Shown: in pieces, positions 1 through 64,000 of the stretch
Numbering within the stretch: position 1 is the first letter of the stretch
Layout of the letters: every line of letters starts with the position of its first letter
NCBI RefSeq assembly: GCF_012295615.1
Contig: NZ_CP051183.1
Coordinates: 2,507,001 to 2,571,000, forward strand
Direction: 5' to 3'
Length of the DNA stretch: 64,000 bases
Source of the DNA: Bermanella marisrubri
Lineage (GTDB): Bacteria > Pseudomonadota > Gammaproteobacteria > Pseudomonadales > Oceanobacteraceae
Notes under the pieces: model-generated
Told to the model about the DNA's origin: nothing
Database searches by the model: none
The model's input: only the letters and a program-made list of their open reading frames with translations
Position numbers and translations under genes: made by a program

Positions 1-1023
1 TCTGGCTTCAAGACTAGGCTGATGCTTGCGTAGTTTCCATAGAACCGCTTCGGGGCTTAATTGATTAATCTCGTAAATAGCTCGTCTTGGCGAATCCGCA
101 AAGGTTTTAAAAACATTACCAGCGCCGCTGTTGTACGCACTGATGATGCAATAAAGCTGACTCGTTGGGTGCTCAATTTTAGACAAATAACGATCGCGTA
201 GTATTTTTAAATAAGCACTGCCCACTAATATATTGTTTTGACTATTAAACAAAAACTGACGACTTGGTTGTCCCGTTTTGTTCAACACCTTTTCAAATAC
301 ATCACGACCAGCGGTGGACGGAATAATTTGCATCAAACCATAGGCGTTAGCATGACTCACAGCAAAAGGATTAAACGAGCTTTCAGTTTCAATGATGCCT
401 AAGATCAAACTCTCTGGCAGATTAAACCGATCGCTGTAGGTTTGCACCCAATGCTTGACTGTGTTCGCTGCTACTTGATTATGATCATCTACCAATTCCA
501 TTTGAACCCAAAATTTCTTTCCTTGTTGAGTTTCAGTTGTTTGCAGTCGAGTAGCGATTAAGTGATCCGCATATTGTTTGGCTCGCCACTCATAAGCAAT
601 GGCCTGTCCTTGATGGTCTAAAACCTGCCCCAGTAGAAAAGGTTTGCCGTCGCCTTTCACTTTACTAGCCGAATAAATATCGACACCGTTGGGGTCATTT
701 GGCGTGAGCAATGTCGTAACGATAGCACTTTTAAGTTGCTTTAACGGTTCACTATTGGCGAGTGTTTCAACACGTACAATACCGGATTCGAAGTCTACTC
801 GACTTCGACTAAGGTAATCATCTAAGTACTTAACATAGGCTTTTTGCGAGGAAAAACTGGCTTGTTCACCCCACTGCTGGCTAACTTGTTCACTAAAGAA
901 CGCATATTCCAACAGCACTGCCTGAACATCATCTGGCAGATGGGCAAAGTTATCAGGCAAAACACTGGCACGCACCGACATTATGAAAACAAGCGCGACT
1001 ACTAAAAGCGTAAGATATTTCAA
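1..1023 (-). CDS. MltC-like lytic murein transglycosylase (3' end cut by window edge)
   Basis: Periplasmic lytic transglycosylase that cleaves peptidoglycan glycan strands. I read about 340 codons from a TTG at 1023; no in-frame ATG or GTG precedes it and it opens a clear signal peptide (hydrophobic LTLLVVALVFIMSVRA). The N-terminal half resembles the DUF3393 region of MltC; the second half is an SLT lysozyme-like domain with the catalytic-Glu motif ESSFN (Glu about residue 214), GLMQIIPSTAG and AYNSGAGN. The last visible residues match the end of MltC, so perhaps only 15-20 residues are missing. Unlike E. coli MltC there is no lipobox cysteine, so it is probably soluble in the periplasm. It follows the DUF1329 gene by 96 nt holding paired repeats that may control it. 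Confidence 0.85.
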   Translation of the reverse strand, partial: MKYLTLLVVALVFIMSVRASVLPDNFAHLPDDVQAVLLEYAFFSEQVSQQWGEQASFSSQKAYVKYLDDYLSRSRVDFESGIVRVETLANSEPLKQLKSAIVTTLLTPNDPNGVDIYSASKVKGDGKPFLLGQVLDHQGQAIAYEWRAKQYADHLIATRLQTTETQQGKKFWVQMELVDDHNQVAANTVKHWVQTYSDRFNLPESLILGIIETESSFNPFAVSHANAYGLMQIIPSTAGRDVFEKVLNKTGQPSRQFLFNSQNNILVGSAYLKILRDRYLSKIEHPTSQLYCIISAYNSGAGNVFKTFADSPRRAIYEINQLSPEAVLWKLRKHQPSLEAR

Positions 1024-1027
1024 TGAT

Positions 1028-1106
1028 GCAACCCTAAAGAACGATAGGGTTATTTTGCCTAAGGCTAAGCAAGAAAACTAGGGTTGCCAATCAAGTCAGC
1101 AACCCT
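1028..1106 (-). promoter_or_regulatory. Four alternating complementary segments before the transglycosylase start; possible attenuator
   Basis: Read on the minus strand the segments are AGGGTTGC (1106-1099), GCAACCCT (1087-1080), AACCCT (1051-1046) and AGGGTTGC (1035-1028). Segment 1 pairs with 2 as a terminator-like stem followed by AGTTTTC. Segment 4, just before the TTG start and covering its likely ribosome-binding site, can pair with 2 or 3. The pairings exclude one another, so read-through from the DUF1329 gene could be coupled to translation. Complementarity is seen; function is inference. Confidence 0.45.
1080..1106 (-). terminator. Probable terminator of the DUF1329 gene
   Basis: Perfect 8-bp stem (AGGGTTGC with GCAACCCT) and an 11-nt loop, 13 nt after the DUF1329 stop, followed on the minus strand by AGTTTTC, a short U tract. 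Confidence 0.55.
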
Positions 1107-1119
1107 AAAGGGGAACTAT

Positions 1120-2469
1120 TTAGCGTGCTTCACGACGTAACGCAGACGAAGTAAATTCACGACGATTAAACTCAACGTTCATATCAATCGGATCACGCTC
1201 GTTATCTAGGCCTTCAGCGAAATAGCGATCTTGCACAAGATCATAGGTCACTTCTAGAGTACTGTAGACCATAGGTACTTGATAATAGTTGATGGTATGG
1301 GCTTCGGTTACTTGTAATAGTTTACCGTCTTCACCATATTCTTCTGCTAATACGATTTGCCATGTATCTTCGTCAAAATAATAGCGACGCTTGGCATACA
1401 AATGGCTCATGCCCAGGCGCAATGTTGCTTCAACAACCCAAACACGGTGAGGTTCGTATCGCAGCAATTGTGGGTTAATGTGTTTTGTGCCTGCAATATC
1501 ATCGATCTCTAAGTCACCTTGGTGAACTTGGTAAGCATTGTAAGGAATATATTTTTCCTGTTTACCAATTAGCTTCCAGTCGTAAAGGTTTGGCGCGCCG
1601 TTGAACATATCAACTTGGTCGATAGTACGCACACCGTTACTGTCGATATCTGCCGTATCATAAGCGAGGTCTGGAGTACGACGCACGCGACGTTGACCTG
1701 GCATATAGATCCAAGATTTACGAGGACTGCGAATCTGATCCAAGGTTTCATGAACCAGTGTCATCTGTCCTGACATGCGCGCAGGAGATAAGGTTTTTCG
1801 TTTTAGATAGAAAATCTTGTTGTCGATTTCTGGCAGAGTAATGCCAGGCTCACTGTAAGCAAAATAATACTGATATTCGCGAGTCGTGATCGACTTATCA
1901 CCGCCAGACGTTGTATTTAACGTAGACGATGTATATTCCCAGCTTAAACCGCGATAACGCAAAGTATGGTTCCAAAGAACTTCAGCACCATCTGAGGGAA
2001 TAGGAAATGGGCTCGCCATAATCGTATTGCGAACACCAGTACCATAAGGCTGAAGCTCTGCGGTCACTGCATTCTTTTTCACTGCATCGTACACAAATTT
2101 CGGATAGGCGGCACTGCGGCGGCTCGGATATACGCGGATACTGTAAGTGGGGTATTTCTTCAGTAAGGCGATTTGACCAGGAGTCAGGTACTGCTCAAAT
2201 TGCTTGTAATTAGCTAACGTGATTTCGTGTCTAACACGATCAGTGGCATATGGATCAGGATGAAATTCACCTTCTTCATAACCTTTAACTGGTTGAGTAA
2301 TGCCACCCGTCCACGCTGGAATGCTACCGCTAGCATTACCTGCTTTTTCTGCCCCCATTGGCGTTAAATCTTTTCCCAGTCGAGCCGCCTCTTGCGGACT
2401 CACCTTTGCCATCGCCAAGCCCGACGTCATGGTGGCGATTATCAGGACAGTATTGAGCAAGTATTTCAC
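1120..2469 (-). CDS. DUF1329 family exported protein
   Basis: A 449-residue secreted protein of the DUF1329 family, whose fold is related to outer-membrane lipoprotein-sorting proteins; the molecular role is not established. It has an N-terminal signal peptide (MKYLLNTVLIIATMTSGLAMA) and the family's opening pattern VSPQEAARLGKDLTPMGAEKAG followed by IPAWTGG. The start is GTG at 2469, supported by AGGAG six nt upstream. Many relatives sit beside a DUF1302 gene, often with RND transporters, in lipid or hydrocarbon contexts; here no such partner is present and the gene stands alone ahead of the transglycosylase. The family assignment is firm; a function in lipid transport would be inference. 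Confidence 0.88.
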   Translation of the reverse strand: MKYLLNTVLIIATMTSGLAMAKVSPQEAARLGKDLTPMGAEKAGNASGSIPAWTGGITQPVKGYEEGEFHPDPYATDRVRHEITLANYKQFEQYLTPGQIALLKKYPTYSIRVYPSRRSAAYPKFVYDAVKKNAVTAELQPYGTGVRNTIMASPFPIPSDGAEVLWNHTLRYRGLSWEYTSSTLNTTSGGDKSITTREYQYYFAYSEPGITLPEIDNKIFYLKRKTLSPARMSGQMTLVHETLDQIRSPRKSWIYMPGQRRVRRTPDLAYDTADIDSNGVRTIDQVDMFNGAPNLYDWKLIGKQEKYIPYNAYQVHQGDLEIDDIAGTKHINPQLLRYEPHRVWVVEATLRLGMSHLYAKRRYYFDEDTWQIVLAEEYGEDGKLLQVTEAHTINYYQVPMVYSTLEVTYDLVQDRYFAEGLDNERDPIDMNVEFNRREFTSSALRREAR

Positions 2470-2677
2470 TTAGCACTCCTATGATCTGTTAACTGCTACT
2501 TTAAAGCAGCACGAACTATTATTCTTTTAGGTTCGATGCACGATTGTGATTGAGCAAAATCAGAACATTTGTTCTACAATCAGCTGTTTAAACGGCGCGC
2601 AGTGTAGCACAAATCGTCCATAAGGATTAGACGTATTGCACATATTATGGAACACACTGTTCAATATGGCGCACGTT

Positions 2678-3457
2678 TTAGAGCTTTAAAGCACGGTAAA
2701 AATTCGCGCTACTATCAGCATAGACTCGCTGCACCGGCTGTAAACGCAGGTCTGCGATGTGTTCCGCGATTTTAGGAACATTGAGAGGCGTATTAATTTG
2801 ACTGGGTGCGAAGGCGGGCGGCATGTCAGGGCTGTCCGTTTCTAACACATAAGCATGATCTGGCAGGCTTCTCACCATTTTTTGCATGGCTTTTGCCCTC
2901 GGGTATGTCAAAGCACCACCTAAACCCAAGACAAACCCCAAATCCAAATAGCGTTGGGCCTGCACAACACTACCACTGAAAGCATGAATGATTCCGCCAT
3001 TGGTGAAGTGCTTTTGCTTCAACAGCTTACTCAGCAGATCATGGGCTTTGCGGCAATGTATAACCACCGGCAAACCCTTATCAATAGCTATATCAAGCTG
3101 AGCGTTCAGTAGTTGCCACTGACGTTCCCTTGTTTCCTCGGGTAACAAATAATCAATACCAACTTCACCGACCGCTTGAGGCTTATGTTCATCTATAGCA
3201 GACGTGAGTCGCTCTAAATGTTGATCTGAATGTTGCTCATGAAAATAAGGATGCAGACCTAATGCGAAGTACACTTTGGCGGAATTGCCATCTGCCTGAG
3301 CCTTGCGGGCAATATCGACAACCCTATTGAGATTACTATTTGCCACAGACGGTAGCAAAACAGCATCACAATGCGCTTGCTTTAAATCTTGTAACAGCGT
3401 CTCCACGGGAGATAACTCAGGGAAATCAATGTGACAATGGCTGTCTATCCACGCCAT
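2678..3457 (-). CDS. TatD family metal-dependent hydrolase (YjjV-like)
   Basis: Cytoplasmic metal-dependent nuclease of the TatD family, 259 residues, the same length as E. coli YjjV. The metal-binding HxH is visible at the start (DSHCHID, His7 and His9), with further family motifs ALGLHPYF, VGEVGIDYL, VIHCRKAHD, IHAFSGS and LETDSPDMPP. GAGGTGCAG upstream of the ATG supports the start. YjjV-type paralogues are linked to DNA processing and deoxynucleoside handling, but the physiological substrate is not settled. Monocistronic here, with a 256-bp gap to the divergent gene. Confidence 0.9.
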   Translation of the reverse strand: MAWIDSHCHIDFPELSPVETLLQDLKQAHCDAVLLPSVANSNLNRVVDIARKAQADGNSAKVYFALGLHPYFHEQHSDQHLERLTSAIDEHKPQAVGEVGIDYLLPEETRERQWQLLNAQLDIAIDKGLPVVIHCRKAHDLLSKLLKQKHFTNGGIIHAFSGSVVQAQRYLDLGFVLGLGGALTYPRAKAMQKMVRSLPDHAYVLETDSPDMPPAFAPSQINTPLNVPKIAEHIADLRLQPVQRVYADSSANFYRALKL

Positions 3458-3622
3458 AACTGCACCTCAGGTAATAGTAAGGCCACACTAACATAAATCA
3501 GACATAAGCAAATGTTTGAAAAAGACTATCTCAAGCTCAGCGTTATTTAGCCGATATAAACCATAGACCAATACTTGATTACCTACGTATAAAAAGTGGT
3601 GATTGAGCGAGGTTTTGTCAGT

Positions 3623-3652
3623 TTGGGCAAGCATTTTGCTTCATAGTATATA
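3623..3652 (+). promoter_or_regulatory. Candidate promoter for the 3714 gene
   Basis: TTGGGC at 3623-3628 and TATATA at 3647-3652 with an 18-bp spacer resemble a sigma-70 promoter about 60 nt ahead of the GTG start. Sequence match only. Confidence 0.35.
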
Positions 3653-3713
3653 AAGCCATGAAACTGCCACTTTTTGACACAGCAGTGCATCCATTGGAGC
3701 CGGGAGGTAAACC

Positions 3714-4082
3714 GTGGATTTAAGTAATCAAGAATTGCGTGAGCAAATCATCCATCCAACATTAGACTACTTGGACAAATCCGGTGTCGCCGCAGAAAAC
3801 ATCCTCGTAGCGATCGTGCGACAAAAGCAAAAACGTATTGAGCAAGGTTCAGGCAAAGGATTGGGTCCATATCAAATTGATATCGCCACCCATCAATTAG
3901 TTTGGGACAAGTACTTAGCCTTCCACCCAGATCTGGCTAGTCGCGTAAGGGGTTTAGCCTCTCAACGGGCTTTCTTAGAAGATCCTCATAGCGAACTTGC
4001 TACCAATTTATGCTATGCCACTGCAATAGCTTGGGTATTGTATATATTACACCCTGAAGAACTTAACCATCACGTTGCATAA
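3714..4082 (+). CDS. Small lysozyme-fold-like protein lacking the expected catalytic Glu
   Basis: 122 residues starting at GTG, supported by GGGAGG seven nt upstream. From memory the sequence lines up with a phage/prophage family annotated as transglycosylase-like or hypothetical: an N-terminal helix ending TLDYL, then AAENIL, GLGPYQIDIATHQLVWDKYL and LCYATAIAWVLYI, where relatives show AAENLLLGTAAQES, ALGIFQMEPATH and Y-rich helices. The position where relatives have the presumed catalytic Glu (AAQES) reads VRQKQ here. No signal peptide is evident. It could be a degenerate endolysin reused for binding, or an unrelated protein. It sits alone between tatD-like and trmN6; no other phage gene is near. 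Confidence 0.6.
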   Translation: MDLSNQELREQIIHPTLDYLDKSGVAAENILVAIVRQKQKRIEQGSGKGLGPYQIDIATHQLVWDKYLAFHPDLASRVRGLASQRAFLEDPHSELATNLCYATAIAWVLYILHPEELNHHVA

Positions 4083-4168
4083 CACATGGATCAACCGCAA
4101 GCCACGGATTGGCTTACGACTCTTTGCAGAATGTGCTTTAATCCACAACGTTCTATTTAGAGTTAATC

Positions 4169-4891
4169 ATGTCTCAATTCCATTTTAAACAGTTCTCTAT
4201 CGTACAAACCAACAGCGCAATGAAAGTCACCTTAGACGCCTGTTTGTTCGCTGCTTATATAGCAAGAGAGTCTTCCGCTCCTGAATATGTTTTAGACCTG
4301 GGTATGGGCACTGGTGTTTTGGGGTTAATGCTTGCGCAAGCATTTGACGCACACATCACAGGAATCGAACTGGACAGCGATGCATGTAGAGACGCACATA
4401 CGAACATTGAAGCCAGCCCATTTTCTAACCGAGTCCGTGTCCTTCAAGCCGATATTCGCCAGTGGCGCGACACTCGTCGTTCTGATTTAATCGTCAGTAA
4501 TCCGCCTTTTTTTACGGCTCATTTAGCGAACCCGAATAAACAAAAGGCCATGGCACGCCATAATAATCACCTGCCTTTTTCAGAGCTAGTTGGTTCAATT
4601 CAACGTCATTTGCATCCAAATGGCGAAGCGTGGCTTTTGCTACCTCGAAGTGAACTACATGCGCTGGAAGCATGCCTAGAAAAAACAGATCTTACGGTTC
4701 ACACAGTCGTCTATGTTCGTAGCAAAACCACAAAGCCTCCCCATCGCGTATTTGTTTGTCTTACTTTTGAGAAAAAGCGATCTAACAATGACGATCAGGA
4801 CGTAAAAGAGGATCACATTTGTATTCATAACAATAGTGGGTATGATGAAAAATTCATCGAATTGCTAAAGCCGTACTATTTGAAACTATAA
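4169..4891 (+). CDS. trmN6: tRNA1(Val) (adenine(37)-N6)-methyltransferase
   Basis: Transfers a methyl group from SAM to N6 of A37 in tRNA1(Val) (YfiC/TrmN6 family). 240 residues. Motif I LDLGMGTGVLG (about 42-52), acidic motif GIELDSDACR, and the N6-adenine catalytic motif NPPF at 111-114 are all present, as is the family's start FHFKQFSIVQ. The C-terminal region contains the RVFVCLTFEK strand typical of YfiC. It is followed after 10 nt by the Bax-like gene, whose AAGGA site lies in that gap, so the two are probably cotranscribed. Confidence 0.9.
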   Translation: MSQFHFKQFSIVQTNSAMKVTLDACLFAAYIARESSAPEYVLDLGMGTGVLGLMLAQAFDAHITGIELDSDACRDAHTNIEASPFSNRVRVLQADIRQWRDTRRSDLIVSNPPFFTAHLANPNKQKAMARHNNHLPFSELVGSIQRHLHPNGEAWLLLPRSELHALEACLEKTDLTVHTVVYVRSKTTKPPHRVFVCLTFEKKRSNNDDQDVKEDHICIHNNSGYDEKFIELLKPYYLKL

Positions 4892-4901
4892 GGATATTTT
4901 A

Positions 4902-5657
4902 ATGACCAATTCAAATACTTCAATCGCACTGCTTACGATCATTTTGATCTCTTCATTCACTGCGGGGTATTTATTCCCGACAAATACCGAGAAAAAATAT
5001 AAATTCGAAGTCGAAACCATGCCTGACTTTCGTCAATATGAAAATGTGCAAAAGAAAAAGCAGGATTTCTTTAACTTCTTACTACCACGAGTAAAAGTTG
5101 CCAATGAAAATATTCTTGAAGAACGGCGCTGGCTACTTGAATTAGATCTTTCAAACCTTAGTGATGACCAAGAGCAGCGATTAAATGAGCTAGCTGAAAA
5201 ATATGAAGTTGATGATTATGAGAACTCAGAGCAATTATTTACCGTTCTGAAACGCCGCATTGACGTGCTACCTCCGTCAATGGTTTTAGCACAGGCAGCA
5301 AATGAGTCTGCTTGGGGAACATCCCGTTTTGCACGCAAAGGTAACAACTTGTTCGGCCAATGGTGTTATGTAGAGGGTTGCGGTTTAATTCCCAAAAACC
5401 GCAATGATAATGGCCGTCACGAAGTTGCAAAATTTGACGACGTACAAGAGTCAATCGAGAGCTACATGCGCAATTTAAACTCGCAATTTTCCTACAAAGA
5501 TCTTCGCATACAGCGCTCAAACATGCGCAAAAACAACGAAAAAATCAGTGGATACAAACTCGCAGCTGGGCTCATTAAGTACAGCACACGTCGCGAGGAA
5601 TACATCAAAGAGATTCGCGCCATGATTAAACAGAATCGACTTGGTCAATATGATTAA
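4902..5657 (+). CDS. Bax-like glucosaminidase, membrane anchored
   Basis: Putative peptidoglycan hydrolase with a C-terminal glucosaminidase domain as in E. coli Bax. 251 residues. An N-terminal hydrophobic segment (about 8-24, ALLTIILISSFTAGYLF) has no lipobox and should act as a signal anchor. The linker is charged; the enzyme domain runs from about 110 to 245, with catalytic Glu135 in QAANESAWGTSRFA and the family motifs GNNLFGQWCY and ESIESYMRNLN. The physiological substrate is unproven. Likely translated with trmN6 (10-nt gap). A hairpin 19 nt after the stop lies between this gene and the convergent DUF1456 gene. Confidence 0.85.
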   Translation: MTNSNTSIALLTIILISSFTAGYLFPTNTEKKYKFEVETMPDFRQYENVQKKKQDFFNFLLPRVKVANENILEERRWLLELDLSNLSDDQEQRLNELAEKYEVDDYENSEQLFTVLKRRIDVLPPSMVLAQAANESAWGTSRFARKGNNLFGQWCYVEGCGLIPKNRNDNGRHEVAKFDDVQESIESYMRNLNSQFSYKDLRIQRSNMRKNNEKISGYKLAAGLIKYSTRREEYIKEIRAMIKQNRLGQYD

Positions 5658-5675
5658 TCTCGACTACACTGACGG

Positions 5676-5698
5676 GCCATACTCTTATTGAGTATGGC
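5676..5698. terminator. Hairpin between convergent genes
   Basis: Perfect 9-bp stem (GCCATACTC with GAGTATGGC) and a 5-nt loop in the 45-bp gap between convergent genes. Neither strand has a real U tract, so intrinsic termination would be weak; it may act as an mRNA end stabiliser. Confidence 0.4.
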
Positions 5699-5702
5699 TA
5701 AA

Positions 5703-6467
5703 TCAACCATTAACCGCCGTTTTCTTACCCCAAATAGATTCGTTAGTAGCGCTACCAGAAAGCCTTCTTTCCTCTACTTTCTCATCACCTGATTGCGACT
5801 TACTCAATGAAATAGTTTTTCTCTTTTGACTTTCGTTATTCCTATCACTGCGAGCGGTTTTTTTGGGATTCTGATAAACCACTTTTTTGACACTGCTCTT
5901 TTTCTTCGAAAATGGTTTGCTCTTCTTATCATTGCTTGAATCATTTTCTCTACGATTCTCAGCAGTGGCCTTTAAAGCTTGATATTTTGATTGAGGCTCG
6001 GCGGTAGATTGCTTTCCACAATGTAATTGCAGACCTTGCAAAAAATTACGTAACAATTGATCTTGGCACTGTCGATAATGTCTGTGCTCTGGTTTACGGA
6101 ACAAAGCACTTAATTCTGCTCTACCCACCGGAAATCGCGCTAGCGAGAGCATTGATAAAATATCATCATCTCTGTAATTCAAAGCAATTTTTAGCTTTCT
6201 TAAGATGATGTTATTGTTTAACTGGTACTCGGCTCTCGGTATTTTACCGTCTTGAGTTCCACGACGCGTGATGATGAGTCCATTTAAAAATTGAGCCATT
6301 TCATGGTCGGAGCAACGTACATAATCAGGATCGTCATCCTTTTTTAGCCAAGTTTTTACAAGATCCTTAGTAACAGCAAACTTCACACTTGCACAAATGT
6401 CGACTAAGTTTTGATCTGAATAATTAAATGTATAGCGTAAACGACGCAGAATGTAGTTATTGGTCAC
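5703..6467 (-). CDS. DUF1456 family protein with a long basic C-terminal tail
   Basis: Two tandem DUF1456 repeats as in E. coli YehS: residues about 1-70 (NNYILRRLRYTFNYSD, then CSDHEMAQFLNGLII) and about 83-155 (NNNIILRKLKIALNYRDDDI, then CQDQLLRNFLQGL). YehS is about 156 residues; this protein has 254. The additional tail of about 95 residues is very rich in Lys, Arg, Ser and Asn and looks disordered and nucleic-acid binding, though that is inference. Molecular function of the family is unknown. Cytoplasmic; 117 bp separates it from the DUF2986 gene on the same strand. Confidence 0.85.
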   Translation of the reverse strand: MTNNYILRRLRYTFNYSDQNLVDICASVKFAVTKDLVKTWLKKDDDPDYVRCSDHEMAQFLNGLIITRRGTQDGKIPRAEYQLNNNIILRKLKIALNYRDDDILSMLSLARFPVGRAELSALFRKPEHRHYRQCQDQLLRNFLQGLQLHCGKQSTAEPQSKYQALKATAENRRENDSSNDKKSKPFSKKKSSVKKVVYQNPKKTARSDRNNESQKRKTISLSKSQSGDEKVEERRLSGSATNESIWGKKTAVNG

Positions 6468-6584
6468 GGAGTTCTCAATTCGAAAAAAGTCTGATTCTAC
6501 AGGACTTCAGAAGTGTGAAAGGGCTTTAAAAATGAATCGATCTAAAAAGAGATTCCAAAGACGGCTTTACTGTATGGCAGCCAT

Positions 6585-6752
6585 CTACTGAATTGCTATA
6601 TCTGGTCGTTGTTCGTCCTCGTCATCCAAAGATTCAAGCTTTGCTCGCTCTGCTTTAGATATGTATTTAGGCTTATTCTTGGGATTAGCCCTCAAATTTG
6701 CCTTTTTCGCTTTAGCAGACAATTTGCTGTAGATTTTCTTTCTTCGATTCAT
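6585..6752 (-). CDS. DUF2986 small basic protein
   Basis: 55-residue protein starting MNRRKKIYSKLSAKAKK and containing PKNKPKYISKAERAKLE, the signature of DUF2986, a family of short basic gammaproteobacterial proteins of unknown role. The open frame extends 23 codons upstream, but the family begins at MNRRKK, so I place the start at 6752. The last ten residues are acidic (ESLDDEDEQRPD). It may bind nucleic acid; nothing in the neighbourhood confirms this. Confidence 0.75.
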   Translation of the reverse strand: MNRRKKIYSKLSAKAKKANLRANPKNKPKYISKAERAKLESLDDEDEQRPDIAIQ

Positions 6753-6793
6753 TGCAATCTCAAACAACAAGACATCATTAACAAGATGCCATT

Positions 6794-6837
6794 GCAAAAA
6801 AGCCATGCAAATAAGCGGCAAAAGGCGGCTTATTTGC
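6794..6837 (-). terminator. Rho-independent terminator after msrA
   Basis: On the minus strand a 10-bp stem (GCAAATAAGC with GCTTATTTGC, 6807-6837) closes 8 nt past the msrA stop and is followed by ATGGCTTTTTTGC, a six-T run. Confidence 0.7.
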
Positions 6838-6845
6838 AGAGTTAC

Positions 6846-7466
6846 TTAAACGCAGGTGACGCCTGTACCCTTCAGTCCACAATAACCATTGGGTACTTTA
6901 TGCAAATATTGTTGGTGTTCATCCTCGGCAAAATAAAACTCACGAGCCTTATTAATTTCAGTAGTAATCTCACCAATACCCGCTTTCTTCAGTTCATCTT
7001 GATACAGATTTCGGCTTCGCTCTGCCAATACCTTCTGCATATCATCCTCCCAAAAAATAGCAGATCGATATTGTGTTCCTGTATCATTGCCTTGGCGCAT
7101 ACCCTGAGTCGGATCATGATTTTCCCAAAACGACTCAAGCAGAGTCCAATAATCCGTAACCTCTTGGTTGTAAACCACCATTACAGTTTCAGTATGACCC
7201 GTGTCCCCGCTGCATACCTCTTGGTAGGTCGGGTTAGGAGTATAACCTCCCATATAGCCGACAGCTGTACAGTAAACCCCTTCTTGTTGCCAAAATAGAC
7301 GCTCAGCCCCCCAAAAACAGCCCATTGCAAAATAGGCTTTTTTTGCATGTGTAGGCCAAGGGCCTACCATACTACGACCGAATACTTGATGCTTATTAAC
7401 AACTGGCATCTTCTCTTCGCGACCAGGCAACGCCTGCTCACGACTGATCATATCTTGCTTACCCAT
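6846..7466 (-). CDS. msrA: Peptide-methionine (S)-S-oxide reductase
   Basis: Reduces methionine-S-sulfoxide in proteins and free methionine, repairing oxidative damage. 206 residues, close to E. coli MsrA (212) and with the same extended N-terminus. The nucleophile is Cys50 in GCFWGAERLFW; further motifs are GYMGGYTPNPTY, SGDTGHTE, FWENHDPT and the C-terminal YCGLKGTGVTC that carries a resolving cysteine. No signal peptide, so cytoplasmic. It starts 10 nt after the recD stop and may be the last gene of the rec transcript, with a terminator just beyond. Confidence 0.95.
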   Translation of the reverse strand: MGKQDMISREQALPGREEKMPVVNKHQVFGRSMVGPWPTHAKKAYFAMGCFWGAERLFWQQEGVYCTAVGYMGGYTPNPTYQEVCSGDTGHTETVMVVYNQEVTDYWTLLESFWENHDPTQGMRQGNDTGTQYRSAIFWEDDMQKVLAERSRNLYQDELKKAGIGEITTEINKAREFYFAEDEHQQYLHKVPNGYCGLKGTGVTCV

Positions 7467-7476
7467 TGGGCACCTC

Positions 7477-9339
7477 TTAAAACAACGAAAACTGTCCCGT
7501 TTCGGGTGAAAACTCGGCTTTTTCTACCGTCCACAGACGATCTCGCAAGCCACTGGCTCTTTGTACTTGATTACGTAAGGTATAAGCGATCAGTTTATCA
7601 CGAGCAAGTAGGGTTAAACGAGCCTTGGCACGTGTGATTCCGGTATAGAGTAACTCTTTAGTTAACACGGGGGCCGGATATTCTGGTAAGACCAGGGCAC
7701 AATGCTCAAACTCGCTGCCTTGGCTTTTATGTACGGTCATCGCGTAAACCGTTTCATGCTGAGGTAGTCGAGCAGGCTGCAACCAACGAATCTCACTATC
7801 TGCGTTCAGGAACGCAGCCCTTAGTTGTGTTTTACCGTCAATCAAACGGGGTAAAACAATACCCACATCACCGTTATACAAATTCAAACCATAGTCGTTT
7901 TGTTGGATCATAATGGGACGCCCAGCATACCAAGTCTCCTGATATCCCAAAGCCTGCTCTAACGACTGATTGATTCCAGCAACTCCCAGCTCTCCCTCTT
8001 TCACGGCACACAATATACGATATCGATTAAAGACCTCGTGAACTCTCCTTGCTACTGCATCAGAGTTATCGTCACTCGCAATAAGGTTCTGATATTCTGA
8101 ATATAGTTTAGCACTTTGTAGAATCAGCGTTTGTCTATTGCTTTCTGTTAAATCGAAAAAGTTAAGATCAGAAAAATCGCCTTCGAAAATCTGCTGCCAT
8201 CGATTCACATCACCGTTATTAGCGGCACGGGCCAATGCTGCAATACCACTGTGATCAGAGAATCGGTGGCTCTTGCGCAAATGGCATACATGGTTACGAA
8301 TCTCAGCGCCATGCAACTCCGCAACATTTTGCTTAAGTTGATCTAAAGGAATATCCGTCAATTGATTGATTAATTTTAGTTGTGATTCACTGAAGCCATG
8401 CCGCGTGCCGCTATCACAAATATCAGCCAATACACTGCCCGCCTCTACCGACGACAACTGATCCTTGTCGCCCAACAAAACCAGTTGACCATGTTTTGGC
8501 AACGCCGCTAATAATTTTGCCATCATCGGTAGATCGATCATGGAAGCCTCATCCACAACCAAGATATCTAAATGTAGAGGATTCATTTGATTAAAATAAA
8601 AGTCTCCCTCTCGGTTGCGCTTTAGCAAACGATGTAAGGTGGACGCTTCTTCAGGAATGGCGTCTTTAACATGCTCATCCACTTGCAATCGATGTTTTGC
8701 TTGCCCAATAGATTCAGTCAAACGCATGGCTGCTTTTCCTGTGGGGGCGGCCAGTCTTATGATTGGTTGACGACCCTTCACTTTGTATTGCTCAATTAAC
8801 AAAGCTAATAATTTGATTACTGTGGTGGTTTTACCAGTACCTGGTCCACCGCTGATTACCGTAAAAGCACTTTGCACTGCGACACTTACAGCAACTTTTT
8901 GCCAATCAATTTCTTGTTTTGAATAATTTGGCGGAAACAAGTTATTTATCATGTTGAGGAGGCTGTCGACTTCAAGATCATTCTCATATTGCTGGCAGCG
9001 AGACCGAATGGCCTGCTCTACGAAACACTCGTATTGATGATAGCGCTGCAAGTATATACGCGAGCCTTCAAATACAAGGGGGAAATTTTGGTCATTGCTA
9101 TTAGCTTGCTTTGCCAAGTGGCATAATTCGCTCAGCTCTGACTCACTTAAAATTGAATGGGGCTGCGAGATATCAAAACACACATTACCCTGCCCTAGTT
9201 GATCACTGACTAGCAGCGCAATAATAGCGAGGTGATCATCTTTGCTTAAATCTAGGCAGAACTTTGCAAATTGCTTATCTATCTCGCGAAACGCCTGACC
9301 ATGTTGTTCTAAAAATCGATTCAGTTGATATTCAGTCAT
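7477..9339 (-). CDS. recD: Exodeoxyribonuclease V alpha subunit RecD
   Basis: The 5'-3' helicase subunit of RecBCD, which resects double-strand breaks until it meets Chi. 620 residues (E. coli 608). Visible: N-terminal RecB-contacting domain (1-120), Walker A GGPGTGKTTTV (about 160), DEASMIDLPMM (Walker B), LLGDKDQLSSVEAGSVLADIC, and the C-terminal UvrD-like motif YAMTVHKSQGSEFEH with LYTGITRAK. The start overlaps the recB stop by 8 nt, implying translational coupling. Gene order recC-recB-recD is contiguous; ptrA, which lies between recC and recB in E. coli, is absent. Confidence 0.96.
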   Translation of the reverse strand: MTEYQLNRFLEQHGQAFREIDKQFAKFCLDLSKDDHLAIIALLVSDQLGQGNVCFDISQPHSILSESELSELCHLAKQANSNDQNFPLVFEGSRIYLQRYHQYECFVEQAIRSRCQQYENDLEVDSLLNMINNLFPPNYSKQEIDWQKVAVSVAVQSAFTVISGGPGTGKTTTVIKLLALLIEQYKVKGRQPIIRLAAPTGKAAMRLTESIGQAKHRLQVDEHVKDAIPEEASTLHRLLKRNREGDFYFNQMNPLHLDILVVDEASMIDLPMMAKLLAALPKHGQLVLLGDKDQLSSVEAGSVLADICDSGTRHGFSESQLKLINQLTDIPLDQLKQNVAELHGAEIRNHVCHLRKSHRFSDHSGIAALARAANNGDVNRWQQIFEGDFSDLNFFDLTESNRQTLILQSAKLYSEYQNLIASDDNSDAVARRVHEVFNRYRILCAVKEGELGVAGINQSLEQALGYQETWYAGRPIMIQQNDYGLNLYNGDVGIVLPRLIDGKTQLRAAFLNADSEIRWLQPARLPQHETVYAMTVHKSQGSEFEHCALVLPEYPAPVLTKELLYTGITRAKARLTLLARDKLIAYTLRNQVQRASGLRDRLWTVEKAEFSPETGQFSLF

Positions 9340-12300
9340 GATTATCTCCTGAAATCATTGCATCTAAAGCCTCTATTAGGAGTCTATTAGGCTTATGATA
9401 AAATTGACCATACTGAGACTCACCAGATATCCCTCTTAAAAATAAATAAAACCCACCACCCATGTGCTCATCATAATTATAATTTGGCAGGGTTAGCTTT
9501 AATAATCGATGAAGCGCCAAGGTGTATAAAACGAGCTGTACATCATATCGATGTTCTGCCATTGCTTGTGTCATAGCATTTCGATGGTAGTGAGTTAATT
9601 CATCCCCCAAAAAATTAGACTTGTAATCCAATACATAGTAGCGGCCTTGGCACTCAAAAGTGAGGTCAATAAAGCCTTTTAGCATGCCCTGAAGAAAATC
9701 AAAATCCAAATCCTGTACTTGTTGCACCGTGCCCAACACAGGGTACTTCCGCAGCAATGCATTAAACTTAGAACAAGACAAACCATTTACTGGGAAATAG
9801 AATTCCATTTCTACACTTTTTTGATCAGGTTGAAGATCGGACAAAGAAATCGGTTTATCTAAGGTTTGGTCCTGCAAAGGTGCATGCAGAATTTTTTGGC
9901 TCCACTCAAGTACCGTTTCTAACCACTTTTCTTCAAAGCCATAGCGCATTAACAGTTCTTGCACCGTAGAAACCTGATCGATCATAGGTCGTGTAAAATC
10001 GATATCTTCAAATAGGTTATGTAAAAAGTTACCGGCATGAGCACCTTTAGGAAAAGTAAACGGATTTAATATATCTTTATCCAGAGGCACTTCAGGAATG
10101 ATTAAATCATCATCGATTTCATCAAAATTAAATCTCTGGTGATGAGGTACATGTAAACCACGAACTAAAGATGAGAAGCTCGACATAAACCATGGCTGTT
10201 TGATTTTTCCTTCAAACTGAGTGGTTTGCCAATCACCTTCAGGATCCGGTGCTTTAAAACTTGTCAATTCATAGGGAAGCACCTGTTGGGCAAAAACCCC
10301 CTGTTCTGATTTTTTTTCTAACGTGCTAATTGCGTTTGCTAACTGATCTGCAGGCGCGGCTTCTACTTTATTTTCATTACTGCCGCATAACACATGGAAC
10401 AAGGGACTCGCTAATAAGGTACTATTTATTTTTTTGTTATCACAGTGTGTCGGTACAGTTACATACAGCTGACTAGAGGCACGAGTTACACCTACGTATA
10501 ATAAACGTACTTCTTCAGCCAACTGTTCTTTTAAGCGTACATCCTTATGCACATCCTCAAGGTCGCAGCATAGGGATTGAGTTATCTCATCAAAATATAT
10601 CACGTCAACTTGCTTGCTCATGGACCATGCATAGGGCAAGAATACCACCGGATACTCCAGCCCCTTTGAGCTGTGAACCGTCACTATGCTCACTAGATTT
10701 TCATCACTTTCTAAACGTAGTTGCGCTTCTTCGCTTTGATAAGTGTTTTGCAATTTATGCTCAAACCAAGTCAGCAATCCCTGCATACCTTGTAAACGAG
10801 AAGCTTGTTCTTGCAGCAATTCAGCCATGTGCAAATAATTGGTAATTCTTCGCTCACCGTCTGTCAATGCAAACCATTGTTGCGGCAACCCTCGACTATG
10901 TAACCAATGCATTAACATGGGCATGATGCCCTGCTTTATCCAAATCCGCTTGCATTCGTACATTAATTCAAGCTCTTCTTCCCAACAGACTTCATGCTGA
11001 AGATGCGTGGCCAACTGATCTAGGCTTAGCATCCACACAGGATTGGCCAATGCATTGCGGTAAGACTGCTCACTCAAAGAATGCAAACTATTCAATAATT
11101 CATATACTGCTAACGCTTCAGCACTGTTATAAAGACTCTCTTGACCTTTAAATACGGCTGCCACACCGCGCTCATCCAATGCCTGTTTCACCAACCTTGC
11201 TTGATGGGCACTACGCACTAGGATTGCAATATCGCGACTACTAATATCTCGGTAATCATCGAGATCAGAATCGAAAACTTTTGTCGATTGCTCTAAACCA
11301 GAACTCAATAGCACACTTACTTGTTCCGCCACACCATGCGCCACTTCAGTACGGATATCTTCGATTCCAGAGTCAGAGTCGATATCAAAGGTTTGAAAGA
11401 CACATGCACTGTTATCAATATCTCTTGATTGAATTAGCTGGGACTTTGAAGCCGCTCCAACAGGATAGAACGGGATACTATCGTCAAATATGAATGGTCG
11501 ATCATGACATTGAAAAAGTGCATTCACGGCGGACACGAGACTTGGAGAAGATCGATAATTATCCTGTAAGCTGAATTCCCGCTCTACCTCAGTTTTTGCC
11601 TGTATATAAGTAAAAACGTCAGCACCTCGGAATTTATAGATGGCTTGTTTGGGATCGCCGATCATAAAAAATCCCGTTTCCTCAGGTGTCTCTGAATATA
11701 ACTTTGAAAAAACTCGATATTGGGTGCTATCTGTATCTTGAAACTCATCGACCATAGCCATCGGAAACTGTTGACACAACAACGTACACAAGCTTTCACT
11801 GCTGCCCAAAGAGCGTAAAACCTGTTTCAGCAAATCGTCTGCGCATAAAACCGACTGCGCTTGTTTCAGTTCATCTAATCGAGTACGAATAGCTTCAGTG
11901 AATCGTATCTTCCATAGTAAAGTGGCTTGCTGTTTTTGCTCTTGCCATTGAAGAAGTGCAGCGTGCATTTTAGTGAAAGACAATATCATCTCATGATCGG
12001 TGGGCTCACCTTTCTTAGTTACGGACTTCTTGATACCCGATTCAGTAAAGTAGCCAATGTATTTTTCAATGTCTTTTACATACGCTCCAGAGGTGAAGTC
12101 ATCCAAGTGCTGCTTTCTGCGACTCAAGTGATTTGTGAAAGACTTACTCGCATATTCATTATCATAAATAGCATTAAAGAATGCTTGGCCTTGATCTTGC
12201 CAATCCTGACAAAATTTATCGAAAGCATCTTTGAAACGCTTATGTGCGACATCGATATCCTGTAAGTTTTTTATATTGCTATCTTTAAACTCTACATCGC

Positions 12301-12886
12301 GCCGTACAAGTGTACTTACATCCCTTAATAGCACACTCGGACTGCCCCATGCGTCGAGTACGATATCTAACTCAGCTTCTGACAATGGATATACAAACTT
12401 TCGCCAGACATCATTAACGGCTGTCATCTCAATTTCTTGCTGATCAAGGATCAATTCAAACTCATCGTCTACGTGACTCTCCACGCTATACTGAGACAAC
12501 ACCTTTTGAGCAAAACCATGAATGGTATAGATAGCAGCGATATCCATAATTTGTACTGCATCCTTTAATCGCTCAAGCGCACTAGTGTGATCAAGCTCTT
12601 TAAGTAGAGAAAAGACAAAAGGATCCAAGGACTCGTCTTGAGTTTGAATTGCATTATAAGCTTGACGCAATCGATTCCGAATACGTCCTCTTAACTCTTC
12701 CGTTGCAGCTTTCGTAAAGGTAACAACTAAAATATTCTCTGGACTTATTGGGTTACATCCATGACCTAACACTAAGCGAAGATACAATGCGGCAATGGTA
12801 AAGGTTTTACCCGTACCTGCACTGGCTTCAATTAAGGAAATACCTTTGAGAGGCGCATCTAGTAAACTGAGCTTTTGTGGACTCAT
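9332..12886 (-). CDS. recB: Exodeoxyribonuclease V beta subunit RecB
   Basis: The 3'-5' helicase and nuclease subunit of RecBCD, which also loads RecA. 1184 residues (E. coli 1180). N-terminal UvrD-type helicase with Walker A EASAGTGKTFTIAALYLRL (about 20-38), VVTFTKAATEELRGRIR, VDEFQDTDSTQYRVF, GDPKQAIYKFRGADVFTY and VTVHSSKGLEYPVVFLPYAW; C-terminal nuclease domain with GNFLHNLFEDIDF, KGFIDL and the catalytic DYKSNFLGD. ATG overlaps the recC stop as ATGA. Complete and intact. Confidence 0.97.
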   Translation of the reverse strand: MSPQKLSLLDAPLKGISLIEASAGTGKTFTIAALYLRLVLGHGCNPISPENILVVTFTKAATEELRGRIRNRLRQAYNAIQTQDESLDPFVFSLLKELDHTSALERLKDAVQIMDIAAIYTIHGFAQKVLSQYSVESHVDDEFELILDQQEIEMTAVNDVWRKFVYPLSEAELDIVLDAWGSPSVLLRDVSTLVRRDVEFKDSNIKNLQDIDVAHKRFKDAFDKFCQDWQDQGQAFFNAIYDNEYASKSFTNHLSRRKQHLDDFTSGAYVKDIEKYIGYFTESGIKKSVTKKGEPTDHEMILSFTKMHAALLQWQEQKQQATLLWKIRFTEAIRTRLDELKQAQSVLCADDLLKQVLRSLGSSESLCTLLCQQFPMAMVDEFQDTDSTQYRVFSKLYSETPEETGFFMIGDPKQAIYKFRGADVFTYIQAKTEVEREFSLQDNYRSSPSLVSAVNALFQCHDRPFIFDDSIPFYPVGAASKSQLIQSRDIDNSACVFQTFDIDSDSGIEDIRTEVAHGVAEQVSVLLSSGLEQSTKVFDSDLDDYRDISSRDIAILVRSAHQARLVKQALDERGVAAVFKGQESLYNSAEALAVYELLNSLHSLSEQSYRNALANPVWMLSLDQLATHLQHEVCWEEELELMYECKRIWIKQGIMPMLMHWLHSRGLPQQWFALTDGERRITNYLHMAELLQEQASRLQGMQGLLTWFEHKLQNTYQSEEAQLRLESDENLVSIVTVHSSKGLEYPVVFLPYAWSMSKQVDVIYFDEITQSLCCDLEDVHKDVRLKEQLAEEVRLLYVGVTRASSQLYVTVPTHCDNKKINSTLLASPLFHVLCGSNENKVEAAPADQLANAISTLEKKSEQGVFAQQVLPYELTSFKAPDPEGDWQTTQFEGKIKQPWFMSSFSSLVRGLHVPHHQRFNFDEIDDDLIIPEVPLDKDILNPFTFPKGAHAGNFLHNLFEDIDFTRPMIDQVSTVQELLMRYGFEEKWLETVLEWSQKILHAPLQDQTLDKPISLSDLQPDQKSVEMEFYFPVNGLSCSKFNALLRKYPVLGTVQQVQDLDFDFLQGMLKGFIDLTFECQGRYYVLDYKSNFLGDELTHYHRNAMTQAMAEHRYDVQLVLYTLALHRLLKLTLPNYNYDEHMGGGFYLFLRGISGESQYGQFYHKPNRLLIEALDAMISGDNHD

Positions 12887-15800
12887 TGCGATACCTCCAA
12901 TTTATCGCCACCTACAAAGGGCTCAAATAAATCATGTGCTACCTCAATCAGTTGCTCTGGTAATATACTCACATTACCGAAGCAGCGGTGATAATGAGGA
13001 TCTAAGCGCTCGGGATCATAATAACTGTAATCATTGACCTCAACAAAACGCTGCAATGCTTTTTGTGATCGTAAATCTTGCTTCGTAGTTGGATTATAAA
13101 GTGCCCAAGCGGTCTCTGGCATAAAGTTTAAAGGCTGATTTTGATGAGAGAAATAATAAGATAAGAGTTTATTTAGATATGACTTTGCTTCACTTGCTGA
13201 CATGGGCTTTACATTGATACGGATATCCTGAGTAACAAGGCATCCGCTATAGTTATAACCCTGCGCATTTAATGCTGCACTTTCGATTAATAGTTCAATA
13301 AGGTGCTTCGCTTGAAATTTTGCCACCTTCAACAATACTAGTCGCCCTTGATACACTTCGTTTATCCAGCCGACTAATGAAGTATTTTGACCATTTTGAT
13401 ACTCACATGCCAAGTTAATTTCTAGTGGTCCCTCTTTATTTTCCAAGCCCATAGAGGTAGCTTCAGCTAATACGTCTTCAACCGACTGTCTTGTCCGTTG
13501 CCAATGACGCTCACCAATTTTTCCAAACGGTAACCATGGCTGCAAGCGTCGTGGGTCGATCGATCTACCTTGAATCGTTTGCTGCAATATGTAATCTTTT
13601 GCCGCGTATCTATCTAACCCTGAAAGCTCAAATGGCTCTTCATCCTCATGCATATCTGCAAGATTATGAAATTGAATATTCAACTGCTGATTCAAGAACG
13701 CCCTAGCTGGCAATTGGAAAAACCGAACCAATGTACTCAACCCAACCTCTAACATGTTAATGCCGTTAGGTTGCGATAAAACAGGAACTGAGGATTTCCC
13801 TTTTTCCTCTTGAAACGTTTGATTCGCATCGCTTTGCAATTGATAAATCGATTTAAACCAATTGGTTTGATATGAATGTAGTTTGCTACCTGCTATGAAA
13901 TATTGACGATTAAATGCCTGCAATGGATGCTGAGTAAATAATATTTGACTGGCTGCACTCTCACCTGAGAAAAAATTGATATCAAGATAATCCATAAATT
14001 CGGCCAATACGACAGAAGGTGTCATTGGCGTGTTTTGCTTTTGGTCTAAGCTACGATAACTAAGCCAAAGCCCTTGTCTTGCAGATAAGATTGCTTCCAA
14101 AAATAAATAGCGGTCTTCATCTCGGCGATTTCGATCACCGACACGCCGATTAAAGCGCATTAGATCCAAACTATTGCCTGGTACAGTGCGAGGATATTCT
14201 TGGTCATTCAATCCTAAAACGGCAACGTATTTAAATGGAATGCTACGCATAGGCAAAAGGGTACAAAAGTTAACCCGCCCGATCATGAAGTGTTGCGAGC
14301 CATTATTTTTTTGCAGTCCTTGCTGTACCCCCTGATAAACAACAGAGAATGGTATGTCATGAGAAAAATTAACGTATTGACTGGTTTGCAACCAGTTTTC
14401 TAAAACTTGATGAATTTGCTCAAGTACGGGCTGCTCTTCTGTAGTTACATCAAAAAACCTTTGCAAACTATCTTGTAGAAAATACCGCCATTCAGTACAA
14501 GAATGTAAATTTTCCGTAGCCAATACGAACTCATACAGTTCATTAACAAAGTTCATAACCGGACCAAGGCTGGCCGCCTCTAACCCTTCTACATTTTCCA
14601 CGGGAGAAATATCAAAAGGAAGTTCGTCGTTTGGTGCCAAGCGCTCGCTAAATGCATATCCCATCAGCAACCGCTGAAAACCATGTAGCCAAGTATTTTG
14701 CTGCCACTTAGGTAATCCTTGCTTACTTCGATGCGTTTCATCATATCCCCAACGAATAGCTGCTAGTTCTAGCCACTGTTTCACTTGATGAAGTTGCTTT
14801 TCATCTAAATCAAACTTTCGGTATACCGCTGGAATTTCCAGAAGCGCAATCACTTCACTATAAGACATGCGACTTTTTGGCATATTCAATAGCTGAATAA
14901 AACCATTAATCAGTGGATGCTCTTCCTGAATCGGCCGATCCGAAATGGAATAAGGAATGCGTACTCGATCTCCCTGACGGTTGTCTACACCGCCCTGAAA
15001 TACCGCATCAATATAGGGAGCGTACCGAGCAACATCAGGAATCATCACGACTATATCTTGCGGGTCTACATCCGACTGCTGCAAAAGATCGAGTAGGTGA
15101 TCATGCAATACTTCCACTTCTCGCATGGCACTATGACAGCCTACTATTTTAATGCTGTCATCATTTGGCTCTATATGTTCAGGTTGAGATGACGATTGCT
15201 GCAAATGCAGAATCTGATTCTGAATGCGTCCAAGCAAACTTTGATCGTCCGCGTCTACAAACAAATCATGCTCTTCATAAACATCAAGATCTAATAACAG
15301 ACGTTGATATTCTTGACCCATTCGCCCTAGCGACGCTAGTAGTGCATTGCCTGAGTCGGCCATAGGCACTGACTTTCCACGCAATCGCAAGCGTGCCTGT
15401 AAGCGCTCATCCAAAATATCACCCCAATACGTTTGACTAGGGTTTGGCGTTAGCAAGTGCACATCGCAATGCGACGATAACAATGCGAGACTTTCAATTT
15501 GATTTTTTGGGAGCGTCGAGAAGCCAAAGAAGATGACATCCTTGGGTAGAGACTCGATAGATTCTGCGGTTTGCAGCAAATGTAAAAAATCTTCAGTTAA
15601 GCTGGCTCTATGATGTAAAGGGAAGCCTCTGGATATCGCTTCTTGTCTCAAAATTTGCCATAACTCTGCCTGCCATCGAGCTTCCTCCAATGGTTGCCCG
15701 TCAATTGCAAACGTCTGCTGCTCCCAACTTTTGATCCAATCGGGACGATATACTAGATATTGATCGTATATATCGGCAATACGAGTAGACAACTGATATA

Positions 15801-16188
15801 GACGCAAAGATTCGTCGTCTGAATCCTTAACGTAATCCGCCAGCAATTCAAACCCAGGGCGTTGCAGTATTTGCGATTCACTCAATACGTCGAAAACAAA
15901 CCACGTCAAAGGGTCTTTGTTGAAAATGGATTCAGTCTGCCATGCCTCCTGACTATCAGACACAAGATCACGTTGCAGCTGCCAAAAAAAGCGAGACGGC
16001 ATAGGGAACTGGATATTAGCGGCAATCCCCAAGGTTTGGGCTAACTGCATTTTCAACCAATGAGCCAATCCTGGGTTTTCCACCACTATGGTCTTGGGCT
16101 GCAAAGGTGATGAGTCAGATTGCAAAACCAATTTGATCAATTGGCCGAGCAAACCCTCCATACGGTTTGATTGGTAAACATTTAGCAT
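12883..16188 (-). CDS. recC: Exodeoxyribonuclease V gamma subunit RecC
   Basis: Chi-recognition and scaffold subunit of RecBCD. 1101 residues (E. coli 1122). Shows the RecC pattern of a helicase fold without an active ATP site: YQSNRMEGLLGQL start, FVENPGLAHWLKMQLAQ-type region (ENPGLAHWLKMQLAQ), IANNIQFP-like GIAANIQFPMPSRFFWQL, DIVVMIPDVARYAPYI, RIPYSISDRP, and MRSIPFKYVAVLGLNDQEYPR. First gene of the recCBD operon, divergent from an Hpt gene across 114 bp. No clear Shine-Dalgarno precedes the ATG. Confidence 0.95.
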   Translation of the reverse strand: MLNVYQSNRMEGLLGQLIKLVLQSDSSPLQPKTIVVENPGLAHWLKMQLAQTLGIAANIQFPMPSRFFWQLQRDLVSDSQEAWQTESIFNKDPLTWFVFDVLSESQILQRPGFELLADYVKDSDDESLRLYQLSTRIADIYDQYLVYRPDWIKSWEQQTFAIDGQPLEEARWQAELWQILRQEAISRGFPLHHRASLTEDFLHLLQTAESIESLPKDVIFFGFSTLPKNQIESLALLSSHCDVHLLTPNPSQTYWGDILDERLQARLRLRGKSVPMADSGNALLASLGRMGQEYQRLLLDLDVYEEHDLFVDADDQSLLGRIQNQILHLQQSSSQPEHIEPNDDSIKIVGCHSAMREVEVLHDHLLDLLQQSDVDPQDIVVMIPDVARYAPYIDAVFQGGVDNRQGDRVRIPYSISDRPIQEEHPLINGFIQLLNMPKSRMSYSEVIALLEIPAVYRKFDLDEKQLHQVKQWLELAAIRWGYDETHRSKQGLPKWQQNTWLHGFQRLLMGYAFSERLAPNDELPFDISPVENVEGLEAASLGPVMNFVNELYEFVLATENLHSCTEWRYFLQDSLQRFFDVTTEEQPVLEQIHQVLENWLQTSQYVNFSHDIPFSVVYQGVQQGLQKNNGSQHFMIGRVNFCTLLPMRSIPFKYVAVLGLNDQEYPRTVPGNSLDLMRFNRRVGDRNRRDEDRYLFLEAILSARQGLWLSYRSLDQKQNTPMTPSVVLAEFMDYLDINFFSGESAASQILFTQHPLQAFNRQYFIAGSKLHSYQTNWFKSIYQLQSDANQTFQEEKGKSSVPVLSQPNGINMLEVGLSTLVRFFQLPARAFLNQQLNIQFHNLADMHEDEEPFELSGLDRYAAKDYILQQTIQGRSIDPRRLQPWLPFGKIGERHWQRTRQSVEDVLAEATSMGLENKEGPLEINLACEYQNGQNTSLVGWINEVYQGRLVLLKVAKFQAKHLIELLIESAALNAQGYNYSGCLVTQDIRINVKPMSASEAKSYLNKLLSYYFSHQNQPLNFMPETAWALYNPTTKQDLRSQKALQRFVEVNDYSYYDPERLDPHYHRCFGNVSILPEQLIEVAHDLFEPFVGGDKLEVSQ

Positions 16189-16302
16189 AAAAACACAAGA
16201 TATTGAGCGAGTAGCACTATTTAACCTGAATTAGTCTTTGACTTCATCCCAATGTGAACCAAACTTATTATTCATAGGATCGTATTAACTAGGACCCCAA
16301 GT

Positions 16303-16668
16303 ATGTCTGATTGGCCATCACAACTTCCAGGTCTCGATATCAATCAAGCCCTAACGCAACTCGGTGGTAAAAAAAACCTATACCTACGACTCATGGGTAT
16401 GTTCATGGACGGCCACGCGCAAGATGCAGAACACATTCGTGCCGCTGCCAATAACCAAGATTGGACCAGCGTCTACGAAATAAATCATGCTTTAAAAGGC
16501 GTGACTGGCAACATTGCTGCAACGGACCTATATCAGCTTTGCGTTGCTTTGGATGCCAAGTTGAAACAAGAAAATCATGACGTCGCTGAGGAATTGGATC
16601 AAATGCCCGGTGCCATGGCACAGCTGTTAGAATCCGTAGAGACTGTAAAAAACTTGCCCGCAGAATAA
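16303..16668 (+). CDS. Orphan Hpt-domain phosphotransfer protein
   Basis: 121-residue stand-alone histidine phosphotransfer protein. A single four-helix Hpt domain with the phosphorylatable His62 in NHALKGVTGNIAATDLY; the rest is helical. Such proteins relay phosphate between hybrid kinases and response regulators. No kinase or regulator gene is adjacent; the hybrid kinase at 21.9 kb ends in receiver domains without its own Hpt and is a possible partner, by inference only. The gene ends 23 bp from the convergent methyltransferase. Confidence 0.85.
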   Translation: MSDWPSQLPGLDINQALTQLGGKKNLYLRLMGMFMDGHAQDAEHIRAAANNQDWTSVYEINHALKGVTGNIAATDLYQLCVALDAKLKQENHDVAEELDQMPGAMAQLLESVETVKNLPAE

Positions 16669-16691
16669 TGAATAAAGCTCAACAATCGATG

Positions 16692-17366
16692 CTAAAACTT
16701 ACAAAAAATGGCCACATCCCGATCAACCTGCTCGTAGTGCAAACCATACTGATCAGCTAAATACGCAAATGTAGCTTCGCTAAAAAAACAAACGTGTGTG
16801 GGGTCGTTTTTATAGTGCCATTGCGCAAAAGCTGCTCGATCTTTCACCAGTTTGGTCATCACACCCAATATCCCCCTCGGTTTTAAGCAGCCTAACCACA
16901 ATTCGAATACATCCTTTGGTGCATGTAGATGTTCAATAACTTCAGTGGCACTAATACCATGATAGTCAGTATCTGCCAGAACACTCAGATTAGGATAATA
17001 GAACGCATCATAAAGTGTAACATGATGACCTGAGGCTTCTAACATGTGTGCGAGCACAGGGCCAGGACCACAACCAAACTCTAATAACGATAATGGCTCA
17101 GCAGAATCATGCTTAAAGCTTTGTCGAAGGCGTTCTTCATAAGGATCAGAGAAACGCTTGAGAAATTGTCGATAACCCGAGTCATTATCGTGATTTCGAT
17201 GCAAATCATATTCGGCTTTTTCGGCTGACTGGCTCAAAAAAAATGACTCTGGCACAAAAACCAATTGGCATTGCAGGCATTGATAATACGGACGCTGAAT
17301 GCGTTTGTTCGCATCTTCATGAAACAAACTGACGTCCGCAGATGAGCAAAGTGGGCAGTGCGGCAT
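16692..17366 (-). CDS. Class I SAM-dependent methyltransferase with N-terminal zinc ribbon
   Basis: 224 residues. The N-terminus carries two CxxC pairs (CPLCSS at 4-9 and CLQCQL near 31) typical of a small zinc ribbon. The methyltransferase core begins with motif I LLEFGCGPGPVLAHML (about 94-109), then LYDAFYYP and the ATEVIEHLHAPKDVFELWL signature of Methyltransf_23-like proteins. The substrate is unknown. It begins 3 nt after the stop of the DsbA-like gene, so the two form an operon. Confidence 0.8.
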   Translation of the reverse strand: MPHCPLCSSADVSLFHEDANKRIQRPYYQCLQCQLVFVPESFFLSQSAEKAEYDLHRNHDNDSGYRQFLKRFSDPYEERLRQSFKHDSAEPLSLLEFGCGPGPVLAHMLEASGHHVTLYDAFYYPNLSVLADTDYHGISATEVIEHLHAPKDVFELWLGCLKPRGILGVMTKLVKDRAAFAQWHYKNDPTHVCFFSEATFAYLADQYGLHYEQVDRDVAIFCKF

Positions 17367-17369
17367 GAA

Positions 17370-17969
17370 TTACGAAGCTTGCTTCTCGAGTGCATTCTCA
17401 ACAAACATAAGACGGTCTTGCCCAAAGAACACCTCTTCACCTACCGTGAAAGCAGGTAAACCGAACATGCCCAATTTTTTGGCTACATTTAATTGATCCT
17501 TCAACGCTTGTTTAATGTGAGGTTCTTGAGTGCCCGCTTGAACCGCATCCACATCTACACCGTATGATTCAATGTGGGAGCGAATAGCATTTTCGTCTTT
17601 AGGGTTCAGCCCCTGCTGCCAAAGCGCGTCAAAGGTGCCATGAATGAAGTCAGCTACTTTATCGGCATGATTTTCTTTCATCCAAAGCACAACGCGCAAA
17701 AGAAATAACGTGTTAAACGGAAATTGAGAATTCCACTGTAACGGAACCCCATAATGATTTGCCCATAAGTGACAGTCACGGAAGATCCATTGAGCTTTAG
17801 CTGGAACAAACGCAGGGGATTTGATGCCTTGCGATTCGTGCAAGACCCCCAACAAGACAGGCTGATAATCAATTGTATAATCAGCGTCGATATTTAGCTT
17901 GCGTATTTGCGTTTGTGCTAAATAGCTATAGGGGCTGACAAAGTCGAAATAAAAGCCAAGTTGCGCCAT
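17370..17969 (-). CDS. DsbA-family 2-hydroxychromene-2-carboxylate isomerase-like protein
   Basis: Thioredoxin-fold protein of the HCCA isomerase / DsbA superfamily. The start at 17969 gives 199 residues beginning MAQLGFYFDFVSPYSYLAQ, matching the family's FYFDFxSPYSYLA opening; the frame could extend to 18002 (11 more residues). The SPYS serine replaces the CxxC of true DsbA, as in kappa-class GST and HCCA isomerases. The C-terminal motif LGMFGLPAFTVGEEVFFGQDRL is also typical. Glutathione-dependent isomerase activity is likely from the family; the substrate is unknown. Its start codon overlaps that of the divergent DUF3080 gene. Confidence 0.82.
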   Translation of the reverse strand: MAQLGFYFDFVSPYSYLAQTQIRKLNIDADYTIDYQPVLLGVLHESQGIKSPAFVPAKAQWIFRDCHLWANHYGVPLQWNSQFPFNTLFLLRVVLWMKENHADKVADFIHGTFDALWQQGLNPKDENAIRSHIESYGVDVDAVQAGTQEPHIKQALKDQLNVAKKLGMFGLPAFTVGEEVFFGQDRLMFVENALEKQAS

Positions 17970-19029
17970 GATGAAACATGTACCATTTAAATTGAAAGCC
18001 ATAGCTAACTACGGATTGCACATAATCGCAAGTCTACTCTTGCCAATCCTTCTAAATGGCTGCGGCCAGCCAACGGCTCAGGACCTTTGGCAAGACTACC
18101 AAATGCGCTTATCGAATGTATTCTCCCAAGACATTGAAGCGGTAAATCTGGGCACGCTAACTTGGCCTAAACTCCCCCCTAAACGCCAATTGCAGCAAAC
18201 ACTAACACCTCCTGACATAAGCTTGTGGCAACTCATCAAGCTCTATGACTGTGAAATCAACACCTTGGTCGCAAAGCGCAATGGCCCTTTAGGAAAAGTT
18301 ATGCCACCTAGTCAGGTGTATATCTACACTCGTCGTTTCATACCTCAGGCCAAGGCCTGCCTGGCACAAGCAGATATGGATGAAGAAACACAAGCCGCTT
18401 TGAAGCAAGCCATGGCCTATTATCAAACCCACGAGCCAAACTACAGACAGAATGCCCTATTTCATGACGAATGGCGTAAAAGCCACCATGCTCTTTCAAG
18501 CTGGCCAATTACTCAGGGCTTCCCCGCAAGTGGCATTCAAACGCTAGATTACTTTGCCAGCTTGTCGAATGATCAAAGCAATACTGATGTCTCAAAACTT
18601 GAAGAGCAGCTCAAACGATTGGCCGAAGGCCGCATACCCGGTAACTGGTTGGCACAGCTAACACTTGCTAATGCCTGGTTGAGAAACCTTAGTGACGCTA
18701 TGAACAATGCGAAGACACTTTGCCCCGCAGGTAAGTCGACTCCGAAAAGTCGCATAATGATGAATGTTTTTCGCAAATACTTCGCACAGCAAATACAGCC
18801 CTGGATCAGTCAGCTGAAGCGATTTGGTGAGTCATATCAATCACAATTAGTCCTTGTGAGTAACAACCACCCGCCGATGACTCATTTTTACGAGCGAGTT
18901 TTCACTGCAAAAAATAGCCCATGGACTGAGTTCAATTACCAATGGCAGCAGCATGTACAAGCATGGCAAGACCATTTAGGTCAGTGTCGCGCGATGCCTA
19001 AGTCTTCACAAGATATCCAAAGCACATAA
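17968..19029 (+). CDS. DUF3080 family lipoprotein
   Basis: 353-residue predicted lipoprotein (start 17968, or the ATG three nt later). A hydrophobic stretch IIASLLLPILLNGC ends in a lipobox, with the cysteine at about residue 32. The mature part resembles DUF3080: AQDLWQDYQMRLSNVF, then LIKLYDCEINTLVAKRN and the RFIPQAKACL region. Function unknown. Not acidic after the Cys (GQPTAQ), so probably sorted to the outer membrane. Because its start codon overlaps the divergent gene's, its promoter must lie inside that gene's 5' coding region. Confidence 0.78.
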   Translation: MMKHVPFKLKAIANYGLHIIASLLLPILLNGCGQPTAQDLWQDYQMRLSNVFSQDIEAVNLGTLTWPKLPPKRQLQQTLTPPDISLWQLIKLYDCEINTLVAKRNGPLGKVMPPSQVYIYTRRFIPQAKACLAQADMDEETQAALKQAMAYYQTHEPNYRQNALFHDEWRKSHHALSSWPITQGFPASGIQTLDYFASLSNDQSNTDVSKLEEQLKRLAEGRIPGNWLAQLTLANAWLRNLSDAMNNAKTLCPAGKSTPKSRIMMNVFRKYFAQQIQPWISQLKRFGESYQSQLVLVSNNHPPMTHFYERVFTAKNSPWTEFNYQWQQHVQAWQDHLGQCRAMPKSSQDIQST

Positions 19030-19116
19030 TGGTACGTGAGTATCACACACGAATAAAAACAAACTAACAAACGTACTAGAAGCCTAATTAAATCCGGCTT
19101 TTGCCAAATATAGCCT

Positions 19117-19144
19117 TTGACAAACTGTTACATTTCGCTAATCT
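19117..19144 (+). promoter_or_regulatory. Candidate sigma-70 promoter of the exported-protein gene
   Basis: TTGACA at 19117-19122, a 16-bp spacer and TAATCT at 19139-19144. It would give a leader of roughly 120 nt containing the hairpin at 19162-19198. Confidence 0.5.
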
Positions 19145-19161
19145 GGCGCCTCTGACTTATT

Positions 19162-19198
19162 TTGGCCAAGGCACTGGATCGCATAGTCGATCGGCCAA
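19162..19198 (+). other. Two-part hairpin in the leader of the exported-protein gene
   Basis: TTGGCC (19162) pairs with GGCCAA (19193-19198) and GATCG (19177) with CGATC (19188-19192), enclosing a 6-nt loop with one 9-nt asymmetric bulge. No U tract follows, so this looks like leader RNA structure, not a terminator. Confidence 0.45.
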
Positions 19199-19269
19199 GC
19201 AAGCGACACAAAGAGCGCATGCAAGATAAGTCGAAAAATACAGGGAAACAATAATAAAAAGCTCCCACT

Positions 19270-20079
19270 ATGATGGATAAATATAATCTCCTAACAGCAC
19301 TGCTAATGGGCTCTGTAAGCCTTTCGCACGCCAGTCTTGAGCCGATGACGGACGACGCTCTTGATGAAATGGTGGGCCAAGCCTATATCGAAATGAACAG
19401 TTTCGATGATACAGATGGCCACCAAATTAGCCGCATCACCTTCGGGCAGACGGTGAAAATACAAGCAAACGCAGATGAGCTTACTTTGGGTAATGGCGGC
19501 ATCAATGGCGTTGGCTCTGCAGATATTGGCGCCAGCGATTTTTCACTGGGGTATGTCGACATCACCAACCAAGAAATCGTTCCATTCGTGGGCACCAACC
19601 CTTATATCGAATGGGCTACCGATACCAACAATAATATTGTCGGCTTCCGCATGGGCTTTGAAGAAGCCCAGGGCATTATTCAGATGGACCTCAGTCGTTT
19701 TAGCGGCAACATCAACATGCGTGGGACGCAAACCTATCTACACAATGGTTTCGGAACCGGCACCTCGGTGAGTAATCGCGGCACGCACTTAGGCACCAAT
19801 AGCACCGACTGTAATAGCGGACTCGATTGCATGAGCTTGGCCAGCTTGCAAAGTTTATCCATAGCCAATCCTGACGGCAGTGGCACGGCTGCCAATGACT
19901 TCTTCATGTCATTCCAAACACTTGCAAGCAAGAACTGGCGCCTAGCAGGTGGTAGCGATCAATCTGCCACACAAGGTTTCTTCATGAATTTGCCCACTGA
20001 CAATACCTTTTCTCCAAGCGGTACCCCCGGTTATACCACTGAATTTATAGACCGCGGTGTAGGTCGCTGGCATGAATAA
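19270..20079 (+). CDS. Exported protein of unknown function
   Basis: 269 residues with a signal peptide (LLTALLMGSVSLSHA) and a mature start LEPMTDDALDEMVGQAYIEM. This 'few acidic/Thr residues then GQA' opening recalls a set of secreted or surface proteins in marine gammaproteobacteria annotated as DUF6160-like; that link is from memory and tentative. The rest is rich in Gly, Asn, Ser and short beta-like strands (LTLGNGGINGVGSADIGASD, FSLGYVDI), with two cysteines close together (DCNSGLDC) that could form a disulfide. No transmembrane segment. It stands alone with its own candidate promoter. Confidence 0.6.
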   Translation: MMDKYNLLTALLMGSVSLSHASLEPMTDDALDEMVGQAYIEMNSFDDTDGHQISRITFGQTVKIQANADELTLGNGGINGVGSADIGASDFSLGYVDITNQEIVPFVGTNPYIEWATDTNNNIVGFRMGFEEAQGIIQMDLSRFSGNINMRGTQTYLHNGFGTGTSVSNRGTHLGTNSTDCNSGLDCMSLASLQSLSIANPDGSGTAANDFFMSFQTLASKNWRLAGGSDQSATQGFFMNLPTDNTFSPSGTPGYTTEFIDRGVGRWHE

Positions 20080-20101
20080 TCAACCTTCTCGCAAATTTCT
20101 C

Positions 20102-20152
20102 ACCTAGGCTTGAAAACTCCGCATTTTCGCTTTTCGCTGGCCTAGGTATAAT
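20102..20152 (+). promoter_or_regulatory. Candidate gcvT promoter overlapped by an 8-bp inverted repeat
   Basis: A consensus TATAAT (20147-20152) lies 55 nt ahead of gcvT, with a weak -35 (TTTTCG, 20124-20129, 17-bp spacing). ACCTAGGC (20102-20109) and GCCTAGGT (20140-20147) form a perfect inverted repeat whose right arm abuts the -10, an arrangement suited to a repressor or activator site. Confidence 0.5.
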
Positions 20153-20207
20153 ACCTCCCCTTTTTTGACACAACCTATAAACAACGACAAGCAATTGGAG
20201 CCAATTC

Positions 20208-21305
20208 ATGGGCCACAAAACGCCGTTATATCAAGCGCACATCGATGCTCAAGGCAAAATCGTCGACTTTGGTGGCTGGGATATGCCAATCCACTATGGT
20301 TCACAGATCCAAGAGCATAACGCTGTTCGCGAAGATGCAGGCATGTTCGACGTGAGTCACATGACAGTGGTTGACATCACAGGCAGTGATGCGACTGCTT
20401 ATTTGCAATATCTACTGGCGAACGATGTAGCCAAACTCAAAACCGAAGGTAAGGCGCTATATACAGGAATGCTCAATGAGCAAGGCGGTGTCATTGATGA
20501 CCTCATCGTCTATAAGGCTGAGCATCTTGGTGGTTACCGCTTGGTAGTGAACTGCGCTACACGTGAAAAAGATTTGGCTTGGATGGAAAAACACAGCCAT
20601 AAATTCAATGTTGCCCTATCAGAGCAACCAGAATTAGCCATGATCGCTGTACAAGGTCCCAATGCGATCGAGAAAGCAAAGCAGGCAGCTTCAGAAAAAG
20701 TCGCCGCTGTAATTGAACAGTTGGCAGTATTCCAAGGCCTGCCTTGTGGTGATTGGTTCATCGGCCGCACGGGTTACACCGGTGAAGATGGTCTTGAAAT
20801 CATGGTTCCTGCCGACGAAGCAGTAGCGTTCTGGAATGCGCTTTTAGAAGCAGACGTGAAGCCTGCAGGCTTGGGCGCCCGCGATACCTTGCGCTTAGAA
20901 GCAGGCATGAATCTATATGGTAATGACATGGACGAAACTGTTTCGCCTTGGCAAGCCGCTATGGGTTGGACTCTAGCCTTAAAAGACGACCGCGAATTTA
21001 TCGGTAAAAAGGCATTGCTGGCCGAAAAAGAAGCCGGTATCGAGTACAAGCTTGTTGGTTTAGTACTGGAAACCCGTGGCGTAATGCGTAGCCATCAAAA
21101 AGTTATTTTCACAGGTAGCGACAAGACTGGCGAAATCACCTCTGGCACGTTCAGCCCGACACTGCAGCAGTCTATTGCGTTAGCTCGAGTTCCGCGCGAT
21201 ACAGGCACAGAGTGCGCGGTTGATATGCGAGGCAAAGCGGTGCCTGTACGCATGGTTAGCGTACCATTTGTGCGCAATGGCGAAAAAGTTTACAAACCCG
21301 TTTAA
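20208..21305 (+). CDS. gcvT: Aminomethyltransferase (glycine cleavage T protein)
   Basis: T protein of the glycine cleavage system: releases ammonia from the aminomethyl-lipoyl H protein and passes the one-carbon unit to tetrahydrofolate. 365 residues, normal length. Signatures: [91 protein letters not shown] and a C-terminal [17 protein letters not shown]. First gene of the glycine cleavage block, followed after 89 nt by gcvH. GGAG lies upstream of the ATG. Confidence 0.97.
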
Positions 21306-21394
21306 GCAGTATTTTGCAACTGAGGTTTAGCGCTTCATTCTAATTCGCGTTAAACTAGCACTAAACACAACGATTGATTATTAAGGATTTAAAC

Positions 21395-21778
21395 ATGGCA
21401 CAAGTACCTGCGAATCTAAAATACGTTTCTTCGCACGAGTGGATCCGCGATGAGGGCGATGGCGTGGTTACTGTTGGCGTTACTGATTTTGCCCAAGAGC
21501 AACTAGGCGATGTAGTATTCGTTGAGCTTCCTGAAGAAGGTGTAGAGATCAATAAAGAAGACGCGATTGCCGTTGTAGAATCTGTAAAAGCCGCCAGCGA
21601 TATCTATGCTCCAGTATCAGGTGAAGTCATCGCAGTAAACGAAGGTCTAGCGGACGAACCTGAAAAAGTGAACGAAGAACCTTACGACGGAGCTTGGTTC
21701 TTCAAAGTAAAACTCAGTGAACCGAGTGAAATGGATGCTCTACTAAGTGCTGAACAGTACGAAGCTGAGTGCCAGTAA
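21395..21778 (+). CDS. gcvH: Glycine cleavage system H protein
   Basis: Lipoyl carrier that shuttles the aminomethyl intermediate among P, T and L proteins. 127 residues from ATG 21395 (the frame is open to a TTG 21 nt upstream, but AAGGA precedes this ATG and the family starts with M-x-x-VP). The lipoylated Lys65 is in [13 protein letters not shown]; the N-terminal [25 protein letters not shown] and C-terminal [12 protein letters not shown] are canonical. A terminator follows, separating it from the hybrid kinase and so from gcvP. Confidence 0.96.
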
Positions 21779-21809
21779 TAGCTTAATGGCTCACTCGTAA
21801 CCGCTTTAG

Positions 21810-21846
21810 AAAAGGTCCATTACCTTCGGTAAATGGGCCTTTTTTG
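21810..21846 (+). terminator. Rho-independent terminator after gcvH
   Basis: GGTCCATTACC and GGTAAATGGGCC form a stem with one bulge and a stable cUUCGg-type tetraloop, followed by TTTTTT. Confidence 0.85.
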
Positions 21847-21924
21847 TGTATATAGCTAATTAAGGTACATTCGATTTTCCCTGCTAGACTTAGTGAAAAG
21901 TGTCAATAATTTCGCCATTTCACT

Positions 21925-24615
21925 ATGTCATTGAACCAGCTCCAACACATCATTCGCCGCACCCTGTGGAGCTATATTTCCGCGATTGTGCTCATCGCCT
22001 TTATTAGCACACTTTCCTATTGGACAACTCAATCTGCAATACAAGAGCAAGAAGCTGACAGTCAACTTATCAATATGGCTGGGCGCCAACGGATGTTATC
22101 GCAACGCATCGCCCTATACGCACAAAAACATTTCACGCTAACAAATTCAGAAGCAGCTGTGAAGGCAAACGCGGAAGTCCTTCGCGTTAGCGCCCATCTA
22201 ATGCTTGAAAACCATCAAGCACTTATCAAACTTACACAAAACGAAAACATAAAGTCCATGTACTTTGGTGGCGAAAAACCGAGCCTAAACGAGCTCGTGA
22301 TTCGCTTTACCGATGAAGCAAAATATCTCTCTGGGCTCAGTAGAGACCAATTTCCAATATCTGAGAATTTATCCATATTATCAACTGACCATAGCGATCA
22401 GCTATTGGAGCGTTTAGACGGTGTAGTCACAGCATACGAATATAATGCAGAGCAAAAGGTAACTGTACTGAAAAATTTACAATTGTCACTCTGGTTTTTA
22501 ATGTTGGCGGCCCTAGTGCTTATTGGGATGTTTATTTTAAAACCGTCATTGCAATTAATTAAAAATAGTCTTCTACAAGAAAAACAAAAGCAACATAGAA
22601 TCCAATTAGCAGCCGATAGTGCAAAATTGGGCATATGGGAATATCAACTTAGCAACGGGAAATTAACATGGGATAAAACCATGTGGCGTATTTTTAACGC
22701 CGGAAAACCAGCAAACGCGGACGAAGCATTGGCAACGTTCAAAGCACGCTTGCATCCCTTAGACAAATCGCGAGTTATGGATTTGTTTTATCAAGCCGTC
22801 AATCAACAAACACCGTTCCACACACAGTTTCGTATTCAAACCGATGATAGTGAAATTAAAACCATCAAAGCTGATGCCATCATAGAATACGACGTAGACG
22901 GCAACGCCACTGCCATTGTCGGTACAAATCAGGATATATCAGCACAGCAACAGCAAGAACAAGCATTGATAGATGCACGAATGGCGGCGGAACATGCAGC
23001 ACGCGTAAAAGGAGACTTCCTCGCCAGTATGAGTCACGAAATCCGCACGCCTATGAACGGTATCATGGGTATGCTGGAACTCTTAAAAAATACTGAACTA
23101 ACAACCCTACAAGCACAAAGAGTTAACATCGCTTTATCGAGTTCAAAATCATTACTTGTTTTGATTAATGACATTCTCGACTTTTCAAAAATAGAAGCAG
23201 ATAGACTCATCTTGGAAGAAATCGATTTTAATCTTAGAAGTTTATTAGGTGAACTAACAGAAGCACTATCTCAACTAGCAGAAAGTAAGAATATTGAGCT
23301 TGTACTGGATACCGTTGAAGTACATCAGGATATGGTCAAAGGTGACCCAAGTCGCATAAGACAAATCATCACCAACCTAATCAGTAACGCTATAAAATTC
23401 ACTCATCAGGGTGAAGTATTAATCAGAGTTTCACTACAAGAATATTCACTAGATCAATGGCAGGTAAATTTCAGCGTAAAGGATTCTGGAATTGGTATCA
23501 CCCAAGGCCAACAAAAAAAATTATTTGATGCTTTTTCTCAGGCCGATTCATCGACAACAAGAGAATACGGCGGAACAGGATTAGGCTTGGCTATCGTTAA
23601 AAAGCTTTGCGAAGCCATGGATGGTCAAATTCGAGTAAAAAGTAAAATGAATATAGGCAGTGAATTTTATGGCCATCTATTCGTAAAAAAATCAGAACGT
23701 TCTCGTATCATCGCTCCTAATTATGACATCAGCCAGCTGTCCATATTAGTGGTCGACGATAACAAAATAAATAGAGAGGTACTGAGCCAACAACTAACCA
23801 CTTGGGGAGCGTCGGTGGTACAAGCCGACTCAGCTGAGATGGCTTGGAAGGTGATGGATAGTCACTTCACTGAAAAAAAGCAAGCCTTTGATGTAGCGCT
23901 ACTAGATATGCAAATGCCCCATACATCCGGCACAGAATTAGGACAAAAGATTCAGGCCGATCCGCGCTACAAAGGAGTTAGGCTTGTCCTGATGACATCC
24001 ATGCTGCTGAATAGTGATCATAAAGCCATTGCCAAAATGGGCTTCTGTGGCTATTTCTCTAAACCCGTTACGACCGACGATCTTTTTATGATCTTGAACG
24101 TAATTGGTGATGACGGTGAAGCGCTACAGCAAGCCAGCCCCTTGCTCACCCATGATTACCTAAGCAGTTTACAAAAAGAGCCTGCCACCAGTGACGCCGA
24201 GGTACGACTTGGCTTAGCCTCTGCTAAACATAAACATGTACTCTTGGTAGAAGATAACCCCATTAATCAGTTGGTTGCACAAGATACCCTAGAGGAGTTG
24301 GGGTTGATTGTGGATATTGCCCAAAATGGGCAAGAAGCTATTTCACGCTTACAGGAACACAGAAGTAAAGGCTATTCATTGATATTTATGGATTGCCAAA
24401 TGCCTGTAATGGATGGCTATGAGGCTAGCCGAGCCATCCGTAACGGAGAAGCGGGAGATGAACACCGTAAAACCCCCATCATTGCACTCACTGCCAATGC
24501 AATGAAAGAAGATAGAGACCATTGCATCGAAGCGGGGATGGATGACTTTATTAGCAAACCTATGGACATTGAAGTACTCAAAACCACGATCAAAACTTGG
24601 CTAATCGACCGCTGA
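21925..24615 (+). CDS. Hybrid sensor histidine kinase (PilJ-type sensor, PAS, HisKA, HATPase, two receivers)
   Basis: 896-residue membrane kinase. Order: TM1 (about 17-33); a periplasmic type-IV-pili methyl-accepting-like sensor (LINMAGRQRMLSQRIALYAQK, 48-68) as in NarX/PilJ; TM2 (about 187-205); PAS (225-340); HisKA with phospho-acceptor His371 in SHEIRTPMNGIMGM; HATPase with NLISNAIKFT, DSGIGI and GGTGLGLAI; receiver 1 with DDNKINRE and Asp661 in LLDMQMP; receiver 2 with EDNPINQ and Asp823 in FMDCQMPVMDG. No own Hpt, so a separate Hpt protein is expected. The signal is unknown. It lies between gcvH and gcvP; the coding sequence looks more AT-rich than the gcv genes, which is compatible with insertion. 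Confidence 0.9.
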   Translation: MSLNQLQHIIRRTLWSYISAIVLIAFISTLSYWTTQSAIQEQEADSQLINMAGRQRMLSQRIALYAQKHFTLTNSEAAVKANAEVLRVSAHLMLENHQALIKLTQNENIKSMYFGGEKPSLNELVIRFTDEAKYLSGLSRDQFPISENLSILSTDHSDQLLERLDGVVTAYEYNAEQKVTVLKNLQLSLWFLMLAALVLIGMFILKPSLQLIKNSLLQEKQKQHRIQLAADSAKLGIWEYQLSNGKLTWDKTMWRIFNAGKPANADEALATFKARLHPLDKSRVMDLFYQAVNQQTPFHTQFRIQTDDSEIKTIKADAIIEYDVDGNATAIVGTNQDISAQQQQEQALIDARMAAEHAARVKGDFLASMSHEIRTPMNGIMGMLELLKNTELTTLQAQRVNIALSSSKSLLVLINDILDFSKIEADRLILEEIDFNLRSLLGELTEALSQLAESKNIELVLDTVEVHQDMVKGDPSRIRQIITNLISNAIKFTHQGEVLIRVSLQEYSLDQWQVNFSVKDSGIGITQGQQKKLFDAFSQADSSTTREYGGTGLGLAIVKKLCEAMDGQIRVKSKMNIGSEFYGHLFVKKSERSRIIAPNYDISQLSILVVDDNKINREVLSQQLTTWGASVVQADSAEMAWKVMDSHFTEKKQAFDVALLDMQMPHTSGTELGQKIQADPRYKGVRLVLMTSMLLNSDHKAIAKMGFCGYFSKPVTTDDLFMILNVIGDDGEALQQASPLLTHDYLSSLQKEPATSDAEVRLGLASAKHKHVLLVEDNPINQLVAQDTLEELGLIVDIAQNGQEAISRLQEHRSKGYSLIFMDCQMPVMDGYEASRAIRNGEAGDEHRKTPIIALTANAMKEDRDHCIEAGMDDFISKPMDIEVLKTTIKTWLIDR

Positions 24616-24736
24616 GCTCTGTAATCCTAATCTTTATCAGTTGCACAACTCTCACTTCAACTTGAATGATTTTTGTAAACGACCTTACTGACCGTGAAAA
24701 TCAGTATTTTTTCTAACATGCCGCCTAGGGCTTTGA

Positions 24737-24742
24737 TACAAT
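24737..24742 (+). promoter_or_regulatory. Extended -10 promoter candidate for gcvP
   Basis: TGATACAAT (extended -10; hexamer 24737-24742) about 92 nt before the gcvP ATG, without a good -35. A CCTAGG lies just upstream at 24724-24729, the same hexamer that forms part of the gcvT inverted repeat. Indicates gcvP has its own promoter. Confidence 0.4.
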
Positions 24743-24833
24743 TCGCGCCAACTTTTTATCCCCTTACTCCCCAAGAAAGCGGCCAATCTCCGCTCTCTAC
24801 AGAGGGACAGCTCAGATAGAGGCAACAGGTAAC

Positions 24834-27728
24834 ATGAGTACACGTGCAACTTTGACCGAGTTAGAGAACCGTGATGAATTCGTCAATCGCCACATCAGCA
24901 ATGATCAGAGCGACCTACAAGACATGCTTAACACCGTGGGTGCAGAATCGCTTGATGATCTAACCCAGCAAATCGTACCGCCCTCTATCTTACGTGAGCC
25001 TTTCCTAGAAATGGGTGAGGCATTACCTGAGCACGAAGCCTTGGCCAATTTGCGCGCCATCGCTAACAAGAACAAGGTATATAAAAGCTACATCGGCATG
25101 GGCTATCACGATACGCGATTGCCCAATGTGATTCTGCGTAACGTTTTGGAAAACCCAGGTTGGTACACCGCTTATACCCCTTATCAGCCAGAAATCGCCC
25201 AAGGCCGTTTGGAAGCGCTTCTAAACTACCAGCAAATGGTTATCGACCTAACGGGAATGGAGCTAGCCAACGCTTCTCTGCTAGACGAAGCCACCGCAGC
25301 CGCCGAAGCCATGGCTCTGATTAAGCGCCAAGTGCGTAAAAACAAGAGCAACGTATTCTTTGTGGATGAGCTTTGCTTGCCGCAAACCATCGACGTATTG
25401 AAAACCCGTGCGGACGGCTTTGGTTGGGAGCTACACATTGGCCCAGCGGAAACCGCCACCGACGTAGAATGCTTCGGTGCCCTACTGCAATACCCGGCGG
25501 TAGACGGCAACATTGATGACTTTGAAGAACTCATTGCGCAAATGCATGAGAAAAACGCCATGGTAGCCATGGCCACAGACCTAATGGCGCTCACCCTATT
25601 GAAAAGCCCAGGTGAACTGGGTGCTGACGTGGCGCTGGGGAATAGCCAGCGCTTTGGTGTACCCATGGGCTTTGGTGGTCCACACGCTGCTTTCTTTGCA
25701 ACGAAAGATGCCTTTAAACGTGCAATACCAGGTCGCTTGATTGGTGTGTCCATTGATAGTAACGGCAACCGAGCCTTACGTATGGCCCTGCAAACTCGCG
25801 AACAACACATTCGCCGTGAGAAAGCCACATCTAATATCTGTACCGCTCAGGTTCTACTTTCCAACTTAGCGTCTTTCTACGCGGTATATCACGGTCGTGA
25901 TGGTATCAAGCGCATCGCCAATCGTATTCACCGTATGACAGAGATCATGGCAGCGGCGATCACGGATGCGGACATTGAAGATCTAGTGATTGTTAACCAA
26001 AGCGCCTTTGATACATTAACCATTGAAGTACCAAATAAAGCTGAAGTTTTGGCCCGTGCCGACGAAGCACAAGTGAACCTGCGTACACAAAGCCAAGTGG
26101 ACTTTGATAATGTGGTTGGTTTCAGCATTGGTGAAACCACCAGCCGCGCTGACTTAGAAACGCTTTATTATGTGATTACAGGCCGTCGTGATATCGACAT
26201 CGAAATGCTGGACCAAGAAGTGGAAAGCTCGATTCCTGAATCGCTCAAACGTACCAGCGATTTCTTGACTCACCCTGTTTTCAACAGCTATCAAACTGAA
26301 CACGAAATGCTGCGCTACATGAAGCGTCTTGAAAGCAAAGACTTGGCCATGAACCACAGCATGATCACACTGGGTAGCTGTACCATGAAACTGAACGCGA
26401 CGGCGGAAATGATCCCCGTGACATGGCCAGAGATCGGAGGTATTCACCCGTTTGCACCAAAAGAACAAACCCCAGGTTACGAAGAACTCATTCAAAACCT
26501 CGATACGTGGCTACGTGACATCACTGGCTTTGATGCGATTTGTATGCAGCCTAACTCAGGTGCTCAGGGTGAATACGCGGGCCTAATGGCCATCAAGCAC
26601 TATCACGAGAGCCGTGGTGAAGGTCACCGCAACGTGTGTTTGATCCCAGCATCTGCTCACGGTACCAACCCTGCTTCAGCACAAATGGCAGGCATGCGCG
26701 TGGTCTTGACCAAGTGTGATGAGCAAGGCAACATCGACTTTGATGATTTGAAAGCCAAAGCCGAAGAACTGAGCGAAAGCCTATCTTGCTTGATGATGAC
26801 CTATCCATCGACCCACGGTGTTTACGAAGACGGTGCAAAAGCCATCTGCGAATTGATCCATGAACACGGTGGTCAGGTGTATATGGATGGCGCTAACCTG
26901 AACGCACAAGTGGGTATCACCAGCCCAGGTTACATTGGCGCCGATGTTAGCCACATGAACCTTCACAAAACCTTTGCGATTCCACACGGTGGCGGTGGCC
27001 CAGGTATGGGACCCATTGGTGTCGCCAAACACCTAGCGCCATTTGTAGCTAACCATAGCTTGCGTCCAATTGAAGATGCCTCCAAAGGACAAAGCGCAGT
27101 GAGCGCAGCACCTTATGGTTCGGCTTCTATTTTGCCGATTTCCTACATGTACATTCACATGATGGGTGCCAAAGGATTGCGTAAAGCGACGCAAATGGCG
27201 CTACTGAATGGTAACTACTTGGCGAAAAAACTGGGCGAGCACTACCCAATTCTTTACGCAGGTCAGAATGGTCGTGTTGCCCACGAATGTATTGTGGATT
27301 TGCGCCCAATTAAGGCAGAGACTGGCATTACTGAAGTGGATATCGCTAAGCGCCTAATGGACTATGGTTTCCACGCGCCCACCATGAGCTTCCCAGTTGC
27401 GGGTACCTTCATGATTGAGCCAACGGAATCCGAAGCCAAAGCAGAACTGGATCGCTTCATCGAAGCCATGGTTTCCATCAAAGCAGAAATCAATGCCGTA
27501 AAAGCCGGTGAATTGGACGAGACTAACAACCCATTGACCAATGCGCCTCACACAGTGAAAGACATTACGGGCAACTGGGATCGTCCTTATGATCGAGAGC
27601 AAGGTGCCTTCCCTGTAGCAGCGGTTTACGAAAATAAATTCTGGCCTTCTGTGAACCGTATTGATGATGTATACGGCGATCGCAACCTGATTTGTAGCTG
27701 CCCGGCTATCGAAGAATATCAAGATTAA
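24834..27728 (+). CDS. gcvP: Glycine dehydrogenase (decarboxylating), P protein
   Basis: PLP-dependent P protein that decarboxylates glycine and loads the aminomethyl group onto H protein. 964 residues, the fused single-chain form. N-terminal half: [61 protein letters not shown]-terminal half: [40 protein letters not shown] and the PLP lysine Lys712 in [22 protein letters not shown]. Ends [13 protein letters not shown]. It is separated from gcvTH by the hybrid kinase and has its own upstream promoter candidate. A degraded second copy of its 3' end follows directly. Confidence 0.97.
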
Positions 27729-27732
27729 TGAG

Positions 27733-27799
27733 TACGGCGACCGACTCATATAATCTTGGGATTTGTTCTTGCCCAAGCATTGAAGAATACGAAGAGTAA
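27733..27799 (+). pseudogene. Relic of a second gcvP 3' end
   Basis: Starting 5 nt after the gcvP stop, TACGGCGACCG (27733-27743) matches TACGGCGATCG in gcvP (27672-27682, residues YGDR), and 27761-27799 translates as ICSCPSIEEYEE then stop, against [12 protein letters not shown] then stop in gcvP. The spacing between the two blocks differs by 10 nt, breaking the frame. Differences are scattered as in a diverged homologue, not a fresh duplication. Best read as the leftover C-terminus of an earlier gcvP after recombination. Confidence 0.75.
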
Positions 27800-27814
27800 T
27801 TTTCAACGCTATGA

Positions 27815-27840
27815 GACTGCAAACATTGATGTTTGCAGTC
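27815..27840 (+). terminator. Terminator-like hairpin after gcvP
   Basis: Perfect stem GACTGCAAACAT with ATGTTTGCAGTC (up to 12 bp), followed by a pyrimidine-only run (CTCCCTCCCCTTTCTTT). It follows the gcvP relic, so it probably ended the original gcv transcript too. Confidence 0.7.
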
Positions 27841-27947
27841 CTCCCTCCCCTTTCTTTATTTCTTTCGATACTTCACACTAGTTGCCATAAAAGCAATAAT
27901 GATTCGTCTAATACTTAGACGGACACAATGTAAAAAGGACTTTAAAA

Positions 27948-28517
27948 ATGATAATAAAAAAACTGATAGCCGCATTATTTTTTACAGCACTGCTTGTGTC
28001 TCAAGGCTGCACCGTCTTTTACAAGGACCTTGATCAAAACTATCCGCAGGCTAGTGGCTCAATACAAACCCAGCCTTTATCATATCGCATTGATAGCTTG
28101 CCTGTAGTGGCCTCTGACGATGGCATTCAAGCCATTGAAGATACACTGAAAAGAAGCGGTCTTTTCCAAGAAATGGAAAAATACTATGACGACTCTATTC
28201 CAGATAAAGGTTTGTATATCCATGCAGAGCCTTTATATAAAGCCCCATCAATTGCGGCAATGGGATTTGGTTACCTATCCTTTTCAACACTTACCATTCT
28301 GCCTGCATGGAGCAATCATGATGGCTACAAAGTAAGATTCACGATTTATGAAGATGGTGAGAAGATTAAAACCGTTGAATATAAGAGAGAACGTTTTGTT
28401 GCCGTTTGGATCGCTTTACTCCCTTTCTCATGGATCAACTTATTTACGTCAGAAGAATATGATGCGTTTGAGTCTATTACTCAAGAGTTCGTTCACGAGC
28501 TCCCTGCGTTCATGTAG
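27948..28517 (+). CDS. Hypothetical lipoprotein
   Basis: 189 residues, not recognised. The signal sequence LIAALFFTALLVSQGC ends in a lipobox (Cys about 21). The mature protein has mixed charge, a hydrophobic stretch around 100-120 (PSIAAMGFGYLSFSTLTILPAW) and another near 152-165 (VAVWIALLPFSWINLF), so it may associate with a membrane in more than one way. AAAGGA nine nt upstream supports the ATG. It is flanked by the gcvP terminator and a hairpin, thus monocistronic. Confidence 0.65.
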   Translation: MIIKKLIAALFFTALLVSQGCTVFYKDLDQNYPQASGSIQTQPLSYRIDSLPVVASDDGIQAIEDTLKRSGLFQEMEKYYDDSIPDKGLYIHAEPLYKAPSIAAMGFGYLSFSTLTILPAWSNHDGYKVRFTIYEDGEKIKTVEYKRERFVAVWIALLPFSWINLFTSEEYDAFESITQEFVHELPAFM

Positions 28518-28555
28518 TAGGCACCATTACACAGAAGCATAGGGCAAACTAAAGT

Positions 28556-28582
28556 GTGGGTACCTAGCCAATCGGTACCCAC
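28556..28582. terminator. Hairpin after the lipoprotein gene
   Basis: Perfect 9-bp stem GTGGGTACC with GGTACCCAC and a 9-nt loop, 38 nt after the lipoprotein stop; no U tract on either strand. Confidence 0.4.
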
Positions 28583-28621
28583 CTATGATTCATCAATCAA
28601 ATCTGAATAATAACTTCCACA

Positions 28622-28685
28622 TTGACAATAAACTGGTATATAGAATACCTTGTAACCTATAACGTTACAGGTTACATTTGTAACC
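28622..28685 (+). promoter_or_regulatory. higBA promoter-operator
   Basis: TTGACA (28622-28627) followed by the AT-rich TATAGAAT (28639-28646; spacing poor). From 28651 to 28676 lies a 26-bp palindrome centred on AACGTT with arms TGTAACCT and AGGTTACA and one mismatched pair; a third half-site TGTAACC (28679-28685) directly abuts the higB ATG. HigA-type antitoxins bind such palindromes to repress their own operon. Confidence 0.65.
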
Positions 28686-28976
28686 ATGATCGAATCATTC
28701 AAGGAAGACTGGCTCTCGAACTACTATTGGGAAGCGGTCAAGAGTAAAAAGATTCCCAGCGATATAGAAAGTGCGCTCAACAGAAAGCTGAGCATTATTC
28801 ATGCCGCAGTGGAAGAAAAAGACTTGCGATGCCCGCCGGGCAATAGGTTTGAACACCTACAGGGTAACCTAAAAGGATGGTGTTCGATCAGGGTAAGCAA
28901 GCAATATCGATTAATCTTTAAATGGGCTGATGGTAAAGCAACCCAACTTTATCTCGATGCTCACAAGTATAAATGA
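28686..28976 (+). CDS. higB: HigB-family toxin (RelE superfamily mRNA interferase)
   Basis: 96 residues of the plasmid-maintenance killer / HigB family: MIESFKEDWLSNYYW, then PPGNRFEHLQGNLKGWCSIRVSKQYRLIFKW and a C-terminal YLDAHKY, the family's hallmark. HigB cleaves mRNA at the ribosome. The toxin precedes its antitoxin, the usual higBA order, and its stop overlaps an ATG (ATGA). There is no recognisable Shine-Dalgarno; the ATG sits directly against the operator half-site, so toxin translation is probably weak. Confidence 0.9.
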   Translation: MIESFKEDWLSNYYWEAVKSKKIPSDIESALNRKLSIIHAAVEEKDLRCPPGNRFEHLQGNLKGWCSIRVSKQYRLIFKWADGKATQLYLDAHKYK

Positions 28977-28984
28977 GGTGGGCT

Positions 28985-29299
28985 ATGACGACTGAATTTC
29001 GCATACCAGGGCATCAGCCAACCAGTGTTGGCATTATGCTCAAAGAAGAGTTTCTAGACCCTATGAAAATCTCACAGGGCGAATTAGCGAAAGCAATGGG
29101 CGTAAGCCGCAAAACCGTTAACGAGCTGTGTGGTAATAAGCGTGGCATCACAGCAGAAACGGCTTTGCTTCTATCGAAAGTACTCGGCACAACCCCTGAG
29201 TTTTGGATCAATTTGCAAATCATGAACGATTTATGGGCAACCAGCCATTCTGAGAAAATGAAAGATAAGCTTGAGAAAGCCACACCGCTTGTTGCTTAA
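28985..29299 (+). CDS. higA: HigA-family antitoxin
   Basis: 104-residue XRE-family antitoxin. HTH region ISQGELAKAMGVSRKTVNELCGNKRGITAETALLLSKVLGTTPEFWINLQ matches HigA, and the start FRIPGHQPTSVGIMLKEEFL is the family's GxxLxEEFL pattern. I start at ATG 28985 because GAGGTGG lies just upstream; an ATG overlapping the higB stop at 28973 would add four residues. HigA neutralises HigB and represses the operon through the palindrome upstream of higB. Confidence 0.9.
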   Translation: MTTEFRIPGHQPTSVGIMLKEEFLDPMKISQGELAKAMGVSRKTVNELCGNKRGITAETALLLSKVLGTTPEFWINLQIMNDLWATSHSEKMKDKLEKATPLVA

Positions 29300-29353
29300 C
29301 TCTTAGCTAAACCTTGGACTGGTTTTTTCACTTCTTTAAACTTGCAACTATCA

Positions 29354-29683
29354 ATGAAAATCAAAGACGCCAAAGTATACCTAGTGAGCGATCTGGCGCA
29401 GCTAGCGCAAGCTCGCATTCAGCACGAGAATTCAGACATTGATCCTATCATCGCCATCAATCATGGTTTACGACAACAGGGTTTTGCCGCTGATGCGTTG
29501 ACGATTGTGAATGAAAAAACCAACAAGCGTATTTTGATGATCTTTCACGATAATAAACCGGATACGGTGGATTATGAATTTGGGCTGGCGTCAGAAGACC
29601 CAAGGTTTGAGTTTAAGCAAACAGCCCTCGCTAATCTCACTGAAGAGGTTTTATATCAGTGGATGAGCGAGCATCTAACTTAA
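29354..29683 (+). CDS. Small protein of unknown function downstream of HigA
   Basis: 109 residues from ATG 29354 (frame open to 29342). Not recognised. Sequence MKIKDAKVYLVSDLAQLAQARI, then GLRQQGFAADALTIVNEKTNKRILMIFHDNKPDTVDYEFG suggests a compact alpha/beta cytoplasmic protein; no signal or TM. It lies 54 nt after higA and could share its transcript. No Shine-Dalgarno is evident. Its stop overlaps the convergent LysR gene's stop by 4 bp. Whether it belongs to the toxin-antitoxin locus is open. Confidence 0.6.
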   Translation: MKIKDAKVYLVSDLAQLAQARIQHENSDIDPIIAINHGLRQQGFAADALTIVNEKTNKRILMIFHDNKPDTVDYEFGLASEDPRFEFKQTALANLTEEVLYQWMSEHLT

Positions 29684-30603
29684 ATTTCTACCATGGGTTC
29701 TCTATTTTGACTTTCAGGGCAGTGCTGTCTGAGTAAATCTAAAAATGCTTGCTCGTAAGCAGCTAGAGGTCGAGATAAAGTAACCGCTTTCCAAGATCGT
29801 TGTGCCCATGACACATCCAAAGGACGTATAACGATCTTATCTTGATCCCATGTTGCTACAGACCAGTCTGCTAAAACGGATATGCCCATACCCGCATAAC
29901 ACCACTCGGTGATGGCTTCGGTTAAAGGAAACTCTGTGGTTTTTATTTTGCTGATATCCACATGCAGTGAAAGCCCTCGGAAAAGCTTTTCTTTAGCATT
30001 AGGGCACAGCAAGATATTTTCCCTTGCGACATCCTCTGCAGTGATGATGTCTTGGCTTGCCAGCTTGTGGTTTTTATCCAATACCACGACTAACTGATCA
30101 TCAAATAGCGAGTGATTAATAAATGGCTTTTTTGCCGGGGCCATTTTAATCGCCATATCAATATCGCCGGAATCCAATAGATCCGTCACTTTATTATAAG
30201 CGTTCGGTAATAGTTCCACTTCAACATTGGGATAGGCTTGCTTAAAAACCGGTATCGCACGCGGTAGCCACTGAAACGTGGTTATACACTCGGTTGCTAT
30301 ACGCAATACCACTTTGTCATCTTGCTCAATGGCTTGCAGTTCATCTTGTAGCGAAGTAAGTTCTGATAATACGACTTTCGCCGATTCAAGCACTCGACGT
30401 CCATGAGGCGTGATAACGAACTTTTTGCCATGGCGATAAAATAGTTCATAGCCCAAAGCCTCTTCCAATGCTTTTAACTGATGGCTTAAGGCCGATTGCG
30501 TTAAATGCAGCTGTTTTGCCGCCAGTGTCATATTGTTGGTTTGAGCTAAGGCATCCACAAGGCGAAAATGACGGGTTTCGATGCGTTTGAGCACGGTATT
30601 CAT
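29680..30603 (-). CDS. LysR-family regulator, MetR-like
   Basis: 307 residues. N-terminal winged HTH (about 10-68: HFRLVDALAQTNNMTLAAKQLHLTQSALSHQLKALEEALGYELFYR), then a LysR substrate-binding domain (about 97-300). The lead-in ETRHFRLV, the ALSHQLK recognition region and the TECITTFQWLPRAIPVFKQAYPNVEVEL segment resemble MetR, the homocysteine-responsive activator. No met gene is adjacent, so a different effector is possible. Divergent from the GST gene (131-bp gap), a normal arrangement for a LysR target. Confidence 0.85.
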   Translation of the reverse strand: MNTVLKRIETRHFRLVDALAQTNNMTLAAKQLHLTQSALSHQLKALEEALGYELFYRHGKKFVITPHGRRVLESAKVVLSELTSLQDELQAIEQDDKVVLRIATECITTFQWLPRAIPVFKQAYPNVEVELLPNAYNKVTDLLDSGDIDMAIKMAPAKKPFINHSLFDDQLVVVLDKNHKLASQDIITAEDVARENILLCPNAKEKLFRGLSLHVDISKIKTTEFPLTEAITEWCYAGMGISVLADWSVATWDQDKIVIRPLDVSWAQRSWKAVTLSRPLAAYEQAFLDLLRQHCPESQNREPMVEI

Positions 30604-30752
30604 AATCGATCCTTTATCATGGCTATCCCTCCTTCGTTCCTAGGGCCTCACGTATGATTATCCAATTTCATTATTTTTATGAAAATTATGAGTTAGATTG
30701 ATCTAATGAGCTAGCTTACTCTTAAACCTCACTCATGAACAAGGACTTCATC

Positions 30753-31379
30753 ATGTATACATTGTATTTCTCGCCATTTACCTGCTCACTGGCCGTTCAT
30801 GCTGCGCTGGAGAAAATCGCCATCCCTTATGAACTTAAAAAAATAGACATTTATAAGAAGCAGCATTTTGAGCCTGATTTCTTAGCGCTTAATCCGAACG
30901 CGCAAGTACCGGTTTTACAGTATGACGAGGGGACTCTTACTCAAGCCAGTGGGATATTGCTTTACCTATCTGAATGTCATCCCGAAGCCAAGTTAATGCC
31001 TCCTGCTGACTCTGCTGATCGCTCTAAGGCTTTAGAGAGCTTGTTTTACCTATCCAACACGCTGCATCCCTACTTTTTACGATTGTTTTATCCAGAGCGT
31101 ATTTCTGAGGAGTCACCTAAAGAGGTCAAGCAAATAGGCATTCAAAAAATCAAAGATACCCTGAGTCTATTCGAGGAAAAAATCAAACATCAGACATTCA
31201 TCGCCGGGGATACGCTCTATTCCCCAGATTACTATCTGTTTGCCATGTCTTATTGGCTTAAATTTCACAATATTGATTTGTCGGAATTTTCTAATCTTAG
31301 AAAATACTTTAAACGAGTAAGCCAGCAACCAGAGGTAGCTAGCGTTTTACAAAAAGAAATGACTGAAATGGCAGCTTAG
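30753..31379 (+). CDS. Glutathione S-transferase family protein
   Basis: 208 residues from ATG 30753, which has AAGGAC eight nt upstream; an earlier ATG at 30735 would add six. Thioredoxin-like N-terminal domain (YTLYFSPFTCSLAVHAALEKIAIPYEL, NPNAQVPVLQYDEGTLTQASGILLYLSE) with the GSH-contacting PVL and QASGI motifs, and an all-helical C-terminal domain with DTLYSPDYYLFAM. Cytoplasmic detoxification or reductase role by family; substrate unknown. Probably controlled by the divergent LysR regulator, an inference from layout. Confidence 0.85.
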   Translation: MYTLYFSPFTCSLAVHAALEKIAIPYELKKIDIYKKQHFEPDFLALNPNAQVPVLQYDEGTLTQASGILLYLSECHPEAKLMPPADSADRSKALESLFYLSNTLHPYFLRLFYPERISEESPKEVKQIGIQKIKDTLSLFEEKIKHQTFIAGDTLYSPDYYLFAMSYWLKFHNIDLSEFSNLRKYFKRVSQQPEVASVLQKEMTEMAA

Positions 31380-31404
31380 CAAATAGACTCAATAAAAAGA
31401 GTAG

Positions 31405-31441
31405 CAACCCTGAACCGCTCGATTGTTTGCGGTTCAGGTTG
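31405..31441. terminator. Bidirectional terminator between GST and OYE genes
   Basis: Long stem CAACC(C)TGAACCGC with GCGGTTCAGGTTG in the gap between convergent genes. On the minus strand it is followed shortly by CTCTTTTTATT; the plus side has no U run. Confidence 0.65.
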
Positions 31442-31455
31442 GCGATAAAAATCAA

Positions 31456-32526
31456 CTACATTGTTGGATAGGTTGTATAACCTTCCGCACCTTGCGTATA
31501 GAACGTGGATTGATCAGGCTCGTTTAATGCTGCACCTGCCTTGATTCGCGCGGGTAGGTCTGGGTTTGCTAAGAACGGCACACCAAAGGCGACCATATCC
31601 GCATGACCCGCTTCAATGACGGCCGCCGCTTCTTCGCCGCTGTAACCCATGTTCACCATTAAGTTACCTTTATAGTTTTCACGGGCAATGGAAACCACAT
31701 CGGCTTGCTGCTGACCAAAGAAATCCGCACGCATTAAATGCAAATACGCCAGCTCAAATTGATTTAACTGCTGACTCAAATAAGTAATGAATGCTTCCGG
31801 ATCAGAGTCTTGCATATCGTTAAAACTATTTAATGGCGATAGGCGCACACCAACTCGATCACTGCCGATTTCGTCGGATACCGCTTCGATCACTTCAAAG
31901 AAAAAGCGCGCACGATTTTCAAGACTACCACCGTATTCATCATCGCGTTTATTGCTTCCGTCTCGTAAGAACTGATCGATAAGATAACCATTGGCACTGT
32001 GAATCTCGACACCATCAAAACCCGCTTCTATGGCGTTGGCTGCTGCTTGTCGGAAATCACCAATGATATCTCTGATTTGTTCTCTGGTGAGTGGCTTGGG
32101 TGCCACATACGGTTGCTTGCCATCCGGTGTATGGGTTTCACCGCTTAAGCCGATATCCGATGCGGAGACGACATTCTCTTCTACGTTTAGCGCTGGATGA
32201 ACGGCTCGGCCGGCATGCCAGATCTGCATAAAGATTTTACCGTCTTTTTCATGTACCGCTTTGGTGGTGAGTTTCCAGCCTTCAATTTGCTCTTTCGAGT
32301 AAATACCCGGTTCTGTGGCGAAGCTTGAGGTATTAGGCTGAATCATGGTGCATTCACTAATAATCAGGCCCGCGCTCGCACGCTGACCATAATATTCCGC
32401 CATGAGTTCATTGGGTTGATGACCTGGCGCTCGACAACGAGTAAGAGGTGCCATGGCCATGCGATTGGCAAGGTGATTTGCACCCAATTGGATTGGTTGA
32501 AATAAAGCATCGACAGATTGTGACAT
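31456..32526 (-). CDS. Old yellow enzyme family alkene reductase (NemA-like)
   Basis: 356-residue FMN-dependent ene-reductase. TIM-barrel motifs: LFQPIQLGANHLANRMAMAPLTRCRA, LMAEYYGQRASAGLIISECT, QIWHAGRAVHP, FDGVEIHSANGYLIDQFLRDGSNKRDDEYGGSLENRARF and GVRLSPLNSFND. The HSAN pair that hydrogen-bonds the substrate carbonyl is intact. N-ethylmaleimide reductase-type enzymes reduce electrophilic alkenes and nitro compounds with NADPH. Its neighbour across the terminator is the GST gene, consistent with electrophile detoxification, though they are convergent, not an operon. Confidence 0.93.
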   Translation of the reverse strand: MSQSVDALFQPIQLGANHLANRMAMAPLTRCRAPGHQPNELMAEYYGQRASAGLIISECTMIQPNTSSFATEPGIYSKEQIEGWKLTTKAVHEKDGKIFMQIWHAGRAVHPALNVEENVVSASDIGLSGETHTPDGKQPYVAPKPLTREQIRDIIGDFRQAAANAIEAGFDGVEIHSANGYLIDQFLRDGSNKRDDEYGGSLENRARFFFEVIEAVSDEIGSDRVGVRLSPLNSFNDMQDSDPEAFITYLSQQLNQFELAYLHLMRADFFGQQQADVVSIARENYKGNLMVNMGYSGEEAAAVIEAGHADMVAFGVPFLANPDLPARIKAGAALNEPDQSTFYTQGAEGYTTYPTM

Positions 32527-32840
32527 AAACTGATTTCTCTAGTGTATTCAAAGTGAACTCTGTAGATGAGGTAAATAAAGAATTTTAAAAGTAGTGGAAA
32601 TTGAGAAATACTGTTGATGCTACACAACAATCATCCAATGGATTGCGCCGTCGCTAGCTTTGCAGTAATCTAGCAGAATTCTTACATATCCCTTTGGAGG
32701 CTTTGATTTAATGATTGTTTTAGCAAACTGGAGCTTGGCGCTTTAAGCCACTCGGCATCCCTCCAGTATTCCCAATAACACGTTTTTAGTGGCTATTATT
32801 TTAGTACGGCTCAGTCGTAACTATTATTTGGGAAACCAAC
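32527..32840. other. 314-bp intergenic region before rsgA
   Basis: Upstream of both divergent genes (OYE reductase and rsgA). I see AT-rich promoter-like sequence (for example TATTAT near 32793) but no confident promoter, operator or RNA element. An 11-codon frame at 32711-32746 follows a GGAGG but has nothing else in its favour. Confidence 0.3.
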
Positions 32841-33968
32841 ATGAAATCATTTCCTCGTCGTCGCTCGTCATTAACTAATGGACGCTCGACAATGAAAGTA
32901 TCCCCAAATCGCTTACAGCAATTAGGTTGGCGGCCGTTTTTCCAACAGCAGTTATCCTTAGAAGCGCTAGAACAACTCAAGCCAGCTCGAATTGTTGCTC
33001 AACATCGCTCCGAGCTGCTGCTTGAGAGCGAATCAGGTAATTGTAAAATCATTCCCCCAAGAATGAATGGCGAACCACTGCAAGTAACGGTAGGCGATTG
33101 GGTATTGCTTGATACTGATCATCGCTTCCATTCTTTACTCCAAAGACAGTCACAACTGGCCCGTAAGGCGGCCGGATCGAAATTGGAACAACAGCTAATT
33201 GCTGCCAATATTGATACGTTATTTATAGTCAGTTCATTAAACCAAGATTTCAAACTGAATCGAATCGAACGTTACCTGGTGTTAGCCCACGAAGCGCAAG
33301 TAGAGCCAGTCATTCTGCTCACAAAAGCCGATTTATGTGAATCTCAAGACATGATTGATGAAATTATGCAGCAGGTACAGAAATTGGATACTTCAATGTC
33401 GGTACTTGCGTTAAACGGGCTCGACCGAGATAGTTTAAAACAGTTATCGACTTGGACTGGAACGGGCAAAACATTAGGCTTTGTGGGTTCCTCTGGTGTA
33501 GGAAAATCCACATTGGTGAATCTTCTATTAGGTGATGTTGTTATGGATACACAAGATATTCGTGAGGACGATAGCAAAGGTCGCCATACGACGACCGGCC
33601 GATCACTGCACGAGATTCCTTCAAGCGAACTGATCCATGGCGGTTGGGTAATGGATACGCCAGGAATGCGTGAACTTCAAATCGCCTTTGCTGAGTCTGG
33701 AATTGACGCTACTTTTTCCGATATCACGGAATTGGCAGAACAATGTAAGTTTAATGATTGCCAACACCGCAATGAACCTGGATGTGCAGTATTAGAAGCG
33801 ATTGATCGTGGTGATTTGGAACTCAGACGCTTACAAAGCTACCAAAAACTATTGCGTGAAGAAGCCCATAATTCTGCTTCGTTGGCAGAACAACGGGAGC
33901 ACGATAAGTCTTTGGGGAAATTGTACCGCTCTGTGCAAAGCGCTAATCGAAAAAACAAGCAGTTTTAA
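32841..33968 (+). CDS. rsgA: Ribosome small subunit-dependent GTPase A
   Basis: Circularly permuted GTPase that aids late 30S maturation. 375 residues. An N-terminal OB-like segment (HRSELLLESESGNCKIIP, VTVGDWVLLD) precedes the G domain in permuted order: G4 LTKADLCE, then G1 GSSGVGKSTLVNLLLG, G2 RHTTTGRSLHEI and G3 DTPGMREL; the C-terminal zinc finger is CKFNDCQHRNEPGC. The basic N-terminus (MKSFPRRRSSLTNGRSTMKVS) could instead begin at the second Met (codon 18). Monocistronic with a hairpin downstream. Confidence 0.9.
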   Translation: MKSFPRRRSSLTNGRSTMKVSPNRLQQLGWRPFFQQQLSLEALEQLKPARIVAQHRSELLLESESGNCKIIPPRMNGEPLQVTVGDWVLLDTDHRFHSLLQRQSQLARKAAGSKLEQQLIAANIDTLFIVSSLNQDFKLNRIERYLVLAHEAQVEPVILLTKADLCESQDMIDEIMQQVQKLDTSMSVLALNGLDRDSLKQLSTWTGTGKTLGFVGSSGVGKSTLVNLLLGDVVMDTQDIREDDSKGRHTTTGRSLHEIPSSELIHGGWVMDTPGMRELQIAFAESGIDATFSDITELAEQCKFNDCQHRNEPGCAVLEAIDRGDLELRRLQSYQKLLREEAHNSASLAEQREHDKSLGKLYRSVQSANRKNKQF

Positions 33969-33992
33969 TATTTCAGGAAAGCGTTGTGAATA

Positions 33993-34025
33993 CCCAGCGA
34001 CCGTCTTGTAGATGGTCACTGGGTA
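33993..34025 (+). terminator. Hairpin after rsgA
   Basis: ACCCAG-C-GACC and GGTC-A-CTGGGT pair with small internal mismatches 25 nt after the rsgA stop; no clear U tract. Confidence 0.45.
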
Positions 34026-34049
34026 TATAGCAAAAGCCGTGTAAAAACT

Positions 34050-34076
34050 ATCAAGCGGCCTGCTGGGCCGCTTGAT
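34050..34076. terminator. Strong hairpin overlapping the end of the small ORF
   Basis: Perfect 11-bp GC-rich stem ATCAAGCGGCC with GGCCGCTTGAT and a 5-nt loop. On the plus strand TTTTG follows and it can end rsgA read-through; on the minus strand it encodes the last residues and stop of the 24-codon ORF and is followed by AGTTTTT, a U tract. Works as a bidirectional terminator. Confidence 0.8.
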
Positions 34077-34125
34077 TTTGATAAGTTTGACCTAAAAACT
34101 GATTCAGCAAGTTTTGCATATTCAT
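34051..34125 (-). CDS. 24-residue small ORF, last gene of the hpf-yccA operon
   Basis: ATG 34125 to TGA 34051 encodes MNMQNLLNQFLGQTYQNQAA followed by QQAA. AAGGAG seven nt before the ATG is the best Shine-Dalgarno in the neighbourhood, which argues for translation. It lies 39 nt after yccA on the same strand. The opening resembles, from memory, the NLLNQFLG-type start of DUF533/YebE-like membrane proteins, so it may be a truncated remnant or a genuine small amphipathic peptide. Its final codons form the terminator stem. Confidence 0.6.
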   Translation of the reverse strand: MNMQNLLNQFLGQTYQNQAAQQAA

Positions 34126-34164
34126 AACGCACTCCTTACTTACCATTTTAAAATCTGCTTTAAC

Positions 34165-34833
34165 TTATTCCTGACTCGCAAAACCCAACAAGTGCAACAA
34201 GCTAGTAAACAAATTAAAGATTGAAACAAACAGTGTTGTTGTCGCCATAATATAATTGGTTTCGCCGCCGTTTATAATATTGCTGGTTTCATACAAGATG
34301 AGACCCGACATGAGCAATACAAACATGGCCGAAACCGCAAGCGATAATGCCGGCATCTCAAAGAAAATGGCGCCTAAACCAGCTAAAAAGCCAACGATAA
34401 TACCGACCGTAAGGAAGCCGCCCATAAAGCTAAAATCTTTTTTCGTTGTCAGCACATAGGCAGACAAACCCAAGAAAATTGCGCCGGTGACCCCCATGGC
34501 ATTCATCACGATCGAACTACCGCCCGGTAGACTCAAGTATGCATTTAGGATTGGACCCAAGGTGAGCCCCATAAACCCAGTCAACGCAAATACGAGTACA
34601 ATGCCCATGGCACTATTCTGAAACTTAGAGATCGCAAACAGTAGCCCAAAGAATACGACAAGCGTAATCAGCAGCCCCGGATGCGGCAAATTCATAGACG
34701 TGGATACGGCAGCAACCGCACCACTAAAAAGTAGTGTCATTGCGAGCAGCATATAGGTGTTTTTAAGCACCTTATTCTTAACGCCCTGACTAACAACTGG
34801 AGTATCTACTTGATTGATAATATCGTTGTTCAT
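34165..34833 (-). CDS. Bax inhibitor-1 / YccA family membrane protein
   Basis: 222 residues with about seven transmembrane helices (for example NTYMLLAMTLLFSGAVAAV, GLLITLVVFFGLLFAI, IVLVFALTGFMGLTLGPIL) and the BI-1 family's GPILNAYLSL and LILYETSNIINGG regions; the latter carries the conserved acidic residue of the family. YccA interacts with and modulates the FtsH protease in E. coli; here that is family inference. The start is ATG 34833, which overlaps the hpf stop as ATGA and has GGGAGG seven nt upstream. Operon with hpf and the small ORF. Confidence 0.9.
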   Translation of the reverse strand: MNNDIINQVDTPVVSQGVKNKVLKNTYMLLAMTLLFSGAVAAVSTSMNLPHPGLLITLVVFFGLLFAISKFQNSAMGIVLVFALTGFMGLTLGPILNAYLSLPGGSSIVMNAMGVTGAIFLGLSAYVLTTKKDFSFMGGFLTVGIIVGFLAGLGAIFFEMPALSLAVSAMFVLLMSGLILYETSNIINGGETNYIMATTTLFVSIFNLFTSLLHLLGFASQE

Positions 34834-35240
34834 AATTGAGCCTCCCAATCTGAAAACTCTTCAAAATCTTCTTGCATATAGCGATCGCGGTTCATATTGC
34901 CAAAACTGGGTAGCCTTTTACGAAACCGTTTGGCCTTATGACGCAAGCGGTCAAGCCTTTTGGTGACAGTTAAACTAGCACGATTAGCGGCCTTATCGAC
35001 CACAGCTTGCATTTCACTATCTACATCTTCAATGACGACATCTTGATGCCCTTCCAATTTAAGTAACATCCGGCAGTGTTTATCCTCACCGCCTTTAGGA
35101 CCATTCAAATCAGAAAGTACTACCTCAACTCTTTGAATCTGATCTGAGCGTGATCCAAGCGCAAACTGCAAACGTCGCTTAATGTATTTCTTTAATTCAG
35201 CACTTATCTTTAAGCGACGCACATTAACTATTATTTTCAT
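34830..35240 (-). CDS. Ribosome hibernation/associated factor (HPF/RaiA family)
   Basis: 136 residues with the beta-alpha HPF fold: MKIIVNVRRLKISAELKKYIKRRLQFALG, RVEVVLSDLNGPKGGEDKHC and VVIEDVDSEMQAVVDKAANRASLTVTKRLDR. Short-type proteins of this family bind the 30S decoding region and silence ribosomes. A basic linker (HKAKRFRKRL) and acidic tail (YMQEDFEEFSDWEAQ) follow the core; there is no full long-HPF C-terminal dimerisation domain. Not adjacent to rpoN, the usual hpf site, so this is likely a second, divergent family member. GGAGGAACGACC precedes the ATG. Confidence 0.85.
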   Translation of the reverse strand: MKIIVNVRRLKISAELKKYIKRRLQFALGSRSDQIQRVEVVLSDLNGPKGGEDKHCRMLLKLEGHQDVVIEDVDSEMQAVVDKAANRASLTVTKRLDRLRHKAKRFRKRLPSFGNMNRDRYMQEDFEEFSDWEAQL

Positions 35241-35358
35241 GGTCGTTCCTCCTTCTCTTCTCCATTTTTCATTCTGAAAGCTATGCTATGATGTAAAAAA
35301 CATAAGATATATTCGAATTATCATTCTAGATACTACGATTTTTACGAACATTTAAATT

Positions 35359-36246
35359 ATGATTAATTTCAAACACTTACATTATTTTTGGGTAGTGGCG
35401 AAGCAGGGAGGCATCATGCGCGCCAGTGAAGCTTTGCATATCACGCCGCAAACCATCAGTGGACAAATTCGCTTACTTGAAGAGCAATTGGGTGAATCAC
35501 TATTCGAAAAATCAGGGCGCAACCTGGAGATTACCGATACCGGACGCACCGTATTGAGCTACGCTGACGATATTTTTTCATTAGGGTATGAGCTTGAGGA
35601 AACGGTTAAAAACACAGCCAATCGCACTCAGACACTTAAAGTTGGCATTGCAGATGTGATACCAAAATCCATTGCTTATCGGCTCATTCAGCCTGCATTA
35701 AAATCAGATGGCAGCATTCGATTGGTATGCAAAGAAAATAGTTTAGAAACCCTGCTAGGAGAATTAGCACTGCATAAACTGGATATCGTGATTGCAGACG
35801 GTCCGATTCCTCAGCGTCTTGGTGTTAAAGGGTACAGCCATGCACTGGGTGATTGCGGTATCACATTTTTGGCTTCCCATAAGTTGAAAAACACACTAAC
35901 CGGTGAATTTCCTCTTAACCTCTCGGGAGCGCCCTTCCTGATGCCCAGTGATTTATCATTGGTGCAACCACAGTTATTGCAATGGCTTGATCGTCAGCAT
36001 ATTTTCCCAAGAATTGTTGGAGAATTTGACGACAGCGCATTAATGAAAGCATTTGGACAAGATGGCGTCGGTGTATTCGCGGTTCCCACGGCTATTGCTG
36101 AGGAAGTCATGAAACAGTATCAAGTGGAGACAGTTGGCCAGACAGAAGAAATTCGAGAGCAGTTTTTTGCAATTACAACAGAAGAAACTCTGAACAATCC
36201 GGCTTTAAGAGCAATAAATGAAACCGCTGTTGATTGGCTTAATTGA
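35359..36246 (+). CDS. nhaR: LysR-family transcriptional activator NhaR
   Basis: 295 residues. The N-terminus MINFKHLHYFWVVAKQGGIMRASEALHITPQTISGQIRLLEEQLGESLFEK is the NhaR HTH almost by consensus. NhaR activates nhaA (Na+/H+ antiporter) and surface-adhesion genes in response to sodium in enteric bacteria. No antiporter is adjacent; it is divergent from the hpf-yccA operon across 118 bp, so it may control that operon or act elsewhere. The effector domain (about 90-290) is complete. Confidence 0.88.
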   Translation: MINFKHLHYFWVVAKQGGIMRASEALHITPQTISGQIRLLEEQLGESLFEKSGRNLEITDTGRTVLSYADDIFSLGYELEETVKNTANRTQTLKVGIADVIPKSIAYRLIQPALKSDGSIRLVCKENSLETLLGELALHKLDIVIADGPIPQRLGVKGYSHALGDCGITFLASHKLKNTLTGEFPLNLSGAPFLMPSDLSLVQPQLLQWLDRQHIFPRIVGEFDDSALMKAFGQDGVGVFAVPTAIAEEVMKQYQVETVGQTEEIREQFFAITTEETLNNPALRAINETAVDWLN

Positions 36247-36265
36247 TAATAGATGAAATGGAAAA

Positions 36266-36342
36266 TGGTATCCCGTAGGGAGATGAGACCGCCGAGTATT
36301 GCAGTAAATGGCGCGGTGTCCTAAGAATCAAAGAAAAGAAAA
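36266..36342 (-). repeat. tRNA-Glu-derived 77-bp tandem repeat, copy 1
   Basis: Begins with TGGTATCCCGTAGGG, identical to the 3' end of tRNA-Glu including CCA, and contains GCGGTGTCCTA from its anticodon arm; the T arm and anticodon loop are altered and the D arm and 5' acceptor strand are replaced by A-rich sequence (plus-strand reading). Cannot fold as a normal tRNA. Differs from copy 2 at one base (36300). Confidence 0.9.
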
Positions 36343-36419
36343 TGGTATCCCGTAGGGAGATGAGACCGCCGAGTATCGCAGTAAATGGCGCGGTGTCCTA
36401 AGAATCAAAGAAAAGAAAA
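36343..36419 (-). repeat. tRNA-Glu-derived 77-bp tandem repeat, copy 2
   Basis: Same 77-bp unit as copy 1 with a single T/C change (36377), directly abutting both copy 1 and the CCA end of the intact tRNA-Glu. On the tRNA strand each unit places a U-rich stretch straight after a CCA end, so these could also act as weak terminators. Confidence 0.9.
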
Positions 36420-36495
36420 TGGTATCCCGTAGGGGAGTCGAACCCCTGTTACCGCCGTGAAAGGGCGGTGTCCTAGGCCTCTAGACGAACGGGAC
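36420..36495 (-). tRNA. tRNA-Glu (UUC)
   Basis: 76 nt including encoded CCA. Acceptor GTCCCGT pairs with ACGGGAT; anticodon arm CCGCC-CTTTCAC-GGCGG gives anticodon TTC; T arm AGGGGTTCGACTCCCCT. Transcribed after tRNA-Ala (10 nt apart) as one unit. Confidence 0.97.
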
Positions 36496-36505
36496 ACATC
36501 TTTAA

Positions 36506-36581
36506 TGGTGGAGCCTAGCGGGATCGAACCGCTGACCTCAACACTGCCAGTGTTGCGCTCTCCCAGCTGAGCTAAGGCCCC
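36506..36581 (-). tRNA. tRNA-Ala (GGC)
   Basis: 76 nt including encoded CCA. Acceptor GGGGCCT pairs with AGGCTCC (one G-U); D arm AGCTCAGCTGGGAGAGC; anticodon loop CTGGCAG gives GGC; T arm AGCGGTTCGATCCCGCT. Confidence 0.97.
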
Positions 36582-36676
36582 ACACCACTCTCTTTCTGAG
36601 TTTATTTATCAAGGCTTAATAAATAAATCAGCCAACTTGTGCGCCAAAGGCATACTCGTTGCGAGATGTGGCGAGC

Positions 36677-36704
36677 ATTATACGGATCAAAATTCATTTG
36701 CCAA
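36677..36704 (-). promoter_or_regulatory. Promoter of the tRNA-Ala/tRNA-Glu unit
   Basis: On the minus strand TTGGCA, a 16-bp spacer and a perfect TATAAT, followed by the GC-rich discriminator GCTCGCC typical of stringently controlled stable-RNA promoters. About 90 nt upstream of tRNA-Ala. Confidence 0.8.
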
Positions 36705-36753
36705 GCCCTTTTTCCGCTTTTTTTACGAGGAAAAACAAGCTGTTAGGCGATGC

Positions 36754-37263
36754 CTAGCGTAGCTGCCGCTCCATATGCAGCTGTGCCAGCGCTTGCTTCA
36801 TAGATTGACGCCAATGACTCTGAGGAGCCTGCGCCATCGCTACATGATCTTGACTCAAATCCAATGTAACCGGCAGGTCTAATGCGAGCCAAGTGAAATA
36901 CCCATCACGAAAATAATGGACATTTTCGTACCCCCAATTGACCGCCAAAAAGGTGGCAACAGCACTGCGATAGCACTGCGCGCTGTTGCAATAAATGACT
37001 ATAGGAATATCGCGATCCAACGTCTCAATCAGATATAGATCATTGAAATCACGTTTTAAATCAAGATGAACAGCACTTCGAATATGGCCAAGCGAATATT
37101 CGTAGTCATCTCTAACATCTATGAAGGTCGCCCCTTTTTCAAAAAGTTGAAGCGCTTCATAAGCGTCTACAGTTTGTGCACCAGCGACAGAGTCTATCTG
37201 CTCTGAGTGCACATTTGCGCCCCCCAATAAGACGCCAAATAGAAAGAGAATCTTCTGTATCAT
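36754..37263 (-). CDS. Exported rhodanese-domain protein
   Basis: 169 residues: signal peptide (ILFLFGVLLGGANVHS), then a single rhodanese domain (about 30-135) with TFIDVRDDYEYSLGHIRSAVHLDL and the active-site loop YCNSAQCYRS, where the first Cys is the persulfide cysteine. A helical tail follows. Periplasmic sulfur transfer or sensing is possible; the acceptor is unknown. It lies between the tRNA promoter and the flagellar region with no operon partners. Confidence 0.85.
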   Translation of the reverse strand: MIQKILFLFGVLLGGANVHSEQIDSVAGAQTVDAYEALQLFEKGATFIDVRDDYEYSLGHIRSAVHLDLKRDFNDLYLIETLDRDIPIVIYCNSAQCYRSAVATFLAVNWGYENVHYFRDGYFTWLALDLPVTLDLSQDHVAMAQAPQSHWRQSMKQALAQLHMERQLR

Positions 37264-37385
37264 TGCCGACTCCTACCTTCTTTGACAATGCATTCTCTTA
37301 GAGTATAGGTCGGATTTTAAAATGGCCTTGTAACTAATGGCATTATGAATTTATGGGGAAATAGCCAATCAAACTTTGACAAAAT

Positions 37386-37410
37386 AACGTGACCTAAATT
37401 AGGTCACGTT
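37386..37410 (-). terminator. Terminator at the end of the flagellar/chemotaxis region
   Basis: AACGTGACCTAA and TTAGGTCACGTT are exactly complementary around a single base (about 10 bp effective stem), 22 nt after the DUF2802 stop; the minus-strand continuation is ATTTTG. Confidence 0.65.
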
Positions 37411-37431
37411 TGCGGAAAACAGGAGAGAAAT

Positions 37432-37857
37432 TTAGTGGACTGCATTGGCGCTTACGGCGTCGCGCTTACGATTTAAAGATAACAACAATTCCGCTTCACT
37501 ATGACTAAAACCACAAGAGTTTACTAAATCCGCTTCATTCGCTCCCATGGCGATGAGTTTACTCGCTTGGTCATACGAAGGATGCTCAGGCTGGCTATTA
37601 AGAATGGAAAATTGCTTACGCAGTACTTCATTCAGCCTACGTTCAGACTCCATCACTTTTTGTCCCATACCCACAGCACTTCGACTCAATGCCGTCATAT
37701 CTTGCGTTAAGCGTTTGTTAATGGCTTGTTGCTGCCGTTTTTGTTTTAACAAAACACGTGCGTTATACAAGGACATTAAACAAGCCAATAACGCGACACT
37801 CGCAGTACTCAAAAGTAGTATACGATCAATTCCTAAAGCTAAGATTTGTTCCAACAT
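37432..37857 (-). CDS. DUF2802 family protein of the chemotaxis cluster
   Basis: 141 residues: one N-terminal TM helix (about 12-30, ILLLSTASVALLACLMSLY), a coiled-coil segment rich in Gln, Lys and Glu (35-90), and a C-terminal DUF2802 motif (about 95-130: YDQASKLIAMGANEADLVNSCGFSHSEAELLLSL) that resembles a small helix-turn-helix. The family is regularly found just after cheW in polar-flagellate gammaproteobacteria, as here. Function unknown; probably a membrane-anchored helper of the polar array. Last gene of the region. Confidence 0.82.
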   Translation of the reverse strand: MLEQILALGIDRILLLSTASVALLACLMSLYNARVLLKQKRQQQAINKRLTQDMTALSRSAVGMGQKVMESERRLNEVLRKQFSILNSQPEHPSYDQASKLIAMGANEADLVNSCGFSHSEAELLLSLNRKRDAVSANAVH

Positions 37858-37979
37858 GATTTACGCTCGCAGTCTCGGTGTTATGTTTATTTTCCCCTGC
37901 ACAATTCGTGTCAGGGGACTGCTGAGCAATGAAGAGATTGATACTAAATGGAGTCGACAGTAGTGAGACACCGACCAAG

Positions 37980-38489
37980 TTACAGGTCGTTCAGCTCGGC
38001 CCACTCTTCATTTGACATCATTTTCTCTAAATCCACCAAGATAAGTAGTTCATCATTTTTGTGACAAACACCTTGGATAAATTTAGCGGTTTCTTCATTA
38101 CCCACATTTGGCGTGGTCTCAATTTCCGATTGGCGCAAATACACCACTTCGGCGACGGCATCGACCATAATACCTACCACTTGGTTTTCGGTTTCAATCA
38201 CCACGATCCGGGTGTGATCAGTCACATCACCGGGTTGCAAACCAAAGCGTTGGCGGGTATCGATCACAGTGACCACATTGCCGCGAATATTAATAATGCC
38301 CAGTACATACGGGGGCGCACCCGGAACAGGAGCAATCTCCATATGGCGCAAAACCTCTTGCACTTGCATCACGTTAATACCATAGGTTTCGTCATCTAAA
38401 CGAAACGTTACCCACTGCAATACCGGATCTTCGGCGGTGCCTTGGGCTTGGTAACTGTTCATTTCATTACTACTTGTCCGAACGTCCAT
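37980..38489 (-). CDS. cheW: Chemotaxis coupling protein CheW
   Basis: Couples chemoreceptors to CheA. 169 residues; a single CheW domain with WVTFRLDDETYGINVMQVQEVLRHMEIAPVPGAPPYVLGIINIRGNVVTVIDTRQRFGL, including the NIRG motif. A short N-terminal extension precedes the domain. A sigma-54-like site lies about 100 nt upstream, in the 142-bp gap after parP, so cheW may be transcribed separately as well as by read-through. Confidence 0.95.
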   Translation of the reverse strand: MDVRTSSNEMNSYQAQGTAEDPVLQWVTFRLDDETYGINVMQVQEVLRHMEIAPVPGAPPYVLGIINIRGNVVTVIDTRQRFGLQPGDVTDHTRIVVIETENQVVGIMVDAVAEVVYLRQSEIETTPNVGNEETAKFIQGVCHKNDELLILVDLEKMMSNEEWAELNDL

Positions 38490-38585
38490 TCTTACTCCTC
38501 AAGGTAGTACCTTAACGATTGTCTTCAGCGGATCGCAGGCTGACATCGTCAAATTCACAACTATCCTTGTATTAGTTTAGACCAG

Positions 38586-38601
38586 AGCAGATTATGTGCC
38601 A
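38586..38601 (-). promoter_or_regulatory. Sigma-54-type promoter before cheW
   Basis: Minus strand TGGCACATAATCTGCT: a perfect TGGCAC -24 element and CTGCT at -12 with exactly 10 nt between GG and GC. Leader to cheW about 87 nt. Confidence 0.6.
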
Positions 38602-38631
38602 GAGCACACATTTTTTTCTTTTTAGGGAAAT

Positions 38632-39489
38632 TTACGAAGCGGCCGCTTCATTGAGGATTTCGATCAAGCTATCTACATGCACTAATGCGCACATTTGATC
38701 GACAACTGTTCCAGCAAGCCAAGGGCGCTTGCCTTTTTCCGTTCGCCATTTGACGCTTTCCGGATGCAAGCGCACCGTGGTGTGGAGTTTTTGACAGGCC
38801 AGCGTCCATTTGCTGTGCTGCATTTGGATAACGAACTCATAACCTGATTCTGACAAATCAAACCCTTTTTCTGGCATGATGTATTTTGCAGTATCAACCA
38901 CATAATAATGATTATCTGACTCGTTATAGGCACCTAAAAACCAATCTGGTCTGCCAATCAAATGGTTTGTTTCATGGTCCACTTTGATGATTCGGCCCAG
39001 CGCTTCCATAGAGACTGCCAGTTTTAAACCACAGACCTCAAACAGTAAGACATCGAATTCCTCTTGTGCCCAATCTGGTGCTTTAGGGTAACGTTTTTCA
39101 ATTGGTTTTGAGTCAATATTCTCTTCGGGTCGGGCATCAACAATGTCATTGACAGAAGTCTCACCTGAGGTCTCGATTGGAACGTCTGGCTTGGTTTCAA
39201 TAGCGTGTTCAATTGCTTGTTCTGTTACTTCCTTAGTTTCTGTTGCTAATTGTGTGTCCGCTTCGGTTATTGGTTTATGAACCTCAACCTTCGATTCAAG
39301 ATCTACGTTTTCAACGTCTTCGATAACATCTTTTTCTGGCTCTGGCTGAGCCAATTCCACGACATTATTTACTGGATGATCTGGGATATCCGGAAAGGTC
39401 TCCGCCAGCAGATTGTCCATATATTCCTGAACAACCTCTTCTGTTTGCGCTGGCTGAGTGAGAGTTTTTATATTAGTCGGTTTACTCAT
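38632..39489 (-). CDS. parP: CheW-domain protein ParP-like
   Basis: 285 residues. N-terminal motif EEVVQEYMDNLLAETF, a long acidic Glu/Val/Pro-rich linker (about 40-140), and a C-terminal CheW-like domain (about 145-280: VLLFEVCGLKLAVSMEALGRIIKVD, CALVHVDSLIEIL). ParP proteins link the ParA-like ParC to chemoreceptor arrays and CheA, holding arrays at the cell pole; the gene order parC - parP - cheW fits this. GAGGAG upstream supports the start. The symbol is by position and architecture, not by a database match. Confidence 0.8.
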   Translation of the reverse strand: MSKPTNIKTLTQPAQTEEVVQEYMDNLLAETFPDIPDHPVNNVVELAQPEPEKDVIEDVENVDLESKVEVHKPITEADTQLATETKEVTEQAIEHAIETKPDVPIETSGETSVNDIVDARPEENIDSKPIEKRYPKAPDWAQEEFDVLLFEVCGLKLAVSMEALGRIIKVDHETNHLIGRPDWFLGAYNESDNHYYVVDTAKYIMPEKGFDLSESGYEFVIQMQHSKWTLACQKLHTTVRLHPESVKWRTEKGKRPWLAGTVVDQMCALVHVDSLIEILNEAAAS

Positions 39490-39805
39490 GCCAAGCTCCT
39501 CTTGCTAACAGCATTTGGCAATGAGACAGGCAATAATTTTTAATTCTGCTTGGTGGTAGTTGGCAAGTAATATTCAAAATCGTCAAATACGCTAAGAAGC
39601 GAAAGCACTTGTCTTGACCGTCGTCGTGAGCAAGCGCAAAAGAATCAATAGCGATGGTCATACGGCTATCAGCAGGAATGCTATCCTGCGCTCCGATGGA
39701 TTCGTCGACTGGTTCATTTAGTAAATCATTTAACGACTCCTCGATGCCGTCGTTAAACATACTAAACAAATAATCATTAACCGCTTGTTGCGCTGACCGA
39801 CTCAT
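39482..39805 (-). CDS. Small ORF between parC and parP, possibly a decayed ParP-like N-terminus
   Basis: 107 residues, unrecognised. It starts inside the end of parC (29-nt overlap) and ends 8 nt inside parP; the parP ribosome-binding site is in its last codons. The first 20 residues, SRSAQQAVNDYLFSMFNDGI, resemble the ParP opening (EEVVQEYMDNLLAETF), then an acidic stretch, and from about residue 65 the sequence (CFRFLAYLTILNITCQL) looks unlike its start. Either a genuine small partner of ParC or a truncated ParP duplicate. Without it parC and parP would be 287 nt apart, unusual in this packed region. Confidence 0.5.
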   Translation of the reverse strand: MSRSAQQAVNDYLFSMFNDGIEESLNDLLNEPVDESIGAQDSIPADSRMTIAIDSFALAHDDGQDKCFRFLAYLTILNITCQLPPSRIKNYCLSHCQMLLARGAWHE

Positions 39806-40577
39806 GATGATCTATCTGTTTTAGTGAATTTAGTAAATGACGATAGACTCGTACACCCCGTCCGTCTGTGTCTAGAATGTTCGGAAATACACCTTTTTCA
39901 CTAGCATCCCGAAACTTGGTATCTACCGGAATACTTTGATCAAAGACCTGTTCTTGATAAAGCTCACGAATCTTTTTCAGTGCATGCAGAGACGCATGGG
40001 TTCGACGATCGAATAACGTCGGAATGATCGTAAAGGGCAATTGCTTTTTGGTACTGTGCATGACCATGGACATGGTATGGGTCATACGCTCCAAACCCTT
40101 TACCGCGAGAAATTCAGTTTGCACCGGAATCAGAAGACGTTCTCCGGCGGCTAAGGCGTTAATCATCAATACACCTAAGATAGGTGGTGTATCAATGATG
40201 ACGTATTCATATTCATCCCATAATGTTGCAAGGGCTTTGGATATTACTAAGCCCATACCGCCTTGACCTGCGACTCTTCTTTCAAGCGTAGCAAGGGCGG
40301 TGCTTGCTGGAAAAAAGTCGATACCGTCTTGACTAGTTTTACGAATGATTTTCTTCGGTAAACCGTCAGGTATTTTTCCTTCGTGCATAAAAAGATCAAA
40401 TACCGAATATTCGATTTCATCAGGATCATGTTTAAAGTAGCTTGTCAGCGAACCATGGGGATCTAAGTCCACCATAAGTACACGATGCCCCTGCTCACGA
40501 AGTAAGCCAGCAAGGGTGACCGTTGTTGTGGTTTTGCCTACGCCACCTTTTTGATTGGCTACCGCCCATACATGCAC
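39777..40577 (-). CDS. parC: ParA-family ATPase ParC
   Basis: 266-residue Soj/ParA-like ATPase. Walker A ANQKGGVGKTTTTVTLAGLL at the N-terminus (deviant KGGxGKT), switch region YVIIDTPPILGVLMINAL and DLDPHGSLTSYF. In polar flagellates this paralogue sits between motCD and cheW and directs polar placement and inheritance of chemotaxis arrays; it is not the chromosomal ParA (no parB beside it). The gene symbol clashes with topoisomerase IV subunit A, to which it is unrelated. Confidence 0.88.
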   Translation of the reverse strand: MHVWAVANQKGGVGKTTTTVTLAGLLREQGHRVLMVDLDPHGSLTSYFKHDPDEIEYSVFDLFMHEGKIPDGLPKKIIRKTSQDGIDFFPASTALATLERRVAGQGGMGLVISKALATLWDEYEYVIIDTPPILGVLMINALAAGERLLIPVQTEFLAVKGLERMTHTMSMVMHSTKKQLPFTIIPTLFDRRTHASLHALKKIRELYQEQVFDQSIPVDTKFRDASEKGVFPNILDTDGRGVRVYRHLLNSLKQIDHHESVSATSG

Positions 40578-40687
40578 GGGGTTCTCCTTGACCCTAAACG
40601 GGAATCAAACGTCAAAATACAAAACACAAATGAATATGCAGATACTGTTCCTATTCATTTAATATAGTTGATAAAAGCGGGTTTTCC

Positions 40688-41464
40688 TCAAGTATCCGGT
40701 TGTAAATGGCGTTTTGTGACGGTTTTCAGGCGTTCTCTCGCCCACCCCGTACGATCAATCATGAAATTTACACGGGCATTAAGTTGCCGCCCTTGCTCAT
40801 CGTCGTTTGTAGCAATAGGTTGATAGGGTCCGTAATTTGAAACGGCTAATCTTGAAGGCTGTAAACCTTCCAACTGTAAATATTGAACAATAGCCGCACC
40901 TTGCATTGCACCATGTTGCCAAGGGTTATCATCATCTAGCGTATCAGCGGAAAACACTTCGATGTTAATGGCTTCATCACCTTCAGCAAACACATTAACA
41001 AGTTCGACCATGGTTTTGGCGCCCTCTTGTGTGATACGACTACCATAGCGATTCTGTCTGTTATCCCAACGAAACAGCTTACCCATTGGCACCTCAATAC
41101 TGATCCATTGATCCATTGTAGAAAGCGTATATTCGTTTTCTGGCAACGCTGCGCTGATATCACTGATTTGTAATAAGCGTTGTGGCAAAGTTGAAGATTC
41201 TTTTTCTGGATCCAGTGCTTGATTAAGCCCTTCAACCGAAGGGGCTTCTAAAAACTGCCTGACTGCTTCGCTCACAGGCACATTGGATGTTTCAGAGAAT
41301 CGAACTTCCAACGCCCTACGCATTTCATAAAACTTTTCACTGTTAATATTACTCGCCGCATACAAGACGACGAATAACGCAAAAAGCAACGTCATTAGAT
41401 CTGCATAAGAAACCATCCATCTTTGTGTATGCGCCGTTTCAGGTGGGTTATGACGTCTAGGCAT
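40688..41464 (-). CDS. motD: Flagellar motor stator protein MotD (MotB family)
   Basis: 258-residue stator subunit. RWMVSYADLMTLLFALFVVLYAASNINSEKF contains the single TM helix and the proton-conducting Asp in YADLMT; the C-terminal OmpA-like peptidoglycan-binding domain (about 140-245) includes LQPSRLAVSNYGPYQPIATND and GRQLNARVNFMI. With MotC it forms a torque-generating unit. Starts 7 nt after motC. The MotC/MotD naming rests on the position after cheB and before parC, as in Pseudomonas. Confidence 0.92.
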   Translation of the reverse strand: MPRRHNPPETAHTQRWMVSYADLMTLLFALFVVLYAASNINSEKFYEMRRALEVRFSETSNVPVSEAVRQFLEAPSVEGLNQALDPEKESSTLPQRLLQISDISAALPENEYTLSTMDQWISIEVPMGKLFRWDNRQNRYGSRITQEGAKTMVELVNVFAEGDEAINIEVFSADTLDDDNPWQHGAMQGAAIVQYLQLEGLQPSRLAVSNYGPYQPIATNDDEQGRQLNARVNFMIDRTGWARERLKTVTKRHLQPDT

Positions 41465-41471
41465 AGATGAC

Positions 41472-42215
41472 CTACCGTGAATTAACTATTTCGTATCGAT
41501 GGCGAATGGAATTTGGATGCTCTCCTTCTGAGATAGCCACTAAGCCTTCTACGATTAATTCGTTGTACTGATATTCTTTTTTGACTATGTGTTTGATTCG
41601 CGAAGCGATGGGCAAAAAAATCAGGTTCGCACTGCCCACTCCATATATCGTAGCGACGAAGGCCGTGGCAATACCTGGTCCGATGGCAGCAGGGTCTTGC
41701 AGGTTGCCCATAACCTGAATAAGCCCAAGTACGGCCCCAAGAATACCAATGGTCGGAGCATAGCCACCTAAACTTTCATAAACATGCGCGGCTTCCAACC
41801 CTGCATCTTCCTGTTTGTACATGTCCAATTCTAAACTATTTCGGATAGCCTCTGAGCTTTGTCCATCAGCCAATAAATGCAGTCCTTTTTTAGCCAACGG
41901 CATGGGTTCGACTTTGGCGATGTTTTCTAAGCCTAAAAAACCTTCTCTGCGCGCAGCCGCACCCCACTGACAGAGCGTGTCGATTAAATCATGTAGATCA
42001 TAGCGCGGTGGAAAAATTAACCACCACCCCCGCATAGAGGCCGTAAGTAACGTATTAAAAGGCGTTTGTACAAGTACGGCAGCCAACGTACCACCGAAGA
42101 CAATAATGGCAGCAGGAAGATTTAATAGGCTAGCAAGATGACCACCCTCGACCATGTTGCCAATGACAACAGCAGCTATCCCTAATACTAGGCCACCCAG
42201 GCCAAGCCAATCCAT
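41472..42215 (-). CDS. motC: Flagellar motor stator protein MotC (MotA family)
   Basis: 247 residues of the MotA/PomA family: TM helices LGLGGLVLGIAAVVIGNMV, AIIVFGGTLAAVLVQ and two in the C-terminal half (GGYAPTIGILGAVLGLIQVM, GIATAFVATIYGVGSANLIFLP). The cytoplasmic loop interacts with FliG. Its ATG shares one base with the cheB stop (TAATG), implying coupled translation. Confidence 0.93.
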   Translation of the reverse strand: MDWLGLGGLVLGIAAVVIGNMVEGGHLASLLNLPAAIIVFGGTLAAVLVQTPFNTLLTASMRGWWLIFPPRYDLHDLIDTLCQWGAAARREGFLGLENIAKVEPMPLAKKGLHLLADGQSSEAIRNSLELDMYKQEDAGLEAAHVYESLGGYAPTIGILGAVLGLIQVMGNLQDPAAIGPGIATAFVATIYGVGSANLIFLPIASRIKHIVKKEYQYNELIVEGLVAISEGEHPNSIRHRYEIVNSR

Positions 42216-43363
42216 TAGCGCACCTCTTTAACCAACGTCGGTCCAATATCCTGTAACGGCAAAATAGCACTTGTAATGTGTGCTTTAGCAACCGCCATAG
42301 GCATTCCATAAATGACACTGGTTTCTTCATCTTGCGCCCAAATAGGAGAACCCGTTTGCTGCATAAGCTTGGCACCTTCGCACCCGTCACTGCCCATACC
42401 AGTAAGAACAATGCCCAAGCTCTTTCCGGGATAATGCTTAGCGGCAGAAGCCATGGTTAAGTCCGCACAGGGTCGGTAATTGACTCTGTCGTCACCGTCA
42501 ATCACTCTGACTTTGCTTTTTTCAATGAGCAATTGTTTACCGCCAGGTGCTAAAAGTGCACGACCGGGTTTTAATATGTCGCCATCCTCTGCCAGCTTGA
42601 TCTCTAGTGCACAGGTTTTGTTGAGGCGTTCGGCAAATGCTTGAGTAAAGGTTGCCGGCATATGCTGTATGAGTACGATGGGTTTTGAAAAACTTGCTGG
42701 TATTTGACTGAGTACTTTCTGCAATGCAACTGGACCGCCTGTGCTGGTTGCGATCACAATAAGATCCAATGTTGGCAGACGGGTATCTTGTTTTGTATTC
42801 TTCTCAAATCGCGAAGTAGCACTCGCCTTTGGCTGCGACGCGAGAGGTTTATCCAATTTACTTTCTAATTGTCTTGCAGGCCGCGCTGGTTGTGATTCAC
42901 CTTTACGTTTATCAGAATCCAATTCTGTCTGAATGGGCGTAAAGCGTGCTTTAGGGCTGCGGTTAAATTGCTTTGCAACCGATTGAATTTTATCACTCAG
43001 TGTTTCGCGAATTTTGGGACCACCTTTTTGCAGGTCCTCAAAATTTTTCGGAAGGAAATCCACCGCACCCGCATCAAGTGCGTCCAAGGTGACTCGAGCA
43101 CCATCATAGGTAAGTGAGGAAAACATTAATACCGGTGTGGGCGCCACTTCCATGATTTTACGTAATGCCGTCAATCCATCCATCACTGGCATTTCATAAT
43201 CCATGGTAATAACGTCGGGTTTCAATGATTGAGCTTTCTCTATGGCTTCTTTGCCGTTATTCGCAAAACCAATTATTTCTACGCTTGCTACTGGTTTTAG
43301 AATTTCTGAAATCCGTTTCTGGAAAAACATCGAATCATCAACAACTAGAACTTTGATACCCAT
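42215..43363 (-). CDS. cheB: Chemotaxis response regulator protein-glutamate methylesterase CheB (first of two)
   Basis: 382 residues. Receiver domain with DDSMFFQKRI and Asp55 in ITMDYEMPVMDGL; a long linker (about 125-190) rich in Lys, Ser and Gln; then the methylesterase domain with IVIATSTGGPVALQKVL (catalytic Ser in STGG), LIQHMPATFTQAFAERL (catalytic His) and VLTGMGSDGCEGAKLM (catalytic Asp). Demethylates and deamidates chemoreceptors. Between cheA and motC in the main chemotaxis cluster. Confidence 0.95.
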   Translation of the reverse strand: MGIKVLVVDDSMFFQKRISEILKPVASVEIIGFANNGKEAIEKAQSLKPDVITMDYEMPVMDGLTALRKIMEVAPTPVLMFSSLTYDGARVTLDALDAGAVDFLPKNFEDLQKGGPKIRETLSDKIQSVAKQFNRSPKARFTPIQTELDSDKRKGESQPARPARQLESKLDKPLASQPKASATSRFEKNTKQDTRLPTLDLIVIATSTGGPVALQKVLSQIPASFSKPIVLIQHMPATFTQAFAERLNKTCALEIKLAEDGDILKPGRALLAPGGKQLLIEKSKVRVIDGDDRVNYRPCADLTMASAAKHYPGKSLGIVLTGMGSDGCEGAKLMQQTGSPIWAQDEETSVIYGMPMAVAKAHITSAILPLQDIGPTLVKEVR

Positions 43364-43406
43364 TGATGCTCCGTTATCCTTTCATTCCAGCGATTTTTAG
43401 TCGATG

Positions 43407-45593
43407 TTATGCAGCCACTACACCGCTACGTTTTGCGTAATGTTGCAGCATACTAGGTACATCCAGTATCAAGGCAATACGACCATCACCTGTAATTGTC
43501 GCACCCGCCATACCTGGCGTTCCTTGCAGCATCTTACCTAAAGGTTTTATTACCACTTCTTCTTGACCGACCAATTGATCAACAACGAAACCAACTCGCT
43601 GACTGCCCACATTTATAACTACAACATGGCCTTCAGTTACTTCCACATTATGGCTGTTGGGAATTACCCAGCGTTTCAAATAAAAGAGAGGAATCGCTTT
43701 TTCACGGACAACAACGACTTCCTGTCCATCTACCACATTCGTTTTAGTGAGATCTAAGTGGAAGATTTCGCTCACACTCACTAGTGGGAATGAAAACGCT
43801 TGATCTTCCAGCATCACCATTAGCGTTGGCATAATGGCTAAAGTTAACGGCACTTTAATAACGATCTTTGATCCTTTACCAAGCTGGGAATCGATATTGA
43901 TTGTGCCGTTCAGTTGTGTGATTTTCGTTTTCACAACATCCATGCCCACACCGCGGCCAGAGATGTCACTGATTTCGGTTTTGGTTGAAAAGCCAGGCGC
44001 AAAAATCAAATTATACGATTCAGAGTCGCTTAGACGATCAGCTGCATCTTGATCCATCACACCTTTTTCGACGGCTATTGACTGCAATTTTTTAGGATCC
44101 ATGCCTTTACCATCATCTTGAATAGACAATAGTATGTGATCACCCTCTTGTTCAGCACTTAATATGACTGTGCCATTGCGTGACTTGCCCGAGGCCTCGC
44201 GTTCATCAGGCATTTCTACACCGTGATCCACCGCATTACGTACTAAATGCACTAATGGGTCAGCCAAGGCTTCAACCAAGTTTTTATCTAAATCTGTTTC
44301 TTCACCACGTAATTCTAATGTAACTTCTTTTTTCAAGTTACGCGCCAAATCACGAACCACTCGAGGGAAACGCCCAAATACTTTCTTGATGGGTTGCATC
44401 CGTGTTTTCATCACAGATGTTTGCAAGTCACCTGTCACCACGTCTAAATTTGACACCGCTTTTGACATGGCTTCATCGTTACTATTTAGACCTAAACGCA
44501 CAAGACGATTACGAACTAAAACAAGTTCACCAACCATGTTCATGATTTCATCGAGTCGTTTCGTATCAACCCGTACAGTTGCCTCGGCCGACGGCGACTC
44601 TTGTTTCTTCTCTGGTTTTTTCGCTGCTGGACGCTCAGCTTTTGCAACAGGAGCCGGCGCTTCCTGTTTTGGAGCTTCAGCTTTAGCGGGCTCTGCATCT
44701 GGCTTCTGAGCTTGCGGCTCTGGCTCAGATGTTACTTGAGACTCAGCACCCGTTTCGCTTGGGCCTTTGCCTTTTCCGTGTAATTTATCCAGCAGTTCTT
44801 CAAATTCTGATTCTGTAATTTCTTCATTGCCATCTGCAGCAGGAGCTGCAGGTGCCGCAGTTTCTGCTTGTTCACTGCTACTGCCAACGTCATCCGTTTT
44901 GCTAGGCCCATTACCTGAACCATGCAGTTGATCAAGCAATGCTTCAAATTCGTCTTCGGTTATTTCGTCTTCATCTGAGGCGGCCGGAGTGCTGCCAACA
45001 TCGAACAAGTCATCATCGCTACTGGTCGTTTTGTCATCTTTGGCAGGAGCGGCATCATTGCCATCTAAGGCATCCAATAAACCTTCGAATTCATCATCAG
45101 TAATATCACCAGAATCACCACTCGAAGTTGCTTCATTTGACGTATCTGGAGCACTGGTAGGAGGTGTAGGGGCTGCTTCTGCTTTAGGCGCCGGAGCTGC
45201 TCCCGCAGGTTGCGAAAAGATTTTCAGATCATCAATTAAGCTTTGGTCTGCTGGCTCAGGCATTTCTCCGCCACGAACCGTCTCGAACATATCATTGACA
45301 CTATCAAGCGCACTTAAAACCACGTCCATCAAGTCTGCATCAACTTGACGTTGGCCATTTCGGAGTATGTCAAACACGTTCTCTGCAACGTGACATAAAT
45401 CCACCAGCGGGTTAATTTGTAAGAAACCCGCGCCACCTTTTACCGTATGAAAACCACGAAAAATAGAGTTCAATAAGTCTTGGTCATCTGGTCGATTTTC
45501 TAAGTCTACCAATTGCTCGGAAAGCAGCTCTAGAATTTCCCCTGCTTCTACAAGGAAGTCCTGGAGGATTTCTTCATCAGCGTCCAAACTCAT
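43407..45593 (-). CDS. cheA: Chemotaxis histidine kinase CheA
   Basis: 728 residues. P1 Hpt domain with phosphorylated His49 in GFHTVKGGAGFL; a long acidic linker (about 130-340) with three copies of an ITxxEFExLLDxLxG motif (163-180, 210-230, 258-278); P3 dimerisation VRVDTKRLDEIMNMVGELVLVRNRLVRL; P4 ATPase with HLVRNAVDHGVE, DDGKGMDP and GRGVGMDVVK; P5 CheW-like domain to the C-terminus. No recognisable globular P2; the repeats may replace it. Central kinase of the chemotaxis array; 12 nt after cheZ. Confidence 0.96.
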   Translation of the reverse strand: MSLDADEEILQDFLVEAGEILELLSEQLVDLENRPDDQDLLNSIFRGFHTVKGGAGFLQINPLVDLCHVAENVFDILRNGQRQVDADLMDVVLSALDSVNDMFETVRGGEMPEPADQSLIDDLKIFSQPAGAAPAPKAEAAPTPPTSAPDTSNEATSSGDSGDITDDEFEGLLDALDGNDAAPAKDDKTTSSDDDLFDVGSTPAASDEDEITEDEFEALLDQLHGSGNGPSKTDDVGSSSEQAETAAPAAPAADGNEEITESEFEELLDKLHGKGKGPSETGAESQVTSEPEPQAQKPDAEPAKAEAPKQEAPAPVAKAERPAAKKPEKKQESPSAEATVRVDTKRLDEIMNMVGELVLVRNRLVRLGLNSNDEAMSKAVSNLDVVTGDLQTSVMKTRMQPIKKVFGRFPRVVRDLARNLKKEVTLELRGEETDLDKNLVEALADPLVHLVRNAVDHGVEMPDEREASGKSRNGTVILSAEQEGDHILLSIQDDGKGMDPKKLQSIAVEKGVMDQDAADRLSDSESYNLIFAPGFSTKTEISDISGRGVGMDVVKTKITQLNGTINIDSQLGKGSKIVIKVPLTLAIMPTLMVMLEDQAFSFPLVSVSEIFHLDLTKTNVVDGQEVVVVREKAIPLFYLKRWVIPNSHNVEVTEGHVVVINVGSQRVGFVVDQLVGQEEVVIKPLGKMLQGTPGMAGATITGDGRIALILDVPSMLQHYAKRSGVVAA

Positions 45594-45605
45594 CCCTTTG
45601 CTCCT

Positions 45606-46382
45606 TTAGAAACCTAGACTCGACAGTAAATCGTCAACATCGTCTTGGCTGGCTGCTACATCTTCTTTCTCATCCGCATTAATTTGAGGACCCACACCTT
45701 TATCTGGATTTTGTTCCTCTTCTTCCTGCGCTTCTAGTTCACCATGCTCAATACCTGTCATGCGATCAACATGTCCGGCCATGGCAACCAAATTCACTAA
45801 ACGGGCTTCTACATCCGTGACCATCGTCGTAATACGTTGGATCACTTGCCCTGTTAAATCTTGAAAATCTTGTGCCAGCAAAATCTCATTCAGATTTGTG
45901 TTCAGTTTTTGAGTATTTTTACTGGTGCCTTGCAGAAAAGCATCAAGGCGCTTTGCTAATTCTCTAAACTCCGCGGGTGACATTTCTTTCTTTAAAAATC
46001 GTTGCCATTCCTGGTGAAGCTCATTAGATTCCTGTGCAATACCGTCAGATATAGGGAGGCTTTCCTCTACCTTATCCATAGTTTTATTGGCCGCCTTGTC
46101 CGTCATTTCTACAACGTATGCTAAACCTTCATTTGCTTCATCAATATCGCTAGCTGCGCCCTGATGCGCATCAAGTTTGAAATTTTTGATGGACTCGTGA
46201 AGAGCCCGAGTCAATCGGCCTATTTCTTGGTACAGACTTTCATCTCGTACCTTTTGTAAATCCTGAATCACCGAAACCGCACCGCCTAAATCATTTTTCT
46301 CTAGACGTTCAAATAATTCCTGTGCTTTTTCAGAAAAACGCTGTTCGAACTCGCTGCCTGATTCTAAATCCAAAGCCGCCAT
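45606..46382 (-). CDS. cheZ: CheY-P phosphatase CheZ
   Basis: 258 residues, mostly long helices. The catalytic region LAQDFQDLTGQVIQRITTMVTDVEARLVNLV carries the Gln of the QDFQDLTGQ motif that dephosphorylates CheY-P. The C-terminal tail ends AASQDDVDDLLSSLGF, the amphipathic CheY-binding helix typical of CheZ. Lies between cheY and cheA. Confidence 0.95.
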   Translation of the reverse strand: MAALDLESGSEFEQRFSEKAQELFERLEKNDLGGAVSVIQDLQKVRDESLYQEIGRLTRALHESIKNFKLDAHQGAASDIDEANEGLAYVVEMTDKAANKTMDKVEESLPISDGIAQESNELHQEWQRFLKKEMSPAEFRELAKRLDAFLQGTSKNTQKLNTNLNEILLAQDFQDLTGQVIQRITTMVTDVEARLVNLVAMAGHVDRMTGIEHGELEAQEEEEQNPDKGVGPQINADEKEDVAASQDDVDDLLSSLGF

Positions 46383-46403
46383 CTACTTGCCCTATGTAAC
46401 CGC

Positions 46404-46784
46404 TTACAAGCGCTCAAAGATTTTTTCAATCTTTTCTTTTAGTACCGCTGCCGTAAATGGTTTTACTACATATCCATTCACACCGGCTTGCGCTGCTGCC
46501 ACTATCTGGTCTCGCTTGGCTTCTGCCGTTACCATCAGAACGGGAAGGTCCTTCAGGCGCTCGTCTTCACGAACATGCTTTAGCAGTTCAATTCCTGTCA
46601 TACCCGGCATATTCCAATCCGTGACCAAGAAATCGAAGTCACCGCTTTTCAGCATGGGCAACGCAGTGTTGCCATCATCTGCTTCTTGGGTATTTGTGAA
46701 ACCCAAATCCCTTAACAGGTTTTTAATGATTCGTCTCATTGTCGAAAAATCGTCCACAACAAGAATTTTCATATTTTTATCCAA
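46404..46784 (-). CDS. cheY: Chemotaxis response regulator CheY
   Basis: 126 residues, single receiver domain: [25 protein letters not shown], phospho-acceptor in [15 protein letters not shown], switch Thr in [13 protein letters not shown] and the Lys in YVVKPFTA. Binds the flagellar switch FliM. I keep the TTG at 46784 because GGGAGGT is about six nt upstream, whereas the ATG at 46772, where homologues begin, is 17 nt from it. First gene after the fliA terminator-like hairpin and probably the head of its own unit. Confidence 0.95.
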
Positions 46785-46880
46785 AGCTACCTCCCAGCGC
46801 CCTGGCCAATGACTTTATTGCCTATTTTTAGTCTAGACACACTTACCAAGTTATCCAGCAAGCATGTCAGCAAAATAAAG

Positions 46881-46888
46881 TTGTCGGC
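46881..46888 (-). promoter_or_regulatory. Possible FliA (sigma-28) -10 element before cheY
   Basis: Minus strand GCCGACAA, one base from the sigma-28 consensus GCCGATAA, about 97 nt before cheY. The expected TAAAG at -35 is not present, so this is a partial match. Confidence 0.3.
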
Positions 46889-46928
46889 AGGTTCGGTCCT
46901 GTGAATGACTAATAATTAATCCTAATAA

Positions 46929-46963
46929 AACCTAAATTAAGCATAGCTATTAATTTATAGGTT
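46929..46963 (-). terminator. Terminator-like hairpin after fliA
   Basis: AACCTATAAATTA and TTAATTTAGGTT pair with a two-base bulge, followed on the minus strand by TTATT. AT-rich and so modest in strength; divides the fliA and cheY units. Confidence 0.45.
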
Positions 46964-46994
46964 GCAGAAATATTTACTGAGCTTTTAGGGCAAA

Positions 46995-47732
46995 CTATTG
47001 CCCTTCGGCCCATTCCTGTAGACGTGCGCGCAAACGATGAGCCGCCTGCGAGTGTATTTGACTGACGCGAGACTCACTCACTTCTAATACCGCACCGATT
47101 TCTTTTAAGTTGAGTTCTTCGTCGTAATAGAGAGCGAGGACGAGTTGCTCTCGTTCAGGTAGTTGACTGATTGCCTTGGCAAGCTGCTGTTGGAAATGTT
47201 CGCTTTGTAGGTCCTGGAGCGGGCTCTCGTCATCATGACCCATGAAGTCGGACTCCTGCTCACCTCGCTGCTCTAACAAATCCTCAAAACTGAACAAACG
47301 CGATCCGGCCCCATCTTGTAAATGTTGATGGTATTCTTCCAATTCCATACCTAGGGCTTTTGCTACCTCTTGATCTTGAGCATCGCGACCAGTTTGAGAT
47401 TCTACGTAGCGGATAGCTTCGCTGATGCGACGGCTATTGCGATGCACACTGCGTGGTGCCCAGTCGCCTTTACGAATCTCGTCGAGCATGGAACCGCGTA
47501 TTCGGATACCCGCATAGGTTTCGAAGCTAGCACCTTTACTAGGTTCGTACTTCTGTGCTGCCTCGATTAATCCAATCATGCCTGACTGAATAAGGTCGTC
47601 TACCTGCACTGAGTCAGGCAATCGGCCTTTCAAATGGTGAGCAATACGTTTTACCAAGGATGCGTATTCTTCGACCAGCGTATTGAAATTTTGTTTTTCA
47701 TCACCGAGATACATGGCTGCACCACTGTTCAT
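46995..47732 (-). CDS. fliA: RNA polymerase sigma factor FliA (sigma-28)
   Basis: Sigma factor for late flagellar and chemotaxis genes. 245 residues: region 2 LVKRIAHHLKGRLPDSVQVDDLIQSGMIGLIEAAQKYEPSKGASFETYAGIRIRGSMLDEIRKGDWAPRSVHR is characteristic, and region 4 ends LPEREQLVLALYYDEELNLKEIGAVLEVSESRVSQIHSQAAHRLR. Starts 11 nt after flhG and belongs to the flhA-flhF-flhG-fliA unit. Normally held inactive by FlgM, which is not in this window. Confidence 0.96.
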   Translation of the reverse strand: MNSGAAMYLGDEKQNFNTLVEEYASLVKRIAHHLKGRLPDSVQVDDLIQSGMIGLIEAAQKYEPSKGASFETYAGIRIRGSMLDEIRKGDWAPRSVHRNSRRISEAIRYVESQTGRDAQDQEVAKALGMELEEYHQHLQDGAGSRLFSFEDLLEQRGEQESDFMGHDDESPLQDLQSEHFQQQLAKAISQLPEREQLVLALYYDEELNLKEIGAVLEVSESRVSQIHSQAAHRLRARLQEWAEGQ

Positions 47733-47743
47733 GGTTATACGTC

Positions 47744-48616
47744 CTACCCACGTACTGTCGACAATACCAAGTTTTCAACAAAAAACTCCAAGTTACCTCT
47801 GGGGGTTGTTGGCAAGGGCCAGCTATCTACTTTTTTTGCTAATGCTTTGAAGGCCAAGGCTGCTTTAGCACGAGGATAGGCCTCAATCACTGGTCGCTGG
47901 CGCTGTACCGCGCGCTTAACAGCATCGTCTTGCGGCACACACCCCACATACTGTAATGCCACATCCAAAAAGCGATCTGTTACTTTAGTAAGCTTAGCAA
48001 ATAAGTTATGACCGTCTTGGCTAGTTTTGACCATATTGGCTAGAATACGAAAACGAAAAACACCGTGATCGCGATTAAGAAGCTTTATCAGTGCGTAGGC
48101 GTCCGTAATACTGGTGGGTTCATCGGTTACGACCACCAAGACTTCTTGGCTGGCTTTCACAAATGACACCACACTGTCACCAATACCGGCTGCAGTATCC
48201 ACAATCAGTACATCCAGTTGATCACTAATCGAATCAAATGCACGAATCAATCCAGCATGTTCCCTTGGTTCTAGTGTTGTCATAGCCTGTGTGCCTGAAG
48301 CAGCGGGAATAATACGTATACCACCTGGGCCATTGACCATGACATCACGGAGACTGGCTTCCCCAGAAATAACGTTGCTGATATTTTCTTTAGTGGTCAG
48401 CCCCAATAACACGTCAATATTAGCGAGTCCCAAATCCGCATCCAAAACCACAACTCTTCGCCCCATCTCTGCAAGAGCGATTGCCAAGTTGACTGACACG
48501 TTACTTTTACCAACGCCTCCCTTACCGCCGGTCACCGCGATTACTTGAACTGGATGCATGGATTGGTTATCTCCTTTGTTCTGTCGGTAAGCATCTAGGC
48601 TATACAACTCGCTCAT
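47744..48616 (-). CDS. flhG: Flagellar number regulator FlhG (FleN/YlxH)
   Basis: MinD-like ATPase that limits flagellar number, in Pseudomonas by antagonising FleQ. 290 residues from ATG 48616, which overlaps the flhF stop as ATGA and has GGGAG seven nt upstream (a GTG six nt earlier is possible). The N-terminal DQAGGLR-type activating region is represented by SLDAYRQNK; Walker A VTGGKGGVGKSNVSVNLA, DADLGLANIDVLLGL and VDTAAGIGDSVV follow. The C-terminus carries the membrane-targeting helix region. Confidence 0.93.
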   Translation of the reverse strand: MSELYSLDAYRQNKGDNQSMHPVQVIAVTGGKGGVGKSNVSVNLAIALAEMGRRVVVLDADLGLANIDVLLGLTTKENISNVISGEASLRDVMVNGPGGIRIIPAASGTQAMTTLEPREHAGLIRAFDSISDQLDVLIVDTAAGIGDSVVSFVKASQEVLVVVTDEPTSITDAYALIKLLNRDHGVFRFRILANMVKTSQDGHNLFAKLTKVTDRFLDVALQYVGCVPQDDAVKRAVQRQRPVIEAYPRAKAALAFKALAKKVDSWPLPTTPRGNLEFFVENLVLSTVRG

Positions 48617-50058
48617 GACCACACTCCCTGAGCTTCTGCCTCATCCTGCGACGCTTGTTCTTGCTTCGCCATTACAACGGCGCGCTTAACTAATGCCTTG
48701 GCACTGGCCACATGAAAATCGTCTGGTATGCGCTGGCCGTCGGTCGCATAAGACAAATCTAAACCACTCTCTAATAATGCACTTAGCGCATCACCTAAAC
48801 TGCTGGCCTCATCTAGCTTGGTCAGAACACAGCCGCCTATTCCGGCTGCTTTATAATTATGATAGACCTTACGTAAGACTCTGCTGGTACTAGTGGCGGG
48901 TAATGTTAATAAGGTATGAACACGGCCTCGCAAAGAAGCCAGCTGTTCTAATTGATAGTTCAGCATTGGGTGCTGTGGCGTCAAACCAGCGGTATCAATG
49001 AGCACAAGATCACAGTCACTCAGCTCATCAAGGCACTTGCTCAAGGTATGCTCCTGATCTGCCACCTGCACTGGAACACCTAATATTTGTCCCAACGTTT
49101 TAAGCTGATCATGGGCCGCTAAACGATAATTATCCATGGTCACGAGGCCAATGCTGGCGTTTTCGTGTTCCAATGTAAAACGCACCGCCATTTTCGCGAT
49201 GGTCGTGGTTTTACCGGCACCGGTTGGCCCAACCATGGCATAAACACCGCCGCGTTTCAGTCGATCACTGGGGCTAATATTCATATGCTGAACTAAGTCT
49301 TGCAGGATTAATTGCCAAGCGCCTTTTTCATCTGCGTGACTGACAACGTCATGCACCAATTGGTAAATCACCCAATCATCAAACCCCATGTTTTCCAATC
49401 GTTGCCAGAACTTTGCTTGCAGTGCATTGGCTGGTGCGTATTTTTTCCAAACAAAATTGGCTGGTTGCTGTAGTGCTTTTTGTCCATCTCCGCACAACAT
49501 TTCTTTCAAGTCATGTAGCTCATTGCGCATATCATCAAGCATGGCGAGGCGTTCTTGCTTTTGCTGTGCCTTAGGCTCACGTTGCAGAGGCTGCACAGGA
49601 TCTAATTGGCTATCTCGACGCGTTTTCATTTCGTCCAGTGCCATACGCAATGCTTCTTTATCTTGGCTGGCACTAATAGTTTTTGCACTTCCGCCATCAC
49701 GCTGGCGCTTCATGGTTTCCAACTGTTCTTGAAGTTGCAGCTGTTCATTAACCTGTTTTCGTTCATCATCCGATAGGAACGGCCATGGTTCTTTTTCTTT
49801 ACGACGCTCTTGCGTATTTTTATCGCGAGAAAAAGTAGGTGAAGGTAAATGGCTGTCATCCACTTCGCCGTCTTCAGTAAATGCCATTGGCGGAGCAGAG
49901 GTTTTCGCACTAGAAGGTTCGTAGTTCTGCGCCACGATAATCTCGACACCGCCTTTCACTCTATGATTAGACAGAATGACGGCATCCGGGCCCATTTCAT
50001 CGCGCACGGTTTTCAGCGCTTTTTGCATACTGCTGGCGGTAAAACGACGAACTCTCAT
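48613..50058 (-). CDS. flhF: Flagellar placement GTPase FlhF
   Basis: SRP-family GTPase that directs flagella to the pole. 481 residues: basic N-terminal B domain (MRVRRFTASSMQKALKTVRDEMGPDAVILSNHRV), a long charged linker, N domain (about 220-270) and G domain with MVGPTGAGKTTTIAKMAVRF (P loop), TMDNYRLAAHDQLKTLGQIL, LIDTAGL and LTKLDEASSLGDALS. Gene order flhA-flhF-flhG-fliA is conserved in polar flagellates. Confidence 0.95.
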   Translation of the reverse strand: MRVRRFTASSMQKALKTVRDEMGPDAVILSNHRVKGGVEIIVAQNYEPSSAKTSAPPMAFTEDGEVDDSHLPSPTFSRDKNTQERRKEKEPWPFLSDDERKQVNEQLQLQEQLETMKRQRDGGSAKTISASQDKEALRMALDEMKTRRDSQLDPVQPLQREPKAQQKQERLAMLDDMRNELHDLKEMLCGDGQKALQQPANFVWKKYAPANALQAKFWQRLENMGFDDWVIYQLVHDVVSHADEKGAWQLILQDLVQHMNISPSDRLKRGGVYAMVGPTGAGKTTTIAKMAVRFTLEHENASIGLVTMDNYRLAAHDQLKTLGQILGVPVQVADQEHTLSKCLDELSDCDLVLIDTAGLTPQHPMLNYQLEQLASLRGRVHTLLTLPATSTSRVLRKVYHNYKAAGIGGCVLTKLDEASSLGDALSALLESGLDLSYATDGQRIPDDFHVASAKALVKRAVVMAKQEQASQDEAEAQGVWS

Positions 50059-50087
50059 ACTCGGTATCTCACATCGTTCGGTTCACA

Positions 50088-52310
50088 CTATGCCCCGATG
50101 GTGGCGGCAATGGTTATTTGTTTGTTATCAGGTATTTCCTGATACGAAATGACATGTAGGCTATCGGTAACATTACGAGCAAAATTCGATAGCACAGGAC
50201 GCAAGGTAGCGTTTACTAGCAACACAGCAGGATTACCTGCCATTTCTTGATTGCGAGCAGCTTCCACCATAGATTGCTGTAACTTTTCGGCCATTGATGG
50301 TTCAAGAATCATCTGATCGCTCTGCCCTGTTTGTTGTCGGTTCTGCTGATAGGTTTTGAGCAATAACTGTTCCAATGATGGATCTAGGGTAATAACGGAG
50401 AGATCTTGCGCGTTACCATAGATACTATGCACGATGAGACGCTTTAAGACTCTTCGAACCTCGACTGTTAATGCGGCAGTATCTTGACTATCGACCTGAG
50501 TGTTCGCCAAAGCTTCGGCAATACTGCGCATGTCGCGCACTGGCACGCCTTCCTGTAACAAGTTTTGCAAGATCGTTAATAGCTGACTCAAATTAAGCGT
50601 GTTGGGCACTAATTCTTCGGCGAGTTTCGGTGACACACTAGCAAGTCGATCCAGCATTTTTTGTACTTCTTCGTGACCGATTAGCTCTGCACTATGGCTT
50701 TGTAGTATTTGATTTAAATGAGTGGCCACCACTGTACTGGCGTCCACTACGGTATAGCCAAGCGTTTGCGCTTGATCTTTTTTACCGCTTTCAATCCACA
50801 CAGCTTCTAGGCCAAAGGCTGGATCAATGGTTTCAATACCTTCTACGTTACCAAACACCTGACCCGGATTAATGGCCATATCGCGATCGGGTTCAATCTC
50901 GGCCTCGGCAACGGCCACGCCCATTAATAAAACTCGATAGGCATTAGGAGCGAGGTCTAAATTATCTCGAATGTGAACACTAGGAATAAGAAAACCAAGA
51001 TCTTGTGAAAGTTTTCGGCGAATGCCTTTAATGCGTCCCAACAATTGGCCGCCCTGACTTTTATCCACTAATGGAATTAAACGATAGCCTACTTCCAAGC
51101 CAATGATGTCCACCTCTTCGACGTCATCCCAGTCCACATCCTTGGTATCGTCGGGCAATGCAGGTTGCGCCGATCCACCAGACAAGGCTTGATTAGAGGA
51201 ACCACTTTGTGGTGCTGCGCCTCCACCGCCAGCTGCTCTCTGTGCAGCCTGACGAGCACTGCCGGAAATACCTTCGTCGACAATTTCTGGCTCATTGTTG
51301 CGTTTATGAATCCAGTAAGCCCAAACAGCAGCCAATACACCCAGCCCTAAGAAAGCCAAATGCGGCATGCTAGGAATAAGACCCATTAAAATAAGAATAC
51401 CCGATGCGATAGCCAAAGCTCGACTGGAGGAAAACATCTGACTAATGACCTGACCGCCTACGTCTTCCTCACTATTATTTCGGGTGACAATAATGGCGGT
51501 GGCAGTAGAAAGTAGTAAGCTTGGAATCTGTGCTACCAAGCCGTCACCGATAGTCAGCAAGGCATAAACTTCGGTAGCACGCGAAAAATCCAAATCGTGC
51601 TGCGCCATACCGATTGCCAGACCACCAATAATGTTGATTAACAAAATCAACATGCCCGCAATAGCATCCCCTTTCACAAATTTACTGGCACCGTCCATGG
51701 AGCCATAAAAATCCGCTTCATTGGCCACTTCGGAGCGTCGAGCTTTAGCTTGCTCTGCATCGATCAAACCACCATTTAAATCAGCATCGATGGCCATTTG
51801 CTTACCCGGCATAGCATCAAGAGTAAAGCGAGCGCTCACTTCTGAAACTCGACCTGCACCTTTTGTCACTACGACAAAGTTAATAATCATGAGAATCAAG
51901 AAGACCACCAAACCCACAGCATAGTTGCCGCCGACGAGCACTTCGCCGAATGCTTCGATCACCTTACCCGCGGCGGCACCGCCTTCATGCCCCTCAAGCA
52001 AGACAACTCGGGTAGAGGCAACATTTAAAGCAAGACGCAATAGGGTTGCTACTAACAAAACGCTGGGAAAAATTGCAAAGTCCAGAGGCTTTCCAGCATA
52101 GATTGAAACCATTAATACAACGATGGCTAATGCAATATTAAAGGTGAAAAAGATATCCAATAAAAACGGAGGTACGGGCAGTGTCATCATGCCCAGTAAA
52201 ACCATCAGCATGATAGGAATACCAATATTGCCTTTCGCTAATGAGCGTACATTGCCCAAAGCGCCTTTTAGATCCCCTTGCGATGGAAGTGATAACTTTC
52301 CGACAGCCAT
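50088..52310 (-). CDS. flhA: Flagellar export apparatus protein FlhA
   Basis: Export gate component of the flagellar type III system. 740 residues (somewhat longer than the usual ~700). N-terminal membrane half with about eight TM helices and the conserved loop ARFTLDAMPGKQMAIDADLNGGLIDAEQAKARRSEVANEADFYGSMDGASKFVKGDAIAG (FHIPEP signature region); a Gly/Ala/Ser/Gln-rich linker (about 345-385) before the cytosolic domain explains the extra length. A sigma-54-type promoter lies 42 nt upstream. Confidence 0.96.
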   Translation of the reverse strand: MAVGKLSLPSQGDLKGALGNVRSLAKGNIGIPIMLMVLLGMMTLPVPPFLLDIFFTFNIALAIVVLMVSIYAGKPLDFAIFPSVLLVATLLRLALNVASTRVVLLEGHEGGAAAGKVIEAFGEVLVGGNYAVGLVVFLILMIINFVVVTKGAGRVSEVSARFTLDAMPGKQMAIDADLNGGLIDAEQAKARRSEVANEADFYGSMDGASKFVKGDAIAGMLILLINIIGGLAIGMAQHDLDFSRATEVYALLTIGDGLVAQIPSLLLSTATAIIVTRNNSEEDVGGQVISQMFSSSRALAIASGILILMGLIPSMPHLAFLGLGVLAAVWAYWIHKRNNEPEIVDEGISGSARQAAQRAAGGGGAAPQSGSSNQALSGGSAQPALPDDTKDVDWDDVEEVDIIGLEVGYRLIPLVDKSQGGQLLGRIKGIRRKLSQDLGFLIPSVHIRDNLDLAPNAYRVLLMGVAVAEAEIEPDRDMAINPGQVFGNVEGIETIDPAFGLEAVWIESGKKDQAQTLGYTVVDASTVVATHLNQILQSHSAELIGHEEVQKMLDRLASVSPKLAEELVPNTLNLSQLLTILQNLLQEGVPVRDMRSIAEALANTQVDSQDTAALTVEVRRVLKRLIVHSIYGNAQDLSVITLDPSLEQLLLKTYQQNRQQTGQSDQMILEPSMAEKLQQSMVEAARNQEMAGNPAVLLVNATLRPVLSNFARNVTDSLHVISYQEIPDNKQITIAATIGA

Positions 52311-52351
52311 AAACTACAACTACTCTAAAATTTTGACGTTGTATCGCCTGT

Positions 52352-52367
52352 TGCAAAAATATGGCCA
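52352..52367 (-). promoter_or_regulatory. Sigma-54-type promoter before flhA
   Basis: Minus strand TGGCCATATTTTTGCA with GG and GC 10 nt apart and TTGCA at -12; leader about 30 nt. In Pseudomonas flhA is driven by FleQ and RpoN. Confidence 0.65.
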
Positions 52368-52435
52368 GCATGTGATCTTGATCAAATATTTGCAGGTATA
52401 CTTGTATATAGACAGCAGAATAAGGGATGAATGGG

Positions 52436-52972
52436 ATGTTACAGAAAGTCTGGGACTTTTGGTTTCATGAATTAACAGAAGAACAGTGGTTCAAAAAAGA
52501 CAGTCATATTGACCAAATCATGACGCAAAGGTTTAAGGCGATTCACCAGCAAGCGGCCAACTCCGAATTATGGGAATGGCGGAATACGCCAAAAGGACGC
52601 TTGGCAGAAGTACTGCTGTTAGATCAATTCTCGCGTAACATTTATCGAGATACACCCAATGCCTTTGCTAGCGATACTTTAGCGCTTGCGCTAGCACAAG
52701 AGGCTATTCGCAACGAATATCACCTTACTCTCACACCACAAGAGCGTGCTTTTCTTTATATGCCTTTTATGCACAGCGAATCACTCGCGATACACGAAGA
52801 GGCCATTAAACAGTTTAGTGAACCAGGGCTGGAAAATAATCTTAAGTTTGAAAAAATGCATAAGGACATCATTGAGCGCTTTGGACGCTATCCTCATCGC
52901 AATATGATTCTTGGTCGCAAAAGCACACCAGAAGAAATTGAATTCCTAAAACAACCAGGCTCAAGCTTCTAG
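52436..52972 (+). CDS. DUF924 family protein
   Basis: 178 residues from ATG 52436 (TAAGGG eight nt upstream; another in-frame ATG at 52427). DUF924 hallmarks: VWDFWFHELTEEQWFKKDSHIDQIMTQRF, GRLAEVLLLDQFSRNIYRDTPNAFASD, ERAFLYMPFMHSESL and RFGRYPHRNMILGRKSTPEEIEFL. All-helical TPR-like fold; function unknown. It is the only plus-strand gene in the flagellar region, wedged between flhA and flhB and ending 5 bp from the flhB stop. Confidence 0.88.
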   Translation: MLQKVWDFWFHELTEEQWFKKDSHIDQIMTQRFKAIHQQAANSELWEWRNTPKGRLAEVLLLDQFSRNIYRDTPNAFASDTLALALAQEAIRNEYHLTLTPQERAFLYMPFMHSESLAIHEEAIKQFSEPGLENNLKFEKMHKDIIERFGRYPHRNMILGRKSTPEEIEFLKQPGSSF

Positions 52973-52977
52973 TCTAT

Positions 52978-54105
52978 TTACGCTTTTAAATCAGGAGGTA
53001 CAGGGAACGGAGGTTGTTTTGGCCTAGGTCCCTGACCAGCAAAGAACTGGTTTAATTGGTACACATAAGCCAGCACCTGGGCAACAGCAACATACAAGCC
53101 TTCTGGAATTTCTTTTCCTATTTTTGTAAATGCATAAATCGAACGAGCCAGAGGTGGAGCTTCAACGACGGCAATTTTATTTTGCTTCGCGATTTCTCTA
53201 ATTTTTAACGCCACCTCGTCGGTACCTTTGGCTACCATTAACGGTGCTCCCATCTGATCACTATCATATTTTAATGCAACAGCGTAATGAGTGGGGTTAG
53301 TGATGACTACATCCGCATCTTTTACATCATCCATCATTCGACGCTGACTCATTTCATACTGCAAGCGCCGAATTCGCTGCTTAACCTCTGGTTTACCCTC
53401 TGTTTCTTTGTGTTCGTCTTTTACCTCCTGCAGACTCATACGCATTTTTTGCATGTACTCATAAATCTGATAAGGCACATCAATAACGCTCACTAATAGA
53501 GTGCTGCATGCCAATATAAAAGCGCAAAGCATTACTAAGTCAGCACTATCTGCAATCGCTCGTGTACCCGGTTCACGATGCAAAAATAAAACTTTATCAT
53601 TGAAGATAAAGAACAAGAGGAATGTACAACCGATAACAACAAGTACTTTGGCCCAACTTTTTATCAGTTCTACTAAGCTTTTTACTCCGAACATTCTTTT
53701 CAGTCCGGATAAAGGACTAATACGATTTGCCTTTGGTAATAAGGCTTTACCTGAAAACATCCAGCCACCCAAGGCTAAAGGCGCCAAAGCAGCTGCAAGT
53801 AAAATAAGCATCATAGTAGGTGTCATCGTAAGAATCGCTTCATATGCGGAAGCACCTAAATGTTTGAGCATTTGCTTCTCGTCAAAAATCTGTTCACGCT
53901 CGATGACAAAGTTATATTGGAAAATATTCTTCGCGCCAGAAAACAACAGATCAGCCAACAACCAAATGCTTAACACACCAACGATCAAAACCAAACTCGT
54001 ACTGAGCTCTTTGGATCTCGGAATCTGACCATCATCTTTGGCTTTTTGGAGCCTTCGGGGCGTCGGTTCTTCTGTTTTTTCCTGACTATTTTCGTTTTCA
54101 GCCAT
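52978..54105 (-). CDS. flhB: Flagellar export switch protein FlhB
   Basis: 375 residues. Starts with the basic, Gln/Lys-rich EKTEEPTPRRLQKAKDDGQIPRSKELSTS signature, four TM helices (about 30-210), then the cytosolic domain with the autocleavage site NPTH (in VVITNPTHYAVALKY). Autocleavage switches export from rod/hook to filament substrates. Ends in a Pro-rich tail (GPRPKQPPFPVPPD). 12 nt after fliR. Confidence 0.96.
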   Translation of the reverse strand: MAENENSQEKTEEPTPRRLQKAKDDGQIPRSKELSTSLVLIVGVLSIWLLADLLFSGAKNIFQYNFVIEREQIFDEKQMLKHLGASAYEAILTMTPTMMLILLAAALAPLALGGWMFSGKALLPKANRISPLSGLKRMFGVKSLVELIKSWAKVLVVIGCTFLLFFIFNDKVLFLHREPGTRAIADSADLVMLCAFILACSTLLVSVIDVPYQIYEYMQKMRMSLQEVKDEHKETEGKPEVKQRIRRLQYEMSQRRMMDDVKDADVVITNPTHYAVALKYDSDQMGAPLMVAKGTDEVALKIREIAKQNKIAVVEAPPLARSIYAFTKIGKEIPEGLYVAVAQVLAYVYQLNQFFAGQGPRPKQPPFPVPPDLKA

Positions 54106-54117
54106 AAATAAATATCT

Positions 54118-54906
54118 CTAAAAACTACGCATGAAATAAAATAATTCAGTCAAAAGACGACCAAATTCAGCGCCAAATCCGGAGAAAGCGATCCAAAGTA
54201 CAATTAAACCCAATAACATGGTTACAGGAAAACCGACAGCAAATATATTGAGCTGAGGTGCTAATCTGGCCATTACCCCAAAGGCAATGTTGACCACTAG
54301 CATGGATGTGATAGCCGGTAGCGCTAATACAATTGCTGCACTGAACATCCAATGAGCTAATTCCACAATGGACCACATAACATTGGTACTAATGGTTCCC
54401 TCACCGACAGGAATGGTAAAGAAGCTATCAGCTAATATCTCTATCGCAACTAAATGACCATTGAGTGTAATAAACAGTAAGTTTGCAAAAATTAAAAACC
54501 ATTGAGCAACAACGGCCACATTCACACCATTGGTTGGGTCAACCATCATCGCCATACCCAAACCAGTTTGCATTGCGATTAATTGACCACACAAAATAAA
54601 AATCTGCATCAGAATTTCTACGACAAAACCGAGTGCAATACCAATCAGTATTTGCTGCGCTATTATCACCATGGTTTGAACACTAACCGCATCAATGACT
54701 GGCATAGGCGGTAACAATGGCGTAACAAGAATTGAAGTAAAAAAGGCAAGAAATAATCTTACTCTAGCCGTTACCAATCGGGTTCCAAAAAGCGGCAACA
54801 CCATAAAAAACCCTGCAAATCGGAAGAAAGGCCAAAGATATCGACTAACCCAGCTAGATACTTCTGCGCTGTTTATATCGAGTAGAAAACCAACCGCAGG
54901 ATCCAT
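54118..54906 (-). CDS. fliR: Flagellar export apparatus protein FliR
   Basis: 262 residues, about six TM helices. Family motifs: FFRFAGFFMVLPLFGTRLVTARVRLFLAF, GLGMAMMVDPTNGVNVAVVAQW and LPAITSMLVVNIAFGVMARLAPQLNIFAVGFPVTMLLGL. With FliP and FliQ it forms the export pore. Starts 4 nt after fliQ. Confidence 0.95.
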   Translation of the reverse strand: MDPAVGFLLDINSAEVSSWVSRYLWPFFRFAGFFMVLPLFGTRLVTARVRLFLAFFTSILVTPLLPPMPVIDAVSVQTMVIIAQQILIGIALGFVVEILMQIFILCGQLIAMQTGLGMAMMVDPTNGVNVAVVAQWFLIFANLLFITLNGHLVAIEILADSFFTIPVGEGTISTNVMWSIVELAHWMFSAAIVLALPAITSMLVVNIAFGVMARLAPQLNIFAVGFPVTMLLGLIVLWIAFSGFGAEFGRLLTELFYFMRSF

Positions 54907-54910
54907 AGGG

Positions 54911-55180
54911 CTAACTAATCAAAAAAGGAATGTTTTTATAAAGATTTTCGGTGTACTCAACCAGCTTAAGAATGATCCATGGACCAAAAAATAGTACACA
55001 CAAGAGAGTCACCACAAGTCGAGGTAAGAAACTCAGTGTTTGTTCATTGATTTGTGTTGCCGCTTGGAAAGTAGCAACAATAAGACCGACAAGTAAACCC
55101 GGCACCAAGATCGCACTCACAATGAGAATGACGACAAACAAAGCCTCTCTTAAAAAATCCCCAAGATGCTCAACGCCCAT
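54911..55180 (-). CDS. fliQ: Flagellar export apparatus protein FliQ
   Basis: 89 residues, the usual length, with two TM helices (EALFVVILIVSAILVPGLLVGLIVATFQAATQINEQTLSFLPRLVVTLLCVLFFGPWIILKLVEYT). The central FQAATQINEQTLSF loop is the family signature. Between fliP and fliR. Confidence 0.95.
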   Translation of the reverse strand: MGVEHLGDFLREALFVVILIVSAILVPGLLVGLIVATFQAATQINEQTLSFLPRLVVTLLCVLFFGPWIILKLVEYTENLYKNIPFLIS

Positions 55181-55216
55181 GGCTAACTCCTAAAACGGAT
55201 TTCTGACACTTTTACG

Positions 55217-55972
55217 CTAGAAACCATAGCTTGCAGCTAATGTACCAATAATCATTACCCAGCCATCCACTAGTACAAACAACATAATTTTGAACGGTAG
55301 GCTAATGATGATTGGGGATAACATCATCATACCCATGGCCATTAAGATACTGGCTACGACTAAATCAATAATTAAGAAAGGAATAAAAATCATAAACCCA
55401 ATTTGAAATGCAGTTTTTAGTTCACTGGTTATGAAGGCAGGAATAAGAATATGCAATGGTGTATCCATCGGTGTTTGAATGCCTGTTTCGCCAGATAACC
55501 TCACGAACATATTTAGATCGGTCTCTCGTACTTGCGCTAACATAAACTCTTTAATTGGGATAATCGCCAAATCTAGCGCTTCTTTAGGAAGTATTTTCTC
55601 CTCTAAATAAGGTTGAATAGCCGTTTCATTAATCACATTAAATATGGGCATCATGATGAACAGTGTGAGAAATAACGTAAGACCCAATAAGATCTGATTA
55701 GAGGGTGTCTGCTGTAAACCTAAAGCCTGGCGTAAAATAGCAAATACGACAATGATACGTGTGAAACTTGTCATCATAATGACTAGCGACGGTAATACCG
55801 TCAGTATGGTCATGATGGCAAGAATTTGAATAGTCACACTATAGCGACCATTGCCATTAGGATCTTCTTCGTAGGTTATAGCGGGTATGTCAAATGTATT
55901 CTCTGCCCAACCAAGCGATGGCAACAACAATAACGCAGCAACCCAAACGAGACGGATACAGTTAATCGTCAT
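55217..55972 (-). CDS. fliP: Flagellar export apparatus protein FliP
   Basis: 251 residues from ATG 55972; a GTG nine nt upstream also fits. A cleavable signal sequence ([19 protein letters not shown]) precedes [71 protein letters not shown], the FliP signature, and the C-terminal helices [28 protein letters not shown]. Core pore protein. Overlaps the fliO end. Confidence 0.95.
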
Positions 55973-56468
55973 CGTTATCACCGCGTTTTTTTGGCTGATT
56001 AAATCCGTTTAGGTTAAGACCTTTATTAGAGAAAACTTGCTTTAAACGTTGCGCAAATTCGGGGATGTTAGCATCGCCTTCTTGCATGATGGGCTCATCA
56101 AACGTTGCCAATGTATTAATACTGTGCGCGGTTAATCCAAGCAATAGCTGTTGCTCACCGACTTGTACCAGCACGATTTTTTCTTTTACGCCCATTGGCA
56201 TAATCGCTAGAGTTTTCATAGGAAGGCGACCAGTCCCTGTCACCATTTGTTTGCGCTTAGCTAGCCATGCTATGCCGTAAATCATGGCAATGACCGCAAT
56301 AAGCGCGAACAGAATAGTAATAATCTGATCGCTTGTATTTGGCATGTGTGGTAAGACTTGTGCGCTTTTTTCTGCCGCGTTTTGCGCGACTGATGCAACT
56401 GTATTATCAGTTACATCAGTCGCAACATCCCCAGAAGACGCCATAGATAGCGCCATAACTGCAAACAT
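55962..56468 (-). CDS. fliO: Flagellar assembly factor FliO
   Basis: 168 residues. N-terminal Ala/Ser/Thr region, one TM helix (about 48-68, [23 protein letters not shown]), then the FliO domain with [42 protein letters not shown]. Helps assemble the FliP ring. The short N-terminus before the TM contains [12 protein letters not shown], and a later start is possible. Confidence 0.9.
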
Positions 56469-56487
56469 TAAACGATCCTCGTTATTC

Positions 56488-57045
56488 TTATTTTAATTTT
56501 TGAATACGTTCCGCTTGGCTTATTACATCGGTTAAGCGAATACCAAATTTGTCGTTAACCATGACCACCTCCCCATGAGCGATCAAGGTTCCGTTTACTA
56601 ACACATCTAAAGGCTCACCCGCTAAGCGATCTAGTTCAATCACTGAGCCTTGGTTCAATTGCAATAGATTTCGAATAGGAATCTGAGTATTGCCAACTTC
56701 CATAGAGATACTCACGGGAATATCTAAAATAACATCAAGCTCAGGACTTTTTCCGTCAGATTTTGGTTGGTTTTCACCTTCTCCAAATTCTTCCATTGGT
56801 GCCGGTTTAACGCCACCTTCACCTTCTTGATTTGGATCTTCCCCTGCTTCTTCCATGGCTGCCGCCCATTCGTCGGCAAGGTCTTCTTCAGATTCTCCAC
56901 TCGCTTCATCTACGCCAGAAGCAACTTCATCTGCTAGAGCATCGGCATCCACTGCATCGGTAGAAGTTTCCTCAGAACCGGCTTCACCTTCTGTGGCGGC
57001 ATCTTGTTCTTTTTCTTCTTCTGGTTTTTGATCATCATCACTCAT
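56488..57045 (-). CDS. fliN: Flagellar motor switch protein FliN
   Basis: 185 residues. The C-terminal SpoA domain (about 105-180: VILDIPVSISMEVGNTQIPIRNLLQLNQGSVIELDRLAGEPLDVLVNGTLIAHGEVVMVNDKFGIRLTDVIS) is canonical. The N-terminal 100 residues are unusually long and highly acidic (Glu, Asp, Gly), compared with about 50 in E. coli FliN. Part of the C ring that sets rotation direction. ATG overlaps the fliM stop by 4 nt. Confidence 0.95.
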   Translation of the reverse strand: MSDDDQKPEEEKEQDAATEGEAGSEETSTDAVDADALADEVASGVDEASGESEEDLADEWAAAMEEAGEDPNQEGEGGVKPAPMEEFGEGENQPKSDGKSPELDVILDIPVSISMEVGNTQIPIRNLLQLNQGSVIELDRLAGEPLDVLVNGTLIAHGEVVMVNDKFGIRLTDVISQAERIQKLK

Positions 57046-58037
57046 ATTGGCAATCCATCATTATGACCGGCTGGCATCTTACGTTTTATGGGTTCTTTGA
57101 TTTTCACAGCCAAGTTGTCATCTCTCACACCTAACTGCCCACGGAAAATCGGTGTCCCATTCGCCTGCAGTATGAAATCCTCAGGCATATCAACAGGAAT
57201 GACATCACCTGGCTGAAACGCTGCGACTTCTCGTAATGAAATTTCTCTATCTACAACCGTTCCATGTACCGGAACTTTGGCGCTTTGAATATCCTCTTGC
57301 AAAGATTGCACCCATCTGTCGTCAACCTCATCAACATCACTCTGTACACCCGCGTCCAAAAACTCGCGAATGGGTTCGATCATGCTGTAAGGCAAGGCCA
57401 CATGAAGGTCACCACCACCACCATCTAATTCAATATGAAAGGAACTAATCACGACCACTTCGCTTGGGCTGACTATATTTGCCATGGCCGGGTTTACTTC
57501 ACTACCATAGTATTCGAAGTCTAAGTCTAAAACGGCATGCCAAGCTTCTTTCATATCAGTGAAGACTTGTGACAACACCATTTGCACAACTCGCAGTTCC
57601 GTTGGTGTAAATTCACGACCTTCGATTTTTGCGTGACGACCATCGCCACCAAAAAAGTTGTCTACTAGTTTGAATACCAATTTAGCGTCAAAGATAAATA
57701 AAGCCGTACCACGTAGTGGACGGACTTTAACCATATTGAGAGAGGTAGGTACATAAAGAGTGTGGATGTATTCGCCAAATTTCATGATCTGAATACCGCC
57801 ACTGGCAACATCAGCACTGCGACGTAAAAAGTTAAACATGCTGATGCGGGTATAACGGGCAAAACGCTCATTAATCATTTCTAACGTAGGCATACGCCCA
57901 CGTACTATTCGGTCTTGACTGGATAAGTCGTAGCTTTTTATGCCTTCGCTATCTTCAGGATCTTCCTGTTCGATGTCACCGTCGTCGACGCCATGTAAGA
58001 GCGCATCAATTTCGTCTTGGCTTAATAGATCTTGCAC
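57042..58037 (-). CDS. fliM: Flagellar motor switch protein FliM
   Basis: 331 residues. N-terminal CheY-P-binding peptide LLSQDEIDALLHGV, middle domain with RMPTLEMINERFARYTRISMFNFLRRSADV and GTALFIFDAKLVFKLVDNFFGGDGRHAKIEGREFTPTE, and C-terminal SpoA domain. Links CheY-P to motor switching. Starts 38 nt after fliL. Confidence 0.96.
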   Translation of the reverse strand: MQDLLSQDEIDALLHGVDDGDIEQEDPEDSEGIKSYDLSSQDRIVRGRMPTLEMINERFARYTRISMFNFLRRSADVASGGIQIMKFGEYIHTLYVPTSLNMVKVRPLRGTALFIFDAKLVFKLVDNFFGGDGRHAKIEGREFTPTELRVVQMVLSQVFTDMKEAWHAVLDLDFEYYGSEVNPAMANIVSPSEVVVISSFHIELDGGGGDLHVALPYSMIEPIREFLDAGVQSDVDEVDDRWVQSLQEDIQSAKVPVHGTVVDREISLREVAAFQPGDVIPVDMPEDFILQANGTPIFRGQLGVRDDNLAVKIKEPIKRKMPAGHNDGLPI

Positions 58038-58075
58038 ATGGACCTCATAGCGTTTTGCTGTTCAACCATGACGGA

Positions 58076-58609
58076 TTACTGCATGACGAAGTTGGTAAAA
58101 AGAATTTCTTTTAGGCCATCTTCGATACCCGTTTCCTGCGCCAATAGTCGCTGGACTTCTTGTTTCAGTATGTCACGTAAATTGGCACGTCCTTCAGCGG
58201 TTCTCAAGTAAGCGTAATCTTGCTGACTCAGTAAATTAATAATTGAACTGCGAATCATAGGACTGTGTTGCTCTAGTGCATCAGCAATAGCAGGGTCCCT
58301 TGTCATTGCTTCCATATAAATTTGCAAGTAACGCTGGCGTGGACCGACTTGGTAATTAACAATGAATTCGGGTTTAAACTTCACATAGATAGCCGGTGCA
58401 GGTGGGGCTGCTTCAGCAGCTTCCGCTTCTTCCCCTTCTACTGCGGCTTCCTCTGCCACTTCATCATCACCACCCAATAAAAATAAGGTGACACCAACAC
58501 CGCCGCCAATAACAAGAATGGCCGCGACAATAATGATAATGAGCATCTTTTTACTTTTTGCTGGTTGCTCATCACCACCTTCGATTTGCAGTTCTTTTTC
58601 GTTGGCCAT
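58076..58609 (-). CDS. fliL: Flagellar basal body-associated protein FliL
   Basis: 177 residues: a short cytoplasmic start, one TM helix (about 22-45, MLIIIIVAAILVIGGGVGVTLFLLGG), an acidic Glu/Ala linker and the FliL domain (YVKFKPEFIVNYQVGPRQRYLQIYMEAMTRDPAIADAL, then ILFTNFVMQ at the end). Supports stator function. A sigma-54-type promoter lies 31 nt upstream, so fliL probably heads the fliLMNOPQR-flhB unit. Confidence 0.94.
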   Translation of the reverse strand: MANEKELQIEGGDEQPAKSKKMLIIIIVAAILVIGGGVGVTLFLLGGDDEVAEEAAVEGEEAEAAEAAPPAPAIYVKFKPEFIVNYQVGPRQRYLQIYMEAMTRDPAIADALEQHSPMIRSSIINLLSQQDYAYLRTAEGRANLRDILKQEVQRLLAQETGIEDGLKEILFTNFVMQ

Positions 58610-58639
58610 ACGTCACCTTTTTGATTCTTTAACAGTTTT

Positions 58640-58655
58640 TGCAATCCTTATGCCA
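58640..58655 (-). promoter_or_regulatory. Sigma-54-type promoter before fliL
   Basis: Minus strand TGGCATAAGGATTGCA: TGGCA at -24, TTGCA at -12, GG and GC 10 nt apart. Leader about 20 nt. Confidence 0.72.
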
Positions 58656-58719
58656 TTTGGTTACCTAAAATAGGCCAAAGGCTTCATTACAAGTGTAGAC
58701 AAGAATCATGGGTTCGCGC

Positions 58720-60078
58720 TTATGCGAAATAGTCCACTGCGCCATCATTTTCAATGGTTTTAATTTGCTGCTCCAGTTGATCTAGTGCTTCTGATGATGC
58801 AGTCCCCTCATCTTCGATTAGATACTCGCCTTCGTCCTGAGTATGACCATCACCGCCAGAACTCTGTTGACCTTGAGATGACACATCCAGGTTTCCTAGA
58901 TCCACTCCTTGCTGGTTAAGCATTTCCCGTAGTCTTGGGGCTTGTGCTTCCAACGCATCTCGGACGGCATGATTATTACTAGCAAACGACACGTTAACCT
59001 GATCTTGTTGCACACGAACTTTAATCTCAAGACTACCTAATTCTGGAGGGTCCAATTGAATTCGAGCACTTTGCATTTGCTCGGTTACCATCATGCCAAT
59101 TCGCTTACTCACTTGCTCGCTGAAGCGAATATCGCTAGGCGGTAAATCTAACTTCGCTTGAATCTGTTCGAAAAAGCTGGGAGCAGCTCCCGCGGCAGGC
59201 TTGGTGCTGGCGTGCCGAGCAGGGTTTTGAGTTTGTTGCCACATCTCGTCAATAACATCACTCACTTCACTGGTCATTTCATTGACAGACGAAGCACTCA
59301 TAGAGGCAATCTGCTCAGTAGTAACGACTCTTTCAGCCAGCGGTTTAGTTTCCGCAATAGGCGTCATCAAAGCAGTCAACTTGCTTGTATCCTCCCCTCC
59401 TTTTATAGAATCCATCGGTCTTTTCTCATCAGAGCGCATATTCTTAATAGTATTCTCCAAAATTGGGCTGCTCTGAGGTGAAAGTTTACTTTGAACCTCG
59501 ACTGTTGACTGCGCCAAGTCAACATTGCCATCTGTCTGCAGGAATGGCGATGTTTGCAACTTAGGCTGAGCTTGCATGCTGGTTTGTTTCTGTTCTGCTA
59601 TGGATGAGCCAACTAAAGAGGAAGAAGCTTCTGACTCCGGCGCAGTTTGATTTATTTGCGCACGAGCCATAAGGCCTGGTATTGCTTGACGCTGAGCTTC
59701 GGATAATTGGTTAACACTGGGCGCAAAATCCCGCTGAACTTGAATACTATCCATATCCATTTTAGTTACGGGTGATAGAGGAGAAACTCCCAGTGTTTGA
59801 ACAATATTTTCGTCCTCCTGCAATTCTAACAAAGGGGCAGTCTCTTCCTCAGCGGCAAGCACTTGCCCCTTAGGAACAGTTTCAGCCTGTGCATCTTGAG
59901 TCATGGCCTGCAGTAATCGCTGCATAAATTCGGGGAGTTGACTCGTTGCCTGCTCCGTACCTGTCTCTGGAACTGGGCCCATGTTTACTGGGCCAGAGGA
60001 CATGTTCGTTGAAGCCTGACCGTCAGCTAATGGGCCAGCACTTTGAGAAGAAAATGAGAAAAAAGGTAAACCTTGCAT
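58720..60078 (-). CDS. fliK: Flagellar hook-length control protein FliK
   Basis: 452 residues. The N-terminal 300 residues are low-complexity, rich in Gln, Ser, Thr and Pro, as expected of the molecular ruler; the C-terminal Flg_hook domain (about 325-410) reads SEQVSKRIGMMVTEQMQSARIQLDPPELGSLEIKVRVQQDQVNVSFASNNHAVRDALEAQAPRLREML. Measures hook length and triggers the FlhB switch. Own sigma-54-type site 40 nt upstream. Confidence 0.92.
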   Translation of the reverse strand: MQGLPFFSFSSQSAGPLADGQASTNMSSGPVNMGPVPETGTEQATSQLPEFMQRLLQAMTQDAQAETVPKGQVLAAEEETAPLLELQEDENIVQTLGVSPLSPVTKMDMDSIQVQRDFAPSVNQLSEAQRQAIPGLMARAQINQTAPESEASSSLVGSSIAEQKQTSMQAQPKLQTSPFLQTDGNVDLAQSTVEVQSKLSPQSSPILENTIKNMRSDEKRPMDSIKGGEDTSKLTALMTPIAETKPLAERVVTTEQIASMSASSVNEMTSEVSDVIDEMWQQTQNPARHASTKPAAGAAPSFFEQIQAKLDLPPSDIRFSEQVSKRIGMMVTEQMQSARIQLDPPELGSLEIKVRVQQDQVNVSFASNNHAVRDALEAQAPRLREMLNQQGVDLGNLDVSSQGQQSSGGDGHTQDEGEYLIEDEGTASSEALDQLEQQIKTIENDGAVDYFA

Positions 60079-60117
60079 GTAGTTTCCACTTCTTGATTGC
60101 TCGAATACTTGGGAAAT

Positions 60118-60133
60118 TGCAAGGGGTGGGCCA
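60118..60133 (-). promoter_or_regulatory. Sigma-54-type promoter before fliK
   Basis: Minus strand TGGCCCACCCCTTGCA: TGGC at -24, TTGCA at -12, GG and GC 10 nt apart, in the 66-bp gap between hptB and fliK. Confidence 0.7.
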
Positions 60134-60144
60134 AATCCAACTTT

Positions 60145-60474
60145 TTATAATTGATTTAATGCGGTCTTGACCGATTGATACTCTGTTTGTATGGACTGCA
60201 ATATTTGAGGAGACGACTGCAAATCATTGCTCTTACCTTGTCGCTCTAGCGTTGCACATAATTCAGATAGTGGTAATGCGCAAATATTGGCACTTGCGCC
60301 TTTCAAACTGTGGGCCAACTCTCCCACTTTCTGACTATCTCCGGCATCAAGGGCTTGCTGAATATCGGATAACTTGCGTTCGGTATCTCGTAGATAAGTG
60401 TCAATTAAATCTTGGAAGTCATCTTCCATAATTTCCTTCAGCTCTGACATTTGATGCTGATCAATAGAGCTCAT
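60145..60474 (-). CDS. hptB: Hpt-domain protein HptB-like
   Basis: 109 residues from ATG 60474, which has TAAGGA eight nt upstream (the frame is open to 60513). Single Hpt domain with His55 in AHSLKGASANICALPLSELCATLE. In P. aeruginosa HptB receives phosphate from hybrid kinases and passes it to HsbR, feeding into HsbA, FlgM and the Gac/Rsm pathway. The same three genes are together here in the order hsbA-hsbR-hptB, which is the basis for the symbol. Confidence 0.82.
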   Translation of the reverse strand: MSSIDQHQMSELKEIMEDDFQDLIDTYLRDTERKLSDIQQALDAGDSQKVGELAHSLKGASANICALPLSELCATLERQGKSNDLQSSPQILQSIQTEYQSVKTALNQL

Positions 60475-60485
60475 AAAGCGATTCC

Positions 60486-62195
60486 TTACTCTAATTCTTT
60501 CTCCGCATGCCATTCTATCGTGACTGTCACAGTATTACCATTACCGCTGTACTCAATACCCTGTGTAAGTGATTTGAGCAACGCAAGTCCTCGTCCACTC
60601 AATGCGCCATCACTCATACCTTTTTCAAGCTTTGACTGATAGTCAAAGCCTTGCCCCGAATCCTTGACAGTGACTTTCAATATCCCGCCGAACTCACGAG
60701 GTTTATGGTCAAATTCAAACTGCACAAACCCTTCTTCCAAGGTCTCGATGGCTTCTTGACGTTTTTTGTAGTATTGCGCAAAGCCTTCAGCGTCTTGCTT
60801 TAGCTCACTATCTAAACCTAAAACACCATGCTCGAAAGCGTTTGAAAATAATTCAGCCATAATCGTATATAACTGGCCGCTATTCGCTCTTAATGCCGGA
60901 ACATCGTTAACAATATTCAACATAATGGGTAATGGGTTAAAGGTTTTTAATGTATCACCGCGCAATGTATAAGACATATTCCAGTCTGTGGGTCCAGTGA
61001 CAGCGCCACTACTAAAATCTATATCTACTTGGCCAACCACTTCTTGATCGACCATACTCACCTCGAGCAAAGTTGTATCATCGTCCTTTTGTGCGCCACC
61101 CGTGAACTCGTTGACTGCGGCTAATATCTCCGAAAATAAAAGATCTTGGTTTTGGTTTTCATCAAAAACTTGCCTTAGCCGTTGGTCGCCAAATAGATCG
61201 CCTTTTTCATCTCGCGCTTCGAGAATACCATCACTCCACATAAAGAATTTGTCACCAACCTCATAGCTAATTTTATGAGTGTCGGTCTTAAATGCTTGGC
61301 TGGATAGGACGCCCAATGGCAAATGATTAGAGTTAATGGTTTCAATTTTTCGATCTTTGCTGTGTAAAAAGTAATAATCAGGAAGTCCTCCCATCCAAAT
61401 TTCTAAATGCTGGCTTCGGAATCTAACAGTGGCCATACAAGCACAGCAAAAATAACCAATTGGCAGGATGGTTTTTAATTTTATGTTAATTTCACGCAAT
61501 ATATCGGTCATGGTAAAACCTTTGGCGGTCATTCCATAAAATATTTCTGCAAGTGGCATAGCGCCAATAGCCGCTGGTAAACCATGACCAGTGAAATCAC
61601 CCAATAATATATGCAAACTTCCTGAGGGCTTTCTTGCCGCGAGTAACACGTCACCATTGAATACCGAGAATGGTGAGATCATGTATTTAAGATTAGGCAG
61701 ATCTAAACAACCACTGTGCGCAACATTGTCGTAAACCGCTTTGGCTACTTGTTGCTCGTGCATAAGATGTTCATTATTTTCACGAATCACATCACGCTGG
61801 TTTTGCAGCATGGTATTCATTCGGCGCATACGACTAAATGCGTTGATCTTCGCTTGTAGAATAATTTGTTTATAAGGTTTGGTAAGGAAGTCATCGCCGC
61901 CACTATCAAGGCACGCAGCTAAATCGTGGGCATCTTGTAAGGACGTAAGGAAAATGATGGGCACCATATCTTCACCCGCTTGCATTTTAATTTCGCGAGC
62001 GGCCTGCTGTCCATCCATAACAGGCATCATTACATCCAGAAGAATGATATCTGGGTGGTGGGACTGAAACTGATCAACGGCTTCAGCACCGTTTTCGGCC
62101 TGAAGTACATCATGTCCCATTTTTTTGACAATCGCCGATAGGATCATTCGATCCGTCTTGTTGTCATCGGCAATTAGAATTTTAAGGGGTTCCAT
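60486..62195 (-). CDS. hsbR: HsbR-like response regulator with PP2C phosphatase and anti-sigma kinase domains
   Basis: 569 residues: receiver (Asp54 in IILLDVMMPVMDG), a coiled linker (about 130-165), a SpoIIE-type PP2C phosphatase (about 175-390; LHILLGDFTGHGLPAAIGAMPLAEIFYG and FMWSDGILEARDEKGDLFGDQRL) and a C-terminal HATPase/serine kinase domain (about 440-565; AELFSNAFEHGVLGLD, TVKDSGQGFDY, SGRGLALLKSLT). This triple architecture is that of P. aeruginosa HsbR, which phosphorylates or dephosphorylates HsbA according to HptB input. Confidence 0.88.
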   Translation of the reverse strand: MEPLKILIADDNKTDRMILSAIVKKMGHDVLQAENGAEAVDQFQSHHPDIILLDVMMPVMDGQQAAREIKMQAGEDMVPIIFLTSLQDAHDLAACLDSGGDDFLTKPYKQIILQAKINAFSRMRRMNTMLQNQRDVIRENNEHLMHEQQVAKAVYDNVAHSGCLDLPNLKYMISPFSVFNGDVLLAARKPSGSLHILLGDFTGHGLPAAIGAMPLAEIFYGMTAKGFTMTDILREINIKLKTILPIGYFCCACMATVRFRSQHLEIWMGGLPDYYFLHSKDRKIETINSNHLPLGVLSSQAFKTDTHKISYEVGDKFFMWSDGILEARDEKGDLFGDQRLRQVFDENQNQDLLFSEILAAVNEFTGGAQKDDDTTLLEVSMVDQEVVGQVDIDFSSGAVTGPTDWNMSYTLRGDTLKTFNPLPIMLNIVNDVPALRANSGQLYTIMAELFSNAFEHGVLGLDSELKQDAEGFAQYYKKRQEAIETLEEGFVQFEFDHKPREFGGILKVTVKDSGQGFDYQSKLEKGMSDGALSGRGLALLKSLTQGIEYSGNGNTVTVTIEWHAEKELE

Positions 62196-62210
62196 AGCCC
62201 TAAAGCATTG

Positions 62211-62510
62211 CTATTCAATAGCAAATAGCTGCTCAAAATTAGAGATAGTCAAAATCTTACGAACATCCTGATTACACTTTGTGATACGCACATTGGCACT
62301 ATCGCCACCTGCATGATCTCTCAGTAGTAGTAACATGCCTAATGCCGAGCTATCCAAGTATGTGGCTTTGCTCATATCGATTACATAGTGACTCACCGAT
62401 GAATCGGCACTTTCATAAGCGTCTCGAAACTCTTGATGAGCACTAAAATCAAAACGGCCTTCTATTTCGACCGTGAGTTCATTGTTGTTTACTGTTGTCT
62501 TTATGGCCAT
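62211..62510 (-). CDS. hsbA: STAS-domain anti-sigma factor antagonist HsbA-like
   Basis: 99-residue single STAS domain. The phosphorylatable serine is in YLDSSALGMLLLLRDH (Ser54/55), the SpoIIAA-type motif; ELTVEIEGRFDFSAHQEFRDAY opens the domain. In Pseudomonas HsbA binds FlgM when phosphorylated (freeing FliA) and a diguanylate cyclase otherwise, switching between swimming and biofilm. Directly upstream of hsbR (15 nt). Confidence 0.85.
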   Translation of the reverse strand: MAIKTTVNNNELTVEIEGRFDFSAHQEFRDAYESADSSVSHYVIDMSKATYLDSSALGMLLLLRDHAGGDSANVRITKCNQDVRKILTISNFEQLFAIE

Positions 62511-62614
62511 GATTTGCCTCTAGCATTTCCCTGCATCAACATTTATTTAGAGCATAGATCATAAATGCCCGTTGCGTAAAACGTGTGTAGCTTATTTCTT
62601 ACAAAATCTATGGA

Positions 62615-63661
62615 TTAAACCATTCGCTTTAAGCGTTTAATAATGGCATCAGGAATCGACTTAAGAGGGGAGATGGCATCGGCGGCGCCTAACTTGACCG
62701 CCTCGCCTGGCATCCCCCAGACAACGGAAGTGGCTTGGTCTTGAACAATATTATAACTACCAGCTTCTTTCATCCTTAGCATAGCTTTAGCGCCATCGGC
62801 TCCCATACCCGTGAGCATAACGCCTACTGTCTGTTTCGCACATTGCTGGGTAATAGAGTTAAACAAAACCTCTACTGAGGGTTTATGCAGATTTACACGC
62901 TCACCTTCGAATACGCGGCAATAATAATGACTACCTTTCAGTTTCACCTCCATGTGAAGATCACCTGGGGCTATGTAAACATGGCCAGGGATAATCTTAT
63001 CGCCATCCACCGCTTCGTGTACGGTTAGTGGCAACATGCTATCTAGGCGTTTTGCAAAAGACGCACTAAAGACTGGTGGAATATGTTGCGTGATGACAAT
63101 TGGAGGGCTGTCTAGAGGCATCAACAATAATAATTCGCGAATCGCTTCTGTTCCTCCCGTGCTTGCACCAATAGCGATCAACTTACCTGAAGGTGAGACG
63201 CCTGCGCGTTTGGGTGTTGCTGATCGAGTTGTTAAACCACTTGCTTGTTGCTCAAGACGAGCGACATTGGCCGTTGCTGCGGCACGAATTTTTTGCAAAA
63301 TTTCATTAGCATACTCAGTCAACAACTCCGGCTTATCTGCGCTGGGTTTGCCAACATAGTCCACCGCACCAATTTCCAAGGCCTCTAAGGTTGCGGGTGC
63401 GCCTTTTTGAGTTAATGTAGAAATCATAACCACGGGCATAGGACGCAAGCGCATTAGATTTTTAAGAAATTTAATGCCGTCCATCTTTGGCATTTCAATA
63501 TCTAGCGTGATGACATCAGGATGTAATGCTTTAATTTTGTCACGCGCAATGTATGGATCTGCTGCCGTGCCGATTACTTCCATATTCGGATCGGAATTAA
63601 TGATTTCTGTTAGTACTCGCCGAATTAATGCCGAGTCATCAACCACTAATACGTTAATCAT
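62615..63661 (-). CDS. Second CheB-type methylesterase
   Basis: 348 residues, full CheB: receiver with VVDDSALIRRVLTEI and Asp54 in ITLDIEMPKMDGI, linker, and methylesterase with AIGASTGGTEAIRELLLLMP (catalytic Ser), VITQHIPPVFSASFAKRLD (His) and VMLTGMGADGAKAML (Asp). It follows cheD and precedes the hsbA module, whereas the other cheB is beside cheA. The linker is shorter and the sequences differ throughout, so this is a paralogue or separately acquired gene, closer in style to the enteric cheR-cheB arrangement. Confidence 0.93.
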   Translation of the reverse strand: MINVLVVDDSALIRRVLTEIINSDPNMEVIGTAADPYIARDKIKALHPDVITLDIEMPKMDGIKFLKNLMRLRPMPVVMISTLTQKGAPATLEALEIGAVDYVGKPSADKPELLTEYANEILQKIRAAATANVARLEQQASGLTTRSATPKRAGVSPSGKLIAIGASTGGTEAIRELLLLMPLDSPPIVITQHIPPVFSASFAKRLDSMLPLTVHEAVDGDKIIPGHVYIAPGDLHMEVKLKGSHYYCRVFEGERVNLHKPSVEVLFNSITQQCAKQTVGVMLTGMGADGAKAMLRMKEAGSYNIVQDQATSVVWGMPGEAVKLGAADAISPLKSIPDAIIKRLKRMV

Positions 63662-63700
63662 ATCCGACTCTCATTTCGTTCTTTATGGACGAGGCAAATC

Positions 63701-64000
63701 TCAATCAAACAATTCAATGTCGCCTCCACCGGTATTCTCGGAATCCAACTGATCCATATAACCCTTTTCCCGTGTAATAATCGTATCATTACGCGTAGTG
63801 GTTATGCGTCGAACTTTGACACTCCCAGTGTCAGGGAAAAATAAAATTTTTCGCGAAAAAACATCTCCTACATCAGCAGCTGCAACCGATAAGCCCTCTT
63901 TCTGTAAAAAATCGTAGGCAAACAGAATGTTACGCTGACCAATATCCGTCATACTGGCCAATACTTGGCCTCCACCAAATAACTTAACCTCTAGGTTCTC
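63701..64000 (-). CDS. cheD: Chemoreceptor glutamine deamidase CheD (5' end cut by window edge)
   Basis: The last 99 codons of CheD; the frame is open to the window edge. Visible: LEVKLFGGGQVLASMTDIGQRNILFAYDFLQKEGLSVAAADVGDVFSRKILFFPDTGSVKVRRI, the CheD core following the active-site Cys/His region, which would lie outside. Ends GGGDIELFD. CheD deamidates receptor glutamines and in some bacteria stimulates CheY dephosphorylation with CheC. 39 nt upstream of the second cheB; a shared operon with an upstream cheR is likely. Confidence 0.88.
   Translation of the reverse strand, partial: ENLEVKLFGGGQVLASMTDIGQRNILFAYDFLQKEGLSVAAADVGDVFSRKILFFPDTGSVKVRRITTTRNDTIITREKGYMDQLDSENTGGGDIELFD

Follow-up and report, generated by a model that had tools for sequence, protein, structure and literature searches.

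The 24-codon frame behind hpf and yccA in Bermanella marisrubri is, with a probability of roughly 0.9, the relic of a DUF533 gene that lost its interior in frame and whose remaining 3' codons now form a predicted terminator. This reading was reached from the sequence of a 64,000-nt stretch of NZ_CP051183.1 (the window), positions within which serve as coordinates below.

Inspection of the region confirmed the preliminary description of the frame, which had reported AAGGAG at good spacing from an ATG at 34125, 24 codons, a TGA inside an 11-bp stem, AGTTTTT after that stem, and a position as third gene after hpf and yccA, all on the minus strand:

35240..34830, minus strand: hpf-type gene (Pfam Ribosomal_S30AE, PF02482)
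34833..34165, minus strand: yccA-type gene (Pfam Bax1-I, PF01027)
34137..34132, minus strand: ribosome-binding site AAGGAG, with a 6-nt spacer to the ATG of the 24-codon frame
34125..34123, minus strand: ATG of the 24-codon frame, by sequence reading
34051..34125, minus strand: 24-codon frame and stop, encoding MNMQNLLNQFLGQTYQNQAAQQAA; very probable DUF533 gene remnant, both ends homologous to L003:1542-2273
34053..34051, minus strand: TGA of the 24-codon frame, by sequence reading
34076..34050, minus strand: 11-bp hairpin and U-rich tail (AGTTTTTACA), probable hpf-yccA operon terminator, overlapping the last codons

The hpf and yccA genes overlap by ATGA, and 39 nt separate the yccA stop from the ATG of the 24-codon frame. 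An alternative in-frame start at 34146 would give a peptide of 31 aa, but homology and the ribosome-binding site favor the ATG at 34125. The peptide matched none of the Pfam families at E values up to 1, the Rfam search gave no match over the frame, and viral contigs gave no hit in an exact search with 60 nt. A second yccA-type gene was found in the source genome (G000:C1:1859261-1859896, 58% identical to that of the window), and the operon yccA is therefore one of two paralogues. Elsewhere in the window, a 77-bp unit in 2.3 tandem copies (98% match) occupies 36261-36434 and runs into the end of a tRNA gene:

36420-36495, minus strand: tRNA-Glu, overlapped by the 77-bp tandem repeat

By eye, the 77-bp unit and the tRNA-Glu have ATGGTATCCCGTAGG in common, and because of this shared sequence the repeats may be decayed tRNA pieces.

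Evidence on the origin of the 24-codon frame came from comparison with relatives. The window yccA was searched for in 35 genomes, the source genome included, and was matched in 32 of them; outside the source genome only two matches exceeded 70% identity, those of G002 (83%, the closest yccA relative found) and G005 (78%), both of the same genus. The preliminary description had proposed comparing the region downstream of yccA in relatives, and this comparison revealed a full-length DUF533 gene in G002 and at other loci. In G002, a frame of 243 aa begins 46 nt downstream of yccA, in a position equivalent to that of the 24-codon frame, and has GGAG 7 nt upstream of its ATG (read by eye). Its product, which starts with MNIKNLLNQFLG and ends in QQANQAALQAA, was assigned to DUF533 (PF04391; E = 3.2e-52, residues 42-235), the family of which E. 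coli YebE is presumably a member. Alignment of the two sequences with MAFFT showed that the window peptide resembles this protein at both ends and lacks the whole of the Pfam-modelled region between them; relative to the G002 gene, about 219 internal codons are missing and the reading frame is kept. A further identity in the junction, placed arbitrarily by MAFFT, was left out of the following counts:

34090..34125, minus strand: kept 5' end, codons 1-12 (MNMQNLLNQFLG); shares 10 of its 12 residues and 31 of its 36 nt with G002
34078..34089, minus strand: junction region QTYQ, the likely place of the ~219-codon loss, with exact end points not resolvable
34051..34077, minus strand: kept 3' end, 8 codons (NQAAQQAA) and stop; shares 7 of its 8 residues and 20 of its 27 nt with G002

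We considered whether the frame might have arisen by chance over a terminator and be unrelated to DUF533, as its sequence is short and partly of low complexity. The C-terminal match on its own is moderate evidence, being short, rich in Q and A, and reached by some shuffles (662 of 100,000 residue shuffles and 911 of 100,000 codon shuffles). At the DNA level, 24 of the last 39 nt of the frame are identical to those of G002, and the similarity extends beyond the stop with a score of 39, which was not attained by any of 2000 mononucleotide shuffles (maximum 34). The N-terminal agreement, at the equivalent position behind yccA, is difficult to reconcile with a chance origin. In a control set of 948 window ORFs of at least 20 aa, the target included (scored from the ATG at 34125, and the other ORFs from their first start), the target scored 54 against residues 1-12 of the G002 protein and 32 against its 12 C-terminal residues, and the best of the others scored 24 and 17, respectively. 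As none of the other ORFs matches either end as well, the likeness to DUF533 is not a matter of chance, and we consider a chance frame extremely improbable. The control and the matching ends support the earlier suggestion of a truncated peptide related to DUF533-type proteins that begin with NLLNQFLG.

To place the frame among more distant loci, we used two features of our own definition, distinct from the Pfam model, both of which the window peptide has: the N-terminal motif MNxxNLLNQF(L/M)G of hpf-yccA-linked loci, and QAAxQAA at the C-terminus, as in the proteins of G002 and L114. The survey comprised 167 loci with yccA, drawn as the best matches of each search only (8-30 per search, 80 in one), so that many genomes with a yccA match lie outside the sample. 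Removal of eight duplicates and three loci with less than 100 nt of flank left 156 loci, which were scored over at most 400 nt behind yccA, a scan that detects only forms retaining the N-terminal motif. The motif was identified in eight of these (scores 45-59; next best 24), namely L003, L061, L069, L114, L115, L116, L120 and the window (L002), and hpf was present in all eight. Of the scored loci, 56 had an hpf match, and the motif was absent from 48 of these; the other 100 have another kind of yccA, without hpf. Four of the motif loci (L114, L115, L116 and L120) had first been found by their DUF533 match, and the yccA search reached the same four places, as L144-L147, which were dropped from scoring as duplicates. 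L069 is from Agarivorans and L061 from a Gammaproteobacteria bacterium, and the remaining motif loci belong to the genus or order of the window. The QAAxQAA end is partly present in L069, L117 and L118 and absent in L115, L116 and L120. At L117 and L118 a DUF533 gene is accompanied by an hpf match, and the stretch examined has no yccA match, which suggests that gene order may vary. The order hpf-yccA-DUF533 recurs in L003, L061, L069, L114, L115, L116 and L120.

The survey also bears on whether the 24-codon frame is a selected microprotein, that is, a short DUF533 N-terminal segment kept after the loss and acting at YccA or the membrane. Such a role would be consistent with the intact frame, start and ribosome-binding site, and with the good conservation of the 12 N-terminal residues across the motif loci. 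The motif is, however, conserved in full-length proteins, and its conservation is thus no argument for the short form. Six of the motif loci have frames of 229-254 aa and that of L061 runs open for 91 aa until its contig ends; only the window frame is short, and no second short form retaining the motif was detected among the 156 scored loci. In addition, G005 retains hpf-yccA without the 24-codon frame. The earlier idea of a membrane-surface peptide linked to YccA/FtsH was therefore unsupported, and we regard a selected microprotein as unlikely. It is similarly doubtful that the in-frame loss turned a gene of about 243 codons into a working micro-gene, with a peptide that retains the N-terminal segment and last codons that double as a terminator.

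The distribution of DUF533 in the source genome and its relatives agrees with loss of the gene. A close relative has an intact homologue in the equivalent position (G002, L003), and profile and protein searches found no intact copy elsewhere in the source genome, which is 99.99% complete: there was no PF04391 match above the cut-off of 29.6 bits (the best, at 12 bits, was located elsewhere) and a search with the G002 protein gave nothing at E 0.001. At that same threshold the G002 protein was matched in two of nine genomes of the genus, G002 itself and, weakly, G004 (E = 6.1e-4, 30%). Across the order, 72 of the 390 genomes drawn had a DUF533 match. Three genus members have hpf beside a close yccA, and they carry the full gene (G002), the remnant (the window) and, in G005, no adjoining DUF533 gene. 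The stretch behind yccA in G005 is hardly like that of the window (63 of 2000 shuffles scored as high), and its resemblance to the region 3' of the G002 gene is suggestive only (2 of 2000 shuffles as high, with a maximum of 39 versus 37). The preliminary description had held that a relative keeping the terminator and lacking the frame would speak against its proposals. This condition could be applied only in part: G005 has no such frame, but by eye its hairpin differs from that of the window too, and G005 is thus no example of the window terminator kept without the frame.

The hairpin itself consists of 11 pairs, seven of them G-C, with a loop of 5, and is followed by AGTTTTT. It resembles an intrinsic terminator in this stable, G+C-rich stem and the U-rich tail at the apparent end of the operon, and differs from one in overlapping the end of the remnant frame, both its final codons and its stop, the latter lying within the 3' arm of the hairpin. 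Based on these features, the hairpin most likely ends the hpf-yccA transcript. The fold of the 124-nt stretch 34164..34041 had a z of -4.99, and none of 200 shuffles was equally stable. For 54 nt around the stop, the window fold (-20.2 kcal/mol) was the strongest, yet it was not far beyond the range of the full-length genes (-13.8 kcal/mol in G002 and -5.1 to -17.1 kcal/mol in seven others). The arms are perfect in the window, whereas in G002 the equivalent codons are imperfectly paired as part of a larger fold. About 100 nt past the G002 stop, a G+C-rich hairpin accompanied by a T-run was seen by eye. Under a stricter hairpin rule the whole window contains five hairpins, none of which contains the stop of an ORF of at least 100 aa. 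Of the four besides the present one, two follow such an ORF at a distance of less than 150 nt, and five hairpins are too few to rate the rarity of the overlap.

The position of the stop within the 3' arm could also point to a regulatory element, in which ribosomes completing the 24 codons open the hairpin and transcription continues. The neighbor beyond the hairpin is a convergent ORF of 375 aa (32841-33968), which we take to be RsgA-like, and the window ORF listing has no minus-strand ORF of at least 100 aa between the hairpin and 32526, so that read-through control would have no evident target. Moreover, the overlap is accounted for if these codons stem from the former C-terminus. The hairpin opening coupled to translation that had been proposed earlier is conceivable but unsupported, and we consider a regulatory element highly unlikely.

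Remnants that arise by internal deletion are a known general kind of gene remnant, and the window frame resembles them in that both ends of the parent are kept, the body is gone and the parent is intact in a relative; it differs in that the frame happens to stay open, so that it passes for a 24-codon gene. Judging by the full-length genes in G002 and at more distant loci, an ancestral operon hpf-yccA-DUF533, with DUF533 as third gene, would have lost about 219 internal codons, which joined approximately 12 initial codons to some 8 to 12 terminal ones and kept the frame by chance. The ribosome-binding site, start and stop would have been inherited from the parent gene, as their matching positions suggest. 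The old Gln-Ala-Ala-rich C-terminal codons would have given rise to the perfect 11-bp hairpin with its U-rich tail; it appears that in the lineage of the window these codons either took on the role of operon terminator or had it already. The terminator alone would suffice for the 3' codons to persist, without any function of the peptide, which, if made, probably has none of its own. Against a relic, the frame has been preserved together with its start, stop and ribosome-binding site, as would not be required of a decaying remnant; the C-terminal match to G002 is moderate when taken alone, and the QAAxQAA end is absent from L115, L116 and L120. For scale, a random loss preserves the frame one time in three.

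Together, these data indicate a case of ordinary gene loss. They advise caution in searches for small proteins, since a lost gene can leave behind a tidy frame with a strong ribosome-binding site and a conserved peptide motif. DUF533 was not named in the titles or abstracts of the literature matches listed. The recurring order hpf-yccA-DUF533 is a lead only, to the effect that the uncharacterized DUF533 protein may work with YccA or the hibernation factor.

Follow-up and report, generated by a model that had tools for sequence, protein, structure and literature searches.

A variant of the tyrT-type tRNA tail repeat behind tRNA-Glu in Bermanella marisrubri

Directly behind the tRNA-Glu(TTC) gene of Bermanella marisrubri lie two tandem 77-bp units, each with the tail of that tRNA, unchanged, at its end. 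The array is a variant of the tyrT-type tRNA tail repeat. It is found in the window, i.e., the whole stretch of 64,000 nucleotides that was analysed (contig NZ_CP051183.1, positions 2,507,001 to 2,571,000 of the forward strand), and window coordinates are used throughout. We consider it likely that the 3′ trailer of the tRNA-Ala/tRNA-Glu operon here holds tRNA tail units in tandem, derived from a partial tRNA copy that decayed, was duplicated again by slippage and is co-transcribed with the operon, the product being most likely trailer RNA, if anything.

The repeats at E. coli tyrT have been regarded, from the 1970s onwards, as an oddity of a single operon. The present data indicate that in at least one gammaproteobacterial genus many tRNA genes are followed by repeats of the tyrT layout, and that the RtT family itself occurs after Ser, Gln, Arg, and Tyr tRNAs, in most cases with the tail of the local tRNA. 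It is this recurrence of the layout behind many tRNA genes that lifts the finding above routine: since so many tRNA loci carry such repeats, both their origin (slippage, conversion, or mobility) and their function (termination, processing, or small RNA) can be tested across loci.

Architecture of the array at tRNA-Glu(TTC)

The operon is read from the minus strand. A consensus scan places a sigma-70-like promoter (TTGGCA, 16 nt, TATAAT; 11/12; 36677..36704), by itself no proof of function, 5′ of the first gene, tRNA-Ala(GGC) (36506..36581), which is followed by tRNA-Glu(TTC) (36420..36495), the parent of the units; both genes are called by ARAGORN and by Rfam. Unit 1 (36343..36419) is joined directly to the CCA of tRNA-Glu, and unit 2 (36266..36342) directly to unit 1, all in the transcribed direction. 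Tandem Repeats Finder reports 36261–36434 with a period of 77, 98% matches, no indels, and a score of 341, while comparison of the units finds a sole difference, G/A at unit position 43 (36377 versus 36300). The original prediction of two abutting 77-bp units with one differing base and an exact period is thus confirmed. Both the tRNA-Glu CCA and that of unit 1 are followed by TTTTC, and the TTTTCC after unit 2 (36260..36265) is the remnant of this shared trailer start. The limit of the array, not part of it, is a convergent regulator gene from the open reading frame list, of LysR type according to its translation (35359..36246, plus strand), whose stop codon and the end of unit 2 are 19 bp apart.

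On the transcribed strand the unit has the layout TTTTCTTTTCTTTGATTC-TTAGGACACCGCGCCATTTACTGCGATA-CTCGGCGGTCTCATCT-CCCTACGGGATACCA, where the second block is tRNA-Glu 21–46 with substitutions and the last 15 nt are the exact tail. The best local alignment pairs tRNA-Glu 21–46 with unit 20–46 (score 27, reached by none of 300 shuffles) and locates this diverged stretch, the end of the D arm plus the anticodon arm, at 36374..36400 in unit 1 and at 36297..36323 in unit 2. The tails, composed of the acceptor 3′ strand and CCA, are at 36343..36357 and 36266..36280 by both local alignment and the tail test (see below), and end exactly 77 and 154 nt past the tRNA CCA. A unit therefore retains tRNA-Glu positions ≈21–46 in diverged form and 62–76, including CCA, in exact form; the 5′ third is absent, with no 5′ acceptor strand and little of the D arm left, and the T arm has lost its 5′ strand. 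The anatomy first proposed from the sequence, namely, acceptor 3′ strand, CCA, and part of the anticodon arm without a 5′ acceptor strand or D arm, was correct, with the D arm mostly rather than wholly missing. No GGTTCGA remains in the unit, and the score for an inverted tail copy is not above that of shuffles (p 0.14–0.17). An insert in the anticodon loop of the window Glu unit was also considered and dropped, because the best alignment passes without a large gap; such an insert is clear only in the Arg-CCT units and the Shewanella copies described below.

Neither ARAGORN nor the Rfam tRNA model at E ≤ 10 calls the window units, and a functional second tRNA in the array was rejected for want of a match to a tRNA model. 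The units likewise match no Rfam family. Their folding is no better than that of shuffles (z −0.15 and −0.40), and a structured small RNA, as judged by folding, was rejected because the units are shuffle-like. A scan for intrinsic terminators, which is blind to hairpins with bulges or long loops, gave none in 35200–37000. The composition of the unit RNA is skewed: within the window its C/G of 1.70 ranks at the 97th percentile and its YC dinucleotides at the 98th.

Tail units behind other tRNA genes

Six genomes with 274 tRNA genes, one genome per species, were put through a tail test, defined as 10 nt or more of the tRNA's own tail recurring without mismatch no more than 600 nt downstream, with tRNA genes masked. 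Such copies lie downstream of 23/274 tRNA genes and upstream of 0/274, which excludes chance (Fisher p = 1.5e-7, although genes of the same cluster are not independent); counted by locus, the numbers are 17 and 0. As the test requires exact identity, older units are missed by it. B. marisrubri itself has tail copies at 9 of its 46 tRNA genes, in seven loci: Glu, Asp, Arg-CCT, two fMet, and two further CAT tRNAs. Each of the seven carries one or two units downstream, ending in at least 12 nt of the local tail, and none upstream, and two additional loci have 9-nt tails. The counts for the sister species are 6/47 and 4/41; a genome from a second genus of the family has 4/48, and the remaining two, which are more distant, give 0/50 and 0/42. 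A tandem amplification of a decayed tRNA, one of the options raised at the outset, is supported by these data, and the phenomenon is broader than was supposed, with such units standing behind many tRNA genes of the genus. A literature search of limited scope found no paper on multi-tRNA tail repeats, from which we do not claim that RtT behind several tRNAs is unreported.

The units vary in length from locus to locus. In B. marisrubri there are two of 80 bp behind Asp and two identical ones of 84 bp behind Arg-CCT, with 102 + 99 bp behind Met, 101 + 100 bp behind one fMet gene, 89 bp behind the other, and 127 bp behind another CAT tRNA; in the sister species units follow Met (97/98/98), fMet, Ser-GGA, Arg-CCG, and Phe. 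Most of the units other than those of Glu consist of the T arm 5′ strand (GGTTC...), an insert in place of the T loop, and the tail with its CCA. The Ser, Arg-CCG, and Gly units, like those of E. coli tyrT, are also preceded by the T arm and tail in inverted form. The Arg-CCT units have their insert in the anticodon loop, and it is partly conserved (GTGACTAAGCGGCA) between two species. Units behind Met, fMet, Ser, and Phe can each carry, in addition, a hairpin and U-run after the CCA, so that a terminator-like stretch is repeated along with the unit. Stacked terminators of this kind, with hairpins repeated together with the tail units, were observed behind Met, fMet, and Ser tRNAs (L143, L133, and L140 in genome G005; L152 and L158 in G003; L052 and L071 in B. 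marisrubri). On folding, terminator-like hairpins appear in the Met and fMet trailers, yet the terminator scan of the Met locus lists none.

The fMet loci bear on how the tails are kept. The two fMet genes of B. marisrubri differ in their tails (GGCCCCCGCAACCA versus GGCCTCCGCAACCA), and each unit matches its own gene, while the bodies of the fMet units (CGGTTCACT...) are alike between species. Tails that follow the local gene, combined with bodies that resemble each other across species, are as expected for old units with homogenised tails, and so support exchange. The two ends of the tRNA do not behave alike: in the genus, tails are found downstream of 19/134 tRNA genes and heads upstream of 3/134. 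If slippage alone were at work, something would have to favour the 3′ side or remove copies on the 5′ side, where the promoters are. The rare upstream copies, of the first 11–17 nt of the tRNA, are at tRNA-Ser(GGA) (L140) and tRNA-Leu(CAA) (L139, L156).

Other tRNA-Glu loci and pseudo-tRNA clusters

A related unit of 72 bp is present at a second Glu locus of B. marisrubri, behind tRNA-Glu in an operon of the order Glu-[unit]-Gly-Glu-Gly (C1:2033.2–2033.6 kb). It has TTAGGACACCGCGC...CGGCGG...GGGATACCATTTTC in common with the window unit, and both have features that are absent from the tRNA, namely, TTAGG instead of CTAGG, and CACCGCGC. On the basis of these shared non-tRNA features, the two kinds of Glu unit probably have a common history beyond that of the tRNA itself. 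The 72-bp unit folds better than shuffles (z −3.08). Among the relatives, the sister species G003 has a diverged Glu unit without a tail in a Glu-Gly spacer, and the tRNA-Glu loci of G005 have no Glu unit. The window Glu units are not conserved among the sister species examined, several of whose genomes are fragmented, with contigs often ending at tRNA-Glu. Downstream of a Glu-Gly operon we also observed a pentanucleotide run, (GAACG)4.4, at L007:5119–5140.

Degenerate tRNA copies inside tRNA clusters are not new, pseudo-tRNA genes being found within the Photobacterium tRNA-Pro/His cluster. Two Shewanella species have a full-length pseudo-tRNA-Glu in an Ala-Glu cluster (L256:2643–2730 and L272:1366–1452), which in both species carries the same insert in the anticodon loop (ACTTTGGTTTATAAAGAGT), with altered T loops and a mostly retained acceptor stem. 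These clusters resemble the window in having degenerate tRNA copies in tandem within a tRNA operon and changes in the anticodon arm. The difference is that the Shewanella copies are full-length, with a 5′ acceptor strand, whereas the window units have no 5′ third.

Relationship to the E. coli tyrT repeats and the RtT family

At E. coli tyrT/tyrV the units are 178 bp long and end in 19 nt of tRNA-Tyr, and are annotated RttR/RtT (small RNA RttR; Rfam RF00391); at tyrT the 19-nt tail copies are at +178, +356, and +534. The window array has the same plan, with tandem units directly 3′ of the tRNA, in the same orientation, and with exact ends of the tRNA's own tail including CCA, here as 15-nt copies at +77 and +154. 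A further likeness is that the E. coli tyrT operon has one copy inside the operon between tRNA genes, as does the second Glu operon of B. marisrubri. The window units differ in their length of 77 bp, in the tRNA (Glu), in having a part of the anticodon arm instead of the T arm 5′ strand, and in the absence of the RtT core in the T loop and of the upstream inverted tail copy. The RtT covariance model has no match at E ≤ 10 in window positions 36200–36600 and none at E ≤ 0.01 in the B. marisrubri genome. As far as can be judged from sequence, then, the window Glu units are neighbours of the RtT family in architecture and not members of it.

The RtT family itself reaches well beyond Tyr. In two sister species the model aligns along its entire length to the Ser(GGA) units, though with weak scores (best E 0.002), and it scores above its curated cut-off in 9/42 genomes of the family, where the hits that adjoin a tRNA follow tRNA-Ser(GGA) and tRNA-Arg(ACG). 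At E ≤ 1e-5 it is found in 16 of 143 sampled gammaproteobacterial genomes, with the units following Ser, Gln, and Tyr tRNAs and closing, in most cases, with 18–19 nt of the local tRNA tail, starting from (A)ATCC in the T loop; the RtT core sits exactly in the T loop of the tail copy, GGTTCGA|AATCC. In an alignment of 14 RtT units the core is conserved and a pairing strand differs from one host tRNA to another; both-side changes affect 7 of the 20 predicted pairs. In all, Rfam RtT elements were noted behind Ser, Gln, Arg, and Tyr tRNAs in the family and the class (L273–L289, L293–L312).

A conserved core with a host-matched pairing strand, recurring after several tRNAs mostly with 18–19 nt of local tail, would suit a family of mobile elements with tRNA loops as their targets, where the RtT core enters the T loop and the Glu and Arg-CCT units are the anticodon-arm variant; the anticodon-loop inserts of the Arg-CCT units and of the Shewanella pseudo-tRNA-Glu point the same way. 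We regard this account of the units as highly unlikely: no transposase, circular form, or pair of empty and filled sites came to light, and in the window Glu units, which lack the RtT core, the alignment to the tRNA is free of large inserts. Cast more widely, all tRNA tail units including RtT might form one gammaproteobacterial element family, which would lodge behind tRNA genes at particular points in the loops (the T loop, or for Glu and Arg-CCT the anticodon arm) and acquire or keep the exact local tail, so moving between tRNA genes harmlessly, a conjecture that we find quite improbable.

The array is very unlikely to be a set of attachment sites

The 3′ ends of tRNA genes are common attachment sites, and the original prediction had raised the possibility of stacked attachment-site remnants, left by successive integrative elements at the 3′ end of tRNA-Glu. 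The exact tail copy at the end of each window unit agrees with this, since attL/attR of islands and phages also leave a second copy of a tRNA 3′ end behind the gene. B. marisrubri moreover provides a genuine case, a 9.8-kb island at tRNA-Leu(TAA) (C1:1696415–1706231; L254, L255) with its integrase beside the tRNA, which served as a positive control. Here the tRNA tail recurs 9.8 kb off in the direct repeat attR, with clean identity from the anticodon arm to CCA over about 58 nt and with intact loops. The window units, in contrast, are degenerate inside and repeat in tandem with an exact period of 77 bp, with no element between the copies and no tyrosine-type integrase nearby. Tyrosine-recombinase (PF00589) matches in the genome number only three, at 1.70, 1.74, and 2.08 Mb, whereas the units are at 2.54 Mb, ≈470 kb from the nearest; nor does the unit match anything in collections of phage, plasmid, or viral contigs. 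The tail units at seven tRNA loci are without integrases of the tyrosine type. With the tyrosine-recombinase positions, the mobile-element collections, and the real island of the same genome all telling against it, this explanation was dropped as extremely improbable. A downstream duplicate of a tRNA 3′ end is thus not by itself evidence of integration.

Origin and possible roles of the units

For the tail-unit array in the tRNA-Ala/tRNA-Glu trailer, we infer an origin by slippage, homogenisation of the tails, and co-transcription of the units. A partial copy of tRNA-Glu would have arisen downstream of the gene and then lost its 5′ third and T arm, after which slippage, or else unequal exchange, at the matching boundaries of tail plus TTTTC would have duplicated the whole 77-bp block. 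Repeated exchange with the parent gene would hold the 15-nt tail identical to that of the living tRNA while the interior drifts, and the units would be read through as part of the tRNA precursor. Units of the tyrT kind evidently come and go and are dispensable, as their number at E. coli tyrT ranges from 4 to 0 among strains (H1–H60), and as rtT RNA is given as a 175-bp VNTR in a comparison of Salmonella Paratyphi A and Typhi (PMC2658671).

Could the units encode a processed small RNA with a regulatory or sponge activity in trans? This has been suggested for rtT RNA, and the leuZ 3′ external transcribed spacer does have such a trans function. The position of the window units downstream in the transcribed direction and the annotation of their E. 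coli counterpart as the small RNA RttR would both fit, as would the better-than-shuffled folding of the 72-bp Glu unit and the reported up-regulation of the RtT sRNA in the cold in Thioalkalivibrio (PMC8092127). The window units themselves are the weaker candidates, being shuffle-like in folding, outside all Rfam families, and not conserved among the sister species, and E. coli strains are viable with zero RtT units. As an explanation of the array, a trans-acting RNA from the units is unsupported, and we hold it to be unlikely. The option of tRNA-like transcripts from the array, also raised at the outset, has the transcribed direction of the units in its favour, and their shuffle-like folding and the absence of any match to the tRNA model or another Rfam family against it.

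For a trailer RNA, a speculative role in termination or processing can be put forward; the lack of an intrinsic terminator in the area and the C-rich, G-poor, weakly folded unit RNA speak in its favour. The repeated CCA/TTTTC boundaries might serve 3′ processing, and the C-rich, G-poor stretch might let Rho stop transcription before the convergent LysR gene. In E. coli, the tyrT repeat region is a Rho-dependent terminator. The unit of the second Glu operon sits between tRNA genes, which argues that a Glu unit is not an obligatory terminator. Elsewhere in the window, one other short repeat was seen, a 19-bp repeat of 2.1 copies (48004–48043) within a minus-strand open reading frame (47744–48622).
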